DNA of 64,000 bases, from positions 1 to 64,000 of the forward strand of contig NZ_CP018171.1 of the NCBI RefSeq assembly GCF_001889605.1. Direction: 5' to 3'. The notes under the pieces are model-generated. The model was not told the DNA's origin. It worked only from the letters and a program-made list of their open reading frames with translations, and made no database searches. The stretch's first letter is position 1. The number at the start of each line of letters is the position of its first letter. Source of the stretch: Aquibium oceanicum (lineage in GTDB: Bacteria; Pseudomonadota; Alphaproteobacteria; Rhizobiales; Rhizobiaceae). Positions 1 through 64,000 of the stretch are shown in pieces. The translations under genes and the position numbers were made by a program.

Positions 1-294
1 CGATGTCATCCAGAAACGGGTCGCTTGTGACCGGCGGTGGTTCGCGCAAGGGCGCTCGATCTCGGCCGCCGGCGCTTCCGGGCCGACCGGTGCGGCTGGA
101 GCATCGCCCTCGGTCGTGGCCTCTTCACTCGAGGTCAAGGGGGAGCCAGCCAAACGGGACTCTCCTTCCCCTTCAAGGGGTGCGGGTATCTGGTGCGCAG
201 TCGCTTCGGGAGGCGGCGTCTGTCCCTCGGCCGGCGTTTCCTCGACCTTGTTCTTGCCGAAGGAAAAGACCTTCTTGATGAATCCGAATGCCAT
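1..294 (-). CDS. ftsY: FtsY, signal recognition particle receptor (N-terminal part)
   Basis: FtsY is the membrane-associated GTPase that receives SRP-ribosome complexes at the inner membrane. Only about 98 codons lie in the window and the gene runs off the left edge, so the NG GTPase domain cannot be seen. The call rests on the start MAFGFIKKVFSFGKNK, a basic amphipathic head typical of alphaproteobacterial FtsY, followed by an acidic Pro/Ala-rich spacer, and on its place directly after dapF and mtaB, an order common in Rhizobiales. The gap to mtaB is 12 nt, so cotranscription is likely. Oddity: from about position 55 to the edge the frame turns Cys/His/Arg-rich, whereas a neighbouring frame reads PLREPPPVTSDPFLDD, which suits the spacer better. 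A one-base frameshift (real or assembly error) is possible. Confidence 0.75.
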   Translation of the reverse strand, partial: MAFGFIKKVFSFGKNKVEETPAEGQTPPPEATAHQIPAPLEGEGESRLAGSPLTSSEEATTEGDAPAAPVGPEAPAAEIERPCANHRRSQATRFWMTS

Positions 295-306
295 GCGTCC
301 TCGGTC

Positions 307-1605
307 CTAGGCGGCCTGCGCCTGGTCGGATGCCGCGATCAGCTGCGACCCGTCATGGCCCGCGATGCGCACGGGCACGATCTCCCCGGGGCTGCCCCGG
401 TCGAGCTTCACCAGCGTGAAGCCCTCGGTCCGGCCAATGCCTTCGCGTTCGACGAGCACCGACTGGGCGGTGCCACAGAGTGCCTCGATGTGACTTCGAT
501 AGGCCCGGTCTCCCGCCGCGCGCAGGTGTGCCGCCCGTTCCTTGACGACGTTTCGAGCGAGTTGCGGCATGCGCGCCGCGGGCGTGCCCTCGCGCGGCGA
601 GAAGGGGAAGACGTGGAGATGCGTCAGCCCGCACTCGTCGACGATCGCCAGGGAGTTCTGAAACATCTCCTCGGTCTCGGTCGGGAAACCGGCGATGATG
701 TCGGCGCCGAAGATCATATCCGGCCGAAGCCGCCGCACGTCCTCGCAGAAACGGATGGAATCGGCACGCAGATGGCGCCGCTTCATGCGCTTCAGGATCA
801 TGTCGTCGCCGGCCTGGAGGGACAGATGCAGGTGCGGCATCAGCCGCTTCTCGGTGGCGATCGCTTCCATCAGGTCCTCGTCCGCCTCGATGGAATCGAT
901 CGAAGAGAGCCGCAGCCGGCGGAGGTCGGGGACCTGTCGAAGGATGGTCCGCACCAGCCTGCCCAGCTTCGGCTCGCCCGGCAGGTCGGCGCCATAGCTC
1001 GTCATGTCGACGCCGGTCAGCACCACCTCCGCATAGCCGTTGCCGGCAAGCCGCTTCACCTGCTCGACGACGGCACCCATCGGCACGGAGCGGGAATTGC
1101 CGCGTCCGTAGGGGATGATGCAGAAGGTGCAGCGGTGGTCGCATCCGTTCTGCACCTGGACGAAGGCGCGTGCGCGTCCCTCGATCGCGTCGACCATGTG
1201 CGAGGCGGTCTCGGTGACGGACATGATGTCGTTGACGCGCGCCTTCTCGGTGTCGTTCACGCCGAAATCCGGCAAGGCACGATAGTTATGGCGCTTCAAC
1301 TTCTCCTCGTTGCCGAGCACGAGGTCCACTTCCTCCATGCCCGCGAAGCTCCCCGGATCGGTCTGCGCGGCGCATCCTGTCACGATGATGCGCGCGTGAG
1401 GCTGTTCGCGCCGCGCCTTGCGGATCGCCTGGCGCGCCTGGCGCACCGCCTCGGCGGTCACCGCACAAGTGTTGAAGACCACCGCGCCGCCGTTCAGTTC
1501 GCCGAGCCCCGCCGCCTCGGCCTCGCGCTTCATCACCTCGGATTCGTAGGTGTTGAGACGGCAGCCGAAGGTGACGACATCGATACCCCTGGTCGCGTCC
1601 GCCAT
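307..1605 (-). CDS. mtaB: MtaB-type tRNA threonylcarbamoyladenosine methylthiotransferase
   Basis: Radical-SAM methylthiotransferase expected to convert t6A to ms2t6A at position 37 of ANN-decoding tRNAs. The 432-residue protein shows the full family layout. The N-terminal UPF0004 domain has Cys15 (TFGCRLN), Cys47 (NTCAVT) and Cys78 (TGCAAQ) for the auxiliary [4Fe-4S] cluster. The radical-SAM core has Cys155, Cys159 and Cys162 (CDHRCTFC). A TRAM-like tail carries the RNA-binding end. The ATG at 1605 overlaps the last base of the dapF stop (TGATG), which points to translational coupling; the reading frame stays open further upstream but those codons lie inside dapF. The short spacing between Cys15 and Cys47 and the GCRLN signature favour MtaB over MiaB or RimO. 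It sits between dapF and ftsY in one minus-strand operon. Confidence 0.9.
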   Translation of the reverse strand: MADATRGIDVVTFGCRLNTYESEVMKREAEAAGLGELNGGAVVFNTCAVTAEAVRQARQAIRKARREQPHARIIVTGCAAQTDPGSFAGMEEVDLVLGNEEKLKRHNYRALPDFGVNDTEKARVNDIMSVTETASHMVDAIEGRARAFVQVQNGCDHRCTFCIIPYGRGNSRSVPMGAVVEQVKRLAGNGYAEVVLTGVDMTSYGADLPGEPKLGRLVRTILRQVPDLRRLRLSSIDSIEADEDLMEAIATEKRLMPHLHLSLQAGDDMILKRMKRRHLRADSIRFCEDVRRLRPDMIFGADIIAGFPTETEEMFQNSLAIVDECGLTHLHVFPFSPREGTPAARMPQLARNVVKERAAHLRAAGDRAYRSHIEALCGTAQSVLVEREGIGRTEGFTLVKLDRGSPGEIVPVRIAGHDGSQLIAASDQAQAA

Positions 1606-2486
1606 CAGGCCGCGCCCTCGATCTCGCGCGCCCAAACACCGGTCCGCGGGTCGAAATTGCCCGAGAACTCCCACTCCGCGGGTCCCGTAAGGATCACGTG
1701 GCCGTCGTCGCGCCATTCGACCGTCAGATGCCCGCCGGGCGCCGTGATGTCGACCGTGCGGCCGGTGCGCCCCGTGCGGGCGGCCGACACCGCGGCCGCG
1801 CACGCCGCCGAACCGCAGGCCTGCGTCAAGCCCGCGCCACGCTCCCAGGTCCGCATCGTCAGCGAGGACGGCGACGTCACCTGTGCGATCGTGATGTTGG
1901 CGCGCTCGGGGAAGATGGGGTGGTTCTCGAGCAGCGGACCGACCCGGTCGAGTTCGTAGGTCCATACGTCGGCATCGACCCAGAAAACGGCATGCGGATT
2001 GCCCATCGATACGACCGAGGGCGAATGCAGCACCGGCGCGTCGATCGGTCCGGCCTGCAATTCGATCGCGCGCGTATCGCGAAACTCTTCCGCCAGCGGA
2101 ATGTCCTTCCAGCCGAAACGAGGCTCGCCGAGATCGACGGAGATGAGTCCGTCTTCGTGTTCCCTGGCATTCAGTATGCCGGCGACCGTCTCGAAGGTGA
2201 ACGCCTTCGTTCCCGATTCCGCGGCGAGCGCCTGCACGACGCAGCGCATGCCGTTGCCGCAAGCCTGAGCCGAGGAACCGTCCGAATTGAGAATGTCGAT
2301 GAAGAATGCCGTCCCAGGCGTTCGGGCTTCGTGGATCGCCATGATCTGGTCGAAGCGTGTGACGGGATTGGCGGCGAGAACCAGTGCGGCCGCCGCCGTA
2401 ACCCGGTCGGCACGACCCCGCATGTCGGCGACGATAATTTCGTTGCCGAGCCCGTTCATCTTCGCAAAGGGCGCGCGGTCAGACAT
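1605..2486 (-). CDS. dapF: Diaminopimelate epimerase
   Basis: PLP-independent epimerase converting LL- to meso-diaminopimelate, needed for lysine and peptidoglycan synthesis in the cytoplasm. At 293 residues it is normal size. It has two DapF repeats, each giving one catalytic cysteine: Cys76 in ACGNGMRC and the second in the TQACGSAAC segment near residue 227. The N-terminal [10 protein letters not shown] and the GNPHAVF motif are family hallmarks. It is the first clear gene of a minus-strand dapF-mtaB-ftsY group and shares one base with the mtaB start codon. The start is the ATG at 2486; there is no equally good alternative nearby. Confidence 0.96.
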
Positions 2487-2572
2487 GGCCAGGAACCGGA
2501 ATACTCGTACTCAGCCGCTATATGGCGGAACTGACAGAGGATTACCAGTCACCAGGGCCGCGTCAGCAGACG

Positions 2573-2734
2573 TCAGGCGATAGCGATGACGCCGAACAGA
2601 ACGAGAAGGAAGAGGATCAGAACGATCCCGACCAGAATCTTGGCTCCAGTGAGCGCCGCTCCGGAAACGGAATTGAACCCGAGCAGGCCCGCAACGGCGG
2701 CTACCACGAGAAGTATGAGGATCCACTTGATCAT
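2573..2734 (-). CDS. DUF1328 (UPF0391) small membrane protein
   Basis: A 53-residue, almost entirely hydrophobic protein (starts MIKWILILLVVAAVAG) with two predicted transmembrane helices split by a short GFNSVSGAALTGAK loop, the pattern of the DUF1328/UPF0391 family. The function of that family is unknown; members are often stress-induced in alphaproteobacteria. It is preceded by a GAGGGA ribosome-binding site about 9 nt from the ATG, and further upstream by GGAAC-N16-CATT (2767-2791), which looks like an ECF general-stress promoter. It is transcribed towards dapF but probably as its own unit, since it has a promoter-like element and lies 86 nt upstream of dapF. Confidence 0.85.
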   Translation of the reverse strand: MIKWILILLVVAAVAGLLGFNSVSGAALTGAKILVGIVLILFLLVLFGVIAIA

Positions 2735-2766
2735 AATGAAATATCCCTCGGCAATTTCGTGGCCTT

Positions 2767-2791
2767 AATGAAACAGGAGGGAATTTGTTCC
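2767..2791 (-). promoter_or_regulatory. EcfG/RpoE2-like general-stress promoter
   Basis: On the minus strand GGAAC (2791-2787) is followed after 16 nt by CATT (2770-2767), ending 32 nt before the DUF1328 start codon. The published alphaproteobacterial EcfG consensus is GGAAC-N16-17-CGTT, and GGAAC-N18-19-TT has been described in Sinorhizobium; this site fits the latter exactly. The identical GGAAC-N16-CATT arrangement recurs before both DUF3309 genes at 48.2 and 48.4 kb. Promoter activity itself is inferred. Confidence 0.6.
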
Positions 2792-3135
2792 GAAACGGAA
2801 AGATGCGCGGCACGGAGAACGCGACCGGTCGCGGGGAACCGCAAGACCGGTCGCGCTTAGCCGTGGCCGTAGACGAACCGTGGGGCAGGAGGTTCGTCTG
2901 ACGGCTTTGGCATTCCTGCGCAGGGCGGCAGCGACGCCGGTTCCAGCAGGCGGAACGTGGCTGCCGCGCGACCGGATAACTGCCTGTCGAGGCGGGCCAG
3001 GGAGGATGCCCGCTCGCCGTCAGGGCCGCTCGAGGACTGCGCGTCTTTTGTCCGATCGACTTCACTTGCCGATGAGGTTCGCCCAGAGACCTTTCGAGGG
3101 CATGTCGCAGGGAGAAACCTTCCGTAACCTCGCCG
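2792..3135. other. Intergenic region with a short palindrome
   Basis: About 340 nt upstream of the stress-promoter element and downstream of the hydrolase gene hold no coding sequence I can support on either strand. The only structure noticed is the perfect 14-nt palindrome CGCGACCGGTCGCG at 2820-2833, with a partial echo (ACCGGTCGCGC) at 2846-2856. Its role is unknown. Confidence 0.5.
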
Positions 3136-4230
3136 TTACGTGGCGGAGGCGGGCAGGTCCCAGGTCTCTCCGGGCAACATCGGCCGGAAGCGCTCGCGCG
3201 CCACGCCGGCCCGGTCCAGAGCGGCGTGCAGCCGGTCGCGGGGCTCGTCGATCGCCTCGTTCGTGAGCTGAAAGGTCCCCCAGTGGCAGCCCGCCGCGAA
3301 CTCCGCATTGCAAAGGTGCATGCCTTCGAGCGCTTCGTCCGGATTCTGGTGCTGGCCTTCCATGAACCAGCGCGGCTCGTAGGCGCCGATCGGCAGGATC
3401 GCGAGGCGAAATCCGCCGTGCTTCTGCGCCGCGTCCCGGTAGTTGATGCCGCGATGGAAGCCGGTGTCGCCCGCGACGTAGACCTTCCCGGCGGAGGTCT
3501 CGACCACGAAGGCCGACCAGAGCGCCATGCGGCGGTCCCCGGTCCCTCGCGCCGACCAGTGGTGCGCGGGCTCGATGTGGACCGTCGCCTTGCCTGAAGG
3601 CGCGGTGAGCTCGTGGCTCGCGCCCCAGTCGCCGCAGAAGATCCGCATGCCGGGGACGTCCTTGCGCACGATGGCGTCGTTGCCGAGCGGGGTCACCAGG
3701 AGCGGGTCGTGCGCCTGATTGAGCCGCCGAAGCGTGGCGGTGTCGAAATGGTCGTAATGGTTGTGCGACAACAGCACGACGTCGATCGGCGGGAGATCGT
3801 CAAAGGCGATGCCGGGTTCATTGACCCTGCGAGGGCCGAGGAACGATACCGGCGACACGCGCTGCGACCAGACCGGATCGGTCAGGATCGAGAGGCCGGC
3901 AATCTGGATGAGCAGTGTCGCGTGGCCGACCATCGTCACGCGCAGTGCGCTCTCGTCGGTCAGCGTCTCCGCCTTCGCGCTCGGGAACGGGCTCGGCCAG
4001 GACGACGGCCATTTCGCCCGCCCGCCTCCGAACTGCCAGCGCAGCAGGTCCGTGAACGGACGCGGCGGGATGCCTTCGGGATTGAAGAAGATGCGGCCGT
4101 CGAAATGATCGCTCGGCGGACCAGAGTAATAGGGATTGTCGTTCTTTGCGCCCGCCGCCAAGGTGCCGCCTCCCGCAATCGTCAAAAGGCTCGCCACGCC
4201 GGACCACTTCAGCAACGTCCGTCTGTTCAT
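3136..4230 (-). CDS. Metallo-beta-lactamase-fold hydrolase (UlaG/NAPE-PLD-like)
   Basis: Predicted zinc hydrolase of about 364 residues. The metal-binding motif is SHNHYDHFD (HxHxDH form), with further metal-ligand candidates in the GDTGFHRG and GQHQNPDEA segments. The length and the region around the motif resemble the NAPE-PLD/UlaG-like branch rather than beta-lactamases or glyoxalase II; the substrate is unknown. The N-terminus MNRRTLLKWSGVASLL looks like a twin-arginine or Sec signal, so it may act in the periplasm. The ATG at 4230 is preferred because the signal then begins MNRRTLL; an in-frame GTG at 4239 would add three residues. It appears monocistronic, divergent from the lipoprotein gene at 4597. 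Confidence 0.85.
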   Translation of the reverse strand: MNRRTLLKWSGVASLLTIAGGGTLAAGAKNDNPYYSGPPSDHFDGRIFFNPEGIPPRPFTDLLRWQFGGGRAKWPSSWPSPFPSAKAETLTDESALRVTMVGHATLLIQIAGLSILTDPVWSQRVSPVSFLGPRRVNEPGIAFDDLPPIDVVLLSHNHYDHFDTATLRRLNQAHDPLLVTPLGNDAIVRKDVPGMRIFCGDWGASHELTAPSGKATVHIEPAHHWSARGTGDRRMALWSAFVVETSAGKVYVAGDTGFHRGINYRDAAQKHGGFRLAILPIGAYEPRWFMEGQHQNPDEALEGMHLCNAEFAAGCHWGTFQLTNEAIDEPRDRLHAALDRAGVARERFRPMLPGETWDLPASAT

Positions 4231-4596
4231 GGCTTTCACTTAGGCGATCGGACGGCGGTATCAAAGCCCCGCGTCGACGGATCTTGGCGGAATGCGTCGA
4301 CCGCTCTCAACCGCAGCCCGCGGTTCAAGAAGCCGAGCCAGCACCTCGGGAGCCTTGCGGTCACGGAAGATTGTCCAGATTCGGGCCGGGTATCACCCGC
4401 ATGAAGACGAAGAACGTATGGCGCCGAATCGAAGGTGGGGGGTTGCCTCGATGCGCGAACAGGCAATATCGCGATGGATACGGGGTCGGTGGCGTGAAAT
4501 ATTTGCGAATCAGATATCATCGACTCAACATTGCCATGTTTCTGGCGATTCACAGGCGCATACGCGCAACTTCCCTGCCGCTCACGGAGGATCAGG
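4231..4596. other. Divergent intergenic region
   Basis: Some 365 nt separate the divergent hydrolase and lipoprotein genes. No convincing open reading frame is present. The AT-richer part near 4495-4540 probably contains the lipoprotein promoter, but I cannot define -35/-10 boxes with confidence. A clear Shine-Dalgarno GGAGG lies at 4587-4591, 5 nt before the lipoprotein ATG. Confidence 0.4.
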
Positions 4597-5196
4597 ATGA
4601 CGCTTTCGAATGCCGGACGGACGAGAACGGGCCTCGCAGCCCTGATGCTGGGTTCGTTGGCGATCGTCTCCGGCTGTCAGGGCGACCGCATGAGTTCGGT
4701 CAGTACGCGGCCTGAGCCGTTGCGCCCGGCCCCGTCCGGGACCGTCGTCGGCAGCCAGCTTCCCCCTCCCTCGGGTCCGACCGATCCCAGCGCCTTCCCG
4801 CCAGCACCGACCGTTCCGGGCCAGACCCTTCCGGGGCAGACCGGCACCGACGTCGCCTCGATCGATCCCGCCGCCGGCACCGGGCCGGTCGAACCCGTCG
4901 TGCCCGCGGGTGCGGCCGACCTCACCGTCGGCAGCGTGGCCGGCGTCTGGAGCGTCAACGTGGCAGGACAGTCGTGCCGGGTCGCGACGCCGCAGACGAA
5001 GTTCGGACAGGGTTATCGCGCCGGGCCCCTGGGCTGTCCGGCTCCCATGGACGGCGTCAAGTCCTGGAACGTGGCGGGCAAGCAGCTCTCGCTCTACGAC
5101 GAGAGCGGCAATGCGCTGGCGCGCCTCTACTCCTCGGGCGCCGAGCGGTTCGACGGCCAGACCACTTCGGGCCAGCCGATCTCGCTGTCCCGCTAG
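4597..5196 (+). CDS. Omp19-like outer-membrane lipoprotein (AprI/Inh domain)
   Basis: Predicted 199-residue lipoprotein. The signal peptide ends in IVSGC with Cys27 as the acylation site. A Pro/Gly/Thr-rich linker of about 80 residues follows, then a C-terminal beta-barrel-like domain of about 95 residues (VGSVAGVWSVNVAGQSCRVATPQTKFG onward in content) typical of the alkaline-protease-inhibitor AprI/Inh family. Brucella Omp19 has this architecture and inhibits proteases; whether this one does is inference. Two cysteines in the domain (around Cys128 and Cys148) could form the family disulfide. The ATG at 4597 has a GGAGG site 5 nt upstream, so an upstream in-frame ATG at 4531 is not needed. 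It lies 24 nt before zapE. Confidence 0.82.
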   Translation: MTLSNAGRTRTGLAALMLGSLAIVSGCQGDRMSSVSTRPEPLRPAPSGTVVGSQLPPPSGPTDPSAFPPAPTVPGQTLPGQTGTDVASIDPAAGTGPVEPVVPAGAADLTVGSVAGVWSVNVAGQSCRVATPQTKFGQGYRAGPLGCPAPMDGVKSWNVAGKQLSLYDESGNALARLYSSGAERFDGQTTSGQPISLSR

Positions 5197-5220
5197 ACGC
5201 TCGCACACCACGGTCGCCCG

Positions 5221-6390
5221 ATGCCGCTCCGCGATGGACTGCAGCCCTTTCCGTCGCTCCGCCAGGCTTATCGCAATCGCGTCGACCGCGGAGAGATCAG
5301 CCGCGACCCGGCGCAAGAGATGGTCGTGGCGGCGCTCGATCGGCTGATCGAGGAGATTGCGGCGAAGCGGCTCGCCTCCAAATCGAGTTCTCTCGGCTGG
5401 CTCTTCGGCCGCAAGCGGCAGGCGAAGGCCGAGGTCAAGGGCCTCTACATCCATGGCGGCGTCGGCCGCGGCAAGACCATGCTGATGGACCTGTTCTTCG
5501 AACTGGTCCCGGTAAAACGAAAGCGGCGGGCGCACTTCAACGACTTCATGGCCGATGTGCATGACCGCATCGGCCGGCACCGGGCCGCAGTGAAGGCGGG
5601 CGAGGCCAAGGGCGACGATCCGATCCCCCCGGTCGCGCAGGCGCTGGCGGCCGAAGCCTGGGTCCTGTGCTTCGACGAGTTCTCGGTCACCGACATCGCC
5701 GATGCCATGATCCTGTCACGCCTGTTCTCCGCGCTCTTCGACGAGGGCGTCGTGCTCGTGGCGACCTCGAACGTGGCGCCTGACGACCTTTACCGCGATG
5801 GGTTGAACCGCCCGCTCTTCGAGCCTTTCATCGGCATTCTCAAGCGCCACGCGGACGTCCTGCATCTCGACGCCGATACCGACTACCGGCTGGACAAGCT
5901 CAGCCGCGTGCCGGTCTACATGAGTCCCGTGTCCGACGAGACGGAACGTGCCTTCGACGCCGCCTGGGCGGACCTCGTCAACGGATCGGCGGAGCACAGC
6001 GAGGAGATCCTCGTGAAGGGCCGGCAGGTGCCGGCTCCACGGGTGGTGCGTGATGCCGCGCGCTTCACCTTCTCCGATCTCTGCCGCAAGCCGCTCGCGG
6101 CACGGGACTATCTGGCGATCGCCGACCGGTTCCGCACCGTTTTCCTCGAACACGTGCCGGTCATGGACGATTCCAACCGCAATGAGGCGAAACGCTTCAT
6201 CCTTCTGATCGACACGTTTTATGACAAGAAGATCCGGCTTGTCGCGACCGCCGAGGCGCCGCCGGACCAGCTCTATAAGGGCCGGACAGGCGCCGAAGCC
6301 TTCGAGTTCGACCGCACCTCCTCGCGACTGATCGAGATGCAGAGCGAGGAGTGGCGGGAGGGGCTGGCTGAGACGCGACCCGCGTCCTGA
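5221..6390 (+). CDS. zapE: ZapE/AFG1-like cell-division ATPase
   Basis: AAA-type ATPase of the AFG1/ZapE family. In E. coli ZapE acts at the division septum under stress and destabilises FtsZ polymers; the mitochondrial relative Afg1/Lace1 aids turnover of respiratory subunits. The 389-residue protein has a Walker A GGVGRGKT at residues 79-86 and a Walker B-type CFDEFSVTD segment followed by a sensor-like VATSN. The C-terminal TFYDKKIRLVATAEAPP block is characteristic. The gene begins 24 nt after the lipoprotein and precedes mdh by 227 nt, a neighbourhood (lipoprotein-zapE-mdh) common in Rhizobiales. Confidence 0.92.
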   Translation: MPLRDGLQPFPSLRQAYRNRVDRGEISRDPAQEMVVAALDRLIEEIAAKRLASKSSSLGWLFGRKRQAKAEVKGLYIHGGVGRGKTMLMDLFFELVPVKRKRRAHFNDFMADVHDRIGRHRAAVKAGEAKGDDPIPPVAQALAAEAWVLCFDEFSVTDIADAMILSRLFSALFDEGVVLVATSNVAPDDLYRDGLNRPLFEPFIGILKRHADVLHLDADTDYRLDKLSRVPVYMSPVSDETERAFDAAWADLVNGSAEHSEEILVKGRQVPAPRVVRDAARFTFSDLCRKPLAARDYLAIADRFRTVFLEHVPVMDDSNRNEAKRFILLIDTFYDKKIRLVATAEAPPDQLYKGRTGAEAFEFDRTSSRLIEMQSEEWREGLAETRPAS

Positions 6391-6422
6391 CGTGCGATAC
6401 GATCATCAGAGCGAGAAGAACT

Positions 6423-6438
6423 TTTACGTTTACGTAAA
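6423..6438. promoter_or_regulatory. Palindromic operator-like site before mdh
   Basis: The perfect inverted repeat TTTACGT-TT-ACGTAAA lies 180 nt upstream of the mdh start and 33 nt after zapE, in the only AT-rich stretch of this gap. Its size and symmetry fit a dimeric regulator. It resembles operators reported for MerR-type regulators of branched-chain acid catabolism such as LiuR, but that is from memory and no such regulator gene is in the window. Confidence 0.45.
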
Positions 6439-6524
6439 TGCCGGAAGACTTAACCGATTGAAACTATTCATACGGAAATTTTCGGTTGAGTTTTTCGCCC
6501 TCGGACGGTAATGCCACGTCGTGA

Positions 6525-7583
<1,059 letters not shown>

Positions 7584-7598
7584 GGGAAACCCGTCCCC

Positions 7599-8792
<1,194 letters not shown>

Positions 8793-8796
8793 CGAG

Positions 8797-9408
8797 GTGC
8801 GTCGACCGGCTCGGATGTTCCTGGCGGGACTTGCGGTGAGTGCCGCGAGCCCGGCCGTCGCGGAAGCGGACTGGTCGACGTCCTTCGTCGACACGTTCCA
8901 GTCCGCGTGCGTGCCGGAGCGTACGAGCTACGAGCGTACCTTGTCGCATGCGCGCGGCGTAGGCTGGTCCGCATTCGACATAACGGAGCATGCGGAGTTC
9001 TCCGCCATGATGGAGATCGTAGAGGAGGCGGTGGAGGCCGACGGCGAGGACATGGACATGACGTTTGAGTCGGAGACTCTCGCCAGGCATGTCGAGGGCC
9101 GTCCGCTTCACCTCGTCGTCTCGCTCGTCGAATCCGAGTATTTGGACACTGTCGGCTGCTATCTCTACGATTTCGATGCCGACGCACCGATACAGACCTC
9201 CGTGGTCTCCAACCTGCTCGGGGTCAAGCCGGCGCAGATGCATCGCGACGAGACCATCGAGAGTGCGGTCTGGGGACCGCCTCCGTCGATGCCGGGAACG
9301 CTCGACACCTATCTCACCTACATTCCCCCCGGCAGCGCGGTTGCAAACCTGACGGGTTTCGACGGCGTCGTGCTGAAGTTCACCACGTCTGTGGGGGAGG
9401 AGAACTGA
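8797..9408 (+). CDS. Secreted protein of unknown function inside the suc operon
   Basis: A 203-residue protein I do not recognise. The GTG at 8797, 4 nt after the sucC stop, gives a signal peptide with an Arg-rich head (RRPAR), a hydrophobic stretch [11 protein letters not shown] and a likely cleavage after AVA; an ATG at 8815 is a shorter alternative. The mature part is acidic, contains two cysteines (near CVPERTS and VGCYLYDF) that could pair, and is predicted to be periplasmic. The tight spacing to sucC implies translation from the suc mRNA. There is no recognisable enzyme motif. It may have arrived with the adjacent vapBC pair. Confidence 0.7.
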
Positions 9409-9452
9409 TGGCGCACAGGATCCGAAACGTCGCTTGCTTCTCTCCACTTATT

Positions 9453-9483
9453 TCCACATATGTTCCCCGTGGGATTATGTGGA
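9453..9483. promoter_or_regulatory. Inverted repeat before vapB (autoregulatory operator candidate)
   Basis: TCCACATA (9453-9460) and TATGTGGA (9476-9483) form a perfect 8-15-8 inverted repeat ending 1 nt before the vapB start codon. VapB-type antitoxins bind such repeats over their own promoter together with VapC. A TATGTT at 9459-9464 could be the -10 box, so binding would block it. This suggests the pair has its own promoter inside the suc operon. Confidence 0.6.
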
Positions 9484-9484
9484 G

Positions 9485-9802
9485 ATGACCATGAAGAACA
9501 TCACGCTGGCCATTGACGAGGAGCTTCTGGGAAAAGCCCGCAACCTTGCGGAGAGACGCAAGACGTCTCTCAACGCGATGGTGCGTTCCCTCCTGCAACA
9601 AGAAGTCGAGCAGGAGGACCGGATCGCCTGGGCCAAGGCCGGCATGAAGCGATTGATGGAAGAGGCGAGAGCCAAGGCGGCGCTGGATGACGGCGAGGCG
9701 TACGTCTGGACCAGAAGGGACGCTTATGCCGAGCGAGAAGATCGACTGCTTTCTCGACACGAACGTCCTGATCTACGCGGCTTCGGAGAGGAAGAGTCGT
9801 GA
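9485..9802 (+). CDS. vapB: VapB-type ribbon-helix-helix antitoxin
   Basis: Predicted DNA-binding antitoxin (105 residues) of a type II system. The N-terminus MKNITLAIDEELLGKARNLA followed by KTSLNAMVRSLL is a ribbon-helix-helix fold of the VapB kind; the C-terminal [10 protein letters not shown] block matches the usual toxin-wrapping tail. The start is ATG 9485 or ATG 9491, both just after an inverted repeat. The frame continues about 25 residues beyond the usual antitoxin end and overlaps the toxin gene by 77 nt instead of the usual few bases, so the original stop codon seems to have been lost. Together with vapC it interrupts sucC-sucD. Confidence 0.8.
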   Translation: MTMKNITLAIDEELLGKARNLAERRKTSLNAMVRSLLQQEVEQEDRIAWAKAGMKRLMEEARAKAALDDGEAYVWTRRDAYAEREDRLLSRHERPDLRGFGEEES

Positions 9803-10145
9803 CGCCCGGTGGACCACGATCGCTGAACGCCTCGTGCACGACACGCTGTTCGGGACGACTGGCCAGGTCATGGCTGAACTGGTCGCCGTGGCGCGTCGGA
9901 AGCAGTTGGTCGCCGACGAATCCCTCGATCGCTGGCTCATCTTTCTTGGCACCTGCCCCTCCGTCCCGGTCGACGAAGTTTACGTCCGCGCCGGTCTGGA
10001 ATGCGCCCGGCGGTACAAGATCGGATATTACGACGCCGCGCTGCTCGCCGCGGCCGACCGCCTCGGCGCGCCGATATTCTACACCGAAGACCTCAACCAC
10101 AATCAGGTTTACGGCTCCGTGCGGGCCGTCAATCCTTTCCTTTGA
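9726..10145 (+). CDS. vapC: VapC-type PIN-domain ribonuclease toxin
   Basis: A PIN-domain toxin of 139 residues, expected to cleave tRNA or rRNA when freed from VapB. The acidic metal-binding residues are visible: Asp11 in LDTNVLIYA, Glu51 in VMAELVA, Asp103 in [11 protein letters not shown] and Glu121/Asp122 in YTEDL, so it should be active. The ATG at 9726 ([13 protein letters not shown]) begins just before the first motif; an upstream in-frame start at 9687 would add 13 residues inside vapB. It is followed by sucD after 26 nt. The C-terminal NPFL ending is common in this family. Confidence 0.88.
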
Positions 10146-10171
10146 CAATTGAAGCGGGGACCGATCGCCTC

Positions 10172-11074
10172 ATGTCCATACTCGTCGACAAAGACACCAA
10201 GGTTCTCGTCCAGGGCCTGACCGGCAAGACCGGCACCTTCCACACCGAGCAGGCGCTCGCCTACCATGGCACCAAGATGGTTGGCGGCACGCATCCCAAG
10301 AAGGGCGGCGAGACCTGGACCGGATCGAAGGGCGAAACCCTGCCGATCTTCGCCTCCGTTGCGGAGGGCAAGGAGAAGACCGGGGCCAATGCCTCCGTCA
10401 TCTACGTTCCGCCGGCAGGCGCCGGCGCGGCGATCATCGAGGCGATCGAGGCGGAGATCCCGCTGATCGTATGCATCACCGAGGGCATTCCGGTGATGGA
10501 CATGGTCAAGGTGAAGGCACGGCTCGACCGTTCGTCGTCGCGGCTGATCGGGCCGAACTGTCCCGGCGTCCTGACGCCCGACGAATGCAAGATCGGCATC
10601 ATGCCCGGCAACATCTTCCGCAAAGGCTCGGTGGGCGTTGTCTCGCGCTCGGGAACGCTTACCTATGAGGCAGTGTTCCAGACCACGAATGCGGGACTGG
10701 GCCAGACGACTGCCGTCGGCATCGGCGGCGACCCGGTGAAGGGGACGGAGTTCATCGACGTGCTGGAGATGTTCCTGGCGGACGACGAGACGCAGTCGAT
10801 CATCATGATCGGCGAGATCGGCGGTTCGGCCGAGGAAGACGCGGCGCAGTTCCTGAAGGACGAGGCGAAGAAGGGCCGCAGCAAGCCGATGGCCGGCTTC
10901 ATCGCAGGCCGCACCGCCCCGCCCGGACGCACGATGGGCCACGCGGGCGCGGTCATCTCGGGCGGCAAGGGCGGCGCCGAGGACAAGATCGCGGCCATGG
11001 AATCGGCCGGCATCAAGGTCTCGCCGTCACCGGCAAGGCTTGGACAGACGCTGCTTGAAGCCATCAAAGGCTGA
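10172..11074 (+). CDS. sucD: Succinyl-CoA synthetase alpha subunit
   Basis: Alpha subunit of succinyl-CoA ligase, 300 residues, carrying CoA binding and the phosphohistidine. It starts [21 protein letters not shown], with the CoA loop GLTGKTG. The phosphorylated histidine is in [13 protein letters not shown], and the [11 protein letters not shown] and [10 protein letters not shown] segments are typical. Here it is separated from sucC by the secreted orphan and vapBC. It is followed after 132 nt by sucA. Whether it is expressed from the mdh promoter, the vapBC promoter or both is the open question created by the insertion. Confidence 0.96.
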
Positions 11075-11176
11075 GGCGGAATACCGTGCCGGTCGCCTCG
11101 GCGATCGGCGCTTGAGGGGCAGACGGGCGACAAGACCGCGAAACAGCGGCGAAGAACCGCCGCAACCACAAGGAGA

Positions 11177-11192
11177 CGGAGCGCGCGCTCCG
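11177..11192 (+). promoter_or_regulatory. Hairpin in the sucA ribosome-binding region
   Basis: The perfect palindrome CGGAGCGCGCGCTCCG lies between a strong AAGGAG (11170-11175) and a weaker AAGG (11195-11198), 14 nt before the sucA ATG. In the mRNA it could fold and bring one of the two ribosome-binding sites close to the start codon. A regulatory role is speculative. Confidence 0.35.
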
Positions 11193-11206
11193 GCAAGGCA
11201 CATAGA

Positions 11207-14194
11207 ATGGCACGGCAGGATCAGGCCAACGACCAGTTTTCCCTCACCTCGTTCCTCTATGGCGGAAACGCCAACTATATCGAAGAACTCTACGCATCCT
11301 GGCAGGACGACGCCTCGTCGGTCTCCGAGGAATGGCGCGATTTCTTCGGCGGACTGAAGGACGACGCGGACCTCGTCCGCAAGAACGCCCGCGGCGCCTC
11401 GTGGGAGCGCCCCAACTGGCCGCTGAAGGCGAACGGCGACCTGGTATCGGCGCTGGACGGAGATTGGGGCGCGGTCGAAAAGCATTTCGACAAGCGCACT
11501 CGCGAGAAGGCCGCCGCCAATGGCAAGGCCGTCGCAGAGGCGGACGTCCACCAGGCCACGCGCGATTCCGTGCGCGCCATCATGATGATCCGCGCCTTCC
11601 GCATGCGCGGGCACCTGCACGCCAATCTCGATCCTCTCGGCATGGCCAAGCCGCAGGAGGATTACAACGAGCTCTCGCCGGAGAACTACGGCTTCACCGA
11701 GGCCGACTACGACCGCCCGATCTTCCTCGACAATGTGCTGGGGCTCGAGTTCGCCACCATCCGGCAGATGCTCGACATCCTGAAGCGGACCTATTGCTCG
11801 ACCATCGGCGTCGAATTCATGCACATCTCCAATCCCGAGGAGAAGGCCTGGATCCAGGAGCGCATCGAGGGACCGGACAAGGGCATCGAGTTCACCGAGA
11901 ACGGCAAGCGCGCCATCCTCCAGAAGCTGATCGAGGCCGAGGGTTTCGAGCAGTTCATCGATGTCAAGTACAAGGGCACGAAGCGCTTCGGCCTCGACGG
12001 CAGCGAGGCGCTCATCCCCGCGCTCGAGCAGATCATCAAGCGCGGTGGTTCGATGGGGCTGAAGGAGATCGTGCTCGGCATGGCACACCGCGGCCGCCTC
12101 AACGTGCTGTCGCAGGTGATGGGCAAGCCGCACCGGGCGATCTTCCACGAGTTCAAGGGCGGTTCCTTCACGCCGGACGACGTGGAGGGCTCGGGCGACG
12201 TCAAGTACCATCTCGGCGCCTCCTCCGACCGCGAGTTCGACGGCAACAAGGTGCACCTTTCGCTGACGGCCAACCCCTCGCACCTCGAGATCGTCAATCC
12301 GGTCGTCATGGGCAAGGCGCGCGCCAAGCAGGACCAGGTGTTCGGGCGCAAGCGCGAGGAGGTCGTCCCGATCGAGGATCGCGCCAAGGTGCTGCCGCTG
12401 CTGCTGCACGGCGACGCCGCCTTCGCGGGCCAGGGCGTCGTGGCGGAATGCCTCGGGCTGTCGGGCCTGCGCGGCCATCGTGTCGGCGGCACGCTGCACT
12501 TCATCATCAACAACCAGATCGGCTTCACCACCAATCCGCGCTTCTCGCGCTCCTCGCCATACCCCTCCGACGTGGCGAAGATGATCGAGGCGCCGATCTT
12601 TCACGTGAACGGCGACGACCCGGAAGCGGTCGTCTACGCGGCCAAGGTCGCGACCGAATTTCGCATGAAGTTCCACAAGCCGGTGGTCATCGACATGTTC
12701 TGCTACCGGCGGTACGGCCACAACGAGGGCGACGAACCCTCGTTCACGCAGCCGCTGATGTACAAGAAGATCCGCTCGCACCAGTCCGCTGTCCAGATCT
12801 ACGGAAAGCGGCTGATCGAATCGAAGCTGATCACCGAGGAGGAACTCGAGAAGATGCGGGCCGGCTGGCGCGCCCATCTGGAAGCCGAGTTCGAAGCTGG
12901 TCAGGCCTACAAGCCCAACAAGGCGGACTGGCTGGACGGTGCGTGGTCTGGTCTGCGCAGCGCCGACAATCAGGACGAGCAGCGGCGCGGCAAGACGGCC
13001 GTGCCCATGAAGACGCTCAAGGAGATCGGCAAGAAGCTGACGGAAACGCCGAAGGATTTCCAGGCGCACAGGACGATCGCCCGCTTCCTGGAGAACCGCC
13101 GGCAGGCGATCGAATCCGGCGAAGGCATAGACTGGTCGACGGCCGAGGCGCTGGCCTTCGGCGCGATCCTTCTCGAAGGCAACCCGGTGCGACTCTCCGG
13201 ACAGGATTCCGAGCGCGGCACCTTCTCGCAGCGGCATTCGGTGCTCTACGACCAGCAAGACGAGAACCGCTACATCCCGCTCAACAATCTCGGACCGCAG
13301 CAGGCGAACTACGAGGTCATCAACTCGATGCTCTCGGAGGAGGCCGTGCTGGGCTTCGAATACGGCTATTCGCTCGCCGAGCCGCGGGCGCTGACCTTGT
13401 GGGAAGCGCAATTCGGCGACTTCGCCAATGGCGCCCAGGTGGTGTTCGACCAGTTCATCTCGTCGGGCGAGCGCAAGTGGCTGCGCATGTCGGGTCTAGT
13501 CTGCCTTTTGCCGCACGGCTACGAGGGGCAGGGACCGGAGCATTCGTCGGCACGGCTGGAGCGCTTCCTGCAGATGTGCGCGGAAGACAACATGCAGGTG
13601 GCGAACATCACCACCCCCGCCAATTACTTCCACAGCCTGCGCCGCCAGCTGAAGCGGGATTTCCGCAAGCCGCTGATACTGATGACGCCGAAGTCGCTGC
13701 TGCGCCACAAGCGCGCGGTTTCGACGCTGTCGGAGATGTCGGGCGAAAGTTCCTTCCACAGGCTCCTGTGGGATGACGCGCAGATGCTGCCCGACCAGGC
13801 CATCAAGCTGGTGAAGGACTCCAAGATCCGCCGCGTCGTCATGTGCTCGGGCAAGGTCTATTACGACCTCTACGAAGAGCGCGAGAAGCGCGGCATGGAC
13901 GACATCTACCTCCTGCGCGTCGAACAGCTCTACCCCTTCCCGGCCAAGGCGTTGATCACGGAGCTGTCGCGCTTCCGCAACGCCGAGATGGTATGGTGCC
14001 AGGAAGAGCCCAAGAACATGGGTGCCTGGTCGTTCATCGATCCCTACCTGGAATGGGTGCTGGCGCACATCGATGCCAAGCACCAGCGCGTACGATACAC
14101 CGGCCGGCCCGCGGCGGCTTCGCCCGCAACCGGCCTCATGTCCAAGCACCTGGCGCAGCTCGAGTCCTTCCTCGAGGACGCGCTCGGCGAATAG
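11207..14194 (+). CDS. sucA: 2-oxoglutarate dehydrogenase E1 component
   Basis: Thiamine-diphosphate E1 subunit of the 2-oxoglutarate dehydrogenase complex, 995 residues, the normal length. The N-terminal [19 protein letters not shown] helix is the E2-binding and assembly segment. The [27 protein letters not shown] and [11 protein letters not shown] blocks form the ThDP/Mg site, and the transketolase-like C-terminal half includes [17 protein letters not shown] and [16 protein letters not shown]. It sits between sucD and sucB (38 nt to the next start). The start [13 protein letters not shown] is the only good one; a strong AAGGAG lies about 35 nt upstream with a palindrome in between. Confidence 0.97.
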
Positions 14195-14232
14195 AGATCC
14201 GCTCACCCTCAAGAGGCAACGGAAACAAGATC

Positions 14233-15531
14233 ATGGCTACCGAAATCCGCGTCCCCACGCTCGGCGAATCCGTCACCGAAGCCACGATCGGCAAGTGGTT
14301 CAAGAATGCCGGCGACGCCGTGGCGCAGGACGAACCCCTGCTCGAACTCGAGACCGACAAGGTGACGCTCGAAGTGCCGGCTCCCGCCGCTGGTACGCTG
14401 GGCGAGATCACTGCCAAGGACGGCGAGACGGTGGGCGTCGGCGCGCTGCTCGGCATGATCGAGGAGGGCGCGGGCGCGGCGGCGAAATCCGCTCCCGCCG
14501 CCAAGGAAGCGAAGAAGGAAAAGGAACCCGACGCGGAAGAGACCTCCGTGGCGCAGGCTTCCGGCGGCAGCGGATCCGCCTCCGTCAAGGACGCCCAAGA
14601 CCGGACGGCGCAGATCGCCGGCGGAACCCCGACCGAACGCGACATGCCCCCCGCTCCGTCGGCCGCAAAGCTGATGGCCGAGAAGAACGTTTCGGCCGAG
14701 CAGGTGGAAGGCACCGGCAAGCGCGGCCAGGTGCTCAAGGGCGACGTCCTCGACGCGGTCGCCCGTGGCGCCCCCTCCCAGCCCTCCGAGACGCCGAAGG
14801 CGGCCCGCGCTCCGGCGCCCGCCGAGGACGAGAACCGCGAAGAGCGCGTGAAGATGACGCGCCTACGCCAGACCATCGCGCGCCGGCTCAAGGACGCGCA
14901 GGCGACCGCCGCGATGCTCACCACCTTCAACGAGGTGGACATGAAGGCGGTGATGGACCTGCGCTCGAAGTACAAGGACGTCTTCGAGAAAAAGCACGGC
15001 GTCAAGCTCGGCTTCATGGGTTTCTTCACCAAGGCGGTGACGCATGCGCTGAAGGAGATCCCGGCGGTCAATGCAGAGATCGACGGCACCGACATCATCT
15101 ACAAGAACTATGCCCACATCGGCGTGGCCGTGGGCACCGACAAAGGCCTCGTGGTTCCCGTGGTGCGGGATGCCGACCAGATGACGATCGCCGAGATCGA
15201 GAAGGAGATCGGCCGGCTTGGCGTGGCCGCGCGTGACGGCAAGCTCTCCATGGCCGACATGCAGGGCGGCACCTTCACGATCTCCAACGGCGGCGTCTAC
15301 GGTTCGCTGATGTCGACGCCGATCCTCAACGCGCCGCAGTCCGGCATTTTGGGCATGCACAAGATCCAGGAGCGGCCGATGGTCGTCGGCGGCCAGATCG
15401 TCATCCGCCCGATGATGTACCTTGCGCTCTCCTACGATCACCGGATCGTCGACGGCAAGGAAGCGGTGACGTTCCTCGTGCGCGTCAAGGAGAGCCTGGA
15501 AGACCCGGAGCGGCTCGTTCTGGATCTCTAG
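14233..15531 (+). CDS. sucB: 2-oxoglutarate dehydrogenase E2 (dihydrolipoyl succinyltransferase)
   Basis: E2 core of the 2-oxoglutarate dehydrogenase complex, 432 residues. It has one lipoyl domain (residues 1-76) with the lipoylated Lys43 in ETDKVTLEV, an Ala/Glu-rich linker, a peripheral-subunit-binding domain around residues 140-175 ([19 protein letters not shown]), and a catalytic domain ending with the acyltransferase histidine in [13 protein letters not shown]. It follows sucA by 38 nt. In many Rhizobiales lpdA (E3) is close downstream; here the next genes are a LysE exporter and an unknown secreted protein, so E3 must be encoded elsewhere. Confidence 0.97.
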
Positions 15532-15663
15532 TCAGCAGGCGAAAGAGCCCAGCTGCGGGGAGGAGCAAGGCGCGCTTCTCGCAAAGGCGGGATAGGCTGT
15601 GGTATACAGTCGCTGGATGGCGGCGGCGAATGCCGGCGCGGCTGACCTGAGGCGATCGATCCA

Positions 15664-16281
15664 ATGACAGTGGAATTCCTGATCACTTCGCTGATCGTCG
15701 TCCTCATTCCAGGCACCGGTGTCGTCTACACAGTCGCGACCGGCCTTTCGTCCGGCCGGGCGGCAAGTGTCGCAGCCGCCTTCGGCTGCACGCTCGGCAT
15801 CATCCCCGCCATCCTCGCCTCGGTCGCAGGGCTCGCGGCGATCCTGCATACGAGCGCCTTGCTGTTCCAGGTGCTGAAATATGCGGGCGCGGCCTACCTG
15901 CTCTATCTCGCATGGCAGACGCTGCGGGATTCCGGGGCACTGCAGTTTTCGTCTCTGGACGCAGCTCAGCGTCCCTCGTTGGCCCGCGTGATCCGCACCG
16001 GCTTCCTGATCAACATCCTCAATCCCAAGCTGTCAGTCTTCTTCTTCGCTTTCCTGCCGCAGTTCATCCATCCCGGCTCGGCCTCCGCGGTGGCGCAGAT
16101 GCTGACGCTGGGAGCCATCTTCATGGCTATGACCTTCCTGGTGTTCGTGATCTACGGGAGCTTCGCCGCGATGGTCGGTGAACGCATCCTGCGCAGCGAA
16201 ACGGTGATGACCTGGATGCGCCGCACCGTCGCGCTCGCCTTCGCCGGCTTCGGCCTGAGACTGGCACTGGCTGATCGCTGA
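15664..16281 (+). CDS. LysE/RhtB-family amino-acid exporter
   Basis: Inner-membrane exporter of 205 residues with the LysE/RhtB pattern of about six hydrophobic segments. The first helix has the family motif VLIPGTGVVYTVATG (PGP-like variant PGT), and GFLINILNPKLSVFFFAFLPQF is the conserved second block. The family exports amino acids or derivatives such as homoserine lactone; the substrate here is unknown. It begins 132 nt after sucB and may be cotranscribed or independent. A second, only distantly similar LysE-type gene lies at 56866. Confidence 0.88.
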   Translation: MTVEFLITSLIVVLIPGTGVVYTVATGLSSGRAASVAAAFGCTLGIIPAILASVAGLAAILHTSALLFQVLKYAGAAYLLYLAWQTLRDSGALQFSSLDAAQRPSLARVIRTGFLINILNPKLSVFFFAFLPQFIHPGSASAVAQMLTLGAIFMAMTFLVFVIYGSFAAMVGERILRSETVMTWMRRTVALAFAGFGLRLALADR

Positions 16282-16323
16282 GCGGATCGATCCGCAGGCA
16301 CCGACAGGTTCGAGGACGACGCA

Positions 16324-16848
16324 ATGCGCTTTCGGCATGAGAGGACTTCTCGCTCGCCGGTTACCGCCGCGACGATCGCTGCGTCTGTTCTCTGGGCCAC
16401 CGCGGGGCACGCGGCCTGTCCGCAGGAACTCGCGATCTATTCCGAACGCGAAAAATCCGCATCGATCGAATTCCGCTCCGCGCCTGCCGGCGCGGCGGTC
16501 CACACGATGGAATTCCGCACCGTGTTCTCGCAGAACGACGTGGTGTTGGACGGGGTGGTGCTGTGGACACAAGGCACGCCGCGTCCGGTAGGCCTCGCCA
16601 TGCACAGGTGCCCGGAGGGAGACGTCACGGGGGAAGAGCTCGCCGCCTGCACGATATGGCAGGGCGTACTCTATGCGGTCGGCAGCGAAGGCGAAGTCGC
16701 CCTGCTGCCGGGTGTGGGGGAAAACGCAGCCGAGCAGATCCTCCTGCCGGATTTCGGGCCAGCTGTGCGCGAGTCCCGCATCTTCGGGGCGGACGGAGTG
16801 AGCATTGTTCCCTGGGACGTGTTCCAACTGAGCGGCTGCCAGGAATAG
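16324..16848 (+). CDS. Secreted protein of unknown function
   Basis: A 174-residue protein that I cannot assign to a family. The N-terminus has a basic head (MRFRHERTSRS), a hydrophobic stretch and a signal-peptidase-like site after GHA, so it is probably periplasmic. The mature protein starts with ACPQELAIYS and has four cysteines (CPQE, RCPEG, ACTIW, GCQE) that could form two disulfides. It lies 42 nt after the LysE-type gene and 150 nt before purA, so it is most likely the last gene of that transcript. Confidence 0.65.
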   Translation: MRFRHERTSRSPVTAATIAASVLWATAGHAACPQELAIYSEREKSASIEFRSAPAGAAVHTMEFRTVFSQNDVVLDGVVLWTQGTPRPVGLAMHRCPEGDVTGEELAACTIWQGVLYAVGSEGEVALLPGVGENAAEQILLPDFGPAVRESRIFGADGVSIVPWDVFQLSGCQE

Positions 16849-16998
16849 CTGGCGCGTCCCCTCGGCGCGAAAACCTGGCCACAAGCCGATTTCCATCGCG
16901 TTCAGCGCCAACATCGGGGTCGCGCGGCGAAGCGTGTGCCGTTATAGAAGCCTGTCTTTTTTCGCGGCGCTAGCCGGCTCAAGGAAGGAAATACCCAT

Positions 16999-18297
16999 AT
17001 GGCCAATGTTGTGGTCGTCGGCTCCCAATGGGGCGACGAGGGCAAGGGCAAGATCGTCGACTGGCTGTCGGAGCGCGCCGATCTCGTCGTCCGTTTCCAG
17101 GGCGGCCACAATGCCGGCCACACGCTGGTCGTCGACGGCAAGGTCTACAAGCTGTCGCTGCTTCCCTCCGGCGTGGTGCGTCCCGGAAAGCTGTCGGTGA
17201 TCGGCAACGGCGTGGTGTTCGATCCGCACGCCTTTGTCGCCGAAGTCGGCCGTTTGAAGGAACAGGGGGTCGACGTGACGCCCGACCGCCTGAAAATCGC
17301 CGAAAACACCGCGTTGATACTGTCGCTGCACCGGGAACTCGATGGTTTTCGCGAGGACGCGGCGTCGAACTCCGGAACGAAGATCGGAACCACCCGCAGG
17401 GGCATCGGGCCGGCCTACGAGGACAAGGTCGGACGCAGGGCGATACGGGTCATGGATTTGGCGGACATGGAGTCACTGCCGGGCAAGGTCGACCGGCTGC
17501 TGACGCATCACAATGCCCTGCGGCGCGGCCTCGGCCACCCGGAAGTCGCCCACGCAGCGGCGATGGAGGAGTTGCGCGCGGTCGCGGACGCGGTGCTGCC
17601 TTACATGGACCGCGTGTGGAAGATCCTCGACGACGCGCGCCGGGCTGGCGACCGCATTCTGTTCGAGGGCGCGCAGGGTACCCTGCTCGACATCGACCAT
17701 GGCACCTATCCCTTCGTCACCTCGTCCAACACGGTCTCGGGCCAGGCAGCGACGGGCTCCGGCGTCGGTCCCGGAGCGATCGGCTACGTTCTGGGCATCA
17801 CAAAGGCCTATACGACGCGTGTCGGCGAGGGCCCCTTCCCGACCGAGCAGGTGAACGAGATCGGCGAGTTCCTCGGCACGCGCGGCCACGAGTTCGGCGT
17901 CGTCACCGGGCGCAAGCGGCGCTGCGGCTGGTTCGACGCCGTGCTCGTTCGCCAGGCGGTGGCGGTGAACGGCATCACCGGGATCGCGCTGACGAAACTC
18001 GACGTGCTCGACGGCCTCGACGAGATCAAGGTCTGCACGGGCTACATGCTCGACGGCGAGCAGATCGACTATCTGCCGGCGAGCCAGGGCGCCCAGGCGC
18101 GGGTCGAGCCTGTCTACCAGACGCTGGAAGGCTGGAAGGGCACCACGCGGGGTGCGCGTAGCTGGAACGACCTTCCGGCGCAGGCCGTCAAATATGTCCG
18201 CTACGTCGAGGAACTGATCGGGGCGCCCGTGGCGCTGCTTTCGACCAGCCCGGAGCGCGGGGACACCATACTTGTGACGGACCCGTTTCAAGACTAG
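16999..18297 (+). CDS. purA: Adenylosuccinate synthetase
   Basis: GTP-dependent ligase joining IMP and aspartate in the first step from IMP to AMP. The 432-residue protein has the N-terminal [11 protein letters not shown] loop with catalytic Asp13, His41 in [10 protein letters not shown], and the [13 protein letters not shown] and FPTE blocks. The GTP-binding C-terminal TKLDVLDG segment is intact. The start follows an AAGGAAGG-type ribosome-binding site about 10 nt upstream. It appears to be its own transcription unit; the gene downstream starts 69 nt later. Confidence 0.97.
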
Positions 18298-18366
18298 TTT
18301 TGGCACCCCGGCGAAGCAGCCTCCTCTGGCTCCACCGACCGGGAAAGGAATGCAGGTCAACGTTAG

Positions 18367-19968
18367 ATGGCGGATTTCGTAGCGGTTCTGAAGAAGACCA
18401 TCGACGGTCTCGGGGAAACCACACCCGAGGTCCGCGAGAAGGTCTACAAGAAGGCGCGGGCCACGGTGGGCGCCAAGCTCGCTGCCCTGAATCCGCCGCC
18501 GCCTCCCGCCGTAGCGGATCGCCAGCGCAAGGCGCTCGAGGATGCGATCGCGCAGATCGAGGCTGAATACTCGTCGGCCGCGACGCCGCCCGCCGACGAC
18601 GACGATCCCCTGGCCGAACTCGACGCGCTCTTCGCCGGGATGTCGAAGTCGAAATCTCCGGCACCCTCGCAACCCCCTGCGCCCCCCGCGGCGGCCGAGA
18701 TTGGCACGTCATCCGCAGCGATCACCGCCGCGACGAAGCCGGAGAAGGTCGCCGCCACGCCGGAGGTCCAGCCGTCGCCACTGAAGGGCGCGGAACTGGT
18801 TCCGCCGGAAGGCGTGGAACTGCCGGAACTGGACGACGAGTATCCCGCAACGCCGGTTGCGGACCACGCGCATGCCGGCTCGCTTGAAGGCGCCGACGAA
18901 CCGCTTCACCAGCCGCTTCCCGAGCCAGAGGACGTCCCCCCCCCCCCGCGCCGCGATCGTTCGGGCCTGGTGAAATGGACCGCCGGCGCGCTCGCTGCCA
19001 TCGTCGTCTTCGGCGGTGCCGGCTATGCGATGTGGCTCAACCGGGACAGCCTCGCCGACCTGATCGACCGCGGGCAGCAGATGGTGGCGGCCGAGCCGGC
19101 TTCCGAGCAGGAGGTGTCGCAGGCGCCGGCCGACACGGCTGTCGAAAGCGAACCGGCGGCCGTCGAAGTGGCCGCCGCACCGCCCGCCGAAGAGGTCCTC
19201 CCGGAAGAGCCCGCCGGCGAGGAGGAATTGCAGAAATACACCCAACGGCTGAACCCGGACGGGAGCGAGATCGACGCGGGTCCCGCGTCCGCCGAGGCAT
19301 CGATCGGCGAGGGCACGTCCGTGGCGGCGGCGACGCAGCCTGCGGCGGACGCCGTCCCCGCTATCGCACCCGAGCAACCGGCCGAAACGCCCGCGGCCGA
19401 CGAGGCGGCAGTCCCGGTCGGGCAACGCACGATCTTCTACGAGGAACGCACCAGCGTAGCACAGGGATCGGCCGAGCCCGGTTCGATCGTGTGGTCGCTC
19501 GTGCAGGAATCGCCCGGCGGCGACCTGCCGCCTGAACCGGCCATCCGCGCCGAGGCGAACATTCCGGGCAAGGATCTCACGCTGCGCATGACGATCCGGC
19601 GCAACGCGGACGACTCGCTGCCCGCCAGCCACATCGTGGAGCTCATCTTCCTGACGCCCGAGAATTTCGCCGGCGGCGCGATCGACAACGTCCTGCGTAT
19701 GACGATGAAGCAGACCGAGGAGGCGGCAGGCAGCCCGCTGCAGGGCCTTCCGGCCAAGATCGCGGACGGGTTCTTCCTGATCGCGCTCAACGACGAGAAG
19801 TCCGCGGCCGATGCGAACACTGCACTCCTGCGACGGCAGAACTGGATCGACGTGCCGATCGTCTACAAGTCCGGCCGTCGCGCCCTGATCACCATGGAAA
19901 AGGGCATTCCCGGCGAGAAGGTCTTCGAGCAGGCGCTCACCGCCTGGCAGAACGCCTCCAGCGGCTGA
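18367..19968 (+). CDS. Membrane-anchored protein of unknown function with poly-C tract
   Basis: A 533-residue protein of a type I know from rhizobial genomes only as a conserved hypothetical. Residues 1-60 form a predicted helical region (FVAVLKKTIDGLGETTPEVREKVYKKAR in content). An acidic Pro/Ala-rich segment follows to about 195, then one transmembrane helix at about 200-225 (VKWTAGALAAIVVFGGAGYAMW region). An acidic linker leads to a C-terminal globular domain at about 355-530. The topology is N-in, C-out. A run of 12 C (18936-18947, coding VPPPP) lies just before the membrane helix and could slip. The gene is in the purA direction, 69 nt after it, and ends at a terminator shared with convergent rpoH. 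Confidence 0.75.
   Translation: MADFVAVLKKTIDGLGETTPEVREKVYKKARATVGAKLAALNPPPPPAVADRQRKALEDAIAQIEAEYSSAATPPADDDDPLAELDALFAGMSKSKSPAPSQPPAPPAAAEIGTSSAAITAATKPEKVAATPEVQPSPLKGAELVPPEGVELPELDDEYPATPVADHAHAGSLEGADEPLHQPLPEPEDVPPPPRRDRSGLVKWTAGALAAIVVFGGAGYAMWLNRDSLADLIDRGQQMVAAEPASEQEVSQAPADTAVESEPAAVEVAAAPPAEEVLPEEPAGEEELQKYTQRLNPDGSEIDAGPASAEASIGEGTSVAAATQPAADAVPAIAPEQPAETPAADEAAVPVGQRTIFYEERTSVAQGSAEPGSIVWSLVQESPGGDLPPEPAIRAEANIPGKDLTLRMTIRRNADDSLPASHIVELIFLTPENFAGGAIDNVLRMTMKQTEEAAGSPLQGLPAKIADGFFLIALNDEKSAADANTALLRRQNWIDVPIVYKSGRRALITMEKGIPGEKVFEQALTAWQNASSG
18936..18947 (+). repeat. Homopolymeric C12 tract in coding sequence
   Basis: Twelve consecutive cytosines encode the last base of a Val codon plus Pro residues at about residues 190-194 of the membrane-anchored protein. 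The current length keeps the frame through the transmembrane helix and C-terminal domain. Tracts of this length are prone to slipped-strand mispairing and also to sequencing error. Confidence 0.85.
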
Positions 19969-19990
19969 TCGCCGGGCTTCGGAACTCCAA

Positions 19991-20023
19991 TTAAAAAAAA
20001 GCCCCGCCGGCGATGGCGGGGCT
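19991..20023 (-). terminator. Rho-independent terminator of rpoH (bidirectional)
   Basis: The stem AGCCCCGCC/GGCGGGGCT (20000-20023, loop GGCGAT) is followed on the minus strand by eight T residues, so it ends rpoH. It lies between convergent rpoH and the membrane-anchored protein gene and could also stop plus-strand transcription, although the plus side lacks a T run. Confidence 0.88.
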
Positions 20024-20051
20024 GGATACGTCAAGCTTGCTGGCTATCCGG

Positions 20052-20966
20052 TCAGGCGTGGGCTTCCGCCGTTTCGATCGGCCGCAGCGCCTGAGCCTGC
20101 CGCTTGGCCTCGGCCTTCACGGCATCCTGCACCTTCTCGAAGGCGCGTACCTCGATCTGGCGCACGCGCTCGCGGCTGATGTCGAACTCGCCCGACAGTT
20201 CCTCGAGCGTCAGCGGGTCCTCCGACAGGCGACGCGCCTCGAAAATGCGCTTTTCGCGGTCATTGAGGACCGTGAGCGCGGACTTCAGGAGGCCTCGGCG
20301 ATTGTCGAGTTCGTCCTGTTCCACGAGCATGTCTTCCTGCGACTGGCTGTCGTCGACGAGCCAGTCCTGCCATTCGCCCGACTCGCCCTCCGTCGCGCGA
20401 ATGGGCGCGTTAAGCGAAGCGTCGCCGGACAAACGGCGGTTCATCGAGATCACCTCTTCCTCGCTGACGTTCAGTCGCGTGGCGATCTCGGTGATCTGCT
20501 CGGGCTTCAGGTCGCCTTCCTCGAGCGCCTGGATCTTGCCCTTCACCTTGCGCAGGTTGAAGAACAGGCGCTTCTGGTTGGCTGTGGTGCCCATCTTCAC
20601 GAGGCTCCACGAGCGCAGGATGTACTCCTGGATCGAAGCCTTGATCCACCACATCGCGTATGTGGCGAGACGGAACCCGCGATCCGGCTCGAACTTCTTC
20701 ACGGCCTGCATAAGGCCGACATTGCCTTCGGAAACGACCTCGCCGATCGGCAGGCCATAGCCGCGGTAGCCCATCGCGATCTTCGCGACGAGACGCAGGT
20801 GGCTGGTGACGAGCTTGTGGGCCGCATTGGTGTCACCATGCTCGGCGAAACGCTTCGCGAGCATGTACTCTTCCTGCGGCTGCAGCATCGGGAAACGGCG
20901 GATCTCTTCCAGGTAGCGCGAAAGGCCGCCTTCGCCGGAAACTATACTGGGTAGTGACTGGGCCAT
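20052..20966 (-). CDS. rpoH: RNA polymerase sigma-32 factor RpoH
   Basis: Heat-shock sigma factor directing RNA polymerase to chaperone and protease genes. The 304-residue protein has region 1.2/2.1 (PQEEYMLAKRFAEHGD), region 2.4 (FRLATYAMWWIKASIQEYILRSW), the RpoH-specific box QKRLFFNLRK, and region 4.2 helix-turn-helix (LEELSGEFDISRERVRQIEVRAFEK). Alphaproteobacteria often have two or more RpoH paralogs; this one resembles RpoH1. It has a strong ribosome-binding site (AAGGAGG) about 8 nt before the ATG and a terminator after the stop, so it is monocistronic. The upstream region contains an inverted repeat and a sigma-32-like promoter candidate. Confidence 0.95.
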   Translation of the reverse strand: MAQSLPSIVSGEGGLSRYLEEIRRFPMLQPQEEYMLAKRFAEHGDTNAAHKLVTSHLRLVAKIAMGYRGYGLPIGEVVSEGNVGLMQAVKKFEPDRGFRLATYAMWWIKASIQEYILRSWSLVKMGTTANQKRLFFNLRKVKGKIQALEEGDLKPEQITEIATRLNVSEEEVISMNRRLSGDASLNAPIRATEGESGEWQDWLVDDSQSQEDMLVEQDELDNRRGLLKSALTVLNDREKRIFEARRLSEDPLTLEELSGEFDISRERVRQIEVRAFEKVQDAVKAEAKRQAQALRPIETAEAHA

Positions 20967-21055
20967 GATAGCACCCCTCCTTTTCTCATACGCCCCCGGA
21001 TCCCGGCGGGCGAACGGACGCGGCCGTGCATTGGACGCACCACGACCGGATTCTC

Positions 21056-21096
21056 AATATAGGAACAAAAGCGGCAATTTCACGGTATCTTACCGT
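21056..21096 (-). promoter_or_regulatory. Possible sigma-32-type promoter and inverted repeat of rpoH
   Basis: On the minus strand CGTG (21084-21081) is followed after 17 nt by CCTATATT (21063-21056), close to the RpoH consensus CTTG-N17-CYTATNT. The perfect repeat ACGGTA-TCT-TACCGT (21082-21096) overlaps the -35 side and could bind a dimeric regulator. The element lies about 90 nt before the rpoH start. Both assignments are inferences from pattern alone. Confidence 0.35.
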
Positions 21097-21144
21097 TGGA
21101 TACGATGTGTCACGTCCAAGTGAACAATCCGGGAACTGCCATCC

Positions 21145-22140
21145 TCATCCCCAACTGCGAAACACCTGCAAAAGTTCCGCCATGTCCGCCGGCGGAGGCG
21201 TTTCGAAGCGCATTATCTGAGATGTCGCGGGATGACGGAAGGCAAGCATTCGCGCATGCAGCGCCTGACGTGGAAAATTCTTCGCCGCAGACCGCAGCGG
21301 CTCGGGCAGCCGGTTAGCCTTAGTGCGGAATGCCATGCCGTAGTCGTGATCGCCGATCACCGGATGCCCGATATGGGCCATATGCACCCGGATCTGGTGC
21401 GTACGGCCGGTCTCCAGCCGACATTCGAGCAGCGCCGCGACCTCTTCTGCCTCAGGCGAAACGAACCGCTCCGCCATCCTGTAGTGCGTCACGGCATGGC
21501 GCGCGTCCGGGCGCTGGGGATTGACCACCGCGCGGCGCGTGCGGTCGCGCCCCGACCGTCCGAGATGCGTGTCGACCGTTCCGCTGTCGCGGCGCGGAGC
21601 GCCCCACACCAGCGCCGCATAGGCGCGCTCGAGGTCGCCCGCCGCGCCATGGTCGGCGAAAGCCTCGGAAAGGGTCCGGTGCGCGGCGTCCGTCTTGGCG
21701 ACGACCATGACGCCGCTCGTGTCCTTGTCCAGCCGGTGCACGATGCCCGGCCGCCGCACGCCGCCGATGCCGGATAGCGACGCCCCGCAATGGTGGATCA
21801 GCGCATTGACCAGCGTGCCGGTCCAGTTGCCCGCGCCGGGATGGACGACGAGGCCGGGCGGCTTGTCGATGACGATCAGGTGCTCGTCCTCGAACAGCAC
21901 GGCGAGTTCGATCTCCTCGCCGAGAGGCTCGGCCGGCTCCGGCTCGGGCTGGAGAAGTTCGATGCGCTCGCCCGCCGCGAGCTTGCGTTTCGGCTCTGTG
22001 ACGGTCGATCCGCCAACGCTGACCGCCCCTTCACGGATGAGCGCCTGCAAGCGACTGCGTGACATGGCTTCGCCCATCCGGGCTGACAGCCACTGGTCGA
22101 GGCGCTGGCCGGCGGCATCCTCGTTGGCGACGAGGATCAT
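21145..22140 (-). CDS. RluA-family 23S rRNA pseudouridine synthase (RluD-like)
   Basis: Pseudouridine synthase of about 331 residues. The N-terminal S4-like domain (RLDQWLSARMGEAMSRSRLQALI) binds RNA; the catalytic domain has the invariant Asp in RPGIVHRLDKDTSGVMVVAK; and LETGRTHQIRVHM and GHPVIGDHDYG are further family blocks. The two-domain layout and the motifs match RluD, which modifies helix 69 of 23S rRNA, but RluC-type specificity cannot be excluded. The ATG at 22140 is preferred; a TTG at 22152 extends by four residues. It is divergent from the small membrane gene at 22209 and lies upstream of rpoH on the same strand. Confidence 0.9.
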   Translation of the reverse strand: MILVANEDAAGQRLDQWLSARMGEAMSRSRLQALIREGAVSVGGSTVTEPKRKLAAGERIELLQPEPEPAEPLGEEIELAVLFEDEHLIVIDKPPGLVVHPGAGNWTGTLVNALIHHCGASLSGIGGVRRPGIVHRLDKDTSGVMVVAKTDAAHRTLSEAFADHGAAGDLERAYAALVWGAPRRDSGTVDTHLGRSGRDRTRRAVVNPQRPDARHAVTHYRMAERFVSPEAEEVAALLECRLETGRTHQIRVHMAHIGHPVIGDHDYGMAFRTKANRLPEPLRSAAKNFPRQALHARMLAFRHPATSQIMRFETPPPADMAELLQVFRSWG

Positions 22141-22208
22141 CGCATCTTTCAATCCCGCATGGGCTTCGCTATCAGGGGCGCGCGACAGGGACCTGGCTCC
22201 GGAAAAAC

Positions 22209-22595
22209 ATGGTCAATCCGAACATGGACGACGCAGAAGAAAAGCCGCTCGATCCGGCCGCGGAACGGGTGCGCAGGAAACTCGTGCGTTTCGTCGCGGT
22301 CAATCTCGGCATCCTGTTCGTGGCCGTTATGGCGGTGCTGGGCGCCGTTGTCTACAAGTCCGGCCTGATCGGCGGAAACGGCGGCGAGGCCTCGGTGGCC
22401 GGCGCACCGGTGGGATCAGGCGCGATCCTCGAAAGCGGTGAGATCCCGCTGCCGCCAGGCGCCCGCCTCGTCTCGCAGGCCCTTTCCGGCAACCGCCTCT
22501 CCCTGCACGTGGAGACGGCCGAAGGCCAGGGCGCCATCTTCCTCTACGATCTCGGCGAAGGGCGCATGCTCGGCAGCTTCGTGATCGTGGAATGA
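22209..22595 (+). CDS. Small membrane-anchored protein of unknown function
   Basis: A 128-residue protein with one transmembrane helix at about residues 29-50 (VAVNLGILFVAVMAVLGAVVY region), a short cytoplasmic acidic head (MDDAEEKPLDP) and an extracytoplasmic C-terminal domain that looks like a small beta fold (LPPGARLVSQALSGNRLSLHVE and FLYDLGEGRMLGSF in content). I know similar proteins only as conserved hypotheticals next to RluA-type genes in Rhizobiales. The stop overlaps the start of the VOC gene (ATGA), so the two are translationally coupled. ATG 22224 is an alternative start. Confidence 0.7.
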   Translation: MVNPNMDDAEEKPLDPAAERVRRKLVRFVAVNLGILFVAVMAVLGAVVYKSGLIGGNGGEASVAGAPVGSGAILESGEIPLPPGARLVSQALSGNRLSLHVETAEGQGAIFLYDLGEGRMLGSFVIVE

Positions 22596-22990
22596 CCGGC
22601 CGCCGGATCGCCACCGTCAGCCTTATCGTCCGCGACTATGACGAAGCGATCGCATGGTATCGCGACAGGCTCGGCTTCGACTTGGTCGAGGATGTCGATC
22701 TCGGCGCGGGCAAGCGCTGGGTCGTCGTCGCACCCGGTTCAGGCGGTGCGCGGCTCCTTCTGGCTGAGCCCGCGAACGACGCACAAGCGGCCAGGATCGG
22801 AGACCAGACCGGTGGGCGGGTCTTCCTCTTCTTGGAGACCGACGATTTCCACCGCGACCACGCGCGGATGTCGGACAAGGGCGTCCGGTTCCGCGAACCG
22901 CCACGCGAGGAAGCCTACGGCAGGGTCGCCGTGTTCGAGGACCTTTATGGAAACCTGTGGGATCTGCTGGAACCGAAGCCGCGCGGCTGA
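22592..22990 (+). CDS. VOC (glyoxalase-like) family protein
   Basis: A single vicinal-oxygen-chelate module pair of 132 residues. It starts RIATVSLIVRDYDEAIAWYRDRLGFDLVED, the typical VOC beta-alpha-beta opening, and ends VAVFEDLYGNLWDLLEP with the conserved metal-side glutamate. Such proteins cover glyoxalases, fosfomycin-resistance enzymes and dioxygenases; the first-module metal ligand position holds Ser/Leu rather than His (VSLIV), so metal binding is not certain and the activity is unknown. It overlaps the preceding membrane-protein gene by 4 nt (ATGA) and forms a two-gene unit with it. Confidence 0.85.
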   Translation: MTGRRIATVSLIVRDYDEAIAWYRDRLGFDLVEDVDLGAGKRWVVVAPGSGGARLLLAEPANDAQAARIGDQTGGRVFLFLETDDFHRDHARMSDKGVRFREPPREEAYGRVAVFEDLYGNLWDLLEPKPRG

Positions 22991-23074
22991 TCGCATGGCG
23001 CGTTCTTCTGGATTTTCGCCCGCAAACTATCTATAAGCCCGCCAATTCAAGAAAAGACCGACGACAGGGGTGCC

Positions 23075-23824
23075 ATGGCTGGCCATTCACAGTTCAAGAA
23101 CATCATGCATCGCAAGGGGCGCCAGGACGCCGCGCGCTCCAAGATGTTTTCCAAGCTGGCGCGCGAGATCACCGTCGCCGCCAAGATGGGAACGCCCGAT
23201 CCCGACATGAACCCGCGGCTGAGGCTCGCAGTGCAGGCGGCCAAGGCGCAGTCCATGCCGAAGGACAACATCCAGCGGGCGATCAACAAGGCCTCCGGTG
23301 GGGATACCGAGAACTACGAAGAAGTGCGCTACGAGGGCTATGGTCCGGGCGGCGTGGCCGTCATCGTCGAGGCGCTGACCGACAACCGCAACCGCTCCGC
23401 CTCCAACGTCCGCGCCGCCTTCACCAAGGCCGGTGGCTCTCTGGGCGAGACCGGCTCCGTCTCCTTCATGTGGGACCGCGCCGGCGAGATCTACTATCCG
23501 GCATCGGCCGGCGACGCCGACAAGGTCATGGAAGCGGCCATCGAGGCGGGTGCCGAAGACATCCAGTCCGACGAGGAAGGCCACACCATCTACTGCGGTT
23601 TCGAGGACCTCGGCGACGTGGCGAAGGCGCTGGAGGACACGCTCGGCGAGGCCGACTCCGTCAAGACGATCTGGAAGCCGCAGAACACCATCCCGGTCGA
23701 CGAGGAGCGCGCCCAGTCTCTGATGAAGCTGATCGGGGTGCTCGAGGACGACGACGACGTGCAGAACGTCTACGCCAACTTCGAGGTCGACGACGAGACG
23801 ATGGCCCGGCTCAGCGCGGCGTGA
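23075..23824 (+). CDS. yebC: YebC/PmpR (TACO1) family protein
   Basis: A 249-residue cytoplasmic protein of the YebC/TACO1 family, described both as DNA-binding regulators and, more recently, as translation factors that help ribosomes through proline stretches. It starts with the signature [21 protein letters not shown] and has [15 protein letters not shown], the [13 protein letters not shown] core and a third domain ending [15 protein letters not shown]. Length and all three domains are normal. In many bacteria it sits next to ruvC-ruvA-ruvB; here the neighbours are a VOC protein and an RDD membrane protein. Confidence 0.94.
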
Positions 23825-23892
23825 GAAGCCCCTCCCGCCATAGTTGAAAACATGCGCCGTTTGATGCAAGCGTTGCCCGAGAGGGGAACGCG

Positions 23893-24678
23893 ATGGTCGA
23901 TACATTAAATCCGCCTGATCCTGCGAGATCGGGCTTTTGGCGGCGTGCGCTTGCGTTCATCGCTGACATGGCCATTGTCCTGGTACCCTTGGAGATCGTC
24001 GTCGCGATCCTGTTCGCCCAGACGAACGGGATGATCCAGGGAGATTTCGGCTTCACGCAAGCGTCCTGCGAGCAGCTCAGCACTCTCCCGGTCGGGCTGG
24101 TGACGCAGATCGACAATCCCAACTACGCCGCAGACTGCCGGAAGTCGCTATTCGGCTTCGACACGGCACGATTGCTGGTCGTCAGCAGGATCGAGAAAGG
24201 AGACGTCGTCACGACATCCGTATCGGAATCCTTCTGGCTCGACGCCGATGGAAACCTCGCCGACCGGCGCGGATACGATGTTTCCTGGATCGCACTCGCA
24301 GCGCTGCTTGCCTATCTGGTCGCAATGGAAGGCTGGCGCGGAGCCACCCTCGGGAAGAAGGCAACGGGCATCCGAACGATCGTTCGCACGGAACCATTGA
24401 GGCAAGGCGTCGGTGTCGGCCGCGCCCTCGCGCGGCGGCTCGCGATGATGTTGGGGGGCCTCGGCATGCTGCCGTTCGGCATTGTCATGCTGTGGTACCG
24501 AAGCGACGCCGCGGCGCTGGCGGCAATGAGCCATTCGACTGTGTACTGGGTCGCCGCGTTTGCTGGCGTTGCGCTCGTGTTCGCATGGCTCGCATGGATA
24601 GTGGTGGCGATGATACGCAAGCGCGATACCGTCTACGACCGCATAGCAGGGACGGCCGTCGTTCGGGCGAGGTCATGA
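23893..24678 (+). CDS. RDD-domain membrane protein
   Basis: A 261-residue inner-membrane protein with the RDD layout: GFWRRALAFIADMAIVLVP with the Arg and Asp of the name in the first helix, a roughly 100-residue extracytoplasmic insert with two cysteines (ASCEQL, ADCRKS), then further helices with GATLGKKATGIR and TVYDRIAGTAVV near the end. The RDD family is poorly understood; some members act as ion exchangers. The stop overlaps the start of the SelT/W/H-like gene by 4 nt, so the two are coupled. The 68-nt gap after yebC has no clear terminator. Confidence 0.85.
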   Translation: MVDTLNPPDPARSGFWRRALAFIADMAIVLVPLEIVVAILFAQTNGMIQGDFGFTQASCEQLSTLPVGLVTQIDNPNYAADCRKSLFGFDTARLLVVSRIEKGDVVTTSVSESFWLDADGNLADRRGYDVSWIALAALLAYLVAMEGWRGATLGKKATGIRTIVRTEPLRQGVGVGRALARRLAMMLGGLGMLPFGIVMLWYRSDAAALAAMSHSTVYWVAAFAGVALVFAWLAWIVVAMIRKRDTVYDRIAGTAVVRARS

Positions 24679-24962
24679 AGCCCGTGATTCGCACCACCTA
24701 CTGCACGCAGTGCCAGTGGCTCTTGCGCGCCGGCTGGATGGCGCAGGAACTGCTTTCGACCTTCGGTGCCGACATCGGGGAGGTAGCGCTGGTGCCAGGC
24801 ACCGGCGGCGTCTTCGAGATCACCTGCGACGGCGAGACGATCTGGGAGCGCAAGCGGGACGGCGGTTTTCCTGAAGCCAAGGTACTGAAGCAAAAGGTGC
24901 GCGACGTCGTGTGGCCCGAACGGGAGCTCGGGCACTCGGATCGGCCCACGACTGGCTCCTGA
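24675..24962 (+). CDS. SelT/SelW/SelH-family (Rdx) protein
   Basis: A 95-residue thioredoxin-like protein of the Rdx family. It begins TTYCTQCQWLLRAGWMAQELLSTF, with a CxxC motif (Cys at both positions, codons TGC) where eukaryotic homologs carry selenocysteine, so this is the non-seleno form. GTGGVFEITCDGETIWERKRDGGFPEAKVLKQKVRD is the conserved body. A redox role is presumed but no substrate is known for bacterial members. Its start overlaps the RDD gene stop (ATGA), indicating coexpression, and it converges with the SDR gene 4 nt away. Confidence 0.87.
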   Translation: MKPVIRTTYCTQCQWLLRAGWMAQELLSTFGADIGEVALVPGTGGVFEITCDGETIWERKRDGGFPEAKVLKQKVRDVVWPERELGHSDRPTTGS

Positions 24963-24965
24963 GCA

Positions 24966-25685
24966 TCACGAACGCCGCGTGATCGCTCCTGCCAGGCGCG
25001 GCGAGAGCCGCGCCATGAGGCGCAGCGCCTTTGCCTTTCCGATCCAGACGTTGTTGCGACGGCTCTCGATGGCTTCGGCGATGGCAACCGCGACGACGCC
25101 GGCATCGACCTTGGGAGTGTCGCGTCCTGCCGTCATGGGCGTATCCACCACGGGAGGATAGACCGTGCAAACAGCGATCTCGGGGACCTGGTTGGACAGC
25201 GCGGCGCTGAAGTTCACCAGCCCCGCCTTGGCCGTCGAGTAGACCGCGGCCGTTGATTTCGGCGCAAGCGCGAGCGCACTCGCCACGTTGACGACCATGC
25301 CGCGGTTCGCCATGAGGCGCGGCAGCAGTCCCTTCGCCAGAAGGATGGGCGCGACGAGGTCGAGCGCCACCTCCCTCTCCACCGTGCTGTCCTCGTAGCC
25401 TGGCGCGTCGAGGCGCTGGTCGACCTGCACGGCCGCGTTGTTGACCAGGACGTCGATCCCCGGATGACTGTTCGCCAACCGGCCGCAGAGTTCGCCGATC
25501 GCCCCGGTGTCGGTCAGATCGAACGGAACAGGCACGATCAGTGCGTTGACCTTCGCGAGTTCGCGCAGCTTGTTTTCGTCGCGGGCAAGGGCGAGCACCG
25601 TGTGCCCGGCCTGCGCCAGCACCATCGCCAGCTCGCGCCCGATACCCGAACTCGCTCCCGTCAGAAGGATGATGTGCCTTGCCAT
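24966..25685 (-). CDS. Short-chain dehydrogenase/reductase
   Basis: Classical SDR of 239 residues. The NAD(P)-binding TGASSGIG is at residues 9-16, the NNAAV motif is in the fourth strand, and the active-site Ser...YxxxK is in NVASALALAPKSTAAVYSTAKAG. The Thr/Arg-rich end is unlike the long C-terminal part of the DltE type, but YPPVVDTPMTAGRD fits the DltE/SdhA-like group. The substrate is unknown. It is transcribed divergently from the Crp/Fnr-like regulator gene 73 nt away, which makes it a likely target of that regulator. Confidence 0.88.
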   Translation of the reverse strand: MARHIILLTGASSGIGRELAMVLAQAGHTVLALARDENKLRELAKVNALIVPVPFDLTDTGAIGELCGRLANSHPGIDVLVNNAAVQVDQRLDAPGYEDSTVEREVALDLVAPILLAKGLLPRLMANRGMVVNVASALALAPKSTAAVYSTAKAGLVNFSAALSNQVPEIAVCTVYPPVVDTPMTAGRDTPKVDAGVVAVAIAEAIESRRNNVWIGKAKALRLMARLSPRLAGAITRRS

Positions 25686-25758
25686 TGCGCGTCGCTCCTG
25701 TAACCCTCTCCTTCATAGGCGGCGGGAGCACGCCGCGCGTTAACCGCGATCAACGGCG

Positions 25759-26337
25759 ATGACGACAGCCAAGCATGTATTCGAGGCTCTGGCCGGAGGA
25801 CCATTGCCGGATTGGGAAACGTTCGAGCGCGCCATCTCCGTGGTTCGCGCCGACGGCGGCAGCACGATTTTCGATATCGGGGACGAGGTGCAGGACCTCT
25901 TCCTCGTCCGGTCCGGGCTGGTCAAGCTCGTCTATCTGCGGGTGGACGGGTCCGAGTGGATCAAGTCCTTCATCGAGGAGGGCATGTCCTTCTCCAGCAT
26001 ATCGAGCATCGCCGGCGTCGGGCCGGCGCCGTTCGGCGCAATCGCGATCGAGGACTGCGTCCTGGAGCGGCTTCCTTTCGCCGGGATCCTGCGGCGCGCC
26101 GACGAAGACGCCGCCTGGTCCCGCGCGGTCCGCAATGCGCTGGTCGACTTCGCGCTGCGCAAGGAGGAGCGCGAATGCGTCTTCCTCACGATGAAGCCGC
26201 CCGAACGCTATAGCCACCTGAAGACGACACGCCCAAATCTTCTCGGGCGCGTGCCCCAGAAAGATCTGGCGGCTTTCCTCGGCGTCACTCCTGTAGGCCT
26301 GAGCCGTATCGCCGGCCGGATGAGGGCCAGGCCTTGA
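25759..26337 (+). CDS. Crp/Fnr-family transcriptional regulator
   Basis: A 192-residue regulator with an N-terminal cyclic-nucleotide-binding-like beta barrel (GSTIFDIGDEVQDLFLVRSGLVKLVYL) and a C-terminal helix-turn-helix (PQKDLAAFLGVTPVGLSRIAGRM). It lacks the FNR-type N-terminal cysteines, so it is not an oxygen sensor of that kind, and the phosphate-binding cassette residues of true cAMP receptors are not obvious, so the effector is unknown. It is slightly short for the family. It is divergent from the SDR gene and is followed by a terminator-like hairpin 23 nt downstream. Confidence 0.85.
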   Translation: MTTAKHVFEALAGGPLPDWETFERAISVVRADGGSTIFDIGDEVQDLFLVRSGLVKLVYLRVDGSEWIKSFIEEGMSFSSISSIAGVGPAPFGAIAIEDCVLERLPFAGILRRADEDAAWSRAVRNALVDFALRKEERECVFLTMKPPERYSHLKTTRPNLLGRVPQKDLAAFLGVTPVGLSRIAGRMRARP

Positions 26338-26360
26338 GGGGCGCCCGGCCCCCAACGCAA

Positions 26361-26382
26361 AAACCCCGCCGAAGCGGGGTTT
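26361..26382. terminator. Bidirectional terminator between the regulator gene and rpmE
   Basis: The perfect 9-bp stem AAACCCCGC/GCGGGGTTT with loop CGAA lies between two convergent genes. The T residues are part of the stem on each side, so it can end transcription in both directions, of the Crp/Fnr-type gene (plus) and rpmE (minus). Confidence 0.8.
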
Positions 26383-26412
26383 CCGTAGACGCTCGAAGCT
26401 GTCGCCGGCGGT

Positions 26413-26634
26413 TCAGATACCGAGATTGGCGAACTTGTTCTTGAACTTGGTCAGGCGGCCGCCGCGGTCGAGCAGGGTCTGCTGCCCGCCGGTCCAGGCC
26501 GGATGGGTGCGCGGGTCGATGTCGAGGTTCAGCGTGTCGCCTTCCTTGCCCCAGGTCGACTTGGTGAAGTACTCGGAACCATCGGTCATCACGACCTTGA
26601 TGGTGTGGTAGTCGGGGTGGATCTTCTCTTTCAT
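26413..26634 (-). CDS. rpmE: 50S ribosomal protein L31
   Basis: Ribosomal protein L31 of the large subunit, 73 residues, starting [19 protein letters not shown] and containing HPAWTGGQ and RLTKFKNKF, the conserved L31 segments. It has no cysteine, so it is the zinc-independent (C-minus) form, as is usual in alphaproteobacteria. It has its own unit: an upstream gap to the divergent ABC gene of about 200 nt and a hairpin terminator after its end. Confidence 0.96.
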
Positions 26635-26832
26635 CGCTCTGGTCCTGGTCTATGGGGTCACGGCAGGCCGGCGCCTGCGGCAATCTCGCCCGATTCAAAA
26701 GGTTGAAGCCGCGGCCGGCGAGGGCTACGGCTTCAAAAATCGTCGGCGTGCCTATACATCAGCCGGAACCGGAGCACAAGACCGCACCCGTGCCACGCGC
26801 GGGCAGCGGCCGGACAGGAAGCGAGGAACGCC

Positions 26833-28635
26833 ATGGCGGAGACGACGAGCGACGAGGAAAGACGCCGGCGCTCCCTGAAGCCGCTGCGAAAGGTCTTTCC
26901 CTACCTTCTGCGCTACAAGGGCATGGTCGCCGGCGCGCTGGTGTTCCTGACGGTTGCCGCGGGAACGACGCTCACGCTGCCGCTCGCGGTGCGGCGCATG
27001 GTCGACCACGGTTTCTCGACCTCGGATTCCACCTTCATCGCCAACTACTTCTCGATGCTGATCGTCATCGTCGCCGTGCTCGCGCTGGCCTCGGCCTGCC
27101 GCTACTATTTCGTCATCTCGCTCGGCGAGCGCATCGTGGCGGACGTCCGCCGCGACGTCTTCGAACACGTGACGCAGCTTTCCCCCGGCTTCTTCGACAA
27201 GGTCCAGTCGGGCGAGATCGTGTCGCGCCTGACGGCCGACACGACGCAGATCAAGTCCGCCGTCGGCGCGACGGCTTCGCTCGCCCTGCGCAACACGATC
27301 CTCGGCATCGGCGCCGTCGGCATGATGGTGATCACCAGCCCCAAGCTGTCGCTGCTGGTCATCGGCGCGATCCCGATCATCATCGTGCCGCTCATCGCCT
27401 TCGGACGCTCGGTGAGGCGCCGGTCGCGGCTCGCGCAGGACATGCTGGCGGACGCGTCGGCCTATGCCAGCGAGCAGATCGGCTCGGTGCGGACCTTGCA
27501 GGCCTTCACCAACGAGCGGCTGGTCTCGTCGAAGTTCGCCAGGGCGGTCGAGGCGGCCTTCAACGCCGCGCAGGCCTCCATCTTCGCGCGTTCCTTCCTC
27601 ACCTTCTTTGCCATCTTCATGATCTTCTCCTCGGTCGTGGCGGTGCTCTGGTTCGGCTCTCGCGACGTCTTGACCGGGGCGATGACGCCCGGCACGCTCG
27701 GGCAGTTCCTGCTCTACGCCGTCTTCGCGGCCGGGGCTCTCGGCGCGCTGTCGGAGGTCTGGGGCGAGTTGAGCCAGGCGGCCGGCGCGGCCGAACGCCT
27801 GACGGAACTCCTGGCCGAGCAGCCCGCTGTCGCCGCCCCCGCAGTGCCGGTGCCGATGCCCGCCGACGGGGCCGGTTCCGTGGCCTTCCGCGACGTGGTC
27901 TTCGCCTATCCGACCAATCCGGACCGGTCGGCCCTGCACGGCCTCTCCTTCGATGCCCGGCCGGGCGAGACCATCGCCATCGTCGGACCGTCCGGCTCGG
28001 GCAAGAGCACCATCTTCTCCCTGCTGCTGCGCTTCTACGATCCCCAGGCCGGCGAGGTGCTGATCGACGGTGTCGACCTCCTGAAGGCGGATCCCCGGGA
28101 AGCCCGCGCGCGGATCGCGCTGGTGCCGCAGGACCTGACGATCTTCGCCGCCACCGTGCGCGACAACATCGCCTTCGGCCGACCCGAAGCCACGGACGAG
28201 GAAATACGGGCCGCAGCGCGGGATGCGCTGGCCGACGAGTTCATCGAGGAGCTGGAACTTGGCTACGACACGCCGGTCGGCGAGCGCGGCGTGACGCTTT
28301 CGGGCGGCCAGCGCCAGCGCATCGCGATCGCGCGCGCCATCCTGCGCGATGCCCCGATCCTGCTGCTGGACGAGGCGACGTCGGCCCTCGACGCGCAGAG
28401 CGAGAGGCTGGTGCAGGTGGCACTCGAACGTCTGATGGAAGGACGCACGACCATCGTGATCGCCCACCGCCTCGCCACCGTTCTAAAGGCCGACCGCATC
28501 CTGGTGCTGGACGCCGGAAGGATCGTCGAGGAAGGCACGCATCGAAGCCTCGTCGCCCATGACGGCATCTATGCGCGGCTGGCAAAACTGCAGTTCGAGA
28601 CCGGCGCCGACGCCTTCAGGAAGGCGGCGGAGTAG
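26833..28635 (+). CDS. ABC exporter, fused permease and ATPase (MsbA/LmrA-like)
   Basis: A 600-residue half-transporter that should act as a homodimer. Residues about 30-320 form the six-helix type I exporter domain, and the C-terminal ATPase has Walker A GPSGSGKST near residue 385, signature LSGGQRQR near 486 and Walker B LLLDEATSALD. The family exports lipids, peptides or drugs; similar genes in Rhizobiales are annotated as multidrug/lipid ABC transporters, and this one cannot be assigned a substrate. The last 20 nt overlap the convergent PanE-like gene. The ATG follows a GAGGAA site. Confidence 0.92.
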   Translation: MAETTSDEERRRRSLKPLRKVFPYLLRYKGMVAGALVFLTVAAGTTLTLPLAVRRMVDHGFSTSDSTFIANYFSMLIVIVAVLALASACRYYFVISLGERIVADVRRDVFEHVTQLSPGFFDKVQSGEIVSRLTADTTQIKSAVGATASLALRNTILGIGAVGMMVITSPKLSLLVIGAIPIIIVPLIAFGRSVRRRSRLAQDMLADASAYASEQIGSVRTLQAFTNERLVSSKFARAVEAAFNAAQASIFARSFLTFFAIFMIFSSVVAVLWFGSRDVLTGAMTPGTLGQFLLYAVFAAGALGALSEVWGELSQAAGAAERLTELLAEQPAVAAPAVPVPMPADGAGSVAFRDVVFAYPTNPDRSALHGLSFDARPGETIAIVGPSGSGKSTIFSLLLRFYDPQAGEVLIDGVDLLKADPREARARIALVPQDLTIFAATVRDNIAFGRPEATDEEIRAAARDALADEFIEELELGYDTPVGERGVTLSGGQRQRIAIARAILRDAPILLLDEATSALDAQSERLVQVALERLMEGRTTIVIAHRLATVLKADRILVLDAGRIVEEGTHRSLVAHDGIYARLAKLQFETGADAFRKAAE

Positions 28636-29668
28636 GCTTCGCGTCGTCCCGTGCATCTGCCACGCGTCGCACCACTTCATCCGGCGTCCAGCGGCGCGCG
28701 CCATTTTCGCATTCCGCGACCATCGCGATGATCGTCTCCGCCATCGGCGCCTTCATTCCTTGTGTCGCAGCCAACCGCACGACGGCGCCCTGAAGGAAAT
28801 CAGCCTCCGTCCTGCGTCCCGCGGCCAGATCCTCGGCCATCGAGGAGGTCGCCTGCGGGTCGATCGCCAACATGCGCCGCGCCACGATGCCGAACAGGAC
28901 GTCCGGCAGCCGCAGGATGTGCGGGATCATTGCCGGGCTCACACCCTCGATCTTCGGCAGTCGCAGGCCGGAGCGGCGCGTGACGGCAAGCGCCTCGGTC
29001 ATCTGGCCGGCGAGCAGCAGGCGCCAGGGGCGCCGCGACAGTTCCTCCCGCAGCGGCAGCCCCGACAGGGCGTTGAGCGCGTTGTTGAGATTCAGGATGA
29101 GCTTCGACCAGGCAAGGCCCGCCATGTCGGGATGCGCACGGCAGGGCAGGCCGTCGACGTCGAGCAGCGCCCGCAGGCGGTCGAGCCCATCCTCGATGGT
29201 CACGGCCCCGCTGGTACAGCGATGGAAGCGCGGTGCCGCACCCTCCGGCCAGCTTTGCACGACATTGAAGGGCACCATGCCTGCCACGACCGAACGGTGA
29301 GGAAGTTGCTCGCGAAGCAGCGGTACGTTGTCGACGCCGTTCTGCAGGCTGACGACGATGGCGCTCGCCGGTGCATGCTCCGCGATCAGCCGCGCCATCT
29401 CGCGCGTGTCACCGCTTTTGACAGTCACCAGGATCACGCCGGCATCGGCGAAAGCCTCGGCCGGATCGGTGGAGAGATCGAGCCCGCCGGGCGGCAGCGA
29501 CCGGTCGCGATCGTCGAGGTCAGTCAACCGCAGACCCGCCACCTGCACGCGGTCGTTCAAGCGCGGACGAAGCAGTAGCCGCACCTTCCGGCCGGCAAGC
29601 GCGAGCGAACCGCCGACGAAGCAACCGATGCTGCCGGCCCCCGCGACGACGATCCGCGTGTTATCCAT
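28616..29668 (-). CDS. Ketopantoate reductase-like (PanE/ApbA) oxidoreductase
   Basis: NADPH-dependent reductase of the 2-dehydropantoate 2-reductase family, 350 residues. The N-terminal nucleotide loop is GAGSIGCFVGG, the catalytic Lys is expected in the AGLAWSKLILNLNNALNAL segment, and SLQNGVDN is the conserved mid-block. True PanE makes pantoate for coenzyme A; many paralogs reduce other 2-oxo acids. The context (end of an operon with an M20 hydrolase and an FAD dehydrogenase) argues for a catabolic paralog, so I give no gene symbol. It overlaps the upstream M20 gene by 8 nt and the convergent ABC gene by 20 nt. Confidence 0.85.
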   Translation of the reverse strand: MDNTRIVVAGAGSIGCFVGGSLALAGRKVRLLLRPRLNDRVQVAGLRLTDLDDRDRSLPPGGLDLSTDPAEAFADAGVILVTVKSGDTREMARLIAEHAPASAIVVSLQNGVDNVPLLREQLPHRSVVAGMVPFNVVQSWPEGAAPRFHRCTSGAVTIEDGLDRLRALLDVDGLPCRAHPDMAGLAWSKLILNLNNALNALSGLPLREELSRRPWRLLLAGQMTEALAVTRRSGLRLPKIEGVSPAMIPHILRLPDVLFGIVARRMLAIDPQATSSMAEDLAAGRRTEADFLQGAVVRLAATQGMKAPMAETIIAMVAECENGARRWTPDEVVRRVADARDDAKPTPPPS

Positions 29669-30842
29669 TCCCGTTCGAAGACTGCGGCGCGTCGAGCAGG
29701 TTCGCCACCGTGCGCATAAAGATGCGGGCGCCGATCGGGATCAGGTCATCGGGAAAGTCGTAGTCGGGATTGTGCAGTTGCGGCGTGTTCTCGCCGCTGC
29801 CGAGGAAGAGCATGGCCGATTTCGCGCCGTGGCCAAACCGTCCGAAATCCTCCGAAGCCCGCATCGGCAGTTCGCGCTCGTCGTGCGCGATGCCTTCGTC
29901 GTCCATGGCGGCGCGAAGGTGCGCGGTTGCCTCGGCGTCGTTGAGGCTCGCCACGAAGATCTCGTGGTAGTCGACCGAGTGCTTGAGCCCGTCGTTCTTG
30001 GCTTCCTCGCGGACGAGACTTTCCGCTGCCGCCACGAGATCGTCCATGCGCTCGTCGAGTCGGGTGCGCAGAGTCGCCCAGACCTCGGCCCGGCCCGGCG
30101 CGATGCCGAAGACCCGTTCGCCCATCTCGGTATGCGTGATCGTGACCAGGGCGAAATCGTCGCTGTCGAAGCGCCCGGCGGAGAGCCCCGTCAAGGCCGG
30201 CATCAGGCGGCTCACCACCACCATCGGCGAGGTGCCGGTTTCCGGCATGGAGGAATGCGCGGTCTTACCGTCGAGCACGATGCGCATGCCGCGCGAGGCA
30301 CAGTTCACCACGCCTTCCTTCAGCCTCACATGGCCGAGCGGCGTACCCGGCAAATTGTGCAGGGAGAAGGCGAAGTCCGGCGCGATCGTGGGATAGCGCG
30401 CATCGGCGATGACCCCCGCCGCGCCTGCACCGGTCTCCTCCGCCGGCTGGAACATCAGCACCACGCGCCCACGCGCCGGACGCTTGCGGCCGAGCTGGCG
30501 CGCCATGGCGGCAAGAATCGTCGTGTGTCCCTCGTGGCCACACATGTGGGATTTGCCCGGCACCTGCGAGCGGTGCGGAGCGGTGGAGATTTCCTCGATC
30601 GGCAGCGCGTCGAGTTCGGACCGGAACAACAGCGTCGGGCCGGGAACGCCACTGTCGTAGACCGCCGCGACGCCGTGGCCGCCCATGCCGGTCAGGACCT
30701 CGTCCGGCTCCGTCGGGGTGAGGAAGTCGACCACCTCGAGAGCGGTCTTTTCCTCCTCGCCCGAAATCTCCGGCTGCTGGTGGAGCTTGCGCCGCCAGGC
30801 GACGAGTTCGGCTATGTCGGAGTTGGTCAGGCCGTGCTGCAT
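29661..30842 (-). CDS. M20-family amidohydrolase (hippurate hydrolase-like)
   Basis: Metal-dependent amidohydrolase or carboxypeptidase of 393 residues. RKLHQQPEISGEE is the family opening; MCGHEGHTTIL carries metal ligands (Cys-Gly-His-x-x-His form of the hippurate/indole-acetyl-amino-acid hydrolase subgroup); QPAEETGAGA holds the catalytic Glu; and the RASEDFGRFG block carries a further ligand. It should release an acid from an N-acyl amino acid or similar amide; the exact substrate is unknown. It is the middle gene of a minus-strand operon, 22 nt after the FAD dehydrogenase and overlapping the PanE-like gene. Confidence 0.9.
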   Translation of the reverse strand: MQHGLTNSDIAELVAWRRKLHQQPEISGEEEKTALEVVDFLTPTEPDEVLTGMGGHGVAAVYDSGVPGPTLLFRSELDALPIEEISTAPHRSQVPGKSHMCGHEGHTTILAAMARQLGRKRPARGRVVLMFQPAEETGAGAAGVIADARYPTIAPDFAFSLHNLPGTPLGHVRLKEGVVNCASRGMRIVLDGKTAHSSMPETGTSPMVVVSRLMPALTGLSAGRFDSDDFALVTITHTEMGERVFGIAPGRAEVWATLRTRLDERMDDLVAAAESLVREEAKNDGLKHSVDYHEIFVASLNDAEATAHLRAAMDDEGIAHDERELPMRASEDFGRFGHGAKSAMLFLGSGENTPQLHNPDYDFPDDLIPIGARIFMRTVANLLDAPQSSNGNG

Positions 30843-30864
30843 GATGCTCGCTTCGTTCTGGTGG

Positions 30865-32511
30865 TCATCGCGCCGCGCAGCGGCCCGCGTTCCTGCCGGA
30901 GAAGATGCAGCCGCCTAGGAAGGTTCCCTCCAGCGCGTTGTAGCCGTGGTAGCCGCCTCCACCGAAGCCTGCAACCTCGCCGGCGGCATAGAGGCCGTCG
31001 ATCGGTTCGCCGGACGCATCCAGCACCTGACCGTCGAGGTTGGTATGGATACCTCCCAGCGTCTTGCGGGTGAGAATGTTCAGCCGGACCGCGATCAGCG
31101 GTCCGTTGGCCGGGTCAAGGATCCTGTGCGGTGCCGCGGTGCGGATCAGCTTGTCGCCGAGATAGTTGCGCGCGCCGCGAATGGCGGTGATCTGGGCATC
31201 CTTGGAGAAGGAGTTGGCGATCTCGCGGTCCCGCGCCTCGATCTGCATCCTCAGCCGGTCGTGATCGATGAAAGCCTCTCCGGTCAGCGCATTCATCGCG
31301 TCGACCAGGTCGCACAGGTCGTTGCGGACGATGAAGTCCTCGCCCTTCTCCTTGAAAGCCTCCACCGGCGGCGGAGCGGAGGCGCCGCGCCGGTTCTTCA
31401 TCACAGCGCGCCAGCTATTCGACGTGAAATCCGGGTTCTGCTCGGAGCCCGAAAGCGCGAACTCCTTCTTGATGATCTTCTGGGTCAGCACGAACCACGA
31501 CCAGTCGTGGCCGGTTGCAAGGATGTGCTTCAGCGTCGAGAGCGTGTCGAAGCCGGGCAGGCATGGCGCCGGCAGCCGCTCGCCGCGCGCGTCGAACCAC
31601 ATCGACGAGGGGCCGGGCAGGATGCGGATGCCGTGGTTCGGCCAGATCGGGTCCCAGTTCTTCACCCCCTCCGTGTAGTGCCACATGCGGTCTGCGTTGA
31701 TCACCGCGGCGCCCGCCTCCTGCGCGACTGCGATCATGCGGCCGTCGACGTGATGCGGGACGCCGGCCACCATCGTCTTCGGCGGTGGCCCGAGGCGCTC
31801 GACCGGCCAGGCCTTGCGCACCAGATCGAGATCGCCGCCGATGCCGCCGGAGGTGACGATCACCGCGCCGGCGGAGAGTTCGAAGTCCCCAACGACCTCC
31901 CGCCCGGATTTCTGGCCGCGCTGGACCGTGGACGGTTCGAGGATGTCGCCTGCCACCCCGGAGATACGTCCGCCGGATCGCAGGATGCGGCTGGCACGAT
32001 GGCGGAACTTGAGCTCGACGCGCCCGCCTTCGACGTGCTCGCGCACACGCCGCTCGAACGGCTCGATCACGCCCGGTCCCGTGCCCCAGGTGATGTGAAA
32101 GCGAGGCACCGAATTGCCGTGGCCATGCGCATGGCCGCCGCCACGTTCCGCCCAGCCCACCACGGGAAACCAGCGCATGCCCATGGCATGGAGCCACGGG
32201 CGCATCTCGCCGGCCGCGAAGTCGACATAGGCTTCCGCTGTCCTGCGCGGCCAATGGTCTTCCGGGCGGTCGAACTGCGCCGACCCCAACCAGTCCTGCA
32301 GCGCGAGGTCACGGCTGTCCCTGATCCTCAGGCGCCGTTGCTCGGGACTGTCGACGAAAAACAGTCCGCCCAGCGACCAGAAGGCCTGACCCCCGAGCGA
32401 ATTCTCGCCTTCCTGCTCGAGAATGACGACCTTCCTACCCGCGTCGGCCAGTTCGCAGGCCGCGACCAGCCCGGCCAACCCGCCTCCGACGATGATTGCA
32501 TCCGCGTCCAT
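30865..32511 (-). CDS. FAD-binding dehydrogenase (ketosteroid-dehydrogenase-like family)
   Basis: Flavoprotein of 548 residues with the FAD_binding_2 fold. The N-terminal dinucleotide loop is IIVGGGLAGLVAACELADAG, followed by the Glu of LEQE; the C-terminal FAD block is GGIHTNLDGQVLDASGEPI with LYAAGEVAGFGGGGYHGYNALEGTFLGGCIFSGR in content. Similar proteins are called FAD-binding dehydrogenases or KstD-like, and some act on steroid- or fumarate-like substrates; the substrate here is not clear. It is the first gene of a three-gene minus-strand operon with an M20 hydrolase and a PanE-like reductase, which suggests a peripheral catabolic route. Confidence 0.85.
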   Translation of the reverse strand: MDADAIIVGGGLAGLVAACELADAGRKVVILEQEGENSLGGQAFWSLGGLFFVDSPEQRRLRIRDSRDLALQDWLGSAQFDRPEDHWPRRTAEAYVDFAAGEMRPWLHAMGMRWFPVVGWAERGGGHAHGHGNSVPRFHITWGTGPGVIEPFERRVREHVEGGRVELKFRHRASRILRSGGRISGVAGDILEPSTVQRGQKSGREVVGDFELSAGAVIVTSGGIGGDLDLVRKAWPVERLGPPPKTMVAGVPHHVDGRMIAVAQEAGAAVINADRMWHYTEGVKNWDPIWPNHGIRILPGPSSMWFDARGERLPAPCLPGFDTLSTLKHILATGHDWSWFVLTQKIIKKEFALSGSEQNPDFTSNSWRAVMKNRRGASAPPPVEAFKEKGEDFIVRNDLCDLVDAMNALTGEAFIDHDRLRMQIEARDREIANSFSKDAQITAIRGARNYLGDKLIRTAAPHRILDPANGPLIAVRLNILTRKTLGGIHTNLDGQVLDASGEPIDGLYAAGEVAGFGGGGYHGYNALEGTFLGGCIFSGRNAGRCAAR

Positions 32512-32663
32512 GACAAACCCTCCGGATGCGACTCAAAGCCCACGACGGGCGGCAACGCAAGGGCGTTGGAGACACTTCCCGCCTCCACCGCGCCGAGAGC
32601 GAATGCGGAGCGCGACAGCTTCGCCTGCGCCCAAGATGGGCCTGTCTATCTGTTCAATCAGGC

Positions 32664-32722
32664 ATTGCTAACAGACAATCTATCTGCCACTGATAAACAC
32701 AACCAAGGAGTGGGGCGCAATC
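32664..32722 (+). promoter_or_regulatory. Conserved upstream block of secreted paralog 1
   Basis: The 59 nt from ATTGCTAA to the start codon of the first secreted paralog align with the 60 nt before the second paralog (33964-34023). Shared words in the same order are ATTGCTAA, ATCTGCCA, ACAACC, GTGGGG and CAATC, about two thirds identity overall. An upstream TTCAA is also shared. The block probably holds promoter and ribosome-binding elements kept since duplication. Confidence 0.55.
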
Positions 32723-33130
32723 ATGAATAGAGTTTGGTCGAGGGCATCTTGGGGAACTGCGCTTCTCGGTTTTTTCTTGTTCTCGGCGGCAGCGCAGGCC
32801 GGGCAGGTTAACGTGAAGGCCGGAAGCGAAGTAGGTCTTCTGAACTTTGCCCTCTTTGAAAGCTACAAATGTAAGCCGATCAAAGCGGTGATAAAGGTTG
32901 TTGTAGCTCCAAAACATGGGACACTACGACAGGTGCGCGCCAATCTGGATCCGGCGGATGCGGATTCTGCCGATTACTACGACGCCCTTTGCAGTGGCAC
33001 CAAACTTCAATCCATCATGTTTCTCTACAAAGCCAACGCAGGGTACAAAGGCCGCGACAGGGTCGTCTTGCGCGCGCTGGCCTCGACCGACGGATCGGGC
33101 GACTATTCCTTCGACATCATTGTCGAGTGA
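32723..33130 (+). CDS. Small secreted Ig-like protein, paralog 1
   Basis: A 135-residue secreted protein with a clear signal peptide (MNRVWSRASWGTALLGFFLF, cleavage after AQA) and a mature domain of about 108 residues. The mature part (VKAGSEVGLLNFALF, PKHGTLRQVRA, NAGYKGRDRVVLRA, GSGDYSFDIIVE) looks like one bacterial Ig/cadherin-like beta sandwich: such folds have the HGT and Y-x-G-x-D landmarks. Two cysteines (YKCKP and ALCSG) are kept in the paralog at 34024 and probably pair. I do not recognise a named family. Its codons are less GC-rich than neighbouring genes, which hints at transfer. No partner gene is obvious. Confidence 0.75.
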   Translation: MNRVWSRASWGTALLGFFLFSAAAQAGQVNVKAGSEVGLLNFALFESYKCKPIKAVIKVVVAPKHGTLRQVRANLDPADADSADYYDALCSGTKLQSIMFLYKANAGYKGRDRVVLRALASTDGSGDYSFDIIVE

Positions 33131-33283
33131 GGCCTTCCTTGGAATGGGCATGAGGTAGGCATACCCACCCCCGCGCCCATTTTGATGTATCTCTTCTGGA
33201 AATCCGCTGGCTTCCGGGATGGATAGGCTGACGTATACGACTCCGTGTTCGTCCCGCGCGGCGCGTTTACCCAGCAACCCACT

Positions 33284-33307
33284 TGACGCCATTCAGATGA
33301 GGCGTCA
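33284..33307. promoter_or_regulatory. Inverted repeat before the DUF1304 gene
   Basis: TGACGCC (33284-33290) and GGCGTCA (33301-33307) form a perfect 7-10-7 repeat, 29 nt before the DUF1304 start codon. It could be an operator or a leader hairpin. No ribosome-binding site is strong here. Confidence 0.4.
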
Positions 33308-33336
33308 TCTCCACGCATCGGGTGGAGTGATCTTGC

Positions 33337-33690
33337 ATGGTTGCGACGGTTCTGATCGCGCTGGTGGCGGCGCTGCACGTCTACTTCATGTATCTGGAGA
33401 TGATCGCCTGGGACTCGCCTTCCGGGAGAAAGACGTTCGGCACGACGCCCGAATTCTCCACCGCGTCCAAGGCGCTGGCGATGAACCAGGGGCTCTATAA
33501 TGGCTTTCTCGTCGCCGGCCTCGTGTGGGGCCTATGGCTCGGCACGGGAGGCTTCGCGATCAAGGTCTTCTTTCTCGGGTGCGTTGTGGTGGCGGGCGTA
33601 TTCGGAGCCGCCACCGTGTCGCGAAAAATCCTCTACGTGCAGGCCCTGCCGGCAATCCTGGCGCTGGCGGCGCTGCTCATCGGCTGGTGA
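33337..33690 (+). CDS. DUF1304-family membrane protein
   Basis: A 117-residue inner-membrane protein with four predicted helices, typical of DUF1304. It starts VLIALVAALHVYFMYLEMIAWDSPSGRKTFG, which contains the conserved His and the YLEMxxW pattern, and continues with ALAMNQGLYNGFLVAGLVWGLW. The function of the family is unknown. It lies between the two secreted paralogs, on the same strand, and is followed by a decayed gene fragment. Confidence 0.9.
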   Translation: MVATVLIALVAALHVYFMYLEMIAWDSPSGRKTFGTTPEFSTASKALAMNQGLYNGFLVAGLVWGLWLGTGGFAIKVFFLGCVVVAGVFGAATVSRKILYVQALPAILALAALLIGW

Positions 33691-33699
33691 GGCGCCCAG

Positions 33700-33785
33700 C
33701 TCCGTCAACTTTAGCTTGATTTGGCGGTTCCTGTTGCGGCGTCGGGGGTTTGCCTTCGACCACCGCCTGCCGCAACCATGCCGTC
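33700..33785 (-). pseudogene. Decayed 3' end of a motB/ompA-like gene
   Basis: Read on the minus strand this stretch encodes QAVVEGKPP and, after a frameshift, RRRNRNRQIKLKLTEL. That parallels QPLVEGDTLDARNKNRRIELKLTER at the end of the intact motB-like gene (36610-37641). At DNA level 33700-33739 matches 36616-36655 at 34 of 40 positions, and similarity continues to about 33769. The stop codon is lost and nothing else of the gene remains, so it is a relic. Its orientation is the same as the intact gene, making the two copies direct repeats that flank 33.8-36.6 kb. Confidence 0.7.
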
Positions 33786-33963
33786 CAAGATGAATGCATC
33801 CGAGTCCATCACCTTTTCCCGAAGCCGATCCAAGCCGATGCGCGCACCCAGCGCTATCGTGCGCGCAAGAGCTGCAAATCTCGTCCGCATCTGAAGGCGG
33901 AAGCCACCGGGACTTCATCATCCCGGCATCGGTGACGCGATCGGGATGCTCCTCAGTTCAACT

Positions 33964-34023
33964 ATTGCTAATGGACCTGCGATCTGCCAAAAATGGCTAC
34001 AACCTTGCGGTGGGGGCACAATC
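33964..34023 (+). promoter_or_regulatory. Conserved upstream block of secreted paralog 2
   Basis: Sixty nucleotides before the second paralog that align collinearly with 32664-32722 (see there). Conservation outside the coding region suggests that a promoter and leader were duplicated with the gene and are still under selection, or that the duplication is recent. Confidence 0.55.
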
Positions 34024-34431
34024 ATGACGGGCGGACGGGTCAAGGCGGTCTGTGGGGCGGCGTTCAGTCTTGCCCTGATGTTCACGAACGTGGCGGAGGC
34101 CCGCCCTGTCACCGTGAAGCCCGGCGCGGAGGTCGGCCTCCTGAACGTCGCTCTCTTCCGGCACTACGACTGCAAGCCCATAAAGGTGGTCATCAAGGTC
34201 GTCCAAGCACCCAAGCACGGAACCCTGCGGCAGGTCCGGGCGACGCTCAATCCCGCGGATGCGAAGTCCGGCGACGATTTCTTCGGACGGTGCAACGGCA
34301 AGAAGCTTCAGTCGCTCGCCTACATGTACCGGGCGAACAGTGGCTACAAAGGCAAAGACAGGGTGGTCCTTCGGGTGATGGCGTCCACCGACGGCTCCGG
34401 CAACTACGGCTTCGAGATCGTGGTGGAATAG
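34024..34431 (+). CDS. Small secreted Ig-like protein, paralog 2
   Basis: A 135-residue paralog of the protein at 32723, with a signal peptide ending after VAEA and a mature part about 70 percent identical (EVGLLNVALF, APKHGTLRQVRA, GYKGKDRVVLR, ASTDGSGNYGFEIVVE). The two cysteines (YDCKP, GRCNG) are conserved. The ATG at 34024 is preferred to an in-frame ATG at 33946 because the conserved upstream block ends exactly here. Compared with paralog 1 it is more GC-rich and closer to genome style. It converges with the DUF3857 gene 25 nt away. Function unknown. Confidence 0.75.
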   Translation: MTGGRVKAVCGAAFSLALMFTNVAEARPVTVKPGAEVGLLNVALFRHYDCKPIKVVIKVVQAPKHGTLRQVRATLNPADAKSGDDFFGRCNGKKLQSLAYMYRANSGYKGKDRVVLRVMASTDGSGNYGFEIVVE

Positions 34432-34456
34432 CTCCACGATCGAGCGCCGAGCGGAT

Positions 34457-36427
34457 CTACTGTCCTGCGGTTTCCGCGTTCTGGTCGTAGCCGAAGTTGT
34501 ACCGGATGGTCATGGATTCGTTCGCGGCATCCACCGCCTTCACATATCTTGAGAAGGCGGCCGGCGGCACTTCTTCCATCAGGGTGCGAAAATGCCAGTC
34601 GGCTTCCAACTCTCCGTAGCTGCTCTTGAAAATGAACTTGAGCAGGAAGTATGGTCTCAGGACATCCATGTCCTCGGGTGGCCCGAAGGTGGCCTTGAGA
34701 TTGGTGACCCGTACGGTGTGCCGCCGGTACCGCAAATCACCGAGATCGACGGCTAATTCGCGGTTCTCCGAGAAAGGCCTTGGCAAACTCGGGCTCAGGT
34801 CGGCGCGGAGAGGAAAATCCTCGATCAGGTCGCTGCCTTCCAGCAAAGCGGCGTCGAGGGAGTAGTTCTCCTCGATGACGATCCGGTTCGCGTCCCGATC
34901 GTCCTGCGTAAACAGGATCGCGGTGCGCTCGAGGCGCGGATAGACCTTGCGATAGTAATTCAGGTAGGCGTCGCTCAGGCTGGAGAGCCCGGTCTCGGAC
35001 AGGCGCTGACGCATTTCGTCTGCGCTCGAACGCTCATACGTGCTACGCGCCTTGAGGGTCATGTAACGCTGCTGGTCTGTTGGCATAGAATACTCTTCGA
35101 CGACCGATCTGGTCGGCGTGTTCATGTCGTCTTTTGGCAACTTCTCCAATGTGGCCCCTTCGGAGAGCGGAAGTCCGAACCCGAAATTGGCCTGCACGAA
35201 ATTCGATGCGCGGCCACCCTTCATGAACTCGGTCGCATCGATCCAGTAGCTCTTGTCCCCTATGGTGGCCTTCACGACCGCATGGTCGAATGCTCCTGTG
35301 GAAGGAAGTCTCGACCGAAGCTGGTTTCCTCCATCGGAATTCACCAGCGCGACAACGGCCTTCATTCCCAGCCGGTGCAGGATCGACGCAAGAAGCAGCG
35401 CCTTGTCCTTGCAGTCCCCGAAACCGGTTTCGTCGACTTCGCTGGCGCGCCGCTGAACGTAGGCTCCAGGTCCGAGCGAGAGACTGACGTAGCGATATCG
35501 GTCTTGGACGTACCGCATTGCCTCGATCATGCGGTCCCCCTCATCCGGATAGTTCTTCGCGATGTCGTCGATGTCCCGAGCAAGCCTTTCAGGAAGCGTT
35601 AGATCCAGTTGATAGTAAGGTCTGAACGCGTCGGCGATGACCCGCCAGTTGGCAGCGGAGGACATTTCCACAGTCGGCAATAGGTATTCCCCGTCAGGAA
35701 TCGACTCCTCCGTGGCGACAGGCTCCGGGTCGACGATGCTCCATTCATAGACGGTCATTCCGGAAGCGGTGTTGACGATTGGGGAAACGTCCGTTCGGTG
35801 ATTTCGCAGTTGGAGTGGACTGTCGGAAGGCCAAACAACACGCCTGTGGATCAGCCCGACTGGCGAAGAATAGCGCGTCGAAAACGACCAGTAGAGCATA
35901 TCATGTGCAACTTGCTCTCGCGTCTCGAATGTCAGGGAGTAATCGATCACGTCGCCGACGCGAACATCGATGATGTTGTAGTAGGCCGTCGCCTTTCCGC
36001 GGAAAATCCCTTGTGAGGCCTCGGTCTCGGTCCCGACCACGTATGGTTTCGTAATCTGCGTTCGATCCAGTACCTGTCCATCCCTGATGATATGGATCCA
36101 GTGCAGGACAAGTCGGTCGACGAGCGGATCGAAGCTGATGTCTATCCTGCCCGAGCTCTCGAGGCCGGTCCGGTTCACGATACGGAATACCTTCCGCGCG
36201 TAGCTGTCGTTGCCTCCTGCCCGTATGATCGCCTGGTCGTCTTCCAAAAGCATCGCTATGCCGCCGCTCAGGGCAGCATTTCTCGTGGCTGGCAACTCTG
36301 CAAATTCAACCTGCTCGACCCAGTCGCCGACAGGACCGGTACTGACCTTAGAGGCAGCGTCGTCACAACGAGCGGGGGAACAGACGAACAGATACAGGGC
36401 AGACAGAAAGAAAATGATTGGTCGCAT
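34457..36427 (-). CDS. DUF3857/transglutaminase-like exported protein
   Basis: A 656-residue protein with a signal peptide (MRPIIFFLSALYLFVCSPARC), an N-terminal DUF3857 domain (about residues 60-250) and a transglutaminase-like domain with an intact catalytic triad: Cys339 in GFGDCKDKA, His382 in AFDHAVVKA and Asp397 in YWIDATE. The C-terminal roughly 240 residues are of unknown fold. Such proteins occur widely in Proteobacteria and Bacteroidetes and are presumed to act on proteins or peptides outside the cytoplasm; no reaction is proven. GC content is lower than in the flanking genes. It lies between the paralog 2 gene and the motB-like gene, inside the interval flanked by the motB-end repeat. 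Confidence 0.85.
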   Translation of the reverse strand: MRPIIFFLSALYLFVCSPARCDDAASKVSTGPVGDWVEQVEFAELPATRNAALSGGIAMLLEDDQAIIRAGGNDSYARKVFRIVNRTGLESSGRIDISFDPLVDRLVLHWIHIIRDGQVLDRTQITKPYVVGTETEASQGIFRGKATAYYNIIDVRVGDVIDYSLTFETREQVAHDMLYWSFSTRYSSPVGLIHRRVVWPSDSPLQLRNHRTDVSPIVNTASGMTVYEWSIVDPEPVATEESIPDGEYLLPTVEMSSAANWRVIADAFRPYYQLDLTLPERLARDIDDIAKNYPDEGDRMIEAMRYVQDRYRYVSLSLGPGAYVQRRASEVDETGFGDCKDKALLLASILHRLGMKAVVALVNSDGGNQLRSRLPSTGAFDHAVVKATIGDKSYWIDATEFMKGGRASNFVQANFGFGLPLSEGATLEKLPKDDMNTPTRSVVEEYSMPTDQQRYMTLKARSTYERSSADEMRQRLSETGLSSLSDAYLNYYRKVYPRLERTAILFTQDDRDANRIVIEENYSLDAALLEGSDLIEDFPLRADLSPSLPRPFSENRELAVDLGDLRYRRHTVRVTNLKATFGPPEDMDVLRPYFLLKFIFKSSYGELEADWHFRTLMEEVPPAAFSRYVKAVDAANESMTIRYNFGYDQNAETAGQ

Positions 36428-36609
36428 GTGAGCCGGCTGTCCCCGCTTACCACCCGGTGGAATAAGCCAGATTTTTCCACTTCTATTAGAAAGTAAAGAA
36501 GAACTTGCGCAGCACCGTCACGCGACGCCCCGGCGCGAAATACGATGCATCCTCGACGACGAAGTCGGCATGGCAGATGGACAGGACGCTGACCGGACTA
36601 TCGTCGCGG

Positions 36610-37641
36610 TCACCGCTCCGTCAGCTTGAGCTCGATGCGGCGGTTCTTGTTGCGGGCATCCAGAGTGTCGCCTTCCACCAGCGGCTGAAACTCGCCGAAC
36701 CCCGCCGCCACGAGCCGGCTGGCCGGCACGCCCTGGCTGATCAGGTATTTCACCACCGAGGTGGCGCGGGCGGAGGAGAGTTCCCAGTTGTCGCGGTAGC
36801 GGCCGGTGCCCGAAAGCGGCACGTTGTCGGTGTGTCCATCGACGCGCAGCACCCAGTTGATCTCGGGCGGAATCTCCTTCTGGAGATCGATGATGGCCTC
36901 CGCCAGCTTGGCCATTTCCGTCCGGCCCGCGTCGTTGATGACCTCCGACCCGGAGGGGAAGAGAACCTCGGACTGGAACACGAAGCGGTCGCCCACGATG
37001 CGGATGTTCTCGCGGTCCGACAGGATCTCGCGCAGCCGGCCGAAGAAATCGGAACGGTACCTGTTGAGTTCCTGCACGCGCTGCGCCAGCGCGACGTTCA
37101 GGCGCCGGCCGAGATCGGCAATCTTGGTGCTCGATTCGCGGTCGCGCGCCTCCGATACCTCGAGCGCCCCTTCCAGCGCGCCGATCTGCTTCCTGAGCGC
37201 GGCGATCTGTTGGTTGAGAAGTTCCACCTGGGACAGCGCGCGCTGCGAAATCTGGCGCTCCTCGTCGAGCGCGCCACTCAGTGTGCCGATCTCTTCCTCG
37301 GCGGCGGCATCCGCGCCGGCACCTTGCGAGAGCAGCTGCTCCAGCCGCGAACGCTCCGTTTCGGCCGCCTGAAGCGACGCCTGCAGATTGGCGAGCTGGT
37401 CCTCGGCGTCCTGCGTGTTGGAGCGCTCGAGCGCCAGAAGCTGCGTCAGTTCGTTGATCTGCGAGTTCAGCCGGGTCAGCACCTCGTCCTTGCCGGTGAT
37501 CTCGCGGCTGAGCAGGAACTGCGCCAGCACGAACACCGAAAGCAGGAACATGATGGCCAGCAGCAGCGTCGAGAGCGCATCGACGAAGCCCGGCCAGTAG
37601 TCCACGCCGCGTTCGCGGCGCCGTGTCCTCGCGAGCGCCAT
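36610..37641 (-). CDS. MotB/OmpA-like peptidoglycan-binding stator subunit
   Basis: A 343-residue protein with one N-terminal transmembrane helix (GFVDALSTLLLAIMFLLSVFVLAQFL). The Asp of FVDAL is at the place where MotB-type stators carry the proton-binding Asp. A long predicted coiled coil (about residues 45-190) leads to an OmpA-like peptidoglycan-binding domain (VDGHTDNVPLSGTGRYRDNWELSSARA and NKNRRIELKL in content). With the MotA/ExbB-like gene one nucleotide upstream it should form a proton-driven complex spanning the envelope. No flagellar gene is nearby, so this looks like the non-flagellar pair found in many Rhizobiales, whose role is unknown. Confidence 0.88.
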   Translation of the reverse strand: MALARTRRRERGVDYWPGFVDALSTLLLAIMFLLSVFVLAQFLLSREITGKDEVLTRLNSQINELTQLLALERSNTQDAEDQLANLQASLQAAETERSRLEQLLSQGAGADAAAEEEIGTLSGALDEERQISQRALSQVELLNQQIAALRKQIGALEGALEVSEARDRESSTKIADLGRRLNVALAQRVQELNRYRSDFFGRLREILSDRENIRIVGDRFVFQSEVLFPSGSEVINDAGRTEMAKLAEAIIDLQKEIPPEINWVLRVDGHTDNVPLSGTGRYRDNWELSSARATSVVKYLISQGVPASRLVAAGFGEFQPLVEGDTLDARNKNRRIELKLTER

Positions 37642-37642
37642 G

Positions 37643-38668
37643 TCAGCCCACTTTGTCCATCTTCCGAAGAGAGTCGGCGATGTCCTTGAGCGTCTCGCGC
37701 ATCTCCTTCTGCTCCTCGGCCTGCGCTTCCACCCAGTCGCGCATGATCTGCTGTTCGTTGCGCATGTTCTTGACCAGGCCCGAAATGCCTTCGGCGAGGC
37801 TGGCCATCGAGGTCGCGACGCGCTGGCTGGAGCCGCCCGCCTCGTGCAGCGAGCGAAGCTGCTCGGCCATCCGCTTCATCTCTTCACTGGTATCGGCCCG
37901 CGTGGTGTCGAGCACCGGAGCGTCGGAGCCGACATCCGTAACCGAGGAGAGCCAGTTCTCCAGTTCGGTATAGAAGCGATTCTGCGCCCGGCCCGCCTGC
38001 AGGTCGAGGAATCCGAGCACCAGCGATCCGGCGAGACCGAAGAGCGAGGACGAGAAGGCCGTGCCCATGCCCTCCAGCGGGGCCGAGAGGCCCGACTTCA
38101 GGGAGTTCAGGATATCGTTGGTGTCGCCGGACCCCGGATCGAGCGACTGGATGGTAGAGCCGATCGAGCCGATCGTCTGGAGCAGCCCCCAGAAGGTGCC
38201 TAGCAGGCCGAGAAAGACGAGGAGGCCGATGAGATAGCGCGAGATGTCGCGGCTCTCGTCCAGGCGCGTGGCGATGGAATCGAGGATCGAGCGCATCGAA
38301 CTGGTCGACAGCGCCGTCGCCGAGGACCGGCTGAGAAGCGCCTTCATGGGCGCAAGAAGCACCGGATTACGCGTCTCCTGGCCCGCCCGGAAGGAATTCA
38401 CCCAGCGCACCTCGCGAAAGAGGCGGATGACCTGGTTGAAGGCAAGCAGGATGCCGACCGCGAGCACGCCGAGGATAAGGCCGTTGAGGCCGGGATTGGT
38501 GGCGAAGGCGGTGGAGATCTGGCGGTAGAGGATCGCCGCGACAAACCCTGCGATCGCCAGGAAGATCAGCATGGAAAGCAGGAAGACCTGAGGGCTCGAA
38601 AGCTTGTGCGGGTCGTACTGCGCACCTCCCGCCAAACCGTCCTCGCCCAAAGTCCTCAACCACGCCAT
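37643..38668 (-). CDS. MotA/TolQ/ExbB-type proton-channel subunit
   Basis: A 341-residue membrane protein. Two helices near residues 28-50 and 63-85 are followed by a cytoplasmic loop and the MotA/TolQ/ExbB core (YLIGLLVFLGLLGTFWGLLQTI and GMGTAFSSSLFGLAGSLVLGFLDL in content). A helical tail of about 110 residues ends in a coiled-coil-like stretch (AEEQKEMRETLKDIADSLRK). It precedes the motB-like gene by one nucleotide, so the stoichiometry is probably set by coupling. The start at ATG 38668 (MAWLRTLGEDGLAGG) is chosen over upstream codons because these run into low-complexity basic sequence. Confidence 0.87.
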   Translation of the reverse strand: MAWLRTLGEDGLAGGAQYDPHKLSSPQVFLLSMLIFLAIAGFVAAILYRQISTAFATNPGLNGLILGVLAVGILLAFNQVIRLFREVRWVNSFRAGQETRNPVLLAPMKALLSRSSATALSTSSMRSILDSIATRLDESRDISRYLIGLLVFLGLLGTFWGLLQTIGSIGSTIQSLDPGSGDTNDILNSLKSGLSAPLEGMGTAFSSSLFGLAGSLVLGFLDLQAGRAQNRFYTELENWLSSVTDVGSDAPVLDTTRADTSEEMKRMAEQLRSLHEAGGSSQRVATSMASLAEGISGLVKNMRNEQQIMRDWVEAQAEEQKEMRETLKDIADSLRKMDKVG

Positions 38669-38772
38669 TGCCCAAGCCTCGTATCCGATCCCGCACCAAG
38701 CCGCGACTCTAGCCGGAATTGTGACGAAATTGAAAGAAGCCGCCATGGCGCGGCGGCGGAACGTCCGATCCT

Positions 38773-39462
38773 TCAGACCCTCCCGACCACGAGAAGGTCC
38801 AGCATCGCGGCCAGATGCAACCCCGCTCCAGATACGACGAAGCCATGCCACAGGGCCGACTGATAACGCAGGCCGTTCCACACGAAGAAGATCACGCCGG
38901 CCGAATACACCATGCCGCCGGCCACGATGAGCCACATCGTGGTTTCGGGAACGATCGCGGCGAGTTCGCCGGCGACAGCCACGCCGCTCCAGCCGATGGC
39001 GAGATAGAAGACGGTCGCCCAGCCGTCGTAGCGTCCCGGAAGGAGGATCTTGATTCCCATGCCCACCACTGTCGCGGCCCAGACGCAGACGATCGTGATT
39101 CGGGCCAGCGTTTCGGGAAGCTGCGCCAGGAAGGGCGTGTAGGTTCCCGCGATTAGCAGGAAGATGGCCGCGTGGTCGACACGGCGAAGAAACCATTTCG
39201 CGCGCGATGCAGGCCACAGATTGTAGGCGCAGGAGACCGAGAGGACCGTCAGCAGCGAGATCACGTAGAAAACGGCGGCGATGTATTCGCCCGCGGCGGT
39301 CCGCCCGAAGGCATAGGCGAGGAGAACCGTTCCGGCCGCGATGGCGATGACGATGCCAACGGCATGGACGATGCCGTCCGCCCACAGTTCGGCGCGCGAA
39401 AGTCGGCGCCACTCGCGGTAGAAGCGGAGATAGGTGCCGGGGTGTGGAGTGAGAATGGCCAT
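38773..39462 (-). CDS. Hemolysin-III/PAQR-like membrane protein
   Basis: A membrane protein of about 229 residues with seven predicted helices and the PAQR/HlyIII signature: HAVGIVIAI near the start, the Ser-His/Asp motif region SCAYNLWPASRAKWFLRRVDHAAIFLLIAGTYTP, and LWHGFVVSGAGLHLAAM with the C-terminal His residues. Those His/Asp residues form a metal-binding, possibly hydrolase site in the superfamily. Despite the name, hemolysis is unlikely to be its role. ATG 39462 has a good AAAGGA site; a GTG at 39477 is possible. It seems monocistronic. Confidence 0.87.
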   Translation of the reverse strand: MAILTPHPGTYLRFYREWRRLSRAELWADGIVHAVGIVIAIAAGTVLLAYAFGRTAAGEYIAAVFYVISLLTVLSVSCAYNLWPASRAKWFLRRVDHAAIFLLIAGTYTPFLAQLPETLARITIVCVWAATVVGMGIKILLPGRYDGWATVFYLAIGWSGVAVAGELAAIVPETTMWLIVAGGMVYSAGVIFFVWNGLRYQSALWHGFVVSGAGLHLAAMLDLLVVGRV

Positions 39463-39615
39463 GGTTTCCTTTGCCACCCTAGCATGACGAAAATGTTGAA
39501 CCGGAAGCGACCGCGGCCCGATTTGACGGGATCATGCCGTGATGAGCCCCGAGTTCAAATGCGGAAGGTGGCAGATGCGTTCCCGTTGCTGCAATCTCAC
39601 CCGCGCGCGATCTTG

Positions 39616-40200
39616 TCAGGGCTGCAGCGCCAGCGACACCACCCGCACCAGTCCACGCACCGAACGGCGCTGTTCGGCCGGGTCCTCGATCCGCATCTTG
39701 ATGCCTTCCAGCCCGTCGAGAAGCAGGGAAGCGAGCATCCCCGGGCCGAGATCCCGCGCCTTAAGGTCGGTGCCCAGACGCACGGCCTCCTTCTCGATTT
39801 CACGCGCGATCATGCCGCCGAGCCGCTCGGTCCAGCTCGCCACGATGTCGCCGGCGAGGCTTCCCTTCATGTCGAGGATGTCGGCGCCGTGGGGCGAACC
39901 GGCGAATTTCTCCACCATGGCGAACATGCAGTCGTCGATCGCGGCAATAAGCCGGTCGGACAGGTCCCCGGGACCGCCAAGCGCGGCCTGCGCGACTTCG
40001 GCGGAAAGGTCCAGCATCATCGTGGCGATGGCGCGGTAGATGTCGGTCTTGTTGCGGAACTGCAGATAGAGCGCGGGCCGCGACATGCCGGCGGCGCGCG
40101 CGATGTCGTCCATCGTCGTGCGCTGGTAGCCATAGGCGAGAAAGACCTTCACCGCGCCATCGAGGATGCGCGAGCGCTTGTCGGCCTCGCTGGTCTGCAT
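39616..40200 (-). CDS. TetR-family transcriptional regulator
   Basis: A 194-residue repressor-type regulator. The N-terminal DNA-binding domain is clear: RILDGAVKVFLAYGYQRTTMDDIARAAGMSRPALYLQFRNKTDIYRAI in content. The C-terminal part is the usual variable ligand-binding region. The ATG at 40200 (MQTSEADKRSRIL) is preferred over an ATG at 40236. It is divergent from the molybdenum-hydroxylase operon; the 136-nt gap holds the repeat TGACAA-N11-TTGTCA, a probable operator, so it likely controls that operon and itself. Confidence 0.9.
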   Translation of the reverse strand: MQTSEADKRSRILDGAVKVFLAYGYQRTTMDDIARAAGMSRPALYLQFRNKTDIYRAIATMMLDLSAEVAQAALGGPGDLSDRLIAAIDDCMFAMVEKFAGSPHGADILDMKGSLAGDIVASWTERLGGMIAREIEKEAVRLGTDLKARDLGPGMLASLLLDGLEGIKMRIEDPAEQRRSVRGLVRVVSLALQP

Positions 40201-40238
40201 GTTGATCGTCAATCCGGCCACCCCTGGCGAAAGCATGT

Positions 40239-40261
40239 TGACAATATGACGTAATTTGTCA
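40239..40261. promoter_or_regulatory. Operator candidate between tetR-type gene and molybdenum-hydroxylase operon
   Basis: TGACAA (40239-40244) and TTGTCA (40256-40261) form a perfect 6-11-6 inverted repeat, of a size typical for TetR-type repressors. It overlaps TTGACA (40238-40243), a perfect -35 box for the plus-strand operon, so binding would block that promoter. Confidence 0.55.
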
Positions 40262-40336
40262 GAGTGTATCTCATGTACCGGCATTGCGCAACCAGCATGC
40301 CGGAAATCGCCATGGACGACAACGAAGGGTATCCCC

Positions 40337-40798
40337 ATGCGCCTCACCGTCGACGGAAAAGAGATCGAGATCGATCCGGATCCTGAAATGCCGCTGCTGT
40401 GGGCCCTGCGGGACCTCGCGGGCATCACCGGGCCGAAGTTCGGCTGCGGCATCGCGGCCTGCGGCGCCTGCACGGTGCTCGTCGACGGCGTTCCGGTGCG
40501 CTCCTGTTCGCTGCCGGTCGGCGGCGTGGAAGGAGAGATCGTCACCATCGAGGGGCTGGCGGACGGCGACACCCTGTCCGCCGTGCAGCAGGCATGGCTG
40601 GACGAGCAGGTCGCGCAGTGCGGCTACTGCCAGGCCGGACAAATCATGAGCGCGACGGCCCTGCTCGACGAGGTGTCCGATCCGACCGACGAGGACATCG
40701 ACAATGCCATGGGCGGAAACCTTTGCCGCTGCGGCACCTATCCGCGTATCCGCGCCGCCATCAAGCGCGCGGCTGCGATGAAGCTGGCGAGGGCCTGA
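40337..40798 (+). CDS. Aldehyde/isoquinoline oxidoreductase small subunit (2Fe-2S)
   Basis: The iron-sulfur subunit of a two-subunit molybdenum hydroxylase, 153 residues. The plant-type [2Fe-2S] centre is Cys37, Cys42, Cys45 and Cys57 ([10 protein letters not shown]), and the second centre uses Cys95, Cys98, Cys130 and Cys132 ([15 protein letters not shown]). It resembles IorA, the alpha subunit of isoquinoline 1-oxidoreductase, in length and in lacking a FAD subunit gene nearby. The ATG at 40337 ([13 protein letters not shown]) is used. It is followed by the large subunit after 2 nt. Confidence 0.93.
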
Positions 40799-40800
40799 CC

Positions 40801-43071
40801 ATGGCAAGCATCGGAAAGATCGCCCGCCGTACCTTCCTGATCGGCGCGGCCGCCATCGCGGGCGGCGTGGCCGTCGGCTACTGGTACGTGTCCCGCCCGT
40901 ACGACAATCCCCTGGAGGACGATCTCGCCGAAGGCGAGGCGACCTTCAATCCCTTCGTGAAGATCGCCGCGGACAATACGGTGACGGTGATCGCGCCGCG
41001 CGCGGAGATGGGACAGGGAATCTCGACCACCCTCGCCGCCTTCGTCGCGGAAGAGCTCGGCGTTTCGCTCGAAGAGCTTACCGTCGAGCACGGGCCGACA
41101 TCCTTCGCCTACTACAACGGCACCATGATGGAGGAATCCGGGCCGTTCCCCTGGTTCGACGACAGCCTGATCGCCACGATCGCGCGCGATGCCTTCTCGT
41201 CCGTTGGCAAGGTGCTGGGCCTCCAGGCGACGGGCGGGTCCGCCTCGACCCGCGACGGCTTCGACCGCATGCGCCAGGCGGGTGCCGCTGCGCGCCACAT
41301 GCTTCTCGCCGCTGCCGCCGACCGCTTCGGCGTACCCGCCGGGCAGCTCGAAACCGTCGGTCGCACCGTGGTCCACGAGGCATCGGGGAAATCCGCCACG
41401 TTCGGGGAACTGGCCGCAGATGCCGCGAAGATGTCGCCGCCCTCTTCGGTGAAGCTGAAGGACAAGGCCGACTGGACGCTGCTCGGCAAGCCGCAGAAGC
41501 GCGTCGACATGCGGGCCAAGGTGACCGGCGCGCCGATCTTCGGCGTCGACGTCATGCTGCCCGAGATGCTCTTCGGCACCGTGAAGATGAACCCGGTCTT
41601 CTGGCAGAAGCCGACCTCGGTCGACCTGTCGAAGGCGGAGGCAGTGAAGGGCGTGGTCAAGATCGTACCGCTGGACACGACCTACGGCCATGGCTTCGGC
41701 GTGATCGCCGAGAACACCTGGGCCGCCTTCAAGGCCGCCGATCTGATCGAGGCGGACTGGGGCAGTCCCGACTATCCGGCCGACGGCGCCGCGGTCGACG
41801 AGGCGCTGAACGCAGCACTCGCGACGGAGGGTTCGCGCCTGCGCGACGAGGGCGACGTGGACGTCGCCTTCGCCGACGCCCCTGCGGAGCGTGTCGTGGA
41901 GGCCGAGTACGCCGTACCCTTCCTCGCCCACATCTGCATGGAGCCGATGAACGCCACCGCCCGCTTCAAGGACGGCAAGCTCGAGATCTGGGCGCCGAAC
42001 CAGATGCCGACGCTTGTCGAGTATCTCAGCGGCGCGGCGATCGGTCTGGAGTCCGCCGACGTCACCGCCTACACGACCTCGCTCGGCGGAGGCTTCGGCC
42101 GGCGCGAGGCGGACACGACCATTTATGCCGCCATCATGGCCAAGGAAGTGGAGGGACGCCCGGTCAAGGTGATCTGGAGCCGCGAGGAGGACGTGCGCCA
42201 CGACACCTACCGCCCCGCGGCGAAGGGCCGGTTCCGCGCCCGCATGAACGAGGATGGAATGCCCGTGGCGCTCGACATGCGCATTGCTGCGCCTTCCGTC
42301 GTCGCCAGTGTGATGCACCGGACCTTCCCGTCGCTCTCGCCGGCCGGTCCGGACGGCACGATCACGCAGGGCTCGCACGACCAGCCCTACACCATCGCCG
42401 ACTACCGCGTGTCTGGCGCCAAGGCCGATCTCGGCGTGCCGGTCGGCTTCTGGCGTTCGGTCGGCAATTCGTTCAACGGCTTCTTCCACGAGGGCTTCAT
42501 GGACGAGATCGCCACGAAAGGGGGGCTCGATCCGGTCGAGATGCGCCGCAAGCTGATGGCCGCTCACCCGGCCGCGGTGAAGGTGGTCGACAAGGTTGCC
42601 GAAATGGCGAAATGGGGCGAGGCGCTGCCTGCCGGCCGCGCGAAGGGTTTCGCCTTCACGCTGTCCTTCGGCAGCTGGGTCGGCGAGATCGTTCAGGTCG
42701 CCGAGACGGACGCGGGCATCCGTGTCGAGAAAGTTTGGATCGCGGCCGACGTCGGCACGGCGATCGACCCGGGGATCATCGAGGCGCAGCTCACCTCCGG
42801 CGCCGTCTTCGGCCTCTCGGCCGCCATGGGCCAGGAGATCACCTTCGCGAACGGAATGGTCGAGCAGTCGAACTTCCACGACTTCGACGCCATGCGCATC
42901 CACCAGTGCCCGGAATTCGAGGTCGCGATCCTCGAGAACTACCACAGGATGGGTGGTGCCGGCGAAATCGGAACGCCGCCCGCCGCACCCGCGCTCGCCA
43001 ACGCGATCTTCGCGCTGACCGGCAAGCGCCTGAGGGCCCTTCCCCTCTCCCGCGAGGTCTCGTTCGCATGA
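40801..43071 (+). CDS. Molybdopterin-binding large subunit (isoquinoline oxidoreductase beta-like)
   Basis: The catalytic subunit of a molybdenum hydroxylase of the xanthine-dehydrogenase superfamily, 756 residues, in the IorB/aldehyde-dehydrogenase branch with a membrane-anchor or Tat-type N-terminus (ARRTFLIGAAAIAGGVAVGYWYV). The family opening APRAEMGQGISTTLAAFVAEELG, the substrate-channel GGGFGRREAD and the late GGAGEIGTPPAAPALANAIF with the conserved Glu are present. The real substrate (N-heterocycle, aldehyde or other) cannot be told. It overlaps the cytochrome gene by 4 nt (ATGA) and probably passes electrons to that cytochrome, outside the cytoplasm. Confidence 0.92.
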   Translation: MASIGKIARRTFLIGAAAIAGGVAVGYWYVSRPYDNPLEDDLAEGEATFNPFVKIAADNTVTVIAPRAEMGQGISTTLAAFVAEELGVSLEELTVEHGPTSFAYYNGTMMEESGPFPWFDDSLIATIARDAFSSVGKVLGLQATGGSASTRDGFDRMRQAGAAARHMLLAAAADRFGVPAGQLETVGRTVVHEASGKSATFGELAADAAKMSPPSSVKLKDKADWTLLGKPQKRVDMRAKVTGAPIFGVDVMLPEMLFGTVKMNPVFWQKPTSVDLSKAEAVKGVVKIVPLDTTYGHGFGVIAENTWAAFKAADLIEADWGSPDYPADGAAVDEALNAALATEGSRLRDEGDVDVAFADAPAERVVEAEYAVPFLAHICMEPMNATARFKDGKLEIWAPNQMPTLVEYLSGAAIGLESADVTAYTTSLGGGFGRREADTTIYAAIMAKEVEGRPVKVIWSREEDVRHDTYRPAAKGRFRARMNEDGMPVALDMRIAAPSVVASVMHRTFPSLSPAGPDGTITQGSHDQPYTIADYRVSGAKADLGVPVGFWRSVGNSFNGFFHEGFMDEIATKGGLDPVEMRRKLMAAHPAAVKVVDKVAEMAKWGEALPAGRAKGFAFTLSFGSWVGEIVQVAETDAGIRVEKVWIAADVGTAIDPGIIEAQLTSGAVFGLSAAMGQEITFANGMVEQSNFHDFDAMRIHQCPEFEVAILENYHRMGGAGEIGTPPAAPALANAIFALTGKRLRALPLSREVSFA

Positions 43072-43676
43072 GGCCGCTCGCAAGACTGCTGACAGCCATT
43101 GCCATCGCGGGAAGTTCGTCCGCGCTGGCGCAGGAGACCCCTGCCCCGGATCAGCCGCCGGTGCTCGCGGTCGATCGCGAAGCCGGTCTTCCCGAATGGG
43201 AGAAGATCTACGCGGTCTTCTCCCATCCGCGTTGCGCCAACTGCCATGTCGAGGACGAGCATCCGCGCTGGTCGGGCGCACACTACGGAGAAACCCGCAA
43301 CCACGGCTTCAACGTCCAGCGCGGCACCGACGAATCCGGCTTCGGCAATCCCGGGCTGCGCTGCACGACCTGCCATTTCGAAAGCAATTCAAAGGTGCTG
43401 CATGGCCCGCCCGGAGCGGAGAACTGGCACCTCGCGCCCGCCGAGATGGTCTGGTGGCAGAAGAGCTCGGCCGAGATCTGCGCGCAGATCAAGGATCCGG
43501 AGCGCAACGGCGGTCGCACGCTGGAGGAGATCGCGATCCATGTCCGCGATGACGGTCTGGTCGGCTGGGGGTGGGCGCCCGGACCCGGCCGGGAGCCGGC
43601 GCCGGGATCCGCCGAGGAGACCTTCGCCGCGCTCGAACGGTGGAACGCGGCCGGCGCGCCATGTCCGGATGGTTGA
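43068..43676 (+). CDS. Diheme cytochrome c partner of the molybdenum hydroxylase
   Basis: A secreted cytochrome c-type protein of 202 residues with a signal peptide ending at ALA (residue 21) and two CxxCH heme sites: Cys56-Cys59-His60 (CANCH) and Cys99-Cys102-His103 (CTTCH). The rest lacks a clear cytochrome domain of known class, but the text around the sites (HPRCANCHVEDEHPRWSG) is seen in proteins next to IorAB-type genes. It is translationally coupled to the large subunit and is the likely electron acceptor on the way to the respiratory chain. The stop codon lies inside a perfect palindrome. Confidence 0.82.
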   Translation: MRPLARLLTAIAIAGSSSALAQETPAPDQPPVLAVDREAGLPEWEKIYAVFSHPRCANCHVEDEHPRWSGAHYGETRNHGFNVQRGTDESGFGNPGLRCTTCHFESNSKVLHGPPGAENWHLAPAEMVWWQKSSAEICAQIKDPERNGGRTLEEIAIHVRDDGLVGWGWAPGPGREPAPGSAEETFAALERWNAAGAPCPDG

Positions 43677-43689
43677 TGCATGCATCAAC
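43672..43689. promoter_or_regulatory. Perfect 18-nt palindrome at the end of the cytochrome gene
   Basis: GTTGATGCATGCATCAAC is a perfect 18-nt palindrome that contains the cytochrome stop codon. It is followed directly by a second, unrelated palindrome. There is no T run, so it is not a typical terminator; together with the next site it lies 140-170 nt before the RND operon and may be an operator. Confidence 0.5.
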
Positions 43690-43704
43690 AAAAGTTACTT
43701 TTGT
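43688..43704. promoter_or_regulatory. Operator-like palindrome before the RND operon
   Basis: ACAAAAGT-T-ACTTTTGT is a perfect 8-1-8 palindrome, overlapping the preceding one by two bases. The TTACTTTT core resembles operators of TetR-type regulators of RND pumps in general form. It lies 140 nt before the adaptor gene. No regulator gene is adjacent; the nearest is the TetR gene at 39616, whose presumed operator has a different sequence. Confidence 0.5.
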
Positions 43705-43844
43705 GCAGCGCACTTTTCAGGTAGACCGCGTCACGAATACCGCGCTTCAGCAGCTTTTGATTGAACACAGCGCGGGTATCTCCCACATGAGCCGCACGCC
43801 CGGCCGGCGCGAAGGCTGCGGGACATGCCCCGCGGGATCTTGAA

Positions 43845-44981
43845 ATGGCGAAGTATAGATTTCACAAACTGGCGGCGATCGTCGTGTTCGCCGCCTCTGC
43901 GGCATGGATCGCGACCGGGGAGTTCTCCTCTGTCGGCAGCGCCGTGTCTCAATCCGACGATCAGGCGCCCGAGGCCGTCGCGGAAGAGCCGACCGTCGCG
44001 CCGCGCGTCGTCGCGGTGGTCACGCCGCCCCGCGTCGAACACGCGCGCGCCATCCGAATTTCGGGAACCACCGAGGCCGACCAGCGCACGCGGCTCGCCG
44101 CGCGGACCGGCGGTATCATCGAGGAACTGGCGGTGCAGAAGGGAAACCGCGTCGAGAAGGGCGACCTGATCCTGCGCCTGGAGACGGAGGGGAAGCAGGC
44201 CGCCGTCGAGATGGCAGAAGCCATGCTCTCGCAGCGCCAGGCCGAACTCGACGCCGCCGAGCGGCTCGCCAAGAGCGGCAACGTCGCCAAGCTCCAGCTC
44301 GACAGCGCCCGCACGGGCCTCGCGACGGCGCAGTCCCAGCTCGAGGCGGCGAAGGCCGAATTCGATCGCATCGAGATCCGCGCGCCCTTCTCCGGGCTCG
44401 TCGACAGCGTCCCGGTCGAGGAGGGAAGCTCACTCCAGCAGGGTGCGGAGGTCGCGACCATCCTCAACCTCGATCCCATCCTTGCGGTCGGCGAAGTCGG
44501 CGAAGTGAGCCTCGGCTACGTCGGCGTGGGCGACAAGGCGGACGTGCGGCTGGTCGACGGCCAACGGGTCGAGGGCACCATCCGCTACATCAGCCGCGAC
44601 GCCTCCGCGCAGACGCGGACCTTCCGCGTCGAGGTCGCGATCCCCAACGAGGATGCGAGCATCCCCGCCGGCATGACGGCCGAGATCACGCTGCGCGCCG
44701 AACCTGTGGATTCCACCGTGCTGCCGCGCTCCGTCATCACCCTCAGCGCGGCCGGCGATCTCGGCGTGCGCGCGGTCGACGGAGAGAACAAGGTCGTCTT
44801 CTATCCGATCGACCTTGTCGACGACACGCCGCGCGGCCTGGTGCTCGCCGGCATCCCCGCCGATGCGCGTATCATCGTCGCCGGCCAGGAACTCGTGGCC
44901 GAGGGCGACGTCGTGGAGCCGAAGGAGGCGGATCGCGCGACGATCGAAAAGCTGGTCGGCAATCTCGCCGACGGGATGTAG
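43845..44981 (+). CDS. RND efflux periplasmic adaptor subunit
   Basis: Membrane-fusion protein (AcrA/MexA-like) of 378 residues. An N-terminal signal/anchor helix (KLAAIVVFAASAAWIA) is followed by the barrel-sandwich lipoyl-like half (ARTGGIIEELAVQKGNRVEKGDLILRLE), an alpha-hairpin (about residues 120-165), the second lipoyl half (IEIRAPFSGLVDSVPVEEGS) and beta-barrel/proximal domains. It links the inner-membrane pump to an outer-membrane channel that must be encoded elsewhere. It starts the two-gene efflux operon; the pump gene follows 6 nt later. Confidence 0.9.
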   Translation: MAKYRFHKLAAIVVFAASAAWIATGEFSSVGSAVSQSDDQAPEAVAEEPTVAPRVVAVVTPPRVEHARAIRISGTTEADQRTRLAARTGGIIEELAVQKGNRVEKGDLILRLETEGKQAAVEMAEAMLSQRQAELDAAERLAKSGNVAKLQLDSARTGLATAQSQLEAAKAEFDRIEIRAPFSGLVDSVPVEEGSSLQQGAEVATILNLDPILAVGEVGEVSLGYVGVGDKADVRLVDGQRVEGTIRYISRDASAQTRTFRVEVAIPNEDASIPAGMTAEITLRAEPVDSTVLPRSVITLSAAGDLGVRAVDGENKVVFYPIDLVDDTPRGLVLAGIPADARIIVAGQELVAEGDVVEPKEADRATIEKLVGNLADGM

Positions 44982-44987
44982 CGATCC

Positions 44988-47900
44988 ATGAACATCGTCA
45001 GCATCGCCATACGCAATGCGCGCCTGACCCTGTCGATCATGGTATTTTTCCTGATCGCCGGGGCGCTGGCGTATCAGGCCCTGCCCAAGGAGGCGGAGCC
45101 CGACGTCGCGATTCCTGTGCTCTATGTCAGCCTCGCCTACCAGGGCATCTCGCCGGAAGATTCCGAACGCCTCCTGCTGCGGCCGGTCGAGACCAAGCTG
45201 AAGAGCCTCAAGGGCGTGAAGGAGATGCGCTCCGCCGCCTACCAGGGCGGCGGCTACGTGTTGCTCGAATTCGATCCCTCGACCGACCTCTCCACCGCGC
45301 TCGAGGAGACGCGCAACAAGGTCTCCGACGCGCGCGCCGACCTGCCGCGCGATGCCGAGGAGCCGACGGTCAACGAGGTCAACGTCTCCGAATTCCCGGT
45401 CCTCGTCGTCACGCTGTCGGGCGACGTGCCCGAGCGGGTCCTCACCACCGCCGCGCGCGAACTGCGCGACCGGATCGAGGAGATTCCGGGTGTGCTCGAA
45501 GGCACGCTGCAGGGTGCGCGCGACGATCTGGTCGAGGTGATCATCGACCCGATGAAGCTCTCGTCCTATGGCTTCCAGCTCGACCAGATGATCGCGGCGG
45601 TGAACGCCTCCAACAGCCTCGTCGCGGCCGGCACCATCGAGGGCGAGGAAGGCAAGTACGCGGTCAAGGTCCCTTCGCTGATCGAGACCGTCGAGGACGT
45701 CGCCGAACTGCCGATCGTCGCCGGGCCGAACGCGGTGGTTCAGGCCAAGGACATCGCGACCATCCGCTCGACCTACAAGGACGCGGAGACGATCACGCGC
45801 CTCAACGGCCGGCCGGCAATCGCGATCGAGGTGAAGAAGCGCATTGGCGAGAACCTCGTCCACACCGTCGAGCAGGTGAAGGCGCTGTCGGACGAATTCC
45901 AGAAAAGCCTGCCCGAAGGCATGCACGTTACCTACACGCAGGACAAGTCGGTCTTCATCAACCAACTGCTCAACGACCTGCAGAACCACGTGCTGATCGC
46001 GGTCATCCTGGTCTTCATCATCATCCTTTACGTGCTGTCCGGCCGTGCGTCGCTGCTGATCGGTCTCGCTATCCCGACCTCGTTCCTGACCGGCATCCTG
46101 CTGCTTGCCCTGATGGGCTTCACCATCAACATGGTGGTGCTGTTCAGCCTCATCCTTGCCGTCGGCATGCTGGTGGACGACGCCATCATCGTCACCGAGT
46201 TCGCCGAGCGCCGCATGTCGGAAGGCATGCCCAAGGCGGAAGCCTTCGACCTTGCCGCACGCCGCATGGCGGGGCCGGTGATCGCGGCGACCTTGACGCG
46301 CATCGCCGCCTTCTCGCCGCTGCTGTTCTGGCCGGGCGTGGTCGGCGACTTCATGAAGTACATGCCGATCACGCTCATCGTGACGCTCGCCGCCTCGATG
46401 CTCTACGCGCTGATCTTCACGCCGACGCTCGGCGCGATCTTCGCCAAGGCGCACTTGCATGACGACGACGAGCCGCAGCGCGACGGCTGGTACATGGCCG
46501 TGGTGCGTCAGGCCGTGCGGTTTCCCAAGACGGTGCTGCTCCTGACGGTGGCGCTGCTCGTCAGCGTGCAGTTCGCCTATACGAAGTACGGCGCGGGCGT
46601 CGAGTTCTTCCCGTCTGTCGAGCCGGACTACGGGCTTCTCTACGTCCACGCGAGGGGTAATCTCTCTCTGGCCGAGATGGACGCGGCGACCCGCGCCGCG
46701 GAGCAGCGCCTGCTCGGATGGCCCGGCGTCGAATCCGTCTATACGCGCGTCGGCAAGACGCAGGGCGGCGGCGCCGACATTCCCGAGGACGTGGTCGGTG
46801 TCATCCAGTACGAGTTCATCGACTGGCGCGAGCGCAAGTCGGCCAACGACATCCTCGCCGACCTCCGTGTCGCAATGGCCGGCATACCCGGCGTCGATGT
46901 GGAAGTGCGCGTGCCGGAATCGGGTCCGCCGACCGGCAAGGCAATTCAGGTGCGGCTTTCGGCGACCGACCCGGACGGGCTGGACGACCGGGCACGCGAG
47001 GTTGCCGCGCGCATCGCCGACGTGTCCGGCGTCATCGACATCTCCGACGGACTGCCGCCGCCCGGCGTCGACTGGGCGCTGGAGGTCGATCGCGGCAAGG
47101 CGGCGCAGTACGGGATCAGCCCGAACGCGGTCGGCACCGTGGTGCAACTCGTCACGACGGGCGTGAAGCTGACCGACTACCGTCCGGAATCTGCCGACGA
47201 CGCGGTGGATATCCGTTTACGCCTGCCGGAAGACCGGCGCACGCTGTCGTCGCTCGACCAGTTGAGGGTCGAGACGGCGCAGGGCTCCGTCCCGATCGCC
47301 AACTTCGTGACCCGCAAGCCCGAGCCGCGCGTCGGCACGCTGAACCGCATCGACGGCGAGCGTACAGTCGTCGTCCAGGCGAACGTCGCCTCCGGTTTCC
47401 AGGTTGCGGCCGTCCAGCAGCAGGTGGCGCAGACCGTCGACGGCATGGAACTCGGCAACGTCCGCTGGAAGCTCGCCGGCTCCAACGAGGACAGCGAGGA
47501 AGCCAGCGCCTTCCTGGGCAACGCCTTCGGTGCGGCGCTCTTCCTGATCTTCATCGTGCTTCTGGCTCAGTTCAACAAGTTCACCAGCGTGTTCCTGGTG
47601 CTGATGACGGTCGTCATGTCGACGATTGGCGTCTTCCTCGGCCTGTTGATCACCGGGCAACCGTTCGGCATCGTCATGTCGGGCATCGGCGTGATCGCGC
47701 TCGCGGGCGTGGTGGTGAACAACAACATCGTGCTGATCGACACCTACGACCGGCTGCGGAGCGAAGGCTGGGAGAAGCTGGAAGCCGTGTTGCAGACCTG
47801 CCGGGAGCGCGCCCGCCCGGTGGTGCTCACCGCGCTCTCGGCGATCCTCGGCGTGCTGCCGATCGCATTCGGCCTGGGGCTGGAACTCTTCCATCACGAG

Positions 47901-48158
47901 ACGACAATCAACGCGCCGTCGACGCAGTGGTGGATCTCGCTTTCGTCGGCGATCGTCTTCGGCCTTGCCTTCTCGACGGTACTGACCCTCGTCGTGACGC
48001 CGTCGGCGCTGATGGTCTTCACCCGCGACAAGCACCGCACCACGAAGAGCTTCTGGTCGCGCCTCTTCCGGCGCAAAAGCGAGGCCGAAGAAGCCAAGGC
48101 GTCGGAAGAGGCCGCCAACGACCGCGAGCCGGACGCGCTGCCCAAGGCGGCCGAGTAG
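44988..48158 (+). CDS. RND efflux pump inner-membrane subunit
   Basis: A 1056-residue proton-driven pump of the AcrB superfamily. It has the first helix (LTLSIMVFFLIAGALAYQAL), two large periplasmic loops, and TM4 with the proton-relay pair in LILAVGMLVDDAIIV. The signature GQPFGIVMSGIGVIALAGVVVNNNIVLIDTYDRLR is in the C-half. Sequence style (VPVLYVSLAYQGISPEDSERLLLRPVETKLKSLKGV in content) is that of the HAE-type family found in alphaproteobacteria rather than of AcrB itself; substrates are unknown. It ends 76 nt before the first DUF3309 gene. Confidence 0.93.
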   Translation: MNIVSIAIRNARLTLSIMVFFLIAGALAYQALPKEAEPDVAIPVLYVSLAYQGISPEDSERLLLRPVETKLKSLKGVKEMRSAAYQGGGYVLLEFDPSTDLSTALEETRNKVSDARADLPRDAEEPTVNEVNVSEFPVLVVTLSGDVPERVLTTAARELRDRIEEIPGVLEGTLQGARDDLVEVIIDPMKLSSYGFQLDQMIAAVNASNSLVAAGTIEGEEGKYAVKVPSLIETVEDVAELPIVAGPNAVVQAKDIATIRSTYKDAETITRLNGRPAIAIEVKKRIGENLVHTVEQVKALSDEFQKSLPEGMHVTYTQDKSVFINQLLNDLQNHVLIAVILVFIIILYVLSGRASLLIGLAIPTSFLTGILLLALMGFTINMVVLFSLILAVGMLVDDAIIVTEFAERRMSEGMPKAEAFDLAARRMAGPVIAATLTRIAAFSPLLFWPGVVGDFMKYMPITLIVTLAASMLYALIFTPTLGAIFAKAHLHDDDEPQRDGWYMAVVRQAVRFPKTVLLLTVALLVSVQFAYTKYGAGVEFFPSVEPDYGLLYVHARGNLSLAEMDAATRAAEQRLLGWPGVESVYTRVGKTQGGGADIPEDVVGVIQYEFIDWRERKSANDILADLRVAMAGIPGVDVEVRVPESGPPTGKAIQVRLSATDPDGLDDRAREVAARIADVSGVIDISDGLPPPGVDWALEVDRGKAAQYGISPNAVGTVVQLVTTGVKLTDYRPESADDAVDIRLRLPEDRRTLSSLDQLRVETAQGSVPIANFVTRKPEPRVGTLNRIDGERTVVVQANVASGFQVAAVQQQVAQTVDGMELGNVRWKLAGSNEDSEEASAFLGNAFGAALFLIFIVLLAQFNKFTSVFLVLMTVVMSTIGVFLGLLITGQPFGIVMSGIGVIALAGVVVNNNIVLIDTYDRLRSEGWEKLEAVLQTCRERARPVVLTALSAILGVLPIAFGLGLELFHHETTINAPSTQWWISLSSAIVFGLAFSTVLTLVVTPSALMVFTRDKHRTTKSFWSRLFRRKSEAEEAKASEEAANDREPDALPKAAE

Positions 48159-48183
48159 CCTCCTCGCGGCCGGCCCGCCGCCG

Positions 48184-48208
48184 GGAACCGTGCGGTCAGT
48201 CGGGCATT
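48184..48208 (+). promoter_or_regulatory. EcfG/RpoE2-like general-stress promoter 1 (DUF3309)
   Basis: GGAAC (48184-48188) and CATT (48205-48208), separated by 16 nt, lie 27 nt before the first DUF3309 start codon and 25 nt after the RND pump gene. The arrangement is the same as at 2767-2791 and 48446-48470 and matches the published GGAAC-N18-TT form of stress promoters. Confidence 0.6.
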
Positions 48209-48235
48209 GGCCTCCCGTCATCCTTGGAGGCAAGC

Positions 48236-48394
48236 TTGTCGCTGACGACCCTCTTCATCATCGTCCTGATCCTGGCCCTGGTGGCCGTCCTGCCGACCTG
48301 GCCGTGGTCGCGCCGCTGGCGCTGGGTGCCCTCGATCATCATGGCCACCATCCTGGCCGTGGTGATCTACCTCGCACAGGCCGGAAGGTTCTGA
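48236..48394 (+). CDS. DUF3309 small membrane protein, copy 1
   Basis: A 52-residue, two-helix membrane protein (SLTTLFIIVLILALVAVLPTWPWSRRW in content, then IIMATILAVVIYL) of the DUF3309 family, whose function is unknown. The start is a TTG preceded by a perfect GGAGG at 48226-48230, 5 nt away; no ATG is available, so annotation tools may miss it. It is followed by a second copy of the same length. Both copies have the stress-type promoter motif. Confidence 0.8.
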   Translation: MSLTTLFIIVLILALVAVLPTWPWSRRWRWVPSIIMATILAVVIYLAQAGRF

Positions 48395-48445
48395 GCGAAA
48401 AAGTTCCGGGCCGGAACAAAACCTCGTCGCAAGCGAGCATGTTCA

Positions 48446-48470
48446 GGAACTACATACCTCCTCACGCATT
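48446..48470 (+). promoter_or_regulatory. EcfG/RpoE2-like general-stress promoter 2 (DUF3309)
   Basis: GGAAC (48446-48450), 16 nt, CATT (48467-48470), 33 nt before the second DUF3309 start. A second GGAAC at 48413-48417, part of a GTTCCGG-G-CCGGAAC palindrome, lacks a matching -10 and is not counted. Confidence 0.6.
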
Positions 48471-48503
48471 GTTGATCCTCCAAAACCGATCGGAGGCGAA
48501 AGC

Positions 48504-48662
48504 GTGACACTGACCACCATTCTCATCATCATCCTCATCCTCATCCTGCTCGGCGCCATCCCCGCCTGGCCACATTCGCGCGGCTGGGGCTATGGCCCGT
48601 CCGGCATCATCGGCCTGATCCTGGTCGTGTTGCTGATCCTCGTCCTGATGGGCAGGATCTGA
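48504..48662 (+). CDS. DUF3309 small membrane protein, copy 2
   Basis: A 52-residue paralog of the preceding protein (TLTTILIIILILILLGAIPAWPHSRGWGYGPSG in content, then IIGLILVVLLILVLMGRI). The first helix and the IPxWPxSRxW turn align with copy 1, so this is a tandem duplication. The start is GTG with GGAGG at 48492-48496. A strong hairpin follows the stop codon. Two-helix proteins with a Trp/Arg turn are common among general-stress genes in this group; the exact role is unknown. Confidence 0.83.
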   Translation: MTLTTILIIILILILLGAIPAWPHSRGWGYGPSGIIGLILVVLLILVLMGRI

Positions 48663-48675
48663 CCGCAAGACGAAC

Positions 48676-48708
48676 CGAAGCCGCCGGCGCGGGTCGCCGG
48701 CGGCTTCG
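48676..48708. terminator. Strong hairpin between convergent genes
   Basis: A perfect 14-bp GC-rich stem, CGAAGCCGCCGGCG (48676-48689) with CGCCGGCGGCTTCG (48695-48708), loop CGGGT, lies 14 nt after the DUF3309 copy 2 stop and 17 nt after the end of the convergent epimerase gene. It has no long T run, so it is a terminator by position and strength rather than by full consensus. Confidence 0.65.
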
Positions 48709-48724
48709 TTCATCGGAGCTGGGA

Positions 48725-49684
48725 TCAGGCGGCCATCGCCAGCGCATCGCGATCCAGCGACAGGTCGGCTACGCTCTGCCTGATCGCCCGCACCGGATCG
48801 GTGGCCGGCAAGGATCCGAGCGACGCTTCCAGCTTGCTGCCGTCCAGCGAGTGCGGCGTGCGCCAAAGGTAGGACATCACCACCAGTTCGCGCAGCATCG
48901 GCACGAAAAAGCTGCCGGCCCTGAGCAGCGTCCAGGGCACACCGCGCCGCGCAAGCGACCGCCCCACCGCTTCCTCAGTCGCCGCCTTCATCTGCGTCCC
49001 CGTCAGCGTGTGGCCGGTGAAGTTGAAGCTGTCGAACATCGGCAGTGCCTTGCGCTTCTCAGCCAGCCGCACGAAGGCCTCGCCCAGATCGGGCAGATAG
49101 GCGAAGGCGTGCGGCAGGTCCATCGGACCGGGCCAGATGAAGACGTCCTTCTTCAGCTTCGACAGGATCATTAGGTCGAGCCAGGACTCCCGCTTCACAC
49201 CGCCATAGAAGTCACCAGCCCGCAGCACCAGGGTCTGCACGCCCGTTTCTTCCCCCTTGAGCCGGAAAAGCTCTTCCATCGCGATGCGGATGCGCGCCTT
49301 CGGCGTAGAGGGAACCTGCGCCGCGTCGTCCCGCATGCCGAGGGCGATCGCGTGACCGAAATTGTAGACGTTGCCGGGCAGAAGCTGCGTCGCGCCAGCG
49401 GCTTCCACCGCCGCGATGACGTTTTCAGCCATCGGCATCACCTTCTCCTCCCATTCCGTATATTGCGGATTGAGGGCGTTCAGCACCACATCGGCGCCCT
49501 GGCAGGCCTCGATCAGCGACTGGCGATCGAATGCATCCGCCTTCACCCATTCCACGCCCGGCGCCAGTTCGGCACCCTTTCGGCCGCGCGCGACCCCTTT
49601 CACACGCCATCCGGCCTTCACGAAGGCGCGGGCCGCTGCGTCGCCGACACGTCCCGCCGCACCGAGGATCACGATCGTCTGCAT
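48725..49684 (-). CDS. NAD(P)-binding epimerase/dehydratase-like protein
   Basis: An extended-SDR-type protein of 319 residues with a Rossmann start (TIVILGAAGRVGDAAARAFVKAGWRVKGVARG; loop GAAGRVG), a NPQYTEWEE segment and a YNFGHAI region where a catalytic YxxxK would be expected but is not complete. It resembles the NmrA/epimerase-like proteins of alphaproteobacteria; its activity cannot be told from the sequence. It is divergent from a LysR-type regulator gene 105 nt away, so it is the likely target of that regulator. Confidence 0.82.
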   Translation of the reverse strand: MQTIVILGAAGRVGDAAARAFVKAGWRVKGVARGRKGAELAPGVEWVKADAFDRQSLIEACQGADVVLNALNPQYTEWEEKVMPMAENVIAAVEAAGATQLLPGNVYNFGHAIALGMRDDAAQVPSTPKARIRIAMEELFRLKGEETGVQTLVLRAGDFYGGVKRESWLDLMILSKLKKDVFIWPGPMDLPHAFAYLPDLGEAFVRLAEKRKALPMFDSFNFTGHTLTGTQMKAATEEAVGRSLARRGVPWTLLRAGSFFVPMLRELVVMSYLWRTPHSLDGSKLEASLGSLPATDPVRAIRQSVADLSLDRDALAMAA

Positions 49685-49768
49685 GGCTGTTCTCCTTGCT
49701 CCGGTTTGATGACTGGAAAATATGGCCTTTGCAGATGAATGATAATTCCCTATTGGTGCGGGACCGAT

Positions 49769-49782
49769 ATTCATTATTGAAT
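49769..49782. promoter_or_regulatory. Inverted repeat before the LysR gene
   Basis: ATTCA-TTAT-TGAAT is a perfect 5-4-5 repeat that ends 7 nt before the LysR start codon in the divergent intergenic region. It may be part of the binding site by which the regulator represses itself and controls the epimerase gene. Confidence 0.4.
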
Positions 49783-49789
49783 AGCCTTC

Positions 49790-50668
49790 ATGGACTGGAA
49801 TTTGCTCAAGAGCTTCGTCGCGGTGGCCGAAACCGGCAGTCTCTCGGCAGCCGCCCGCAAGATCGAGGTCAGCCAGCCCTCGGTCGGGCGGCACGTCGCC
49901 GAACTGGAACGGCAGCTCGGCATCAAGCTCTTCCGCCGCGGGCGCGCGGGCTACGAATTGTCGGAGGACGGCATCGCGCTGCTGGGCCGCGCCCGGGCAA
50001 TGCGCGAACAGGCCGAGGCGATCTCCAGGCTGGCGCTTGGCGCGACGGAAGCGGTCGCCGGCACCGTCCGCATCGCGGCGAGCGAGGTCGTGTCCGCCTA
50101 CGTGCTGCCCTCGATGACCGCCGCCTTCGCCGAAATGGAGCCCGGCATCGAGATCGAGATCGTCGCGTCGAACCAGGTCGAGAACCTGCTGCGGCGCGAT
50201 GCCGACATCGCGATCCGCATGGTCGAACCGTCACAGCTCGACCTCGTCGCCCGCAAGATCACCGACATCCCCCTCACCGCATGCGCGGCGACATCCTATC
50301 TCGACCGGCGCGGCCGGCCCGCATCGCCAGCGGAAATCGTCGGCCATGACCTCGTCGGCTACGACCGGGGCATGGAGCTGATCGACGGCTTCCGCGAGTT
50401 CGGCGTCGAGATCGACCGCCACGGCTTCCGGTTCCGCACCGACAACCAGATCGTGTTCTGGGAGGCGATCCGGACGGGCAACGGGATTGGCTTCGCCCAG
50501 GTACCGCTGGTCGACCGCGAACCGCTGGTGGAAGTAATCCTCCCGGGCCTACCCTTGCCCTCGCTGCCCATGTGGCTTGCCATGCACCGAGACGTGCGCA
50601 CCAGCGCCCGCATCCGCCGCGTGGCGGATTTCCTCTACGAGCAGCTGAAGGACTATGCCGGAGGTTGA
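49790..50668 (+). CDS. LysR-family transcriptional regulator
   Basis: A 292-residue LysR-type regulator. It has the winged helix-turn-helix at residues 1-60 (NLLKSFVAVAETGSLSAAARKIEVSQPSVGRHVAELERQLG in content, FRRGRAGYELSEDG) and a C-terminal periplasmic-binding-like effector domain. It is divergent from the epimerase gene and slightly overlaps (16 nt) the convergent MFS gene at the end. The effector is unknown. Confidence 0.93.
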   Translation: MDWNLLKSFVAVAETGSLSAAARKIEVSQPSVGRHVAELERQLGIKLFRRGRAGYELSEDGIALLGRARAMREQAEAISRLALGATEAVAGTVRIAASEVVSAYVLPSMTAAFAEMEPGIEIEIVASNQVENLLRRDADIAIRMVEPSQLDLVARKITDIPLTACAATSYLDRRGRPASPAEIVGHDLVGYDRGMELIDGFREFGVEIDRHGFRFRTDNQIVFWEAIRTGNGIGFAQVPLVDREPLVEVILPGLPLPSLPMWLAMHRDVRTSARIRRVADFLYEQLKDYAGG

Positions 50669-51837
50669 GCCGGCTCCCCGTGGGTGAACTCCGCGCTTCG
50701 CGCCAGACCGGCCATGAGGCAGACCACGACGAGGAGCGCGGAGACGGCCACATAGACCGGCGCGAAACCGACGTGCTCGCCGACATAGCCGATGCCGGAC
50801 GGCGCGACGAGGATGCCGGAATAGCCCATCAGCGTCACCGTGCTGAGCGATGCGCCCGACGAGGTACCGGGCTGGTTGCCCGCCGCCGAAAAGGCGATCG
50901 GCACCATGTTGGCGATGCCGAGACCAGCGAAGGCGAAGGCGGCGATCGCCAGCCACGGTTCGGTCGCAAAGCCGGCGACGAACATCCCGGCCGCCGCAAT
51001 CAAGCTCGACACCCGCAGCGTCGCCACCGCGCCGAAACGGTTGCGCACCCGATCGCCAGCAAAACGCATCAGCGCCATGGCTCCCGAAAACGCCGCGAAA
51101 CCGAAGCCGGCCGTGGCGAGATCGGCGCCGCGTTCCTGGCGCAGGTAGAGCGCGGCCCAGTCGAGCACCGCGCCTTCCGGGATCATCGAGAAGAGCGCGA
51201 TCAGCCCGACGAGATAGACCGTCGGGTTGCGCGGCAGGGCGAAGCGCCGCACCTCGTGTGCCTCCGGCCGCGGCTCGGTTACCAGGAAGGACAAGCCGGC
51301 GAGGGTGACAATGAGCGCCGCGGCGGTCACCACGCCGGCGTGGAACAGGTAGCCCTGCGCCTCGATCAGCGTGCCGCCCGCGCCGCCGCCGATAAAGCCC
51401 CCGACGCTCCAGAAACCGTGCGAGGACGACATGATCGCCCGGCGAAGCTGCTTCTCCACCTCGACGGCGTTGGCATTCATCGCTACGTCCATGCCGCCGA
51501 TGAAGCCGCCGAACAGGAACAGCGTGATACCCGCCGCGACGATGCCGGGCGACAGCGCGACCGCCAACAGGCCGAAACAGCTAACGACGCCGAAGACGCG
51601 CACCGTCCAGCGCGATCCGAACCGCCCGATCAGATAGCCGCAGGTCGGCATCGCGACCAGCGCGCCGAGCCCGAAGGTCAGGATCAGGAGACCAAGCGTG
51701 AACTCGGTGATCTCCAGCCGCGCCAGCGTGACCGGGATCTGCGGCGCCCAGCTTCCGATCAGGAACCCGTTCACCAGGAACATCGCCGCAACCGCCCGGC
51801 GGCCGCGGCGTGCCTTTGCCATTGCATCGTCTGCCAT
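50653..51837 (-). CDS. MFS transporter (YbjJ/FucP-like)
   Basis: A 394-residue twelve-helix major-facilitator transporter. The first helices (AAMFLVNGFLIGSWAPQIPVTLARLEITEFTLGLLIL in content) and the loop GYLIGRFGSRWTVR, the family motif A variant, are clear; it resembles the YbjJ/FucP branch. The sugar or other substrate is unknown. A 14-nt palindrome of LacI-operator type lies 34 nt upstream of the start, which would fit a carbohydrate transporter, but no LacI-type regulator is in the window. Confidence 0.88.
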   Translation of the reverse strand: MADDAMAKARRGRRAVAAMFLVNGFLIGSWAPQIPVTLARLEITEFTLGLLILTFGLGALVAMPTCGYLIGRFGSRWTVRVFGVVSCFGLLAVALSPGIVAAGITLFLFGGFIGGMDVAMNANAVEVEKQLRRAIMSSSHGFWSVGGFIGGGAGGTLIEAQGYLFHAGVVTAAALIVTLAGLSFLVTEPRPEAHEVRRFALPRNPTVYLVGLIALFSMIPEGAVLDWAALYLRQERGADLATAGFGFAAFSGAMALMRFAGDRVRNRFGAVATLRVSSLIAAAGMFVAGFATEPWLAIAAFAFAGLGIANMVPIAFSAAGNQPGTSSGASLSTVTLMGYSGILVAPSGIGYVGEHVGFAPVYVAVSALLVVVCLMAGLARSAEFTHGEPAQPPA

Positions 51838-51870
51838 TATGGTTCGGCCAATCCGGAACGGAGAAAAATG

Positions 51871-51884
51871 CTAAATCGATTTAG
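51871..51884. promoter_or_regulatory. LacI-type operator candidate before the MFS gene
   Basis: CTAAATCGATTTAG is a perfect 14-nt palindrome with the central CG step typical of LacI-family operators. It lies 34-47 nt upstream of the MFS start codon on the minus strand, where it would overlap the promoter or the leader. Confidence 0.5.
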
Positions 51885-51941
51885 AAGAAAACCGGCGAAC
51901 ATCGGCGGCCGGATGCTTGCTCCAGCCGCCTGAGGTGTCGA

Positions 51942-53168
<1,227 letters not shown>

Positions 53169-53192
53169 GATCTGGCGGCGCTCACGAATGAA

Positions 53193-53254
53193 GGCGCCGC
53201 GGTGCGGCGCCGATGGATTTCGCGCGCACTAATAGCAGGAAAGGCAGGCCGGGC
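53193..53254 (-). promoter_or_regulatory. argG promoter candidate and leader hairpin
   Basis: On the minus strand TTGCCC (53254-53249) is followed after 16 nt by TATTAG (53232-53227), a plausible housekeeping promoter. Downstream the leader contains the perfect stem GGCGCCGC/GCGGCGCC (53193-53211, loop of 3), 25 nt before the ATG, which could stabilise the mRNA or affect initiation. Assigned by pattern only. Confidence 0.4.
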
Positions 53255-53292
53255 AAGGTCGCGCCACGTGCCCGACCTTGCCGCCTCCGCCG

Positions 53293-53460
53293 TCAGGTCC
53301 GCCGGCGAAAAAGCTGTCCCCATATGTCATACCCCACCAGAGCAAGCCCGATGAGGCAAACGACAAAGAGATCGGCCCGCATCACCGAAAACGCGATGAT
53401 ACCGAGGAAAGCGGCAATCAGCAGGAACGCGAGAAGCGCCAGCACGCGTTCGACCATCAT
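53293..53460 (-). CDS. Small two-helix membrane protein of the TRAP operon
   Basis: A 55-residue protein (MMVERVLALLAFLLIAAFLG then a second helix LFVVCLIGLALVGYDIWG, basic end FRRRT). It starts 12 nt after the dctM stop and has a perfect AGGAGG 9 nt upstream, so translation is well supported. I do not recognise a named family. It lies at the end of the dctP-dctQ-dctM cluster and may be an accessory of the transporter or a leader peptide. Confidence 0.75.
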   Translation of the reverse strand: MMVERVLALLAFLLIAAFLGIIAFSVMRADLFVVCLIGLALVGYDIWGQLFRRRT

Positions 53461-53472
53461 CTTGCGATCCTC

Positions 53473-54825
53473 CTAGCGTCCATAGAAGAGCTGCGGCAGG
53501 TAGTAGGCGATCTGGGGGAAAACGTAGAGCATGACCATGGTGACGAACACCATGAACACGTAGGGCAGCGAGCCGGCGAAGATTTGCGTCAGCCGCACGT
53601 GCGGAGGCGCAATGCCTTTCAGATAGTAGGCCGACATCGCCATCGGCGGCGTCAGGAACGAGGTTTGCAGGTTCAGCGCGATCAGAATGCCGAAGAACAG
53701 CGGATCGATATCGAACAGCGGCAGCAGCGGCAGGAAGATCGGCACGAAGATGATGATGATCTCGGACCATTCCAGCGGCCATCCGAGCAGAAAGATGATG
53801 ATCTGCGCCAGGATGAGGAATTGCAGCGGCGTCATGTCCAGCCCCATGACGAAGTCGCGCACGATGTGCTCGCCTCCGAGATAGGAAAACACAGACGAGA
53901 AGGTCCACGAGCCGACGAAGAGCCAGCACACCATGGCCGTCGTTCGCACCGTCAGGTAGACCGATTCCTGCAGCCGCTTCCAGGTCAGCGCGCGGTAGGC
54001 GATCGCCAGCACCAGGCCGCCGAGCGCCCCGATCGAGGCGGCCTCCGATGGCGTGGCGAGGCCGAAAAGGATCGCGCCGAGGACCGAGAGGATCAGGATC
54101 GCCAGCGGAAAGAAGGACGTCAGCAGCATCCAGGCGAGCTTTCCGGTCGGGATCGGCTCTTCCGGCTCCTCCGGCCGGGGAGCCAGGGAGGGTTGCAGCA
54201 TGGCGCGGCCGATGATGTAGACGAGATACATCCCCGCGAGCAGGAAACCGGGAAGCAAAGCCCCCGCATAGAGCCGCACGATCGAGACACCGGACGCCGC
54301 CGCGTAGACGATGAGCATGATCGAAGGCGGGATCAGAATGCCGAGCGTGCCGCCCGCGCAGATGACGCCCGACGCGAAGCGCTCGTCGTAGCGCGCCTTC
54401 AGCATGGCGGGCAACGCCAGCAGGCCCATCAGCGTAACGACGGCGCCGACGATGCCGGTCGCGGTCGCGAATAGAGCGCAGGTGATGAGGGCCGCCACCG
54501 CCATGGAGCCCGGCATGCGGCGCGTCGCGATCGACAGGGTCTCGAACAGCCGGTCGACGATGTTCGCCCGTTCCACAATGTAGCCCATGAACAGGAAGAG
54601 CGGGATCGCCGTCAGCACGTCGTTGGCCATGACCGAATAGGTCTGGTTCACGAAGAGGTCGAAGATTCGGTTGTCGAAGAGATGCCGCATGCGATCGGCA
54701 TCGAAGTAGGCGTAGTAGCCAAAGCCTATGCCCATTGCCATCAGCGTGAAGGCGATCGGGAAGCCGAGCATGATCACGACGATGAACAGGCCGAGCATCA
54801 GAATGGCGATTTGCGGATCGGTCAT
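53473..54825 (-). CDS. dctM: TRAP transporter large permease DctM
   Basis: The large membrane subunit of a tripartite ATP-independent periplasmic transporter, 450 residues with about twelve helices. GFPIAFTLMAMGIGFGYY near the start and the conserved PLFLFMGYIVERANIV, GTLGILIPPSIMLIVYA and FLTPPMAMSAYYLKGI segments are characteristic. It drives uptake with an ion gradient. It overlaps dctQ by 4 nt and forms one operon with dctP, dctQ and a tiny membrane protein. Confidence 0.95.
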   Translation of the reverse strand: MTDPQIAILMLGLFIVVIMLGFPIAFTLMAMGIGFGYYAYFDADRMRHLFDNRIFDLFVNQTYSVMANDVLTAIPLFLFMGYIVERANIVDRLFETLSIATRRMPGSMAVAALITCALFATATGIVGAVVTLMGLLALPAMLKARYDERFASGVICAGGTLGILIPPSIMLIVYAAASGVSIVRLYAGALLPGFLLAGMYLVYIIGRAMLQPSLAPRPEEPEEPIPTGKLAWMLLTSFFPLAILILSVLGAILFGLATPSEAASIGALGGLVLAIAYRALTWKRLQESVYLTVRTTAMVCWLFVGSWTFSSVFSYLGGEHIVRDFVMGLDMTPLQFLILAQIIIFLLGWPLEWSEIIIIFVPIFLPLLPLFDIDPLFFGILIALNLQTSFLTPPMAMSAYYLKGIAPPHVRLTQIFAGSLPYVFMVFVTMVMLYVFPQIAYYLPQLFYGR

Positions 54826-55442
54826 CGGGATTGCCCCTTCGGCGTTACCACATCGACGGCTTCGGAGCCGTGCCGCAGCGCCGCGGCGCCTTCCTTCTGG
54901 AGAATGGCCTCCAGTTCCTCCACGTCCTCAGCCGGCTTCGGCCACACGCCCGTGCGGATCGTGATGATGCAGCGGAAGACCTGGGCGATGCCCTGGATGA
55001 CGAGCAGGATGCCGGCCGCGACGATTACCGTCTTGAACTGGTAGATCGGAATGTTGGCTGGGCTCATCACGCTGACCTCGAGGTAGCGCCACGAACGGCC
55101 GATGTAGCGCCATCCGGCGAAGACCAGCGCCAGCACGCCGGGAAAGAAGAAGATGAAGTAAAGCACCAGCTCGACCTTGGCCTGCGTCCGCGGCGACCAG
55201 AGCCGGTAGACGAAGTCGCCGCGCACATGCCCGTCGCGCGAAAGCGTGTAGGCACCAGCCATCATGAACATGGTGCCGTACATCATGTAGGAGAGGTCGA
55301 AGGCCCAGGGCGTCGGCGCGTTCAAGACGTAGCGCACGAAGACCTCGTACCCCACGCCGAATGTCATCACCATGACGCACCAGCCGAAGACCTTGCCGAA
55401 CCAGGCCGACAGTGAGTCGGCGAAACGTATGTAGCTTTCCAT
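54822..55442 (-). CDS. dctQ: TRAP transporter small permease DctQ
   Basis: The small membrane subunit of the TRAP transporter, 206 residues with four helices and the DctQ landmark RYVLNAPTPWAFDLSYMMYGTMFM (W-A-x-(E/D) region). It has a longer C-terminal tail than minimal DctQ proteins, as in the group serving mannitol/chloroaromatic-type or 2-oxoacid TRAP systems. It overlaps dctM by 4 nt (ATGA) and is 99 nt after dctP, a gap that contains a strong hairpin. Confidence 0.92.
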   Translation of the reverse strand: MESYIRFADSLSAWFGKVFGWCVMVMTFGVGYEVFVRYVLNAPTPWAFDLSYMMYGTMFMMAGAYTLSRDGHVRGDFVYRLWSPRTQAKVELVLYFIFFFPGVLALVFAGWRYIGRSWRYLEVSVMSPANIPIYQFKTVIVAAGILLVIQGIAQVFRCIITIRTGVWPKPAEDVEELEAILQKEGAAALRHGSEAVDVVTPKGQSR

Positions 55443-55477
55443 GATCGCCCCGTTTGCGCCGCGCCCGCGCGGCAGGA

Positions 55478-55501
55478 GGCGGGGCCCTGTATGGCCCCGC
55501 C
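55478..55501 (-). promoter_or_regulatory. Stem-loop between dctP and dctQ
   Basis: The perfect 9-bp stem GGCGGGGCC/GGCCCCGCC with loop CTGTAT follows dctP by 40 nt. There is no T run, so it is likely an mRNA-stabilising or partial-terminating hairpin that lets the binding protein be made in excess over the permeases. Confidence 0.65.
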
Positions 55502-55541
55502 CGCTGTCGACCGGCCGCCGCGTGGGCGGCCGGAATCCGGA

Positions 55542-56666
55542 TCAGAGCTTGCCGGGGAAGTAGTGGTTGTAGGCCATGCGGTAGTCGGGCGAGTTCTGGA
55601 GGCTGTAGAACACCACGCGCTCGACCCACTTCTTCTGGCTGTCCACCACCTTGGCGAAGAACTCGTCCTCCATCAGCGGCGGCATGATCTGGTCCCACGC
55701 CTCGAGCTGCGCCTGAAGCACGGAGTCCGGCGTGCGCTTGACGTTGACGCCGTTCTCCGTCTGGAGCTTCTGCAGGTCGGACGAGTACTGGTCCATGGCG
55801 TATGCGAAGTTCGCCAGGTGCGCGGCTTCAACGCCGTAGCGCAGGATCGCCTGGAGATCCGGATCGAGGCTTTCGAACTTGTCCTTGTTGAAGATGTACT
55901 CGAAGGATTCGCTCGCCTGGTGATACGAAGCCAGCATGTAGTTCTTGGCGACGTCCTGCGCGCCGAAGCGCATGTCGGAGGTCGGGTTGTTAAACTCGAA
56001 CGCGTCGATGACTCCGCGTTCCATGGCCGGCACGATCTCGCCGCCCGGAAGCTGTGCGACCGAGGCGCCCATGGCCTGGAAGAGATCGGCGGCGAGGCCG
56101 ACCGTGCGGTACTTCAGACCGCTGACCTGGCTGGCATCGGTGATCTCGTCCTTGAACCAGCCGAGCGGCTGCGCCGGCATGCCGAAGCTCAGGAAACCGA
56201 CGATATTGAGCCCCAGAACATCCTGCGTCAGCTCGCGATAGAAGTCGTAGCCGCCGCCGTGGTAGAGCCAGGCGATCATCTGGTTAGCGTCGCCGCCGAA
56301 GACCGGGCCCGTGCCGAACAGCGAGGCGGCCTTGTTCTTGCCGTACCAGTAGACCGGCACCGTGTGCGCGGCATCGATGATGCCGTCATGGGCCGCGTCC
56401 TGCACCTGGAAGGCACCGACCACCGCGCCGGCCGGCAACAGGTCGATCTGCAGGCGCCCGCCGGACATCTCCTGCACCCGATCCACATACTGCTGCGCCA
56501 TCTCCTGGAAGATGTCCGAAGAGGGCCACGACGACTGCATCTTGAGGACGATCGGCGCTTGCGCGAGCACCGCCGGCGCGGCAAGGGTCGTCGCCGCGGC
56601 GGCGCCTGCGCCCGCCAGCGACGTGTTCTTCAGAAATTTTCGGCGTGATATCGATGTGCTGGTCAT
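55542..56666 (-). CDS. dctP: TRAP transporter substrate-binding protein DctP
   Basis: The periplasmic binding protein of the TRAP system, 374 residues. A twin-arginine signal (SISRRKFLKNTSLAGAG) ends at about AVLAQA (residue 36), then the mature protein begins IVLKMQSSWPSSDIFQE. PVYWYGKNKAASLFGTGPVFGG and the conserved Arg in GLKYRTVGLAADLFQ place it in the family that includes TakP (2-oxo acids) and FcbT1 (chlorobenzoate); the exact ligand cannot be told. It heads the operon, 200 nt from the divergent LysE-type gene. Confidence 0.93.
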   Translation of the reverse strand: MTSTSISRRKFLKNTSLAGAGAAAATTLAAPAVLAQAPIVLKMQSSWPSSDIFQEMAQQYVDRVQEMSGGRLQIDLLPAGAVVGAFQVQDAAHDGIIDAAHTVPVYWYGKNKAASLFGTGPVFGGDANQMIAWLYHGGGYDFYRELTQDVLGLNIVGFLSFGMPAQPLGWFKDEITDASQVSGLKYRTVGLAADLFQAMGASVAQLPGGEIVPAMERGVIDAFEFNNPTSDMRFGAQDVAKNYMLASYHQASESFEYIFNKDKFESLDPDLQAILRYGVEAAHLANFAYAMDQYSSDLQKLQTENGVNVKRTPDSVLQAQLEAWDQIMPPLMEDEFFAKVVDSQKKWVERVVFYSLQNSPDYRMAYNHYFPGKL

Positions 56667-56810
56667 TGGTTCCTCCCTGGATTTCGTATTGTGGTATTCC
56701 AGCGCAGCCAGAATATGCGATATCGCCCGCCATGCAAGTAGCCGCACCGGTTCGACTTTTGCAGCATCTGCAGCTCTATTCGCACCTGCAGTATTTCCTT
56801 GCCGATTTGT

Positions 56811-56831
56811 TTGCATCGCAGCAAAATGCAA
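56811..56831. promoter_or_regulatory. Inverted repeat in the dctP-lysE intergenic region
   Basis: TTGCAT (56811-56816) and ATGCAA (56826-56831) form a 6-9-6 repeat, 35 nt before the LysE-type start and 145 nt from dctP. Two CTGCAG words lie just upstream (56768-56773 and 56786-56791). It may be an operator for either divergent unit. Confidence 0.4.
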
Positions 56832-56865
56832 TACATACGAACACGCTAAACTACGGAAAGAGGAC

Positions 56866-57507
56866 ATGACCTTCGTTCCCGAACCTGCGGTGATCCTCCA
56901 GTTCGCAATCGCCACTTTCATCATCGCCATCACCCCGGGTCCCGACATGACACTGTTCGTGGGGCGAGCGCTGTCGGAGGGGCGTGCGGCTGGCCTTGCA
57001 TGCATGTTCGGCGCCATGACCGGCTGCGTCATCCATACGACCATGGTGGCGCTCGGTCTGTCGGCACTGATCGTCGCCTCGCCACAGGCGTTCCTCCTCC
57101 TGAAGATCGTCGGTGCGGGCTATCTGGTCTGGCTCGCGTGGCAGGCGGTCACCAAGGGCTCGGCGTTCTCGCCAGACACCCGGACGAGGAAGGCGCGATC
57201 GCCGTGGCGGAACTGGGCCACCGGGGTCGGCATCAATCTGCTCAATCCCAAGATCATCCTGTTCTTCATGACCTTCCTGCCGCAGTTCGTCTCGGTGGAC
57301 GACCCGCATGCGGCGGGAAAGCTTTTCTTCCTCGGGCTGAGCTTCATCCCCCTGTCGCTTCCGGTCACGATCCCGATGGTCCTGGCAGCCGATGGCTTCG
57401 CCGGGCTCCTGAAGAAGAGCCCGCGGGTCACGCGGGTGATCGACTGGCTCTTCGCCGGCGTTTTTTCCGCCTTTGCGATAAAGATCTTGACAGCCCAGGC
57501 GCGCTGA
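56866..57507 (+). CDS. LysE/RhtB-family exporter (second copy)
   Basis: A 213-residue inner-membrane exporter with the classical LysE/RhtB opening FIIAITPGPDMTLFVGRALSEGRAAG, where the PGPD motif is intact, unlike the copy at 15664. GVGINLLNPKIILFFMTFLPQFV is the second conserved block. Six helices are predicted. It is divergent from the TRAP operon and has a GAAAGAGG ribosome-binding site. The substrate is unknown; amino acids or related metabolites are likely. Confidence 0.9.
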   Translation: MTFVPEPAVILQFAIATFIIAITPGPDMTLFVGRALSEGRAAGLACMFGAMTGCVIHTTMVALGLSALIVASPQAFLLLKIVGAGYLVWLAWQAVTKGSAFSPDTRTRKARSPWRNWATGVGINLLNPKIILFFMTFLPQFVSVDDPHAAGKLFFLGLSFIPLSLPVTIPMVLAADGFAGLLKKSPRVTRVIDWLFAGVFSAFAIKILTAQAR

Positions 57508-57720
57508 AAGCCGCAGCCTCCCGCGCCTGGACCCAAGTGACTCAAAAGATTCAGCATTTGGGGCGGCACCCACCGGGCCGACACCATATATGGTGACGAA
57601 CAAAGCGTGAATCGGCGAGAGTCAGCGATTCGTAGCCGTTTCGTTCGGGACTCGTTCACGCCTTGCGAGTCCGGGCGTCGCGACGACAGTTTGCGATTGT
57701 GTTCGCGCAAGGGAGACCTT

Positions 57721-57822
57721 ATGTCTTCGGTTCCATGCCGCGCCGGCCTGGCAGGCCGGATACCCACCCACGGGCGTTGTTTCGGGGCTTTGGCGCGAAG
57801 GGCCGTCTTTCCAGTTCGATGA
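57721..57822 (+). CDS. Small ORF overlapping the helicase start (leader candidate)
   Basis: A 33-codon ORF (MSSVPCRAGLAGRIPTHGRC...) with a GGGAG ribosome-binding site 5 nt before its ATG. Its stop codon overlaps the ATG of the helicase gene (ATGA), while the helicase ATG itself has no ribosome-binding site. That is a classical translational-coupling layout. The peptide is not recognisable and may matter only for regulation. It lies within a structured leader: GAATCG/CGATTC and GCGTGAA/TTCACGC repeats at 57605-57661 and a perfect 8-bp hairpin at 57743-57759. Confidence 0.45.
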   Translation: MSSVPCRAGLAGRIPTHGRCFGALARRAVFPVR

Positions 57823-60800
57823 ATGTTCACACGACAAACAGTGCGCCGCTGATCCTTTCCGGACGCGACGTGACCGCCGTGCTCGGCCCCACCAACACCG
57901 GCAAGACCCATCTCGCCATCGAGCGCATGGTGGCGCATTCGTCCGGCGTCATCGGGCTGCCGCTGCGGCTTCTCGCCCGCGAGGTCTACGGCCGCGTCGC
58001 CGAGAGGGTGGGAACCGCCAACGTCGCGCTGATCACCGGCGAGGAGAAGATCCAGCCGCCCGGCGCGCGCTACTCCGTCTGCACCGTAGAGGCCATGCCG
58101 CGCGAGACCAGCGCCGCCTTCGTGGCCATCGACGAGGTGCAACTGGCCGGCGACCTCGAGCGCGGCCACGTCTTCACCGACCGCATCCTCCATCTGCGAG
58201 GGCGGGACGAGACGCTGTTGCTCGGCGCCGCCACCATGGCCGGCATCCTGCAGAAGCTGCTCAAGGGCGTTTCCGTCGTCACCCGGCCGCGCATGTCGCA
58301 TCTCGCCTATGCGGGATCGAAGAAGATCACCCGACTGCCGCGTCGTTCGGCCATCGTCGCCTTCTCGGCCGATGAGGTCTACGGCATCGCCGAACTGATC
58401 CGCCGCCAGCGGGGCGGCGCGGCCGTCGTGCTTGGCGCCTTGTCGCCGCGCACCCGCAACGCGCAGGTCGAGATCTACCAGTCAGGCGACGTCGACTTTC
58501 TCGTCGCCACCGACGCGATCGGCATGGGGCTGAACCTCGACGTCGATCATGTCGGCTTCGCCCAGAACCGCAAGTTCGACGGTTTCCAGTACCGGCAGCT
58601 CTCCGCCGCCGAACTCGGCCAGATCGCCGGCCGCGCCGGGCGCCACATGCGCGACGGTACCTTCGGGGTCACCGGTCAGGTCGATCCCTTCGACGACGAG
58701 CTGGTCGAAAAGATCGAGGGCCACGATTTCGACCCGGTGCGCGTACTGCAGTGGCGCACGGCGCAGTTCGATTTTTCCAGTCTCGATGCGCTCAAGCGCT
58801 CCGTCGAGACGCCCGCGCCGGTGGAGGGTCTCACCAAGGCCCTGCCGGCCGTCGACGCGCAGGCGCTGGATCACGTCACGCGCGATGACGACATCCGCGC
58901 GCTTGCCGACCATCCCCAACGGGTAGCGCTCTTGTGGGAAGCCTGCGCGCTGCCGGACTATCGCCGCATCGCGCCCGCCCAGCACGCCGACCTGATTGCA
59001 TCGATCTTTTCCGACCTCGCACGCCGCGGTCATGTCGACGAGACCTACATGGCCGAGCAGGTGCGCCGAGCTGACACGACCGATGGCGACATCGACACCC
59101 TGTCGCAGCGCATCGCGCAGATCCGCACCTGGACCTTCGTGTCCCACCGCCCCGGCTGGCTTGCCGATCCGGCACACTGGCAGGAAAAAACGCGTGAGAT
59201 CGAGGACAGACTTTCCGATGCCCTGCATGAACGGTTGACGAAACGGTTCGTTGACCGCAGGACATCCGTGCTCATGAGGCGCCTGAGAGAAAACACGATG
59301 CTTGAGGCTGAAATCAATCCCGCCGGAGAGGTCCTCGTCGAAGGCCACCACGTCGGGGAATTGCAGGGGTTCCGCTTCACCGCCGACCAGTCGGCGGGCG
59401 GCGAGGATGCCAAGGCGGTCCGCGCGGCCGCGCAGAAGGCGCTGGCGACCGAATTCGAAAACCGCGCCGAACGCTTCGCGGCCGCCGGCAACGGCGACTT
59501 CGCGCTCGGCTCCGACGGCATCCTGCGCTGGATCGGCGCGCCGATCGCGACCCTCGTCGCAGGCGACGACGTTTTGAAGCCGCGGGTCGTGCTCTTCGCC
59601 GACGAGCAGCTGACCGGTCCCTCTCGGGACAAGGTCGTCGCCCGCATCGAGCGCTACGCCAACTACCAGATCGAGAGCCTGCTGAAGCCGCTCCTGGATC
59701 TCAGGAACGCCGAGCAGCTCTCGGGCATGGCGCGCGGCGTCGCCTTCCGCCTGGTGGAGAACCTCGGCATCATCAATCGGCGCGACATCGCCGACGAGAT
59801 CAAGGGGCTCGACCAGGAAGCACGCGCCGCGCTGCGCCGGCTCGGCGTCCGCTTCGGCGCCTACCACATCTTCATCCCGTTGCTCCTGAAGCCGGGACCG
59901 GCGGGCCTCGTCACCCTTCTGTGGGCGCTCGCCAACGAGGGCAAGGACAAGCCGGGCTTCGGCGACGTGGTCAACGCGCTGGCGACCGGCCGCACTTCGC
60001 TTGTGGTCGACGCGACCTATGAGAAGGAGTTCTACCGGCTGGCCGGCTACCGGCTGCTCGGCCGCCGCGCCGTGCGGGTGGATATCCTGGAGCGTCTCGC
60101 CGATCTCATCCGTCCGGCGCTGTCCTGGCGTCCGGGCACGGGTAAGCGTCCGGAAGGCGCCTATGACGGCGCCGCTTTCATCGTCACCCCGCCGATGATG
60201 TCGATTCTTGGCGCCACCGCCGAGGACATGGAAGAGATCCTGAAGGGCCTCGGTTATCGCGGCGAGCCGAAGCCGGCGGCGGACGTGAAATCACGACTGG
60301 AATCGCTTGACGAAGCCGCCCGCAAGGCGGCGGCCGACGAAGCGGCGAAGAAGGAAGCCGATGCCGCGCAGGCGCTTGCCGATGCAGCGACGGCAGCACT
60401 TGGCGAAAACGCTGAGGGCCAGCCGCAGAACCTTGGTGAGGCCGCCCAGGCCGCTACCACGGAGACACCGGACAGTACCAGCCCGAAAAGCGACGGCATG
60501 GACGCCGCGGCCGAAGCCGCGGCGGCAGCGCTCGGAACCTCCGGCGAAGGCGAACCGCAGAACCTCGGCGAGGCCGCCGCGGAGTCGACATCGGACGCCG
60601 ATGCATCGAGCGAGTCGCCTTCGGGTGAAGGCAGCCTGAGCGAAACGGCAGCCGCCGCGCTTGGCGAACATGACGAGGGCGAACCGCAGTCGCTCGGAGA
60701 CGCGGCAGCCGACGCCCAGGCCGACGAGGCCTTCCCGGCGCAGGAGAATGCTCCGGCGACTGACGAGACGGCTGCTCCCGCTTCTCCCGTGCTTTCCGCC

Positions 60801-61349
60801 GAACCGCCGGAAGCCGTCGCCGCTCAGGCAGCGGAACCCGACCAGCCGGCCACCTCCGAAACCGCCCCCCTCGAAGCCGCCACTTGGGCGCCCGCCCCCG
60901 ATGCCGCCGCGCCAGTCGCGGGCGTCGCGAGCGAACCGGCCGGCGACCCCGTGGCAGCCTCCGCTTCCGCCGTCGAGGCGCCCACGGAGGAGGTTGAAGA
61001 GGAAAAGCCGATCATCCTTTGGCGTCCCGGCCGCTTCGGCGACCGGCAGCGAAACCGCAACGACAATCGCGGGCGCAACCGGCGCAACGACCGCGAGGCC
61101 CAACCGGAGCGGCAGAGGCGCGACGGCCAGCCGGATCGGCAAAAGCCCGAGGGCGAGGGCGGCAAGGGCCGTTTCGAGCGCCGCTTCAAGGACAAGCAGG
61201 GCAGGGGAAAGCCTGACGGCCGCAACGGCGAGAAAGGCGAACGCCGCCCTGTCTTCCAGCAGAAGCCGCGCGAGGAGCGGCCCGCCAAGATCGACCCGGA
61301 CTCGCCGTTCGCGAAGCTCGCCGCCTTGCGGGACAAGCTGAAGAAATAG
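57819..61349 (+). CDS. Suv3-like DExH helicase with long disordered tail
   Basis: A 1176-residue SF2 helicase of the Suv3/Mgr-like group found in alphaproteobacteria, presumed to unwind RNA during turnover. Walker A GPTNTGKT is at residues 23-30, motif II is DEVQ at 105-108, and motif VI is QIAGRAGR near 268-275; helicase core and WH/C-terminal domains extend to about residue 830. The remaining roughly 340 residues are low-complexity: three repeats of AALGxxxEGxPQxLGxAA spaced 43-44 residues (around 858, 902, 946), then an Ala/Glu part, then an Arg/Asn/Gln/Lys-rich basic end (RQRNRNDNRGRNRRNDRE), like RNase E tails. ATG 57819 is used; in-frame upstream codons give an Arg-rich extension of doubtful use. 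Confidence 0.9.
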   Translation: MNVHTTNSAPLILSGRDVTAVLGPTNTGKTHLAIERMVAHSSGVIGLPLRLLAREVYGRVAERVGTANVALITGEEKIQPPGARYSVCTVEAMPRETSAAFVAIDEVQLAGDLERGHVFTDRILHLRGRDETLLLGAATMAGILQKLLKGVSVVTRPRMSHLAYAGSKKITRLPRRSAIVAFSADEVYGIAELIRRQRGGAAVVLGALSPRTRNAQVEIYQSGDVDFLVATDAIGMGLNLDVDHVGFAQNRKFDGFQYRQLSAAELGQIAGRAGRHMRDGTFGVTGQVDPFDDELVEKIEGHDFDPVRVLQWRTAQFDFSSLDALKRSVETPAPVEGLTKALPAVDAQALDHVTRDDDIRALADHPQRVALLWEACALPDYRRIAPAQHADLIASIFSDLARRGHVDETYMAEQVRRADTTDGDIDTLSQRIAQIRTWTFVSHRPGWLADPAHWQEKTREIEDRLSDALHERLTKRFVDRRTSVLMRRLRENTMLEAEINPAGEVLVEGHHVGELQGFRFTADQSAGGEDAKAVRAAAQKALATEFENRAERFAAAGNGDFALGSDGILRWIGAPIATLVAGDDVLKPRVVLFADEQLTGPSRDKVVARIERYANYQIESLLKPLLDLRNAEQLSGMARGVAFRLVENLGIINRRDIADEIKGLDQEARAALRRLGVRFGAYHIFIPLLLKPGPAGLVTLLWALANEGKDKPGFGDVVNALATGRTSLVVDATYEKEFYRLAGYRLLGRRAVRVDILERLADLIRPALSWRPGTGKRPEGAYDGAAFIVTPPMMSILGATAEDMEEILKGLGYRGEPKPAADVKSRLESLDEAARKAAADEAAKKEADAAQALADAATAALGENAEGQPQNLGEAAQAATTETPDSTSPKSDGMDAAAEAAAAALGTSGEGEPQNLGEAAAESTSDADASSESPSGEGSLSETAAAALGEHDEGEPQSLGDAAADAQADEAFPAQENAPATDETAAPASPVLSAEPPEAVAAQAAEPDQPATSETAPLEAATWAPAPDAAAPVAGVASEPAGDPVAASASAVEAPTEEVEEEKPIILWRPGRFGDRQRNRNDNRGRNRRNDREAQPERQRRDGQPDRQKPEGEGGKGRFERRFKDKQGRGKPDGRNGEKGERRPVFQQKPREERPAKIDPDSPFAKLAALRDKLKK

Positions 61350-61355
61350 CCTCGG

Positions 61356-61745
61356 ATGGCCGGGCGGGAGCGCCAGCGCATCGACAAGTGGCTGTTTTTT
61401 GCGCGTGTCGTGAAGTCGCGTTCGCTGGCCGCCAAGCTGGTGCAGTCCGGCGCGGTCCGCGTCAACCGAGAGAAGATCGCGCAGCCCGCCTTTCCGGTTA
61501 AAGTCGGTGACGGGTTGACCATCTCGCTCGAACGCCGCGTGCTCGTCTGGCGCGTGCTCGATACCGGCACCCGCAGGGGACCGGCGGAAGAGGCCCGCAC
61601 GCTCTATGAGGATCTGGCGCCGCCGACCCCGCGCTCGGACAAAGCGCCGATCGAGCCCGCCCCCGCCGCGGAGCGGGAGGCAGGTGCGGGCCGCCCCACG
61701 AAGAAGGAACGCCGGCAGACCGACCGCTGGCGCGAGATGGACTGA
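61356..61745 (+). CDS. S4-domain RNA-binding protein (Hsp15-like)
   Basis: A 129-residue protein with an S4 RNA-binding domain at residues 5-65 ([32 protein letters not shown] in content) and a Lys/Arg-rich C-terminal tail. It matches the Hsp15 family, which rescues stalled 50S subunits carrying nascent chains during heat stress in E. coli. It begins 6 nt after the helicase stop, so it belongs to the same transcript. In Rhizobiales this gene commonly follows the Suv3-like helicase, with fdxA and carD downstream. Confidence 0.92.
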
Positions 61746-61891
61746 GAGGCGCGCCCCTGGCCGTCCTCGGCCGGGGCTGGAAAACCATTCCTCCGGCGGC
61801 CGCTCGCGCGGCAAACCGCCCCTTGCGCGGTCTATGCAAAGGGGTTACCTCACCGGAAATTCCGCCGAAAACCGCTCTCGGGACCCTCCGC

Positions 61892-62230
61892 ATGACCTAT
61901 GTCGTCACCGACAACTGCATCAAGTGCAAGTACATGGACTGCATCGAGGTGTGTCCGGTCGATTGCTTCTACGAAGGCGAAAACATGCTCGTCATCCATC
62001 CCGACGAGTGCATCGACTGCGGCGTGTGCGAACCGGAATGCCCCGCCGACGCGATTAAGCCGGACACCGAGCCCGGTCTGGAGAAGTGGCTTCAGGTCAA
62101 CACCGAGTACGCCGACAAGTGGCCGAACATCACGGCCAAGAAGGAGCCGCCGGCCGACGCCAAGGAGTTCGACGGCGTCGAGGGGAAGTTCGAGAAGTAC
62201 TTCTCGGCGGAAGCGGGCGAAGGGGACTGA
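61892..62230 (+). CDS. fdxA: Ferredoxin FdxA (7Fe type)
   Basis: A 112-residue ferredoxin with two cluster sites: CIKCKYMDC...CP (Cys9, Cys17, Cys21) and [12 protein letters not shown]. The pattern, with one of the four cysteines of the first cluster displaced, is that of [3Fe-4S][4Fe-4S] FdxA, as in Azotobacter FdI. It starts [17 protein letters not shown], and a GGACC-type site lies upstream. Likely partners are unknown in this species. It lies 146 nt after the S4 gene and 361 nt before carD, the usual order in Rhizobiales. Confidence 0.94.
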
Positions 62231-62591
62231 CGCCGCGCGTTGACGTTGTGTTCACCATGTCATGAATCTGCCGGAAGGCCCGCTCAGGCGCGCGGACGGG
62301 GCTTCGCGCATGCAGCAAGTTGTTGATTCTTGCACATATTTGTGGTACACATCCTCGTCATGCAGGTGATAACACGTCTGTTTGCGGCGCAAACACCCTA
62401 ATCTTCGAAAGGTGTCAACGGTTTCCGGCCCAAGGCAACTTGGCTCAGGCGGCGAGAACTTGCGTCTGACGTGGCCTTTCCCATCCTCACCGGAAACTGT
62501 CTTATCGCGCTTGCTTGGGATCGCGCGGCATTCCGCCGCAGCATGATTGCGGCCGCAAAGAGCCGCTGCCGATAAAAGGAGTTCAGGGCGT
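62231..62591. other. Long leader region before carD
   Basis: This 361-nt region has no gene. The perfect palindrome TGTTTGCG-G-CGCAAACA at 62379-62395 is the main structure, 197 nt before the carD ATG; it may be an operator or hairpin. A TTGACG at 62239-62244 followed after 17 nt by TGAATC is a weak promoter candidate. An AAAGGAG ribosome-binding site lies just before carD. Confidence 0.5.
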
Positions 62592-63173
62592 ATGGCAACC
62601 CAGCAGAAAAAGACAGCAGCTCGCAACGGCTTCAAGACCGCGGAGTACATCGTCTATCCGGCGCACGGTGTCGGGCAGATCGTCGCGATCGAGGAGCAGG
62701 AAGTTGCGGGTCACAAGCTGGAACTGTTCGTGATCGACTTCCAGAAGGACAAGATGCGCCTGAAGGTCCCGGTCGCCAAGGCCGCTTCCATCGGCATGCG
62801 CAAGCTTTCGGAGACAGACTACGTCGACCGAGCGCTCAAGGTCGTGCAGGGCCGCGCCCGCGTGAAGCGCACCATGTGGTCGCGCCGCGCCCAAGAATAC
62901 GATGCCAAGATCAATTCAGGCGACCTGATCTCGATTTCGGAGGTCGTACGTGATCTCTATCGTGCCGACAACCAGCCGGAGCAGTCCTATTCGGAGCGCC
63001 AGCTCTATGAAGCCGCGCTCGACCGGATGGCCCGCGAGATCGCGGCGGTCAACCGCATGTCGGAGACGGAAGCCGTCCGCCTGATCGAGGTCAACCTCAA
63101 CAAGGGCCCGCGCCGCGGTGTGAAGGCCGACAACGAGGGCGAGCCGGAAGCCGAGCAGGAAGTGGCCGCCTAA
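62592..63173 (+). CDS. carD: CarD-family transcription factor
   Basis: A CarD-type global transcription factor of 193 residues that binds RNA polymerase beta subunit and stabilises open complexes, mainly at rRNA promoters; in Rhizobiales it is often essential. The N-terminal CarD/TRCF-interaction domain (TAEYIVYPAHGVGQIVAIEEQEVAGHKLELFVIDF) and a helical C-terminal DNA-binding part are present. An acidic tail of about 15 residues (ADNEGEPEAEQE) ends it. The ATG at 62592 (MATQQKKTA) is used, with an AAAGGAG site. A clear terminator follows. Confidence 0.95.
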   Translation: MATQQKKTAARNGFKTAEYIVYPAHGVGQIVAIEEQEVAGHKLELFVIDFQKDKMRLKVPVAKAASIGMRKLSETDYVDRALKVVQGRARVKRTMWSRRAQEYDAKINSGDLISISEVVRDLYRADNQPEQSYSERQLYEAALDRMAREIAAVNRMSETEAVRLIEVNLNKGPRRGVKADNEGEPEAEQEVAA

Positions 63174-63202
63174 GAATCGATCGGGGCAATAAGCCTCGAC
63201 TG

Positions 63203-63234
63203 GACCCGGTCTGGAAACAGGCCGGGTCTTTTTC
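63203..63234 (+). terminator. Rho-independent terminator of carD
   Basis: The stem GACCCGG/CCGGGTC (63203-63228) continues through a T-G wobble into CTG/CAG with a GAAA tetraloop, and is followed by TTTTTC. It ends carD; on the other side the convergent clpS gene ends 39 nt later. Confidence 0.9.
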
Positions 63235-63272
63235 TTGCGGGCAATGCTAATCGCTGGGTAGCCCGGCGTAAG

Positions 63273-63578
63273 CTACTCTTCCGGCTCGGTCCCGAAGAGC
63301 AGCGGGAAACCCATCTTGCGCCCCGCATCCGTCGCTCGGGTCGCCTTGGTTTCGGCGACGTCCTTGGTAAAGACGGCCACCACGCAGGCGCCGCGCCGGT
63401 GCGCGGTGATCATCACCTGCTGCGCCTGGTCGGCATTCATCCCGAATTCGGCCTTGAGCACCATCACGACGAATTCGCGCGGCGTGAAGTCGTCGTTGAA
63501 CAGGATCACCTTGTGCAGGCGCGGCCGTTCGATCTTCGGCTTGACCTTGGTTCGCGATTTGGTGTCGACGTCGTTCAT
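63273..63578 (-). CDS. clpS: ATP-dependent Clp protease adaptor ClpS
   Basis: The N-degron adaptor of ClpAP, 101 residues. The core HKVILFNDDFTPREFVVMVLKAEFGM carries the substrate-binding residues (Asn/Asp of FNDDFT, Met of the VVMVL segment) and the ClpA-contact HRRGACVVAVFTKDVAETK is intact. The N-terminal extension is typical. Its partner clpA is not in the window but commonly follows in Rhizobiales. It converges with carD, with the terminator between them, and is divergent from the DUF423 gene. Confidence 0.95.
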   Translation of the reverse strand: MNDVDTKSRTKVKPKIERPRLHKVILFNDDFTPREFVVMVLKAEFGMNADQAQQVMITAHRRGACVVAVFTKDVAETKATRATDAGRKMGFPLLFGTEPEE

Positions 63579-63692
63579 CGCAGGCCCTTGGGCGGACGGC
63601 GGAAGAAGAATGGACCGCTTATGCCATGCGCGCTCGGCCGGCGTCCATGAGCAAACCGAAATGGAAGATCACAAATGACGGAAGGTGGTTCG

Positions 63693-64000
63693 ATGGTCCT
63701 GCAACGCGTGCTGATCTTTTCGGGCGGTCTCGCCGGGGCAGCGGGCGTCGGCCTGTCCGCCGCCGCAGCCCATGCAGGCGGCGCCAACACCGGCACGGCC
63801 GCATCCTTCCTCCTTGCGCACGCGGCGCTCCTCGTCGCGGTCGGGCTCCTGCCGTGGAACGCCGTCTTGCGAATCGGCGCGCTGATCGTGCTCGCGGGCC
63901 TCGTCTTTTTCGCGGGCAATCTCCTGATGCGCGATTTCGCCGGCACCCGGCTCTTCCCCATGGCAGCGCCATCGGGCGGCATGCTCATGATCGCCGGCTG
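63693..64000 (+). CDS. DUF423-family membrane protein (3' end cut by window)
   Basis: The first 102 codons of a small membrane protein; the gene runs off the right edge. It begins MVLQRVLIFSGGLAGAAGVGLSAAAAHAGG and continues with helices, including LRIGALIVLAGLVFFAGNLL, the DUF423 (YgdD-like) pattern of four helices; function unknown. ATG 63693 has GGAAGGTGG immediately upstream; an in-frame ATG at 63675 would add six residues (MTEGGS). It is divergent from clpS. Confidence 0.8.
   Translation, partial: MVLQRVLIFSGGLAGAAGVGLSAAAAHAGGANTGTAASFLLAHAALLVAVGLLPWNAVLRIGALIVLAGLVFFAGNLLMRDFAGTRLFPMAAPSGGMLMIAG

Follow-up and report, generated by a model that had tools for sequence, protein, structure and literature searches.

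Three small genes of Aquibium oceanicum, one for a DUF1328 protein and two for DUF3309 proteins, are each preceded by the same boxes, GGAAC and CATT, at the same spacing of 16 nucleotides. All three lie within the window, the whole stretch of DNA that was analyzed (64,000 nucleotides, positions 1 to 64,000 of contig NZ_CP018171.1). The question raised by this locus is whether the boxes are promoters of the general stress response, read by RNA polymerase with the sigma factor EcfG, as an initial annotation of the letters alone had proposed. Based on the evidence below, it is very probable that the three pairs of boxes are EcfG general-stress promoters of this rhizobium-like bacterium, built on a weaker -10 variant.

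Three matching sites before tiny membrane-protein genes

A pattern search finds exactly three occurrences of GGAAC-N16-CATT in the window, each directly 5' of a gene for a tiny membrane protein (Table 1). The basic observation of the initial annotation, that identical boxes at identical spacing precede one DUF1328 and two DUF3309 genes, is thereby confirmed, with exact matches and with gene identities supported by Pfam. Hydropathy analysis indicates two hydrophobic segments in each of the three proteins. The end of the -10 box lies 27-33 nt from the start codon at all three sites, which have the 16-17 bp box spacing and the position, generally within about 100 bp of a start, that mark EcfG promoters.

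Table 1. Promoter-like sites and associated genes in the window
Feature	Position	Strand	Evidence
EcfG-type promoter (very probable) of DUF1328 gene, GGAAC-N16-CATT, GGAACAAATTCCCTCCTGTTTCATT	2767-2791	-	exact match and orthologue conservation
Probable EcfG-type promoter of first DUF3309 copy, GGAAC-N16-CATT, GGAACCGTGCGGTCAGTCGGGCATT	48184-48208	+	exact match
EcfG-type promoter (very probable) of second DUF3309 copy, GGAAC-N16-CATT, GGAACTACATACCTCCTCACGCATT	48446-48470	+	exact match and orthologue conservation
Possible further EcfG-type promoter before HlyIII-family gene, GGAAC-N17-CATT	39558-39583	-	intergenic match only
DUF1328 gene, 53 aa	2573-2734	-	PF07043, E 1.8e-8
First DUF3309 gene, 52 aa, TTG start	48236-48394	+	PF11752, E 7e-17
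Second DUF3309 gene, 52 aa, GTG start	48504-48662	+	PF11752, E 7e-24
HlyIII-family gene	38773-39477	-	PF03006, E 1e-23

The statement that the window contains no other such pair of boxes holds for the 16-nucleotide spacing and fails once 17 and CGTT are allowed, which adds a CATT match at 39558 and a CGTT match at 10654-10679 (minus strand). The latter was rejected as a promoter because a gene encoded on the other strand covers it. The former occupies an intergenic gap, 81 bp before the gene for an HlyIII-family membrane protein, and is a possible fourth member.

The DUF1328 gene is the only copy in this genome, with none at the genome's own nepR locus, and its order next to a gene for an MBL-fold hydrolase is maintained in relatives. 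A third DUF3309 gene is located outside the window at C1:917398; the regions upstream of this gene and of its same-genus relatives do not contain the motif, and so membership in the DUF3309 family does not by itself imply stress control. A search of the plasmids for DUF3309 found none.

Frequency of the motif

The three N16-CATT matches in the window compare with 0.34 expected, and 2 of 100 shuffled windows reach three. Intergenic sequence makes up only 9% of the window, yet all three matches fall in it. The 5.32-Mb genome contains 35 copies of GGAAC-N16-CATT and 2 of the pattern in reverse, a comparison that overstates the enrichment. Counting the GGAAC and CATT boxes over spacings of 5-34 provides a fairer control, if a rough one (the counting of overlapping matches is uncertain): there are 625 matches genome-wide, or about 20 for each other spacing, so that N16 is enriched about 1.7-fold. 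The broader pattern GGAAC-N16/17-CRTT gives 147 matches genome-wide against 66 for its reverse.

The location of the matches is also informative. According to a simple codon-usage gene caller, applied to a sample of the listed genome-wide sites, 16 of 34 N16-CATT sites are intergenic where 11% would be expected (p = 2e-7), as are 27 of 37 N16-CGTT sites (again against 11%; p = 3e-18); for N17 sites the excess is slight (5 of 17; p = 0.03). Real sites and chance matches are mixed in the genome-wide N16-CATT set, and about half of the sampled matches, those in coding sequence, are probably due to chance. The intergenic excess in the genome as a whole agrees with the location of EcfG promoters upstream of genes.

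Conservation upstream of orthologues

The regions upstream of 93 DUF1328 and DUF3309 genes (the three window genes, the third DUF3309 gene of the same genome and the remainder from related genomes) show a sharp preference in spacing: GGAAC is followed by C[AG]TT at N16 in 40 regions and at N17 in 17, and none of the other spacings between 5 and 39 has more than three cases. In a second set of named orthologues, which has some genomes in common with the first, the strict motif GGAAC-N16/17-C[AG]TT precedes 55 of 61 DUF1328 orthologues outside the Rhodobacterales. Within the Rhodobacterales, 17 of 19 orthologues have GGAAC or GGGAC 15-18 bp before NNTT, eight of these being the strict motif. Three genomes of the same genus (G001, G003 and G004) have N16-CATT before both their DUF1328 and DUF3309 orthologues.

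When 81 N16 sites are aligned, the boxes are fixed by the way the sites were selected and the informative part is the spacer with the flanks, which is near-random (the maximum is 0.54 bit, for the base preceding the -10 box). Random spacers show that conservation of the motif does not simply reflect relatedness. The sites at 2767 and 48446 are both conserved across genera, and another genome of the genus, G002, has GGAACAACATACGTCCTCACGCATT at the place corresponding to 48446.

The sigma system and its predicted regulon

The genome encodes EcfG, NepR and PhyR, the proteins expected where EcfG promoters are in use. NepR is encoded once, at a locus (L122) that carries nepR-ecfG together with divergent phyR and an HWE histidine kinase gene. 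The same kind of boxes is found upstream of these genes: GGAAC-N16-CATT before nepR-ecfG, GGAAC-N16-CGTT before phyR and GGAAC-N17-CGTT before the kinase gene. There are two intact EcfG-like paralogues, at C1:457390 (50% identity) and C1:554369 (48%), the second with an N16-CATT site 103 bp upstream. The sigma genes of this genome thus themselves use the CATT variant, as seen before nepR-ecfG and this paralogue. An additional EcfG-like frame (C1:4969061-4969510, minus strand, 42% identity) contains an in-frame TAG and is probably a broken sigma paralogue.

Other intergenic sites in the genome are followed by genes for catalase, Ku, a ribosome-hibernation factor, an alpha-amylase family enzyme, DUF892, DUF3072 and PRC-barrel proteins, as well as three BA14K proteins, ExoD, MgtC, DUF1206, CHAD, and AI-2E and cation-efflux transporters. 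Three separate DUF982 genes (L160, L161 and L166) each follow an EcfG-type site. A downstream gene set of this kind is typical of general stress. The predicted targets have the composition of a classical stress regulon. Published general-stress tables likewise include Ku, PRC-barrel proteins, catalase and GlgX (PMC6599016).

In the proposed mechanism, stress would cause phosphorylated PhyR to sequester the anti-sigma factor NepR and thereby free EcfG. The boxes in the window would serve as -35 and -10 elements for RNA polymerase with EcfG (ECF15; RpoE2 in Sinorhizobium), and the freed sigma factor would transcribe the three genes along with the rest of the regulon (catalase, Ku, the ribosome-hibernation factor, the alpha-amylase family enzyme, PRC-barrel, DUF892 and DUF982 proteins, and others). 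The boxes, their spacing and conservation, their absence from two genomes without the sigma system (see below) and the full cascade are direct observations, from which transcription at the sites and its dependence on EcfG are predicted, as are the promoter strength and the role of the small membrane proteins considered in later sections.

Genomes without the sigma system

Neither NepR nor an EcfG orthologue was found in two related genomes, G011 (that of L206) and G081 (that of L198), where the best sigma match has 27-28% identity compared to 68-92% in genomes with the system. Their DUF1328 orthologues show 89% identity across the aligned part and adjoin the same MBL-fold hydrolase gene, and in the regions upstream of them GGAAC is absent and no motif is found. 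Because the two genomes belong to one neighbourhood, they may represent a single loss event. There are exceptions to the correspondence between motif and sigma system. The Notoacmeibacter genomes (G080 and G083) have NepR and EcfG, yet the strict motif does not precede their DUF1328 genes. Conversely, the motif is present in a metagenome assembly (G066) in which neither NepR nor a close EcfG was found, perhaps because the assembly is incomplete.

Assessment of the sites and alternative readings

The assignment as EcfG/RpoE2-type promoters made in the initial annotation is well supported by the cascade locus with the same boxes, by conservation of N16/N17 in dozens of genera, by the lack of the motif in two close genomes without NepR or EcfG and by in vitro documentation of CATT (see below). 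Membership in the general-stress regulon is supported by conservation for 2767 and 48446; the case for 48184 is weaker. The counterpart of the latter in G002, a genome of the same genus and the only one compared that has the same tandem DUF3309 pair, is degenerate (GGGAC ... CATG); same-genus conservation is thus lacking in the single homologue compared, which makes 48184 the least certain of the three sites. The first DUF3309 copy of G002 (L126, C66:9114-9257) also has an internal TAG and looks as if it were decaying. One could therefore propose that only two sites work, the first DUF3309 copy being a decaying duplicate that has no working promoter or is expressed from an upstream pump operon; the 48184 site lies 26 bp past the stop codon of an RND-type pump gene. 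In the window's genome, however, its boxes and spacing are perfect, the reading frame is unbroken and the TTG start has a Shine-Dalgarno-like GGAGG ahead of it. The two-site alternative is rather unlikely, and 48184-48208 is itself a likely EcfG-type promoter. It is highly improbable that short boxes have simply come together by chance at all three sites. Five matches to GGAAC-N16/17-CRTT are reached in 3 of 100 shuffled windows, many genome-wide matches fall inside genes, and 48184 taken alone could be a chance match; but an exact spacing over dozens of genera, with random spacers between the boxes, contradicts chance for 2767 and 48446. The loss of the motif from the two genomes that lack the sigma system also speaks against chance.

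A different alternative accepts the promoters and changes the reader: one of the EcfG paralogues (C1:457390 or C1:554369), and not canonical EcfG, could be the main sigma factor acting at these sites, with CATT marking a sub-regulon. Besides the existence of two intact paralogues, the distribution of -10 boxes in relatives speaks for this idea, with 13 CATT and 6 CGTT before DUF3309 genes and 6 CATT and 30 CGTT before DUF1328 genes (Fisher p = 2e-4, uncorrected for relatedness, although the contrast is often found within one genome). This CATT preference suggests that the DUF3309 genes may have graded output or may use a paralogue. Against this, EcfG1 and EcfG2 of Sphingopyxis granuli each transcribe a promoter with CATT in vitro, and both accept either -10 box, CATT or CGTT, with a difference in strength (PMC7083833). 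Moreover, nepR-ecfG is itself preceded by CATT, and CATT and CGTT are swapped freely among DUF1328 orthologues. Such a sub-regulon is unlikely, and recognition by EcfG remains the preferred reading. As to strength, changing CGTT to CATT lowers transcription in the S. granuli in vitro system, and the reverse change raises it (PMC7083833). Since CATT is functional but weaker than CGTT, the three promoters probably give graded output.

Linkage to nepR and role of the small proteins

Of 36 related genomes that contain both nepR and a DUF1328 gene, 27 have the two within 8 kb of each other. The distance is most often 1.1-1.5 kb, about where phyR ends according to the layout of the A. oceanicum locus; this arrangement is seen in many Rhizobiaceae, while the window's genome has no copy there. 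A DUF3309 gene is found within 8 kb of nepR in five related genomes.

The DUF1328 and DUF3309 proteins would most likely protect or remodel the inner membrane under stress. The suggestion of the initial annotation that the three may act jointly in the envelope is a hypothesis based on their shared regulation, on the membrane segments predicted for them and on the grouping of their genes in a few relatives. A broader proposal, tentative and somewhat less probable than its negation, makes the two families core effectors of the general stress response in alphaproteobacteria. EcfG would control them directly, with conservation throughout the Hyphomicrobiales and in part of the Rhodobacterales and with genes often beside nepR-ecfG-phyR, and the DUF3309 promoters would have been deliberately weakened to CATT across genera for measured amounts of product or for a paralogous EcfG.

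Many EcfG targets have no known function. The present results tie two small membrane-protein families, also of no known function, to the general stress response through a conserved promoter, through the missing motif in two genomes that lack the sigma system, and through a position beside the master locus. The open-access literature, to which the search was confined, yielded no paper naming DUF1328 or DUF3309 together with EcfG.

Relationship to known systems

The promoter type described here is already known, as is the presence of DUF1328 in a sigma-S general-stress regulon. Compared to the EcfG (ECF15) promoters of Rhizobium etli EcfG1, Sphingopyxis granuli and Sinorhizobium (RpoE2), the sites are alike in -35 box, spacing and distance to the start codon, and the cascade genes and the kind of targets are alike as well. 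The difference is in the -10 box, which is CATT at all three sites and CGTT in the consensus; the R. etli EcfG1 motif, for example, is GGAAC-N16-CGTT (PMC3892343). A CATT -10 box is shared with PmltA2, a general-stress promoter of S. granuli TFA that EcfG1 and EcfG2 recognize in vitro (PMC7083833); it drives a putative transglycosylase gene, different from the genes considered here. A parallel for a target is ytjA of Salmonella and Escherichia coli, whose product, like that of the A. oceanicum gene, is a 53-aa DUF1328 protein that has two membrane segments; in Salmonella, the gene belongs to the general-stress regulon under sigma-S (PMC5437024). Sigma-S recognizes other promoters than EcfG does, and so the two genes have a parallel placement in the stress response rather than the same promoter.
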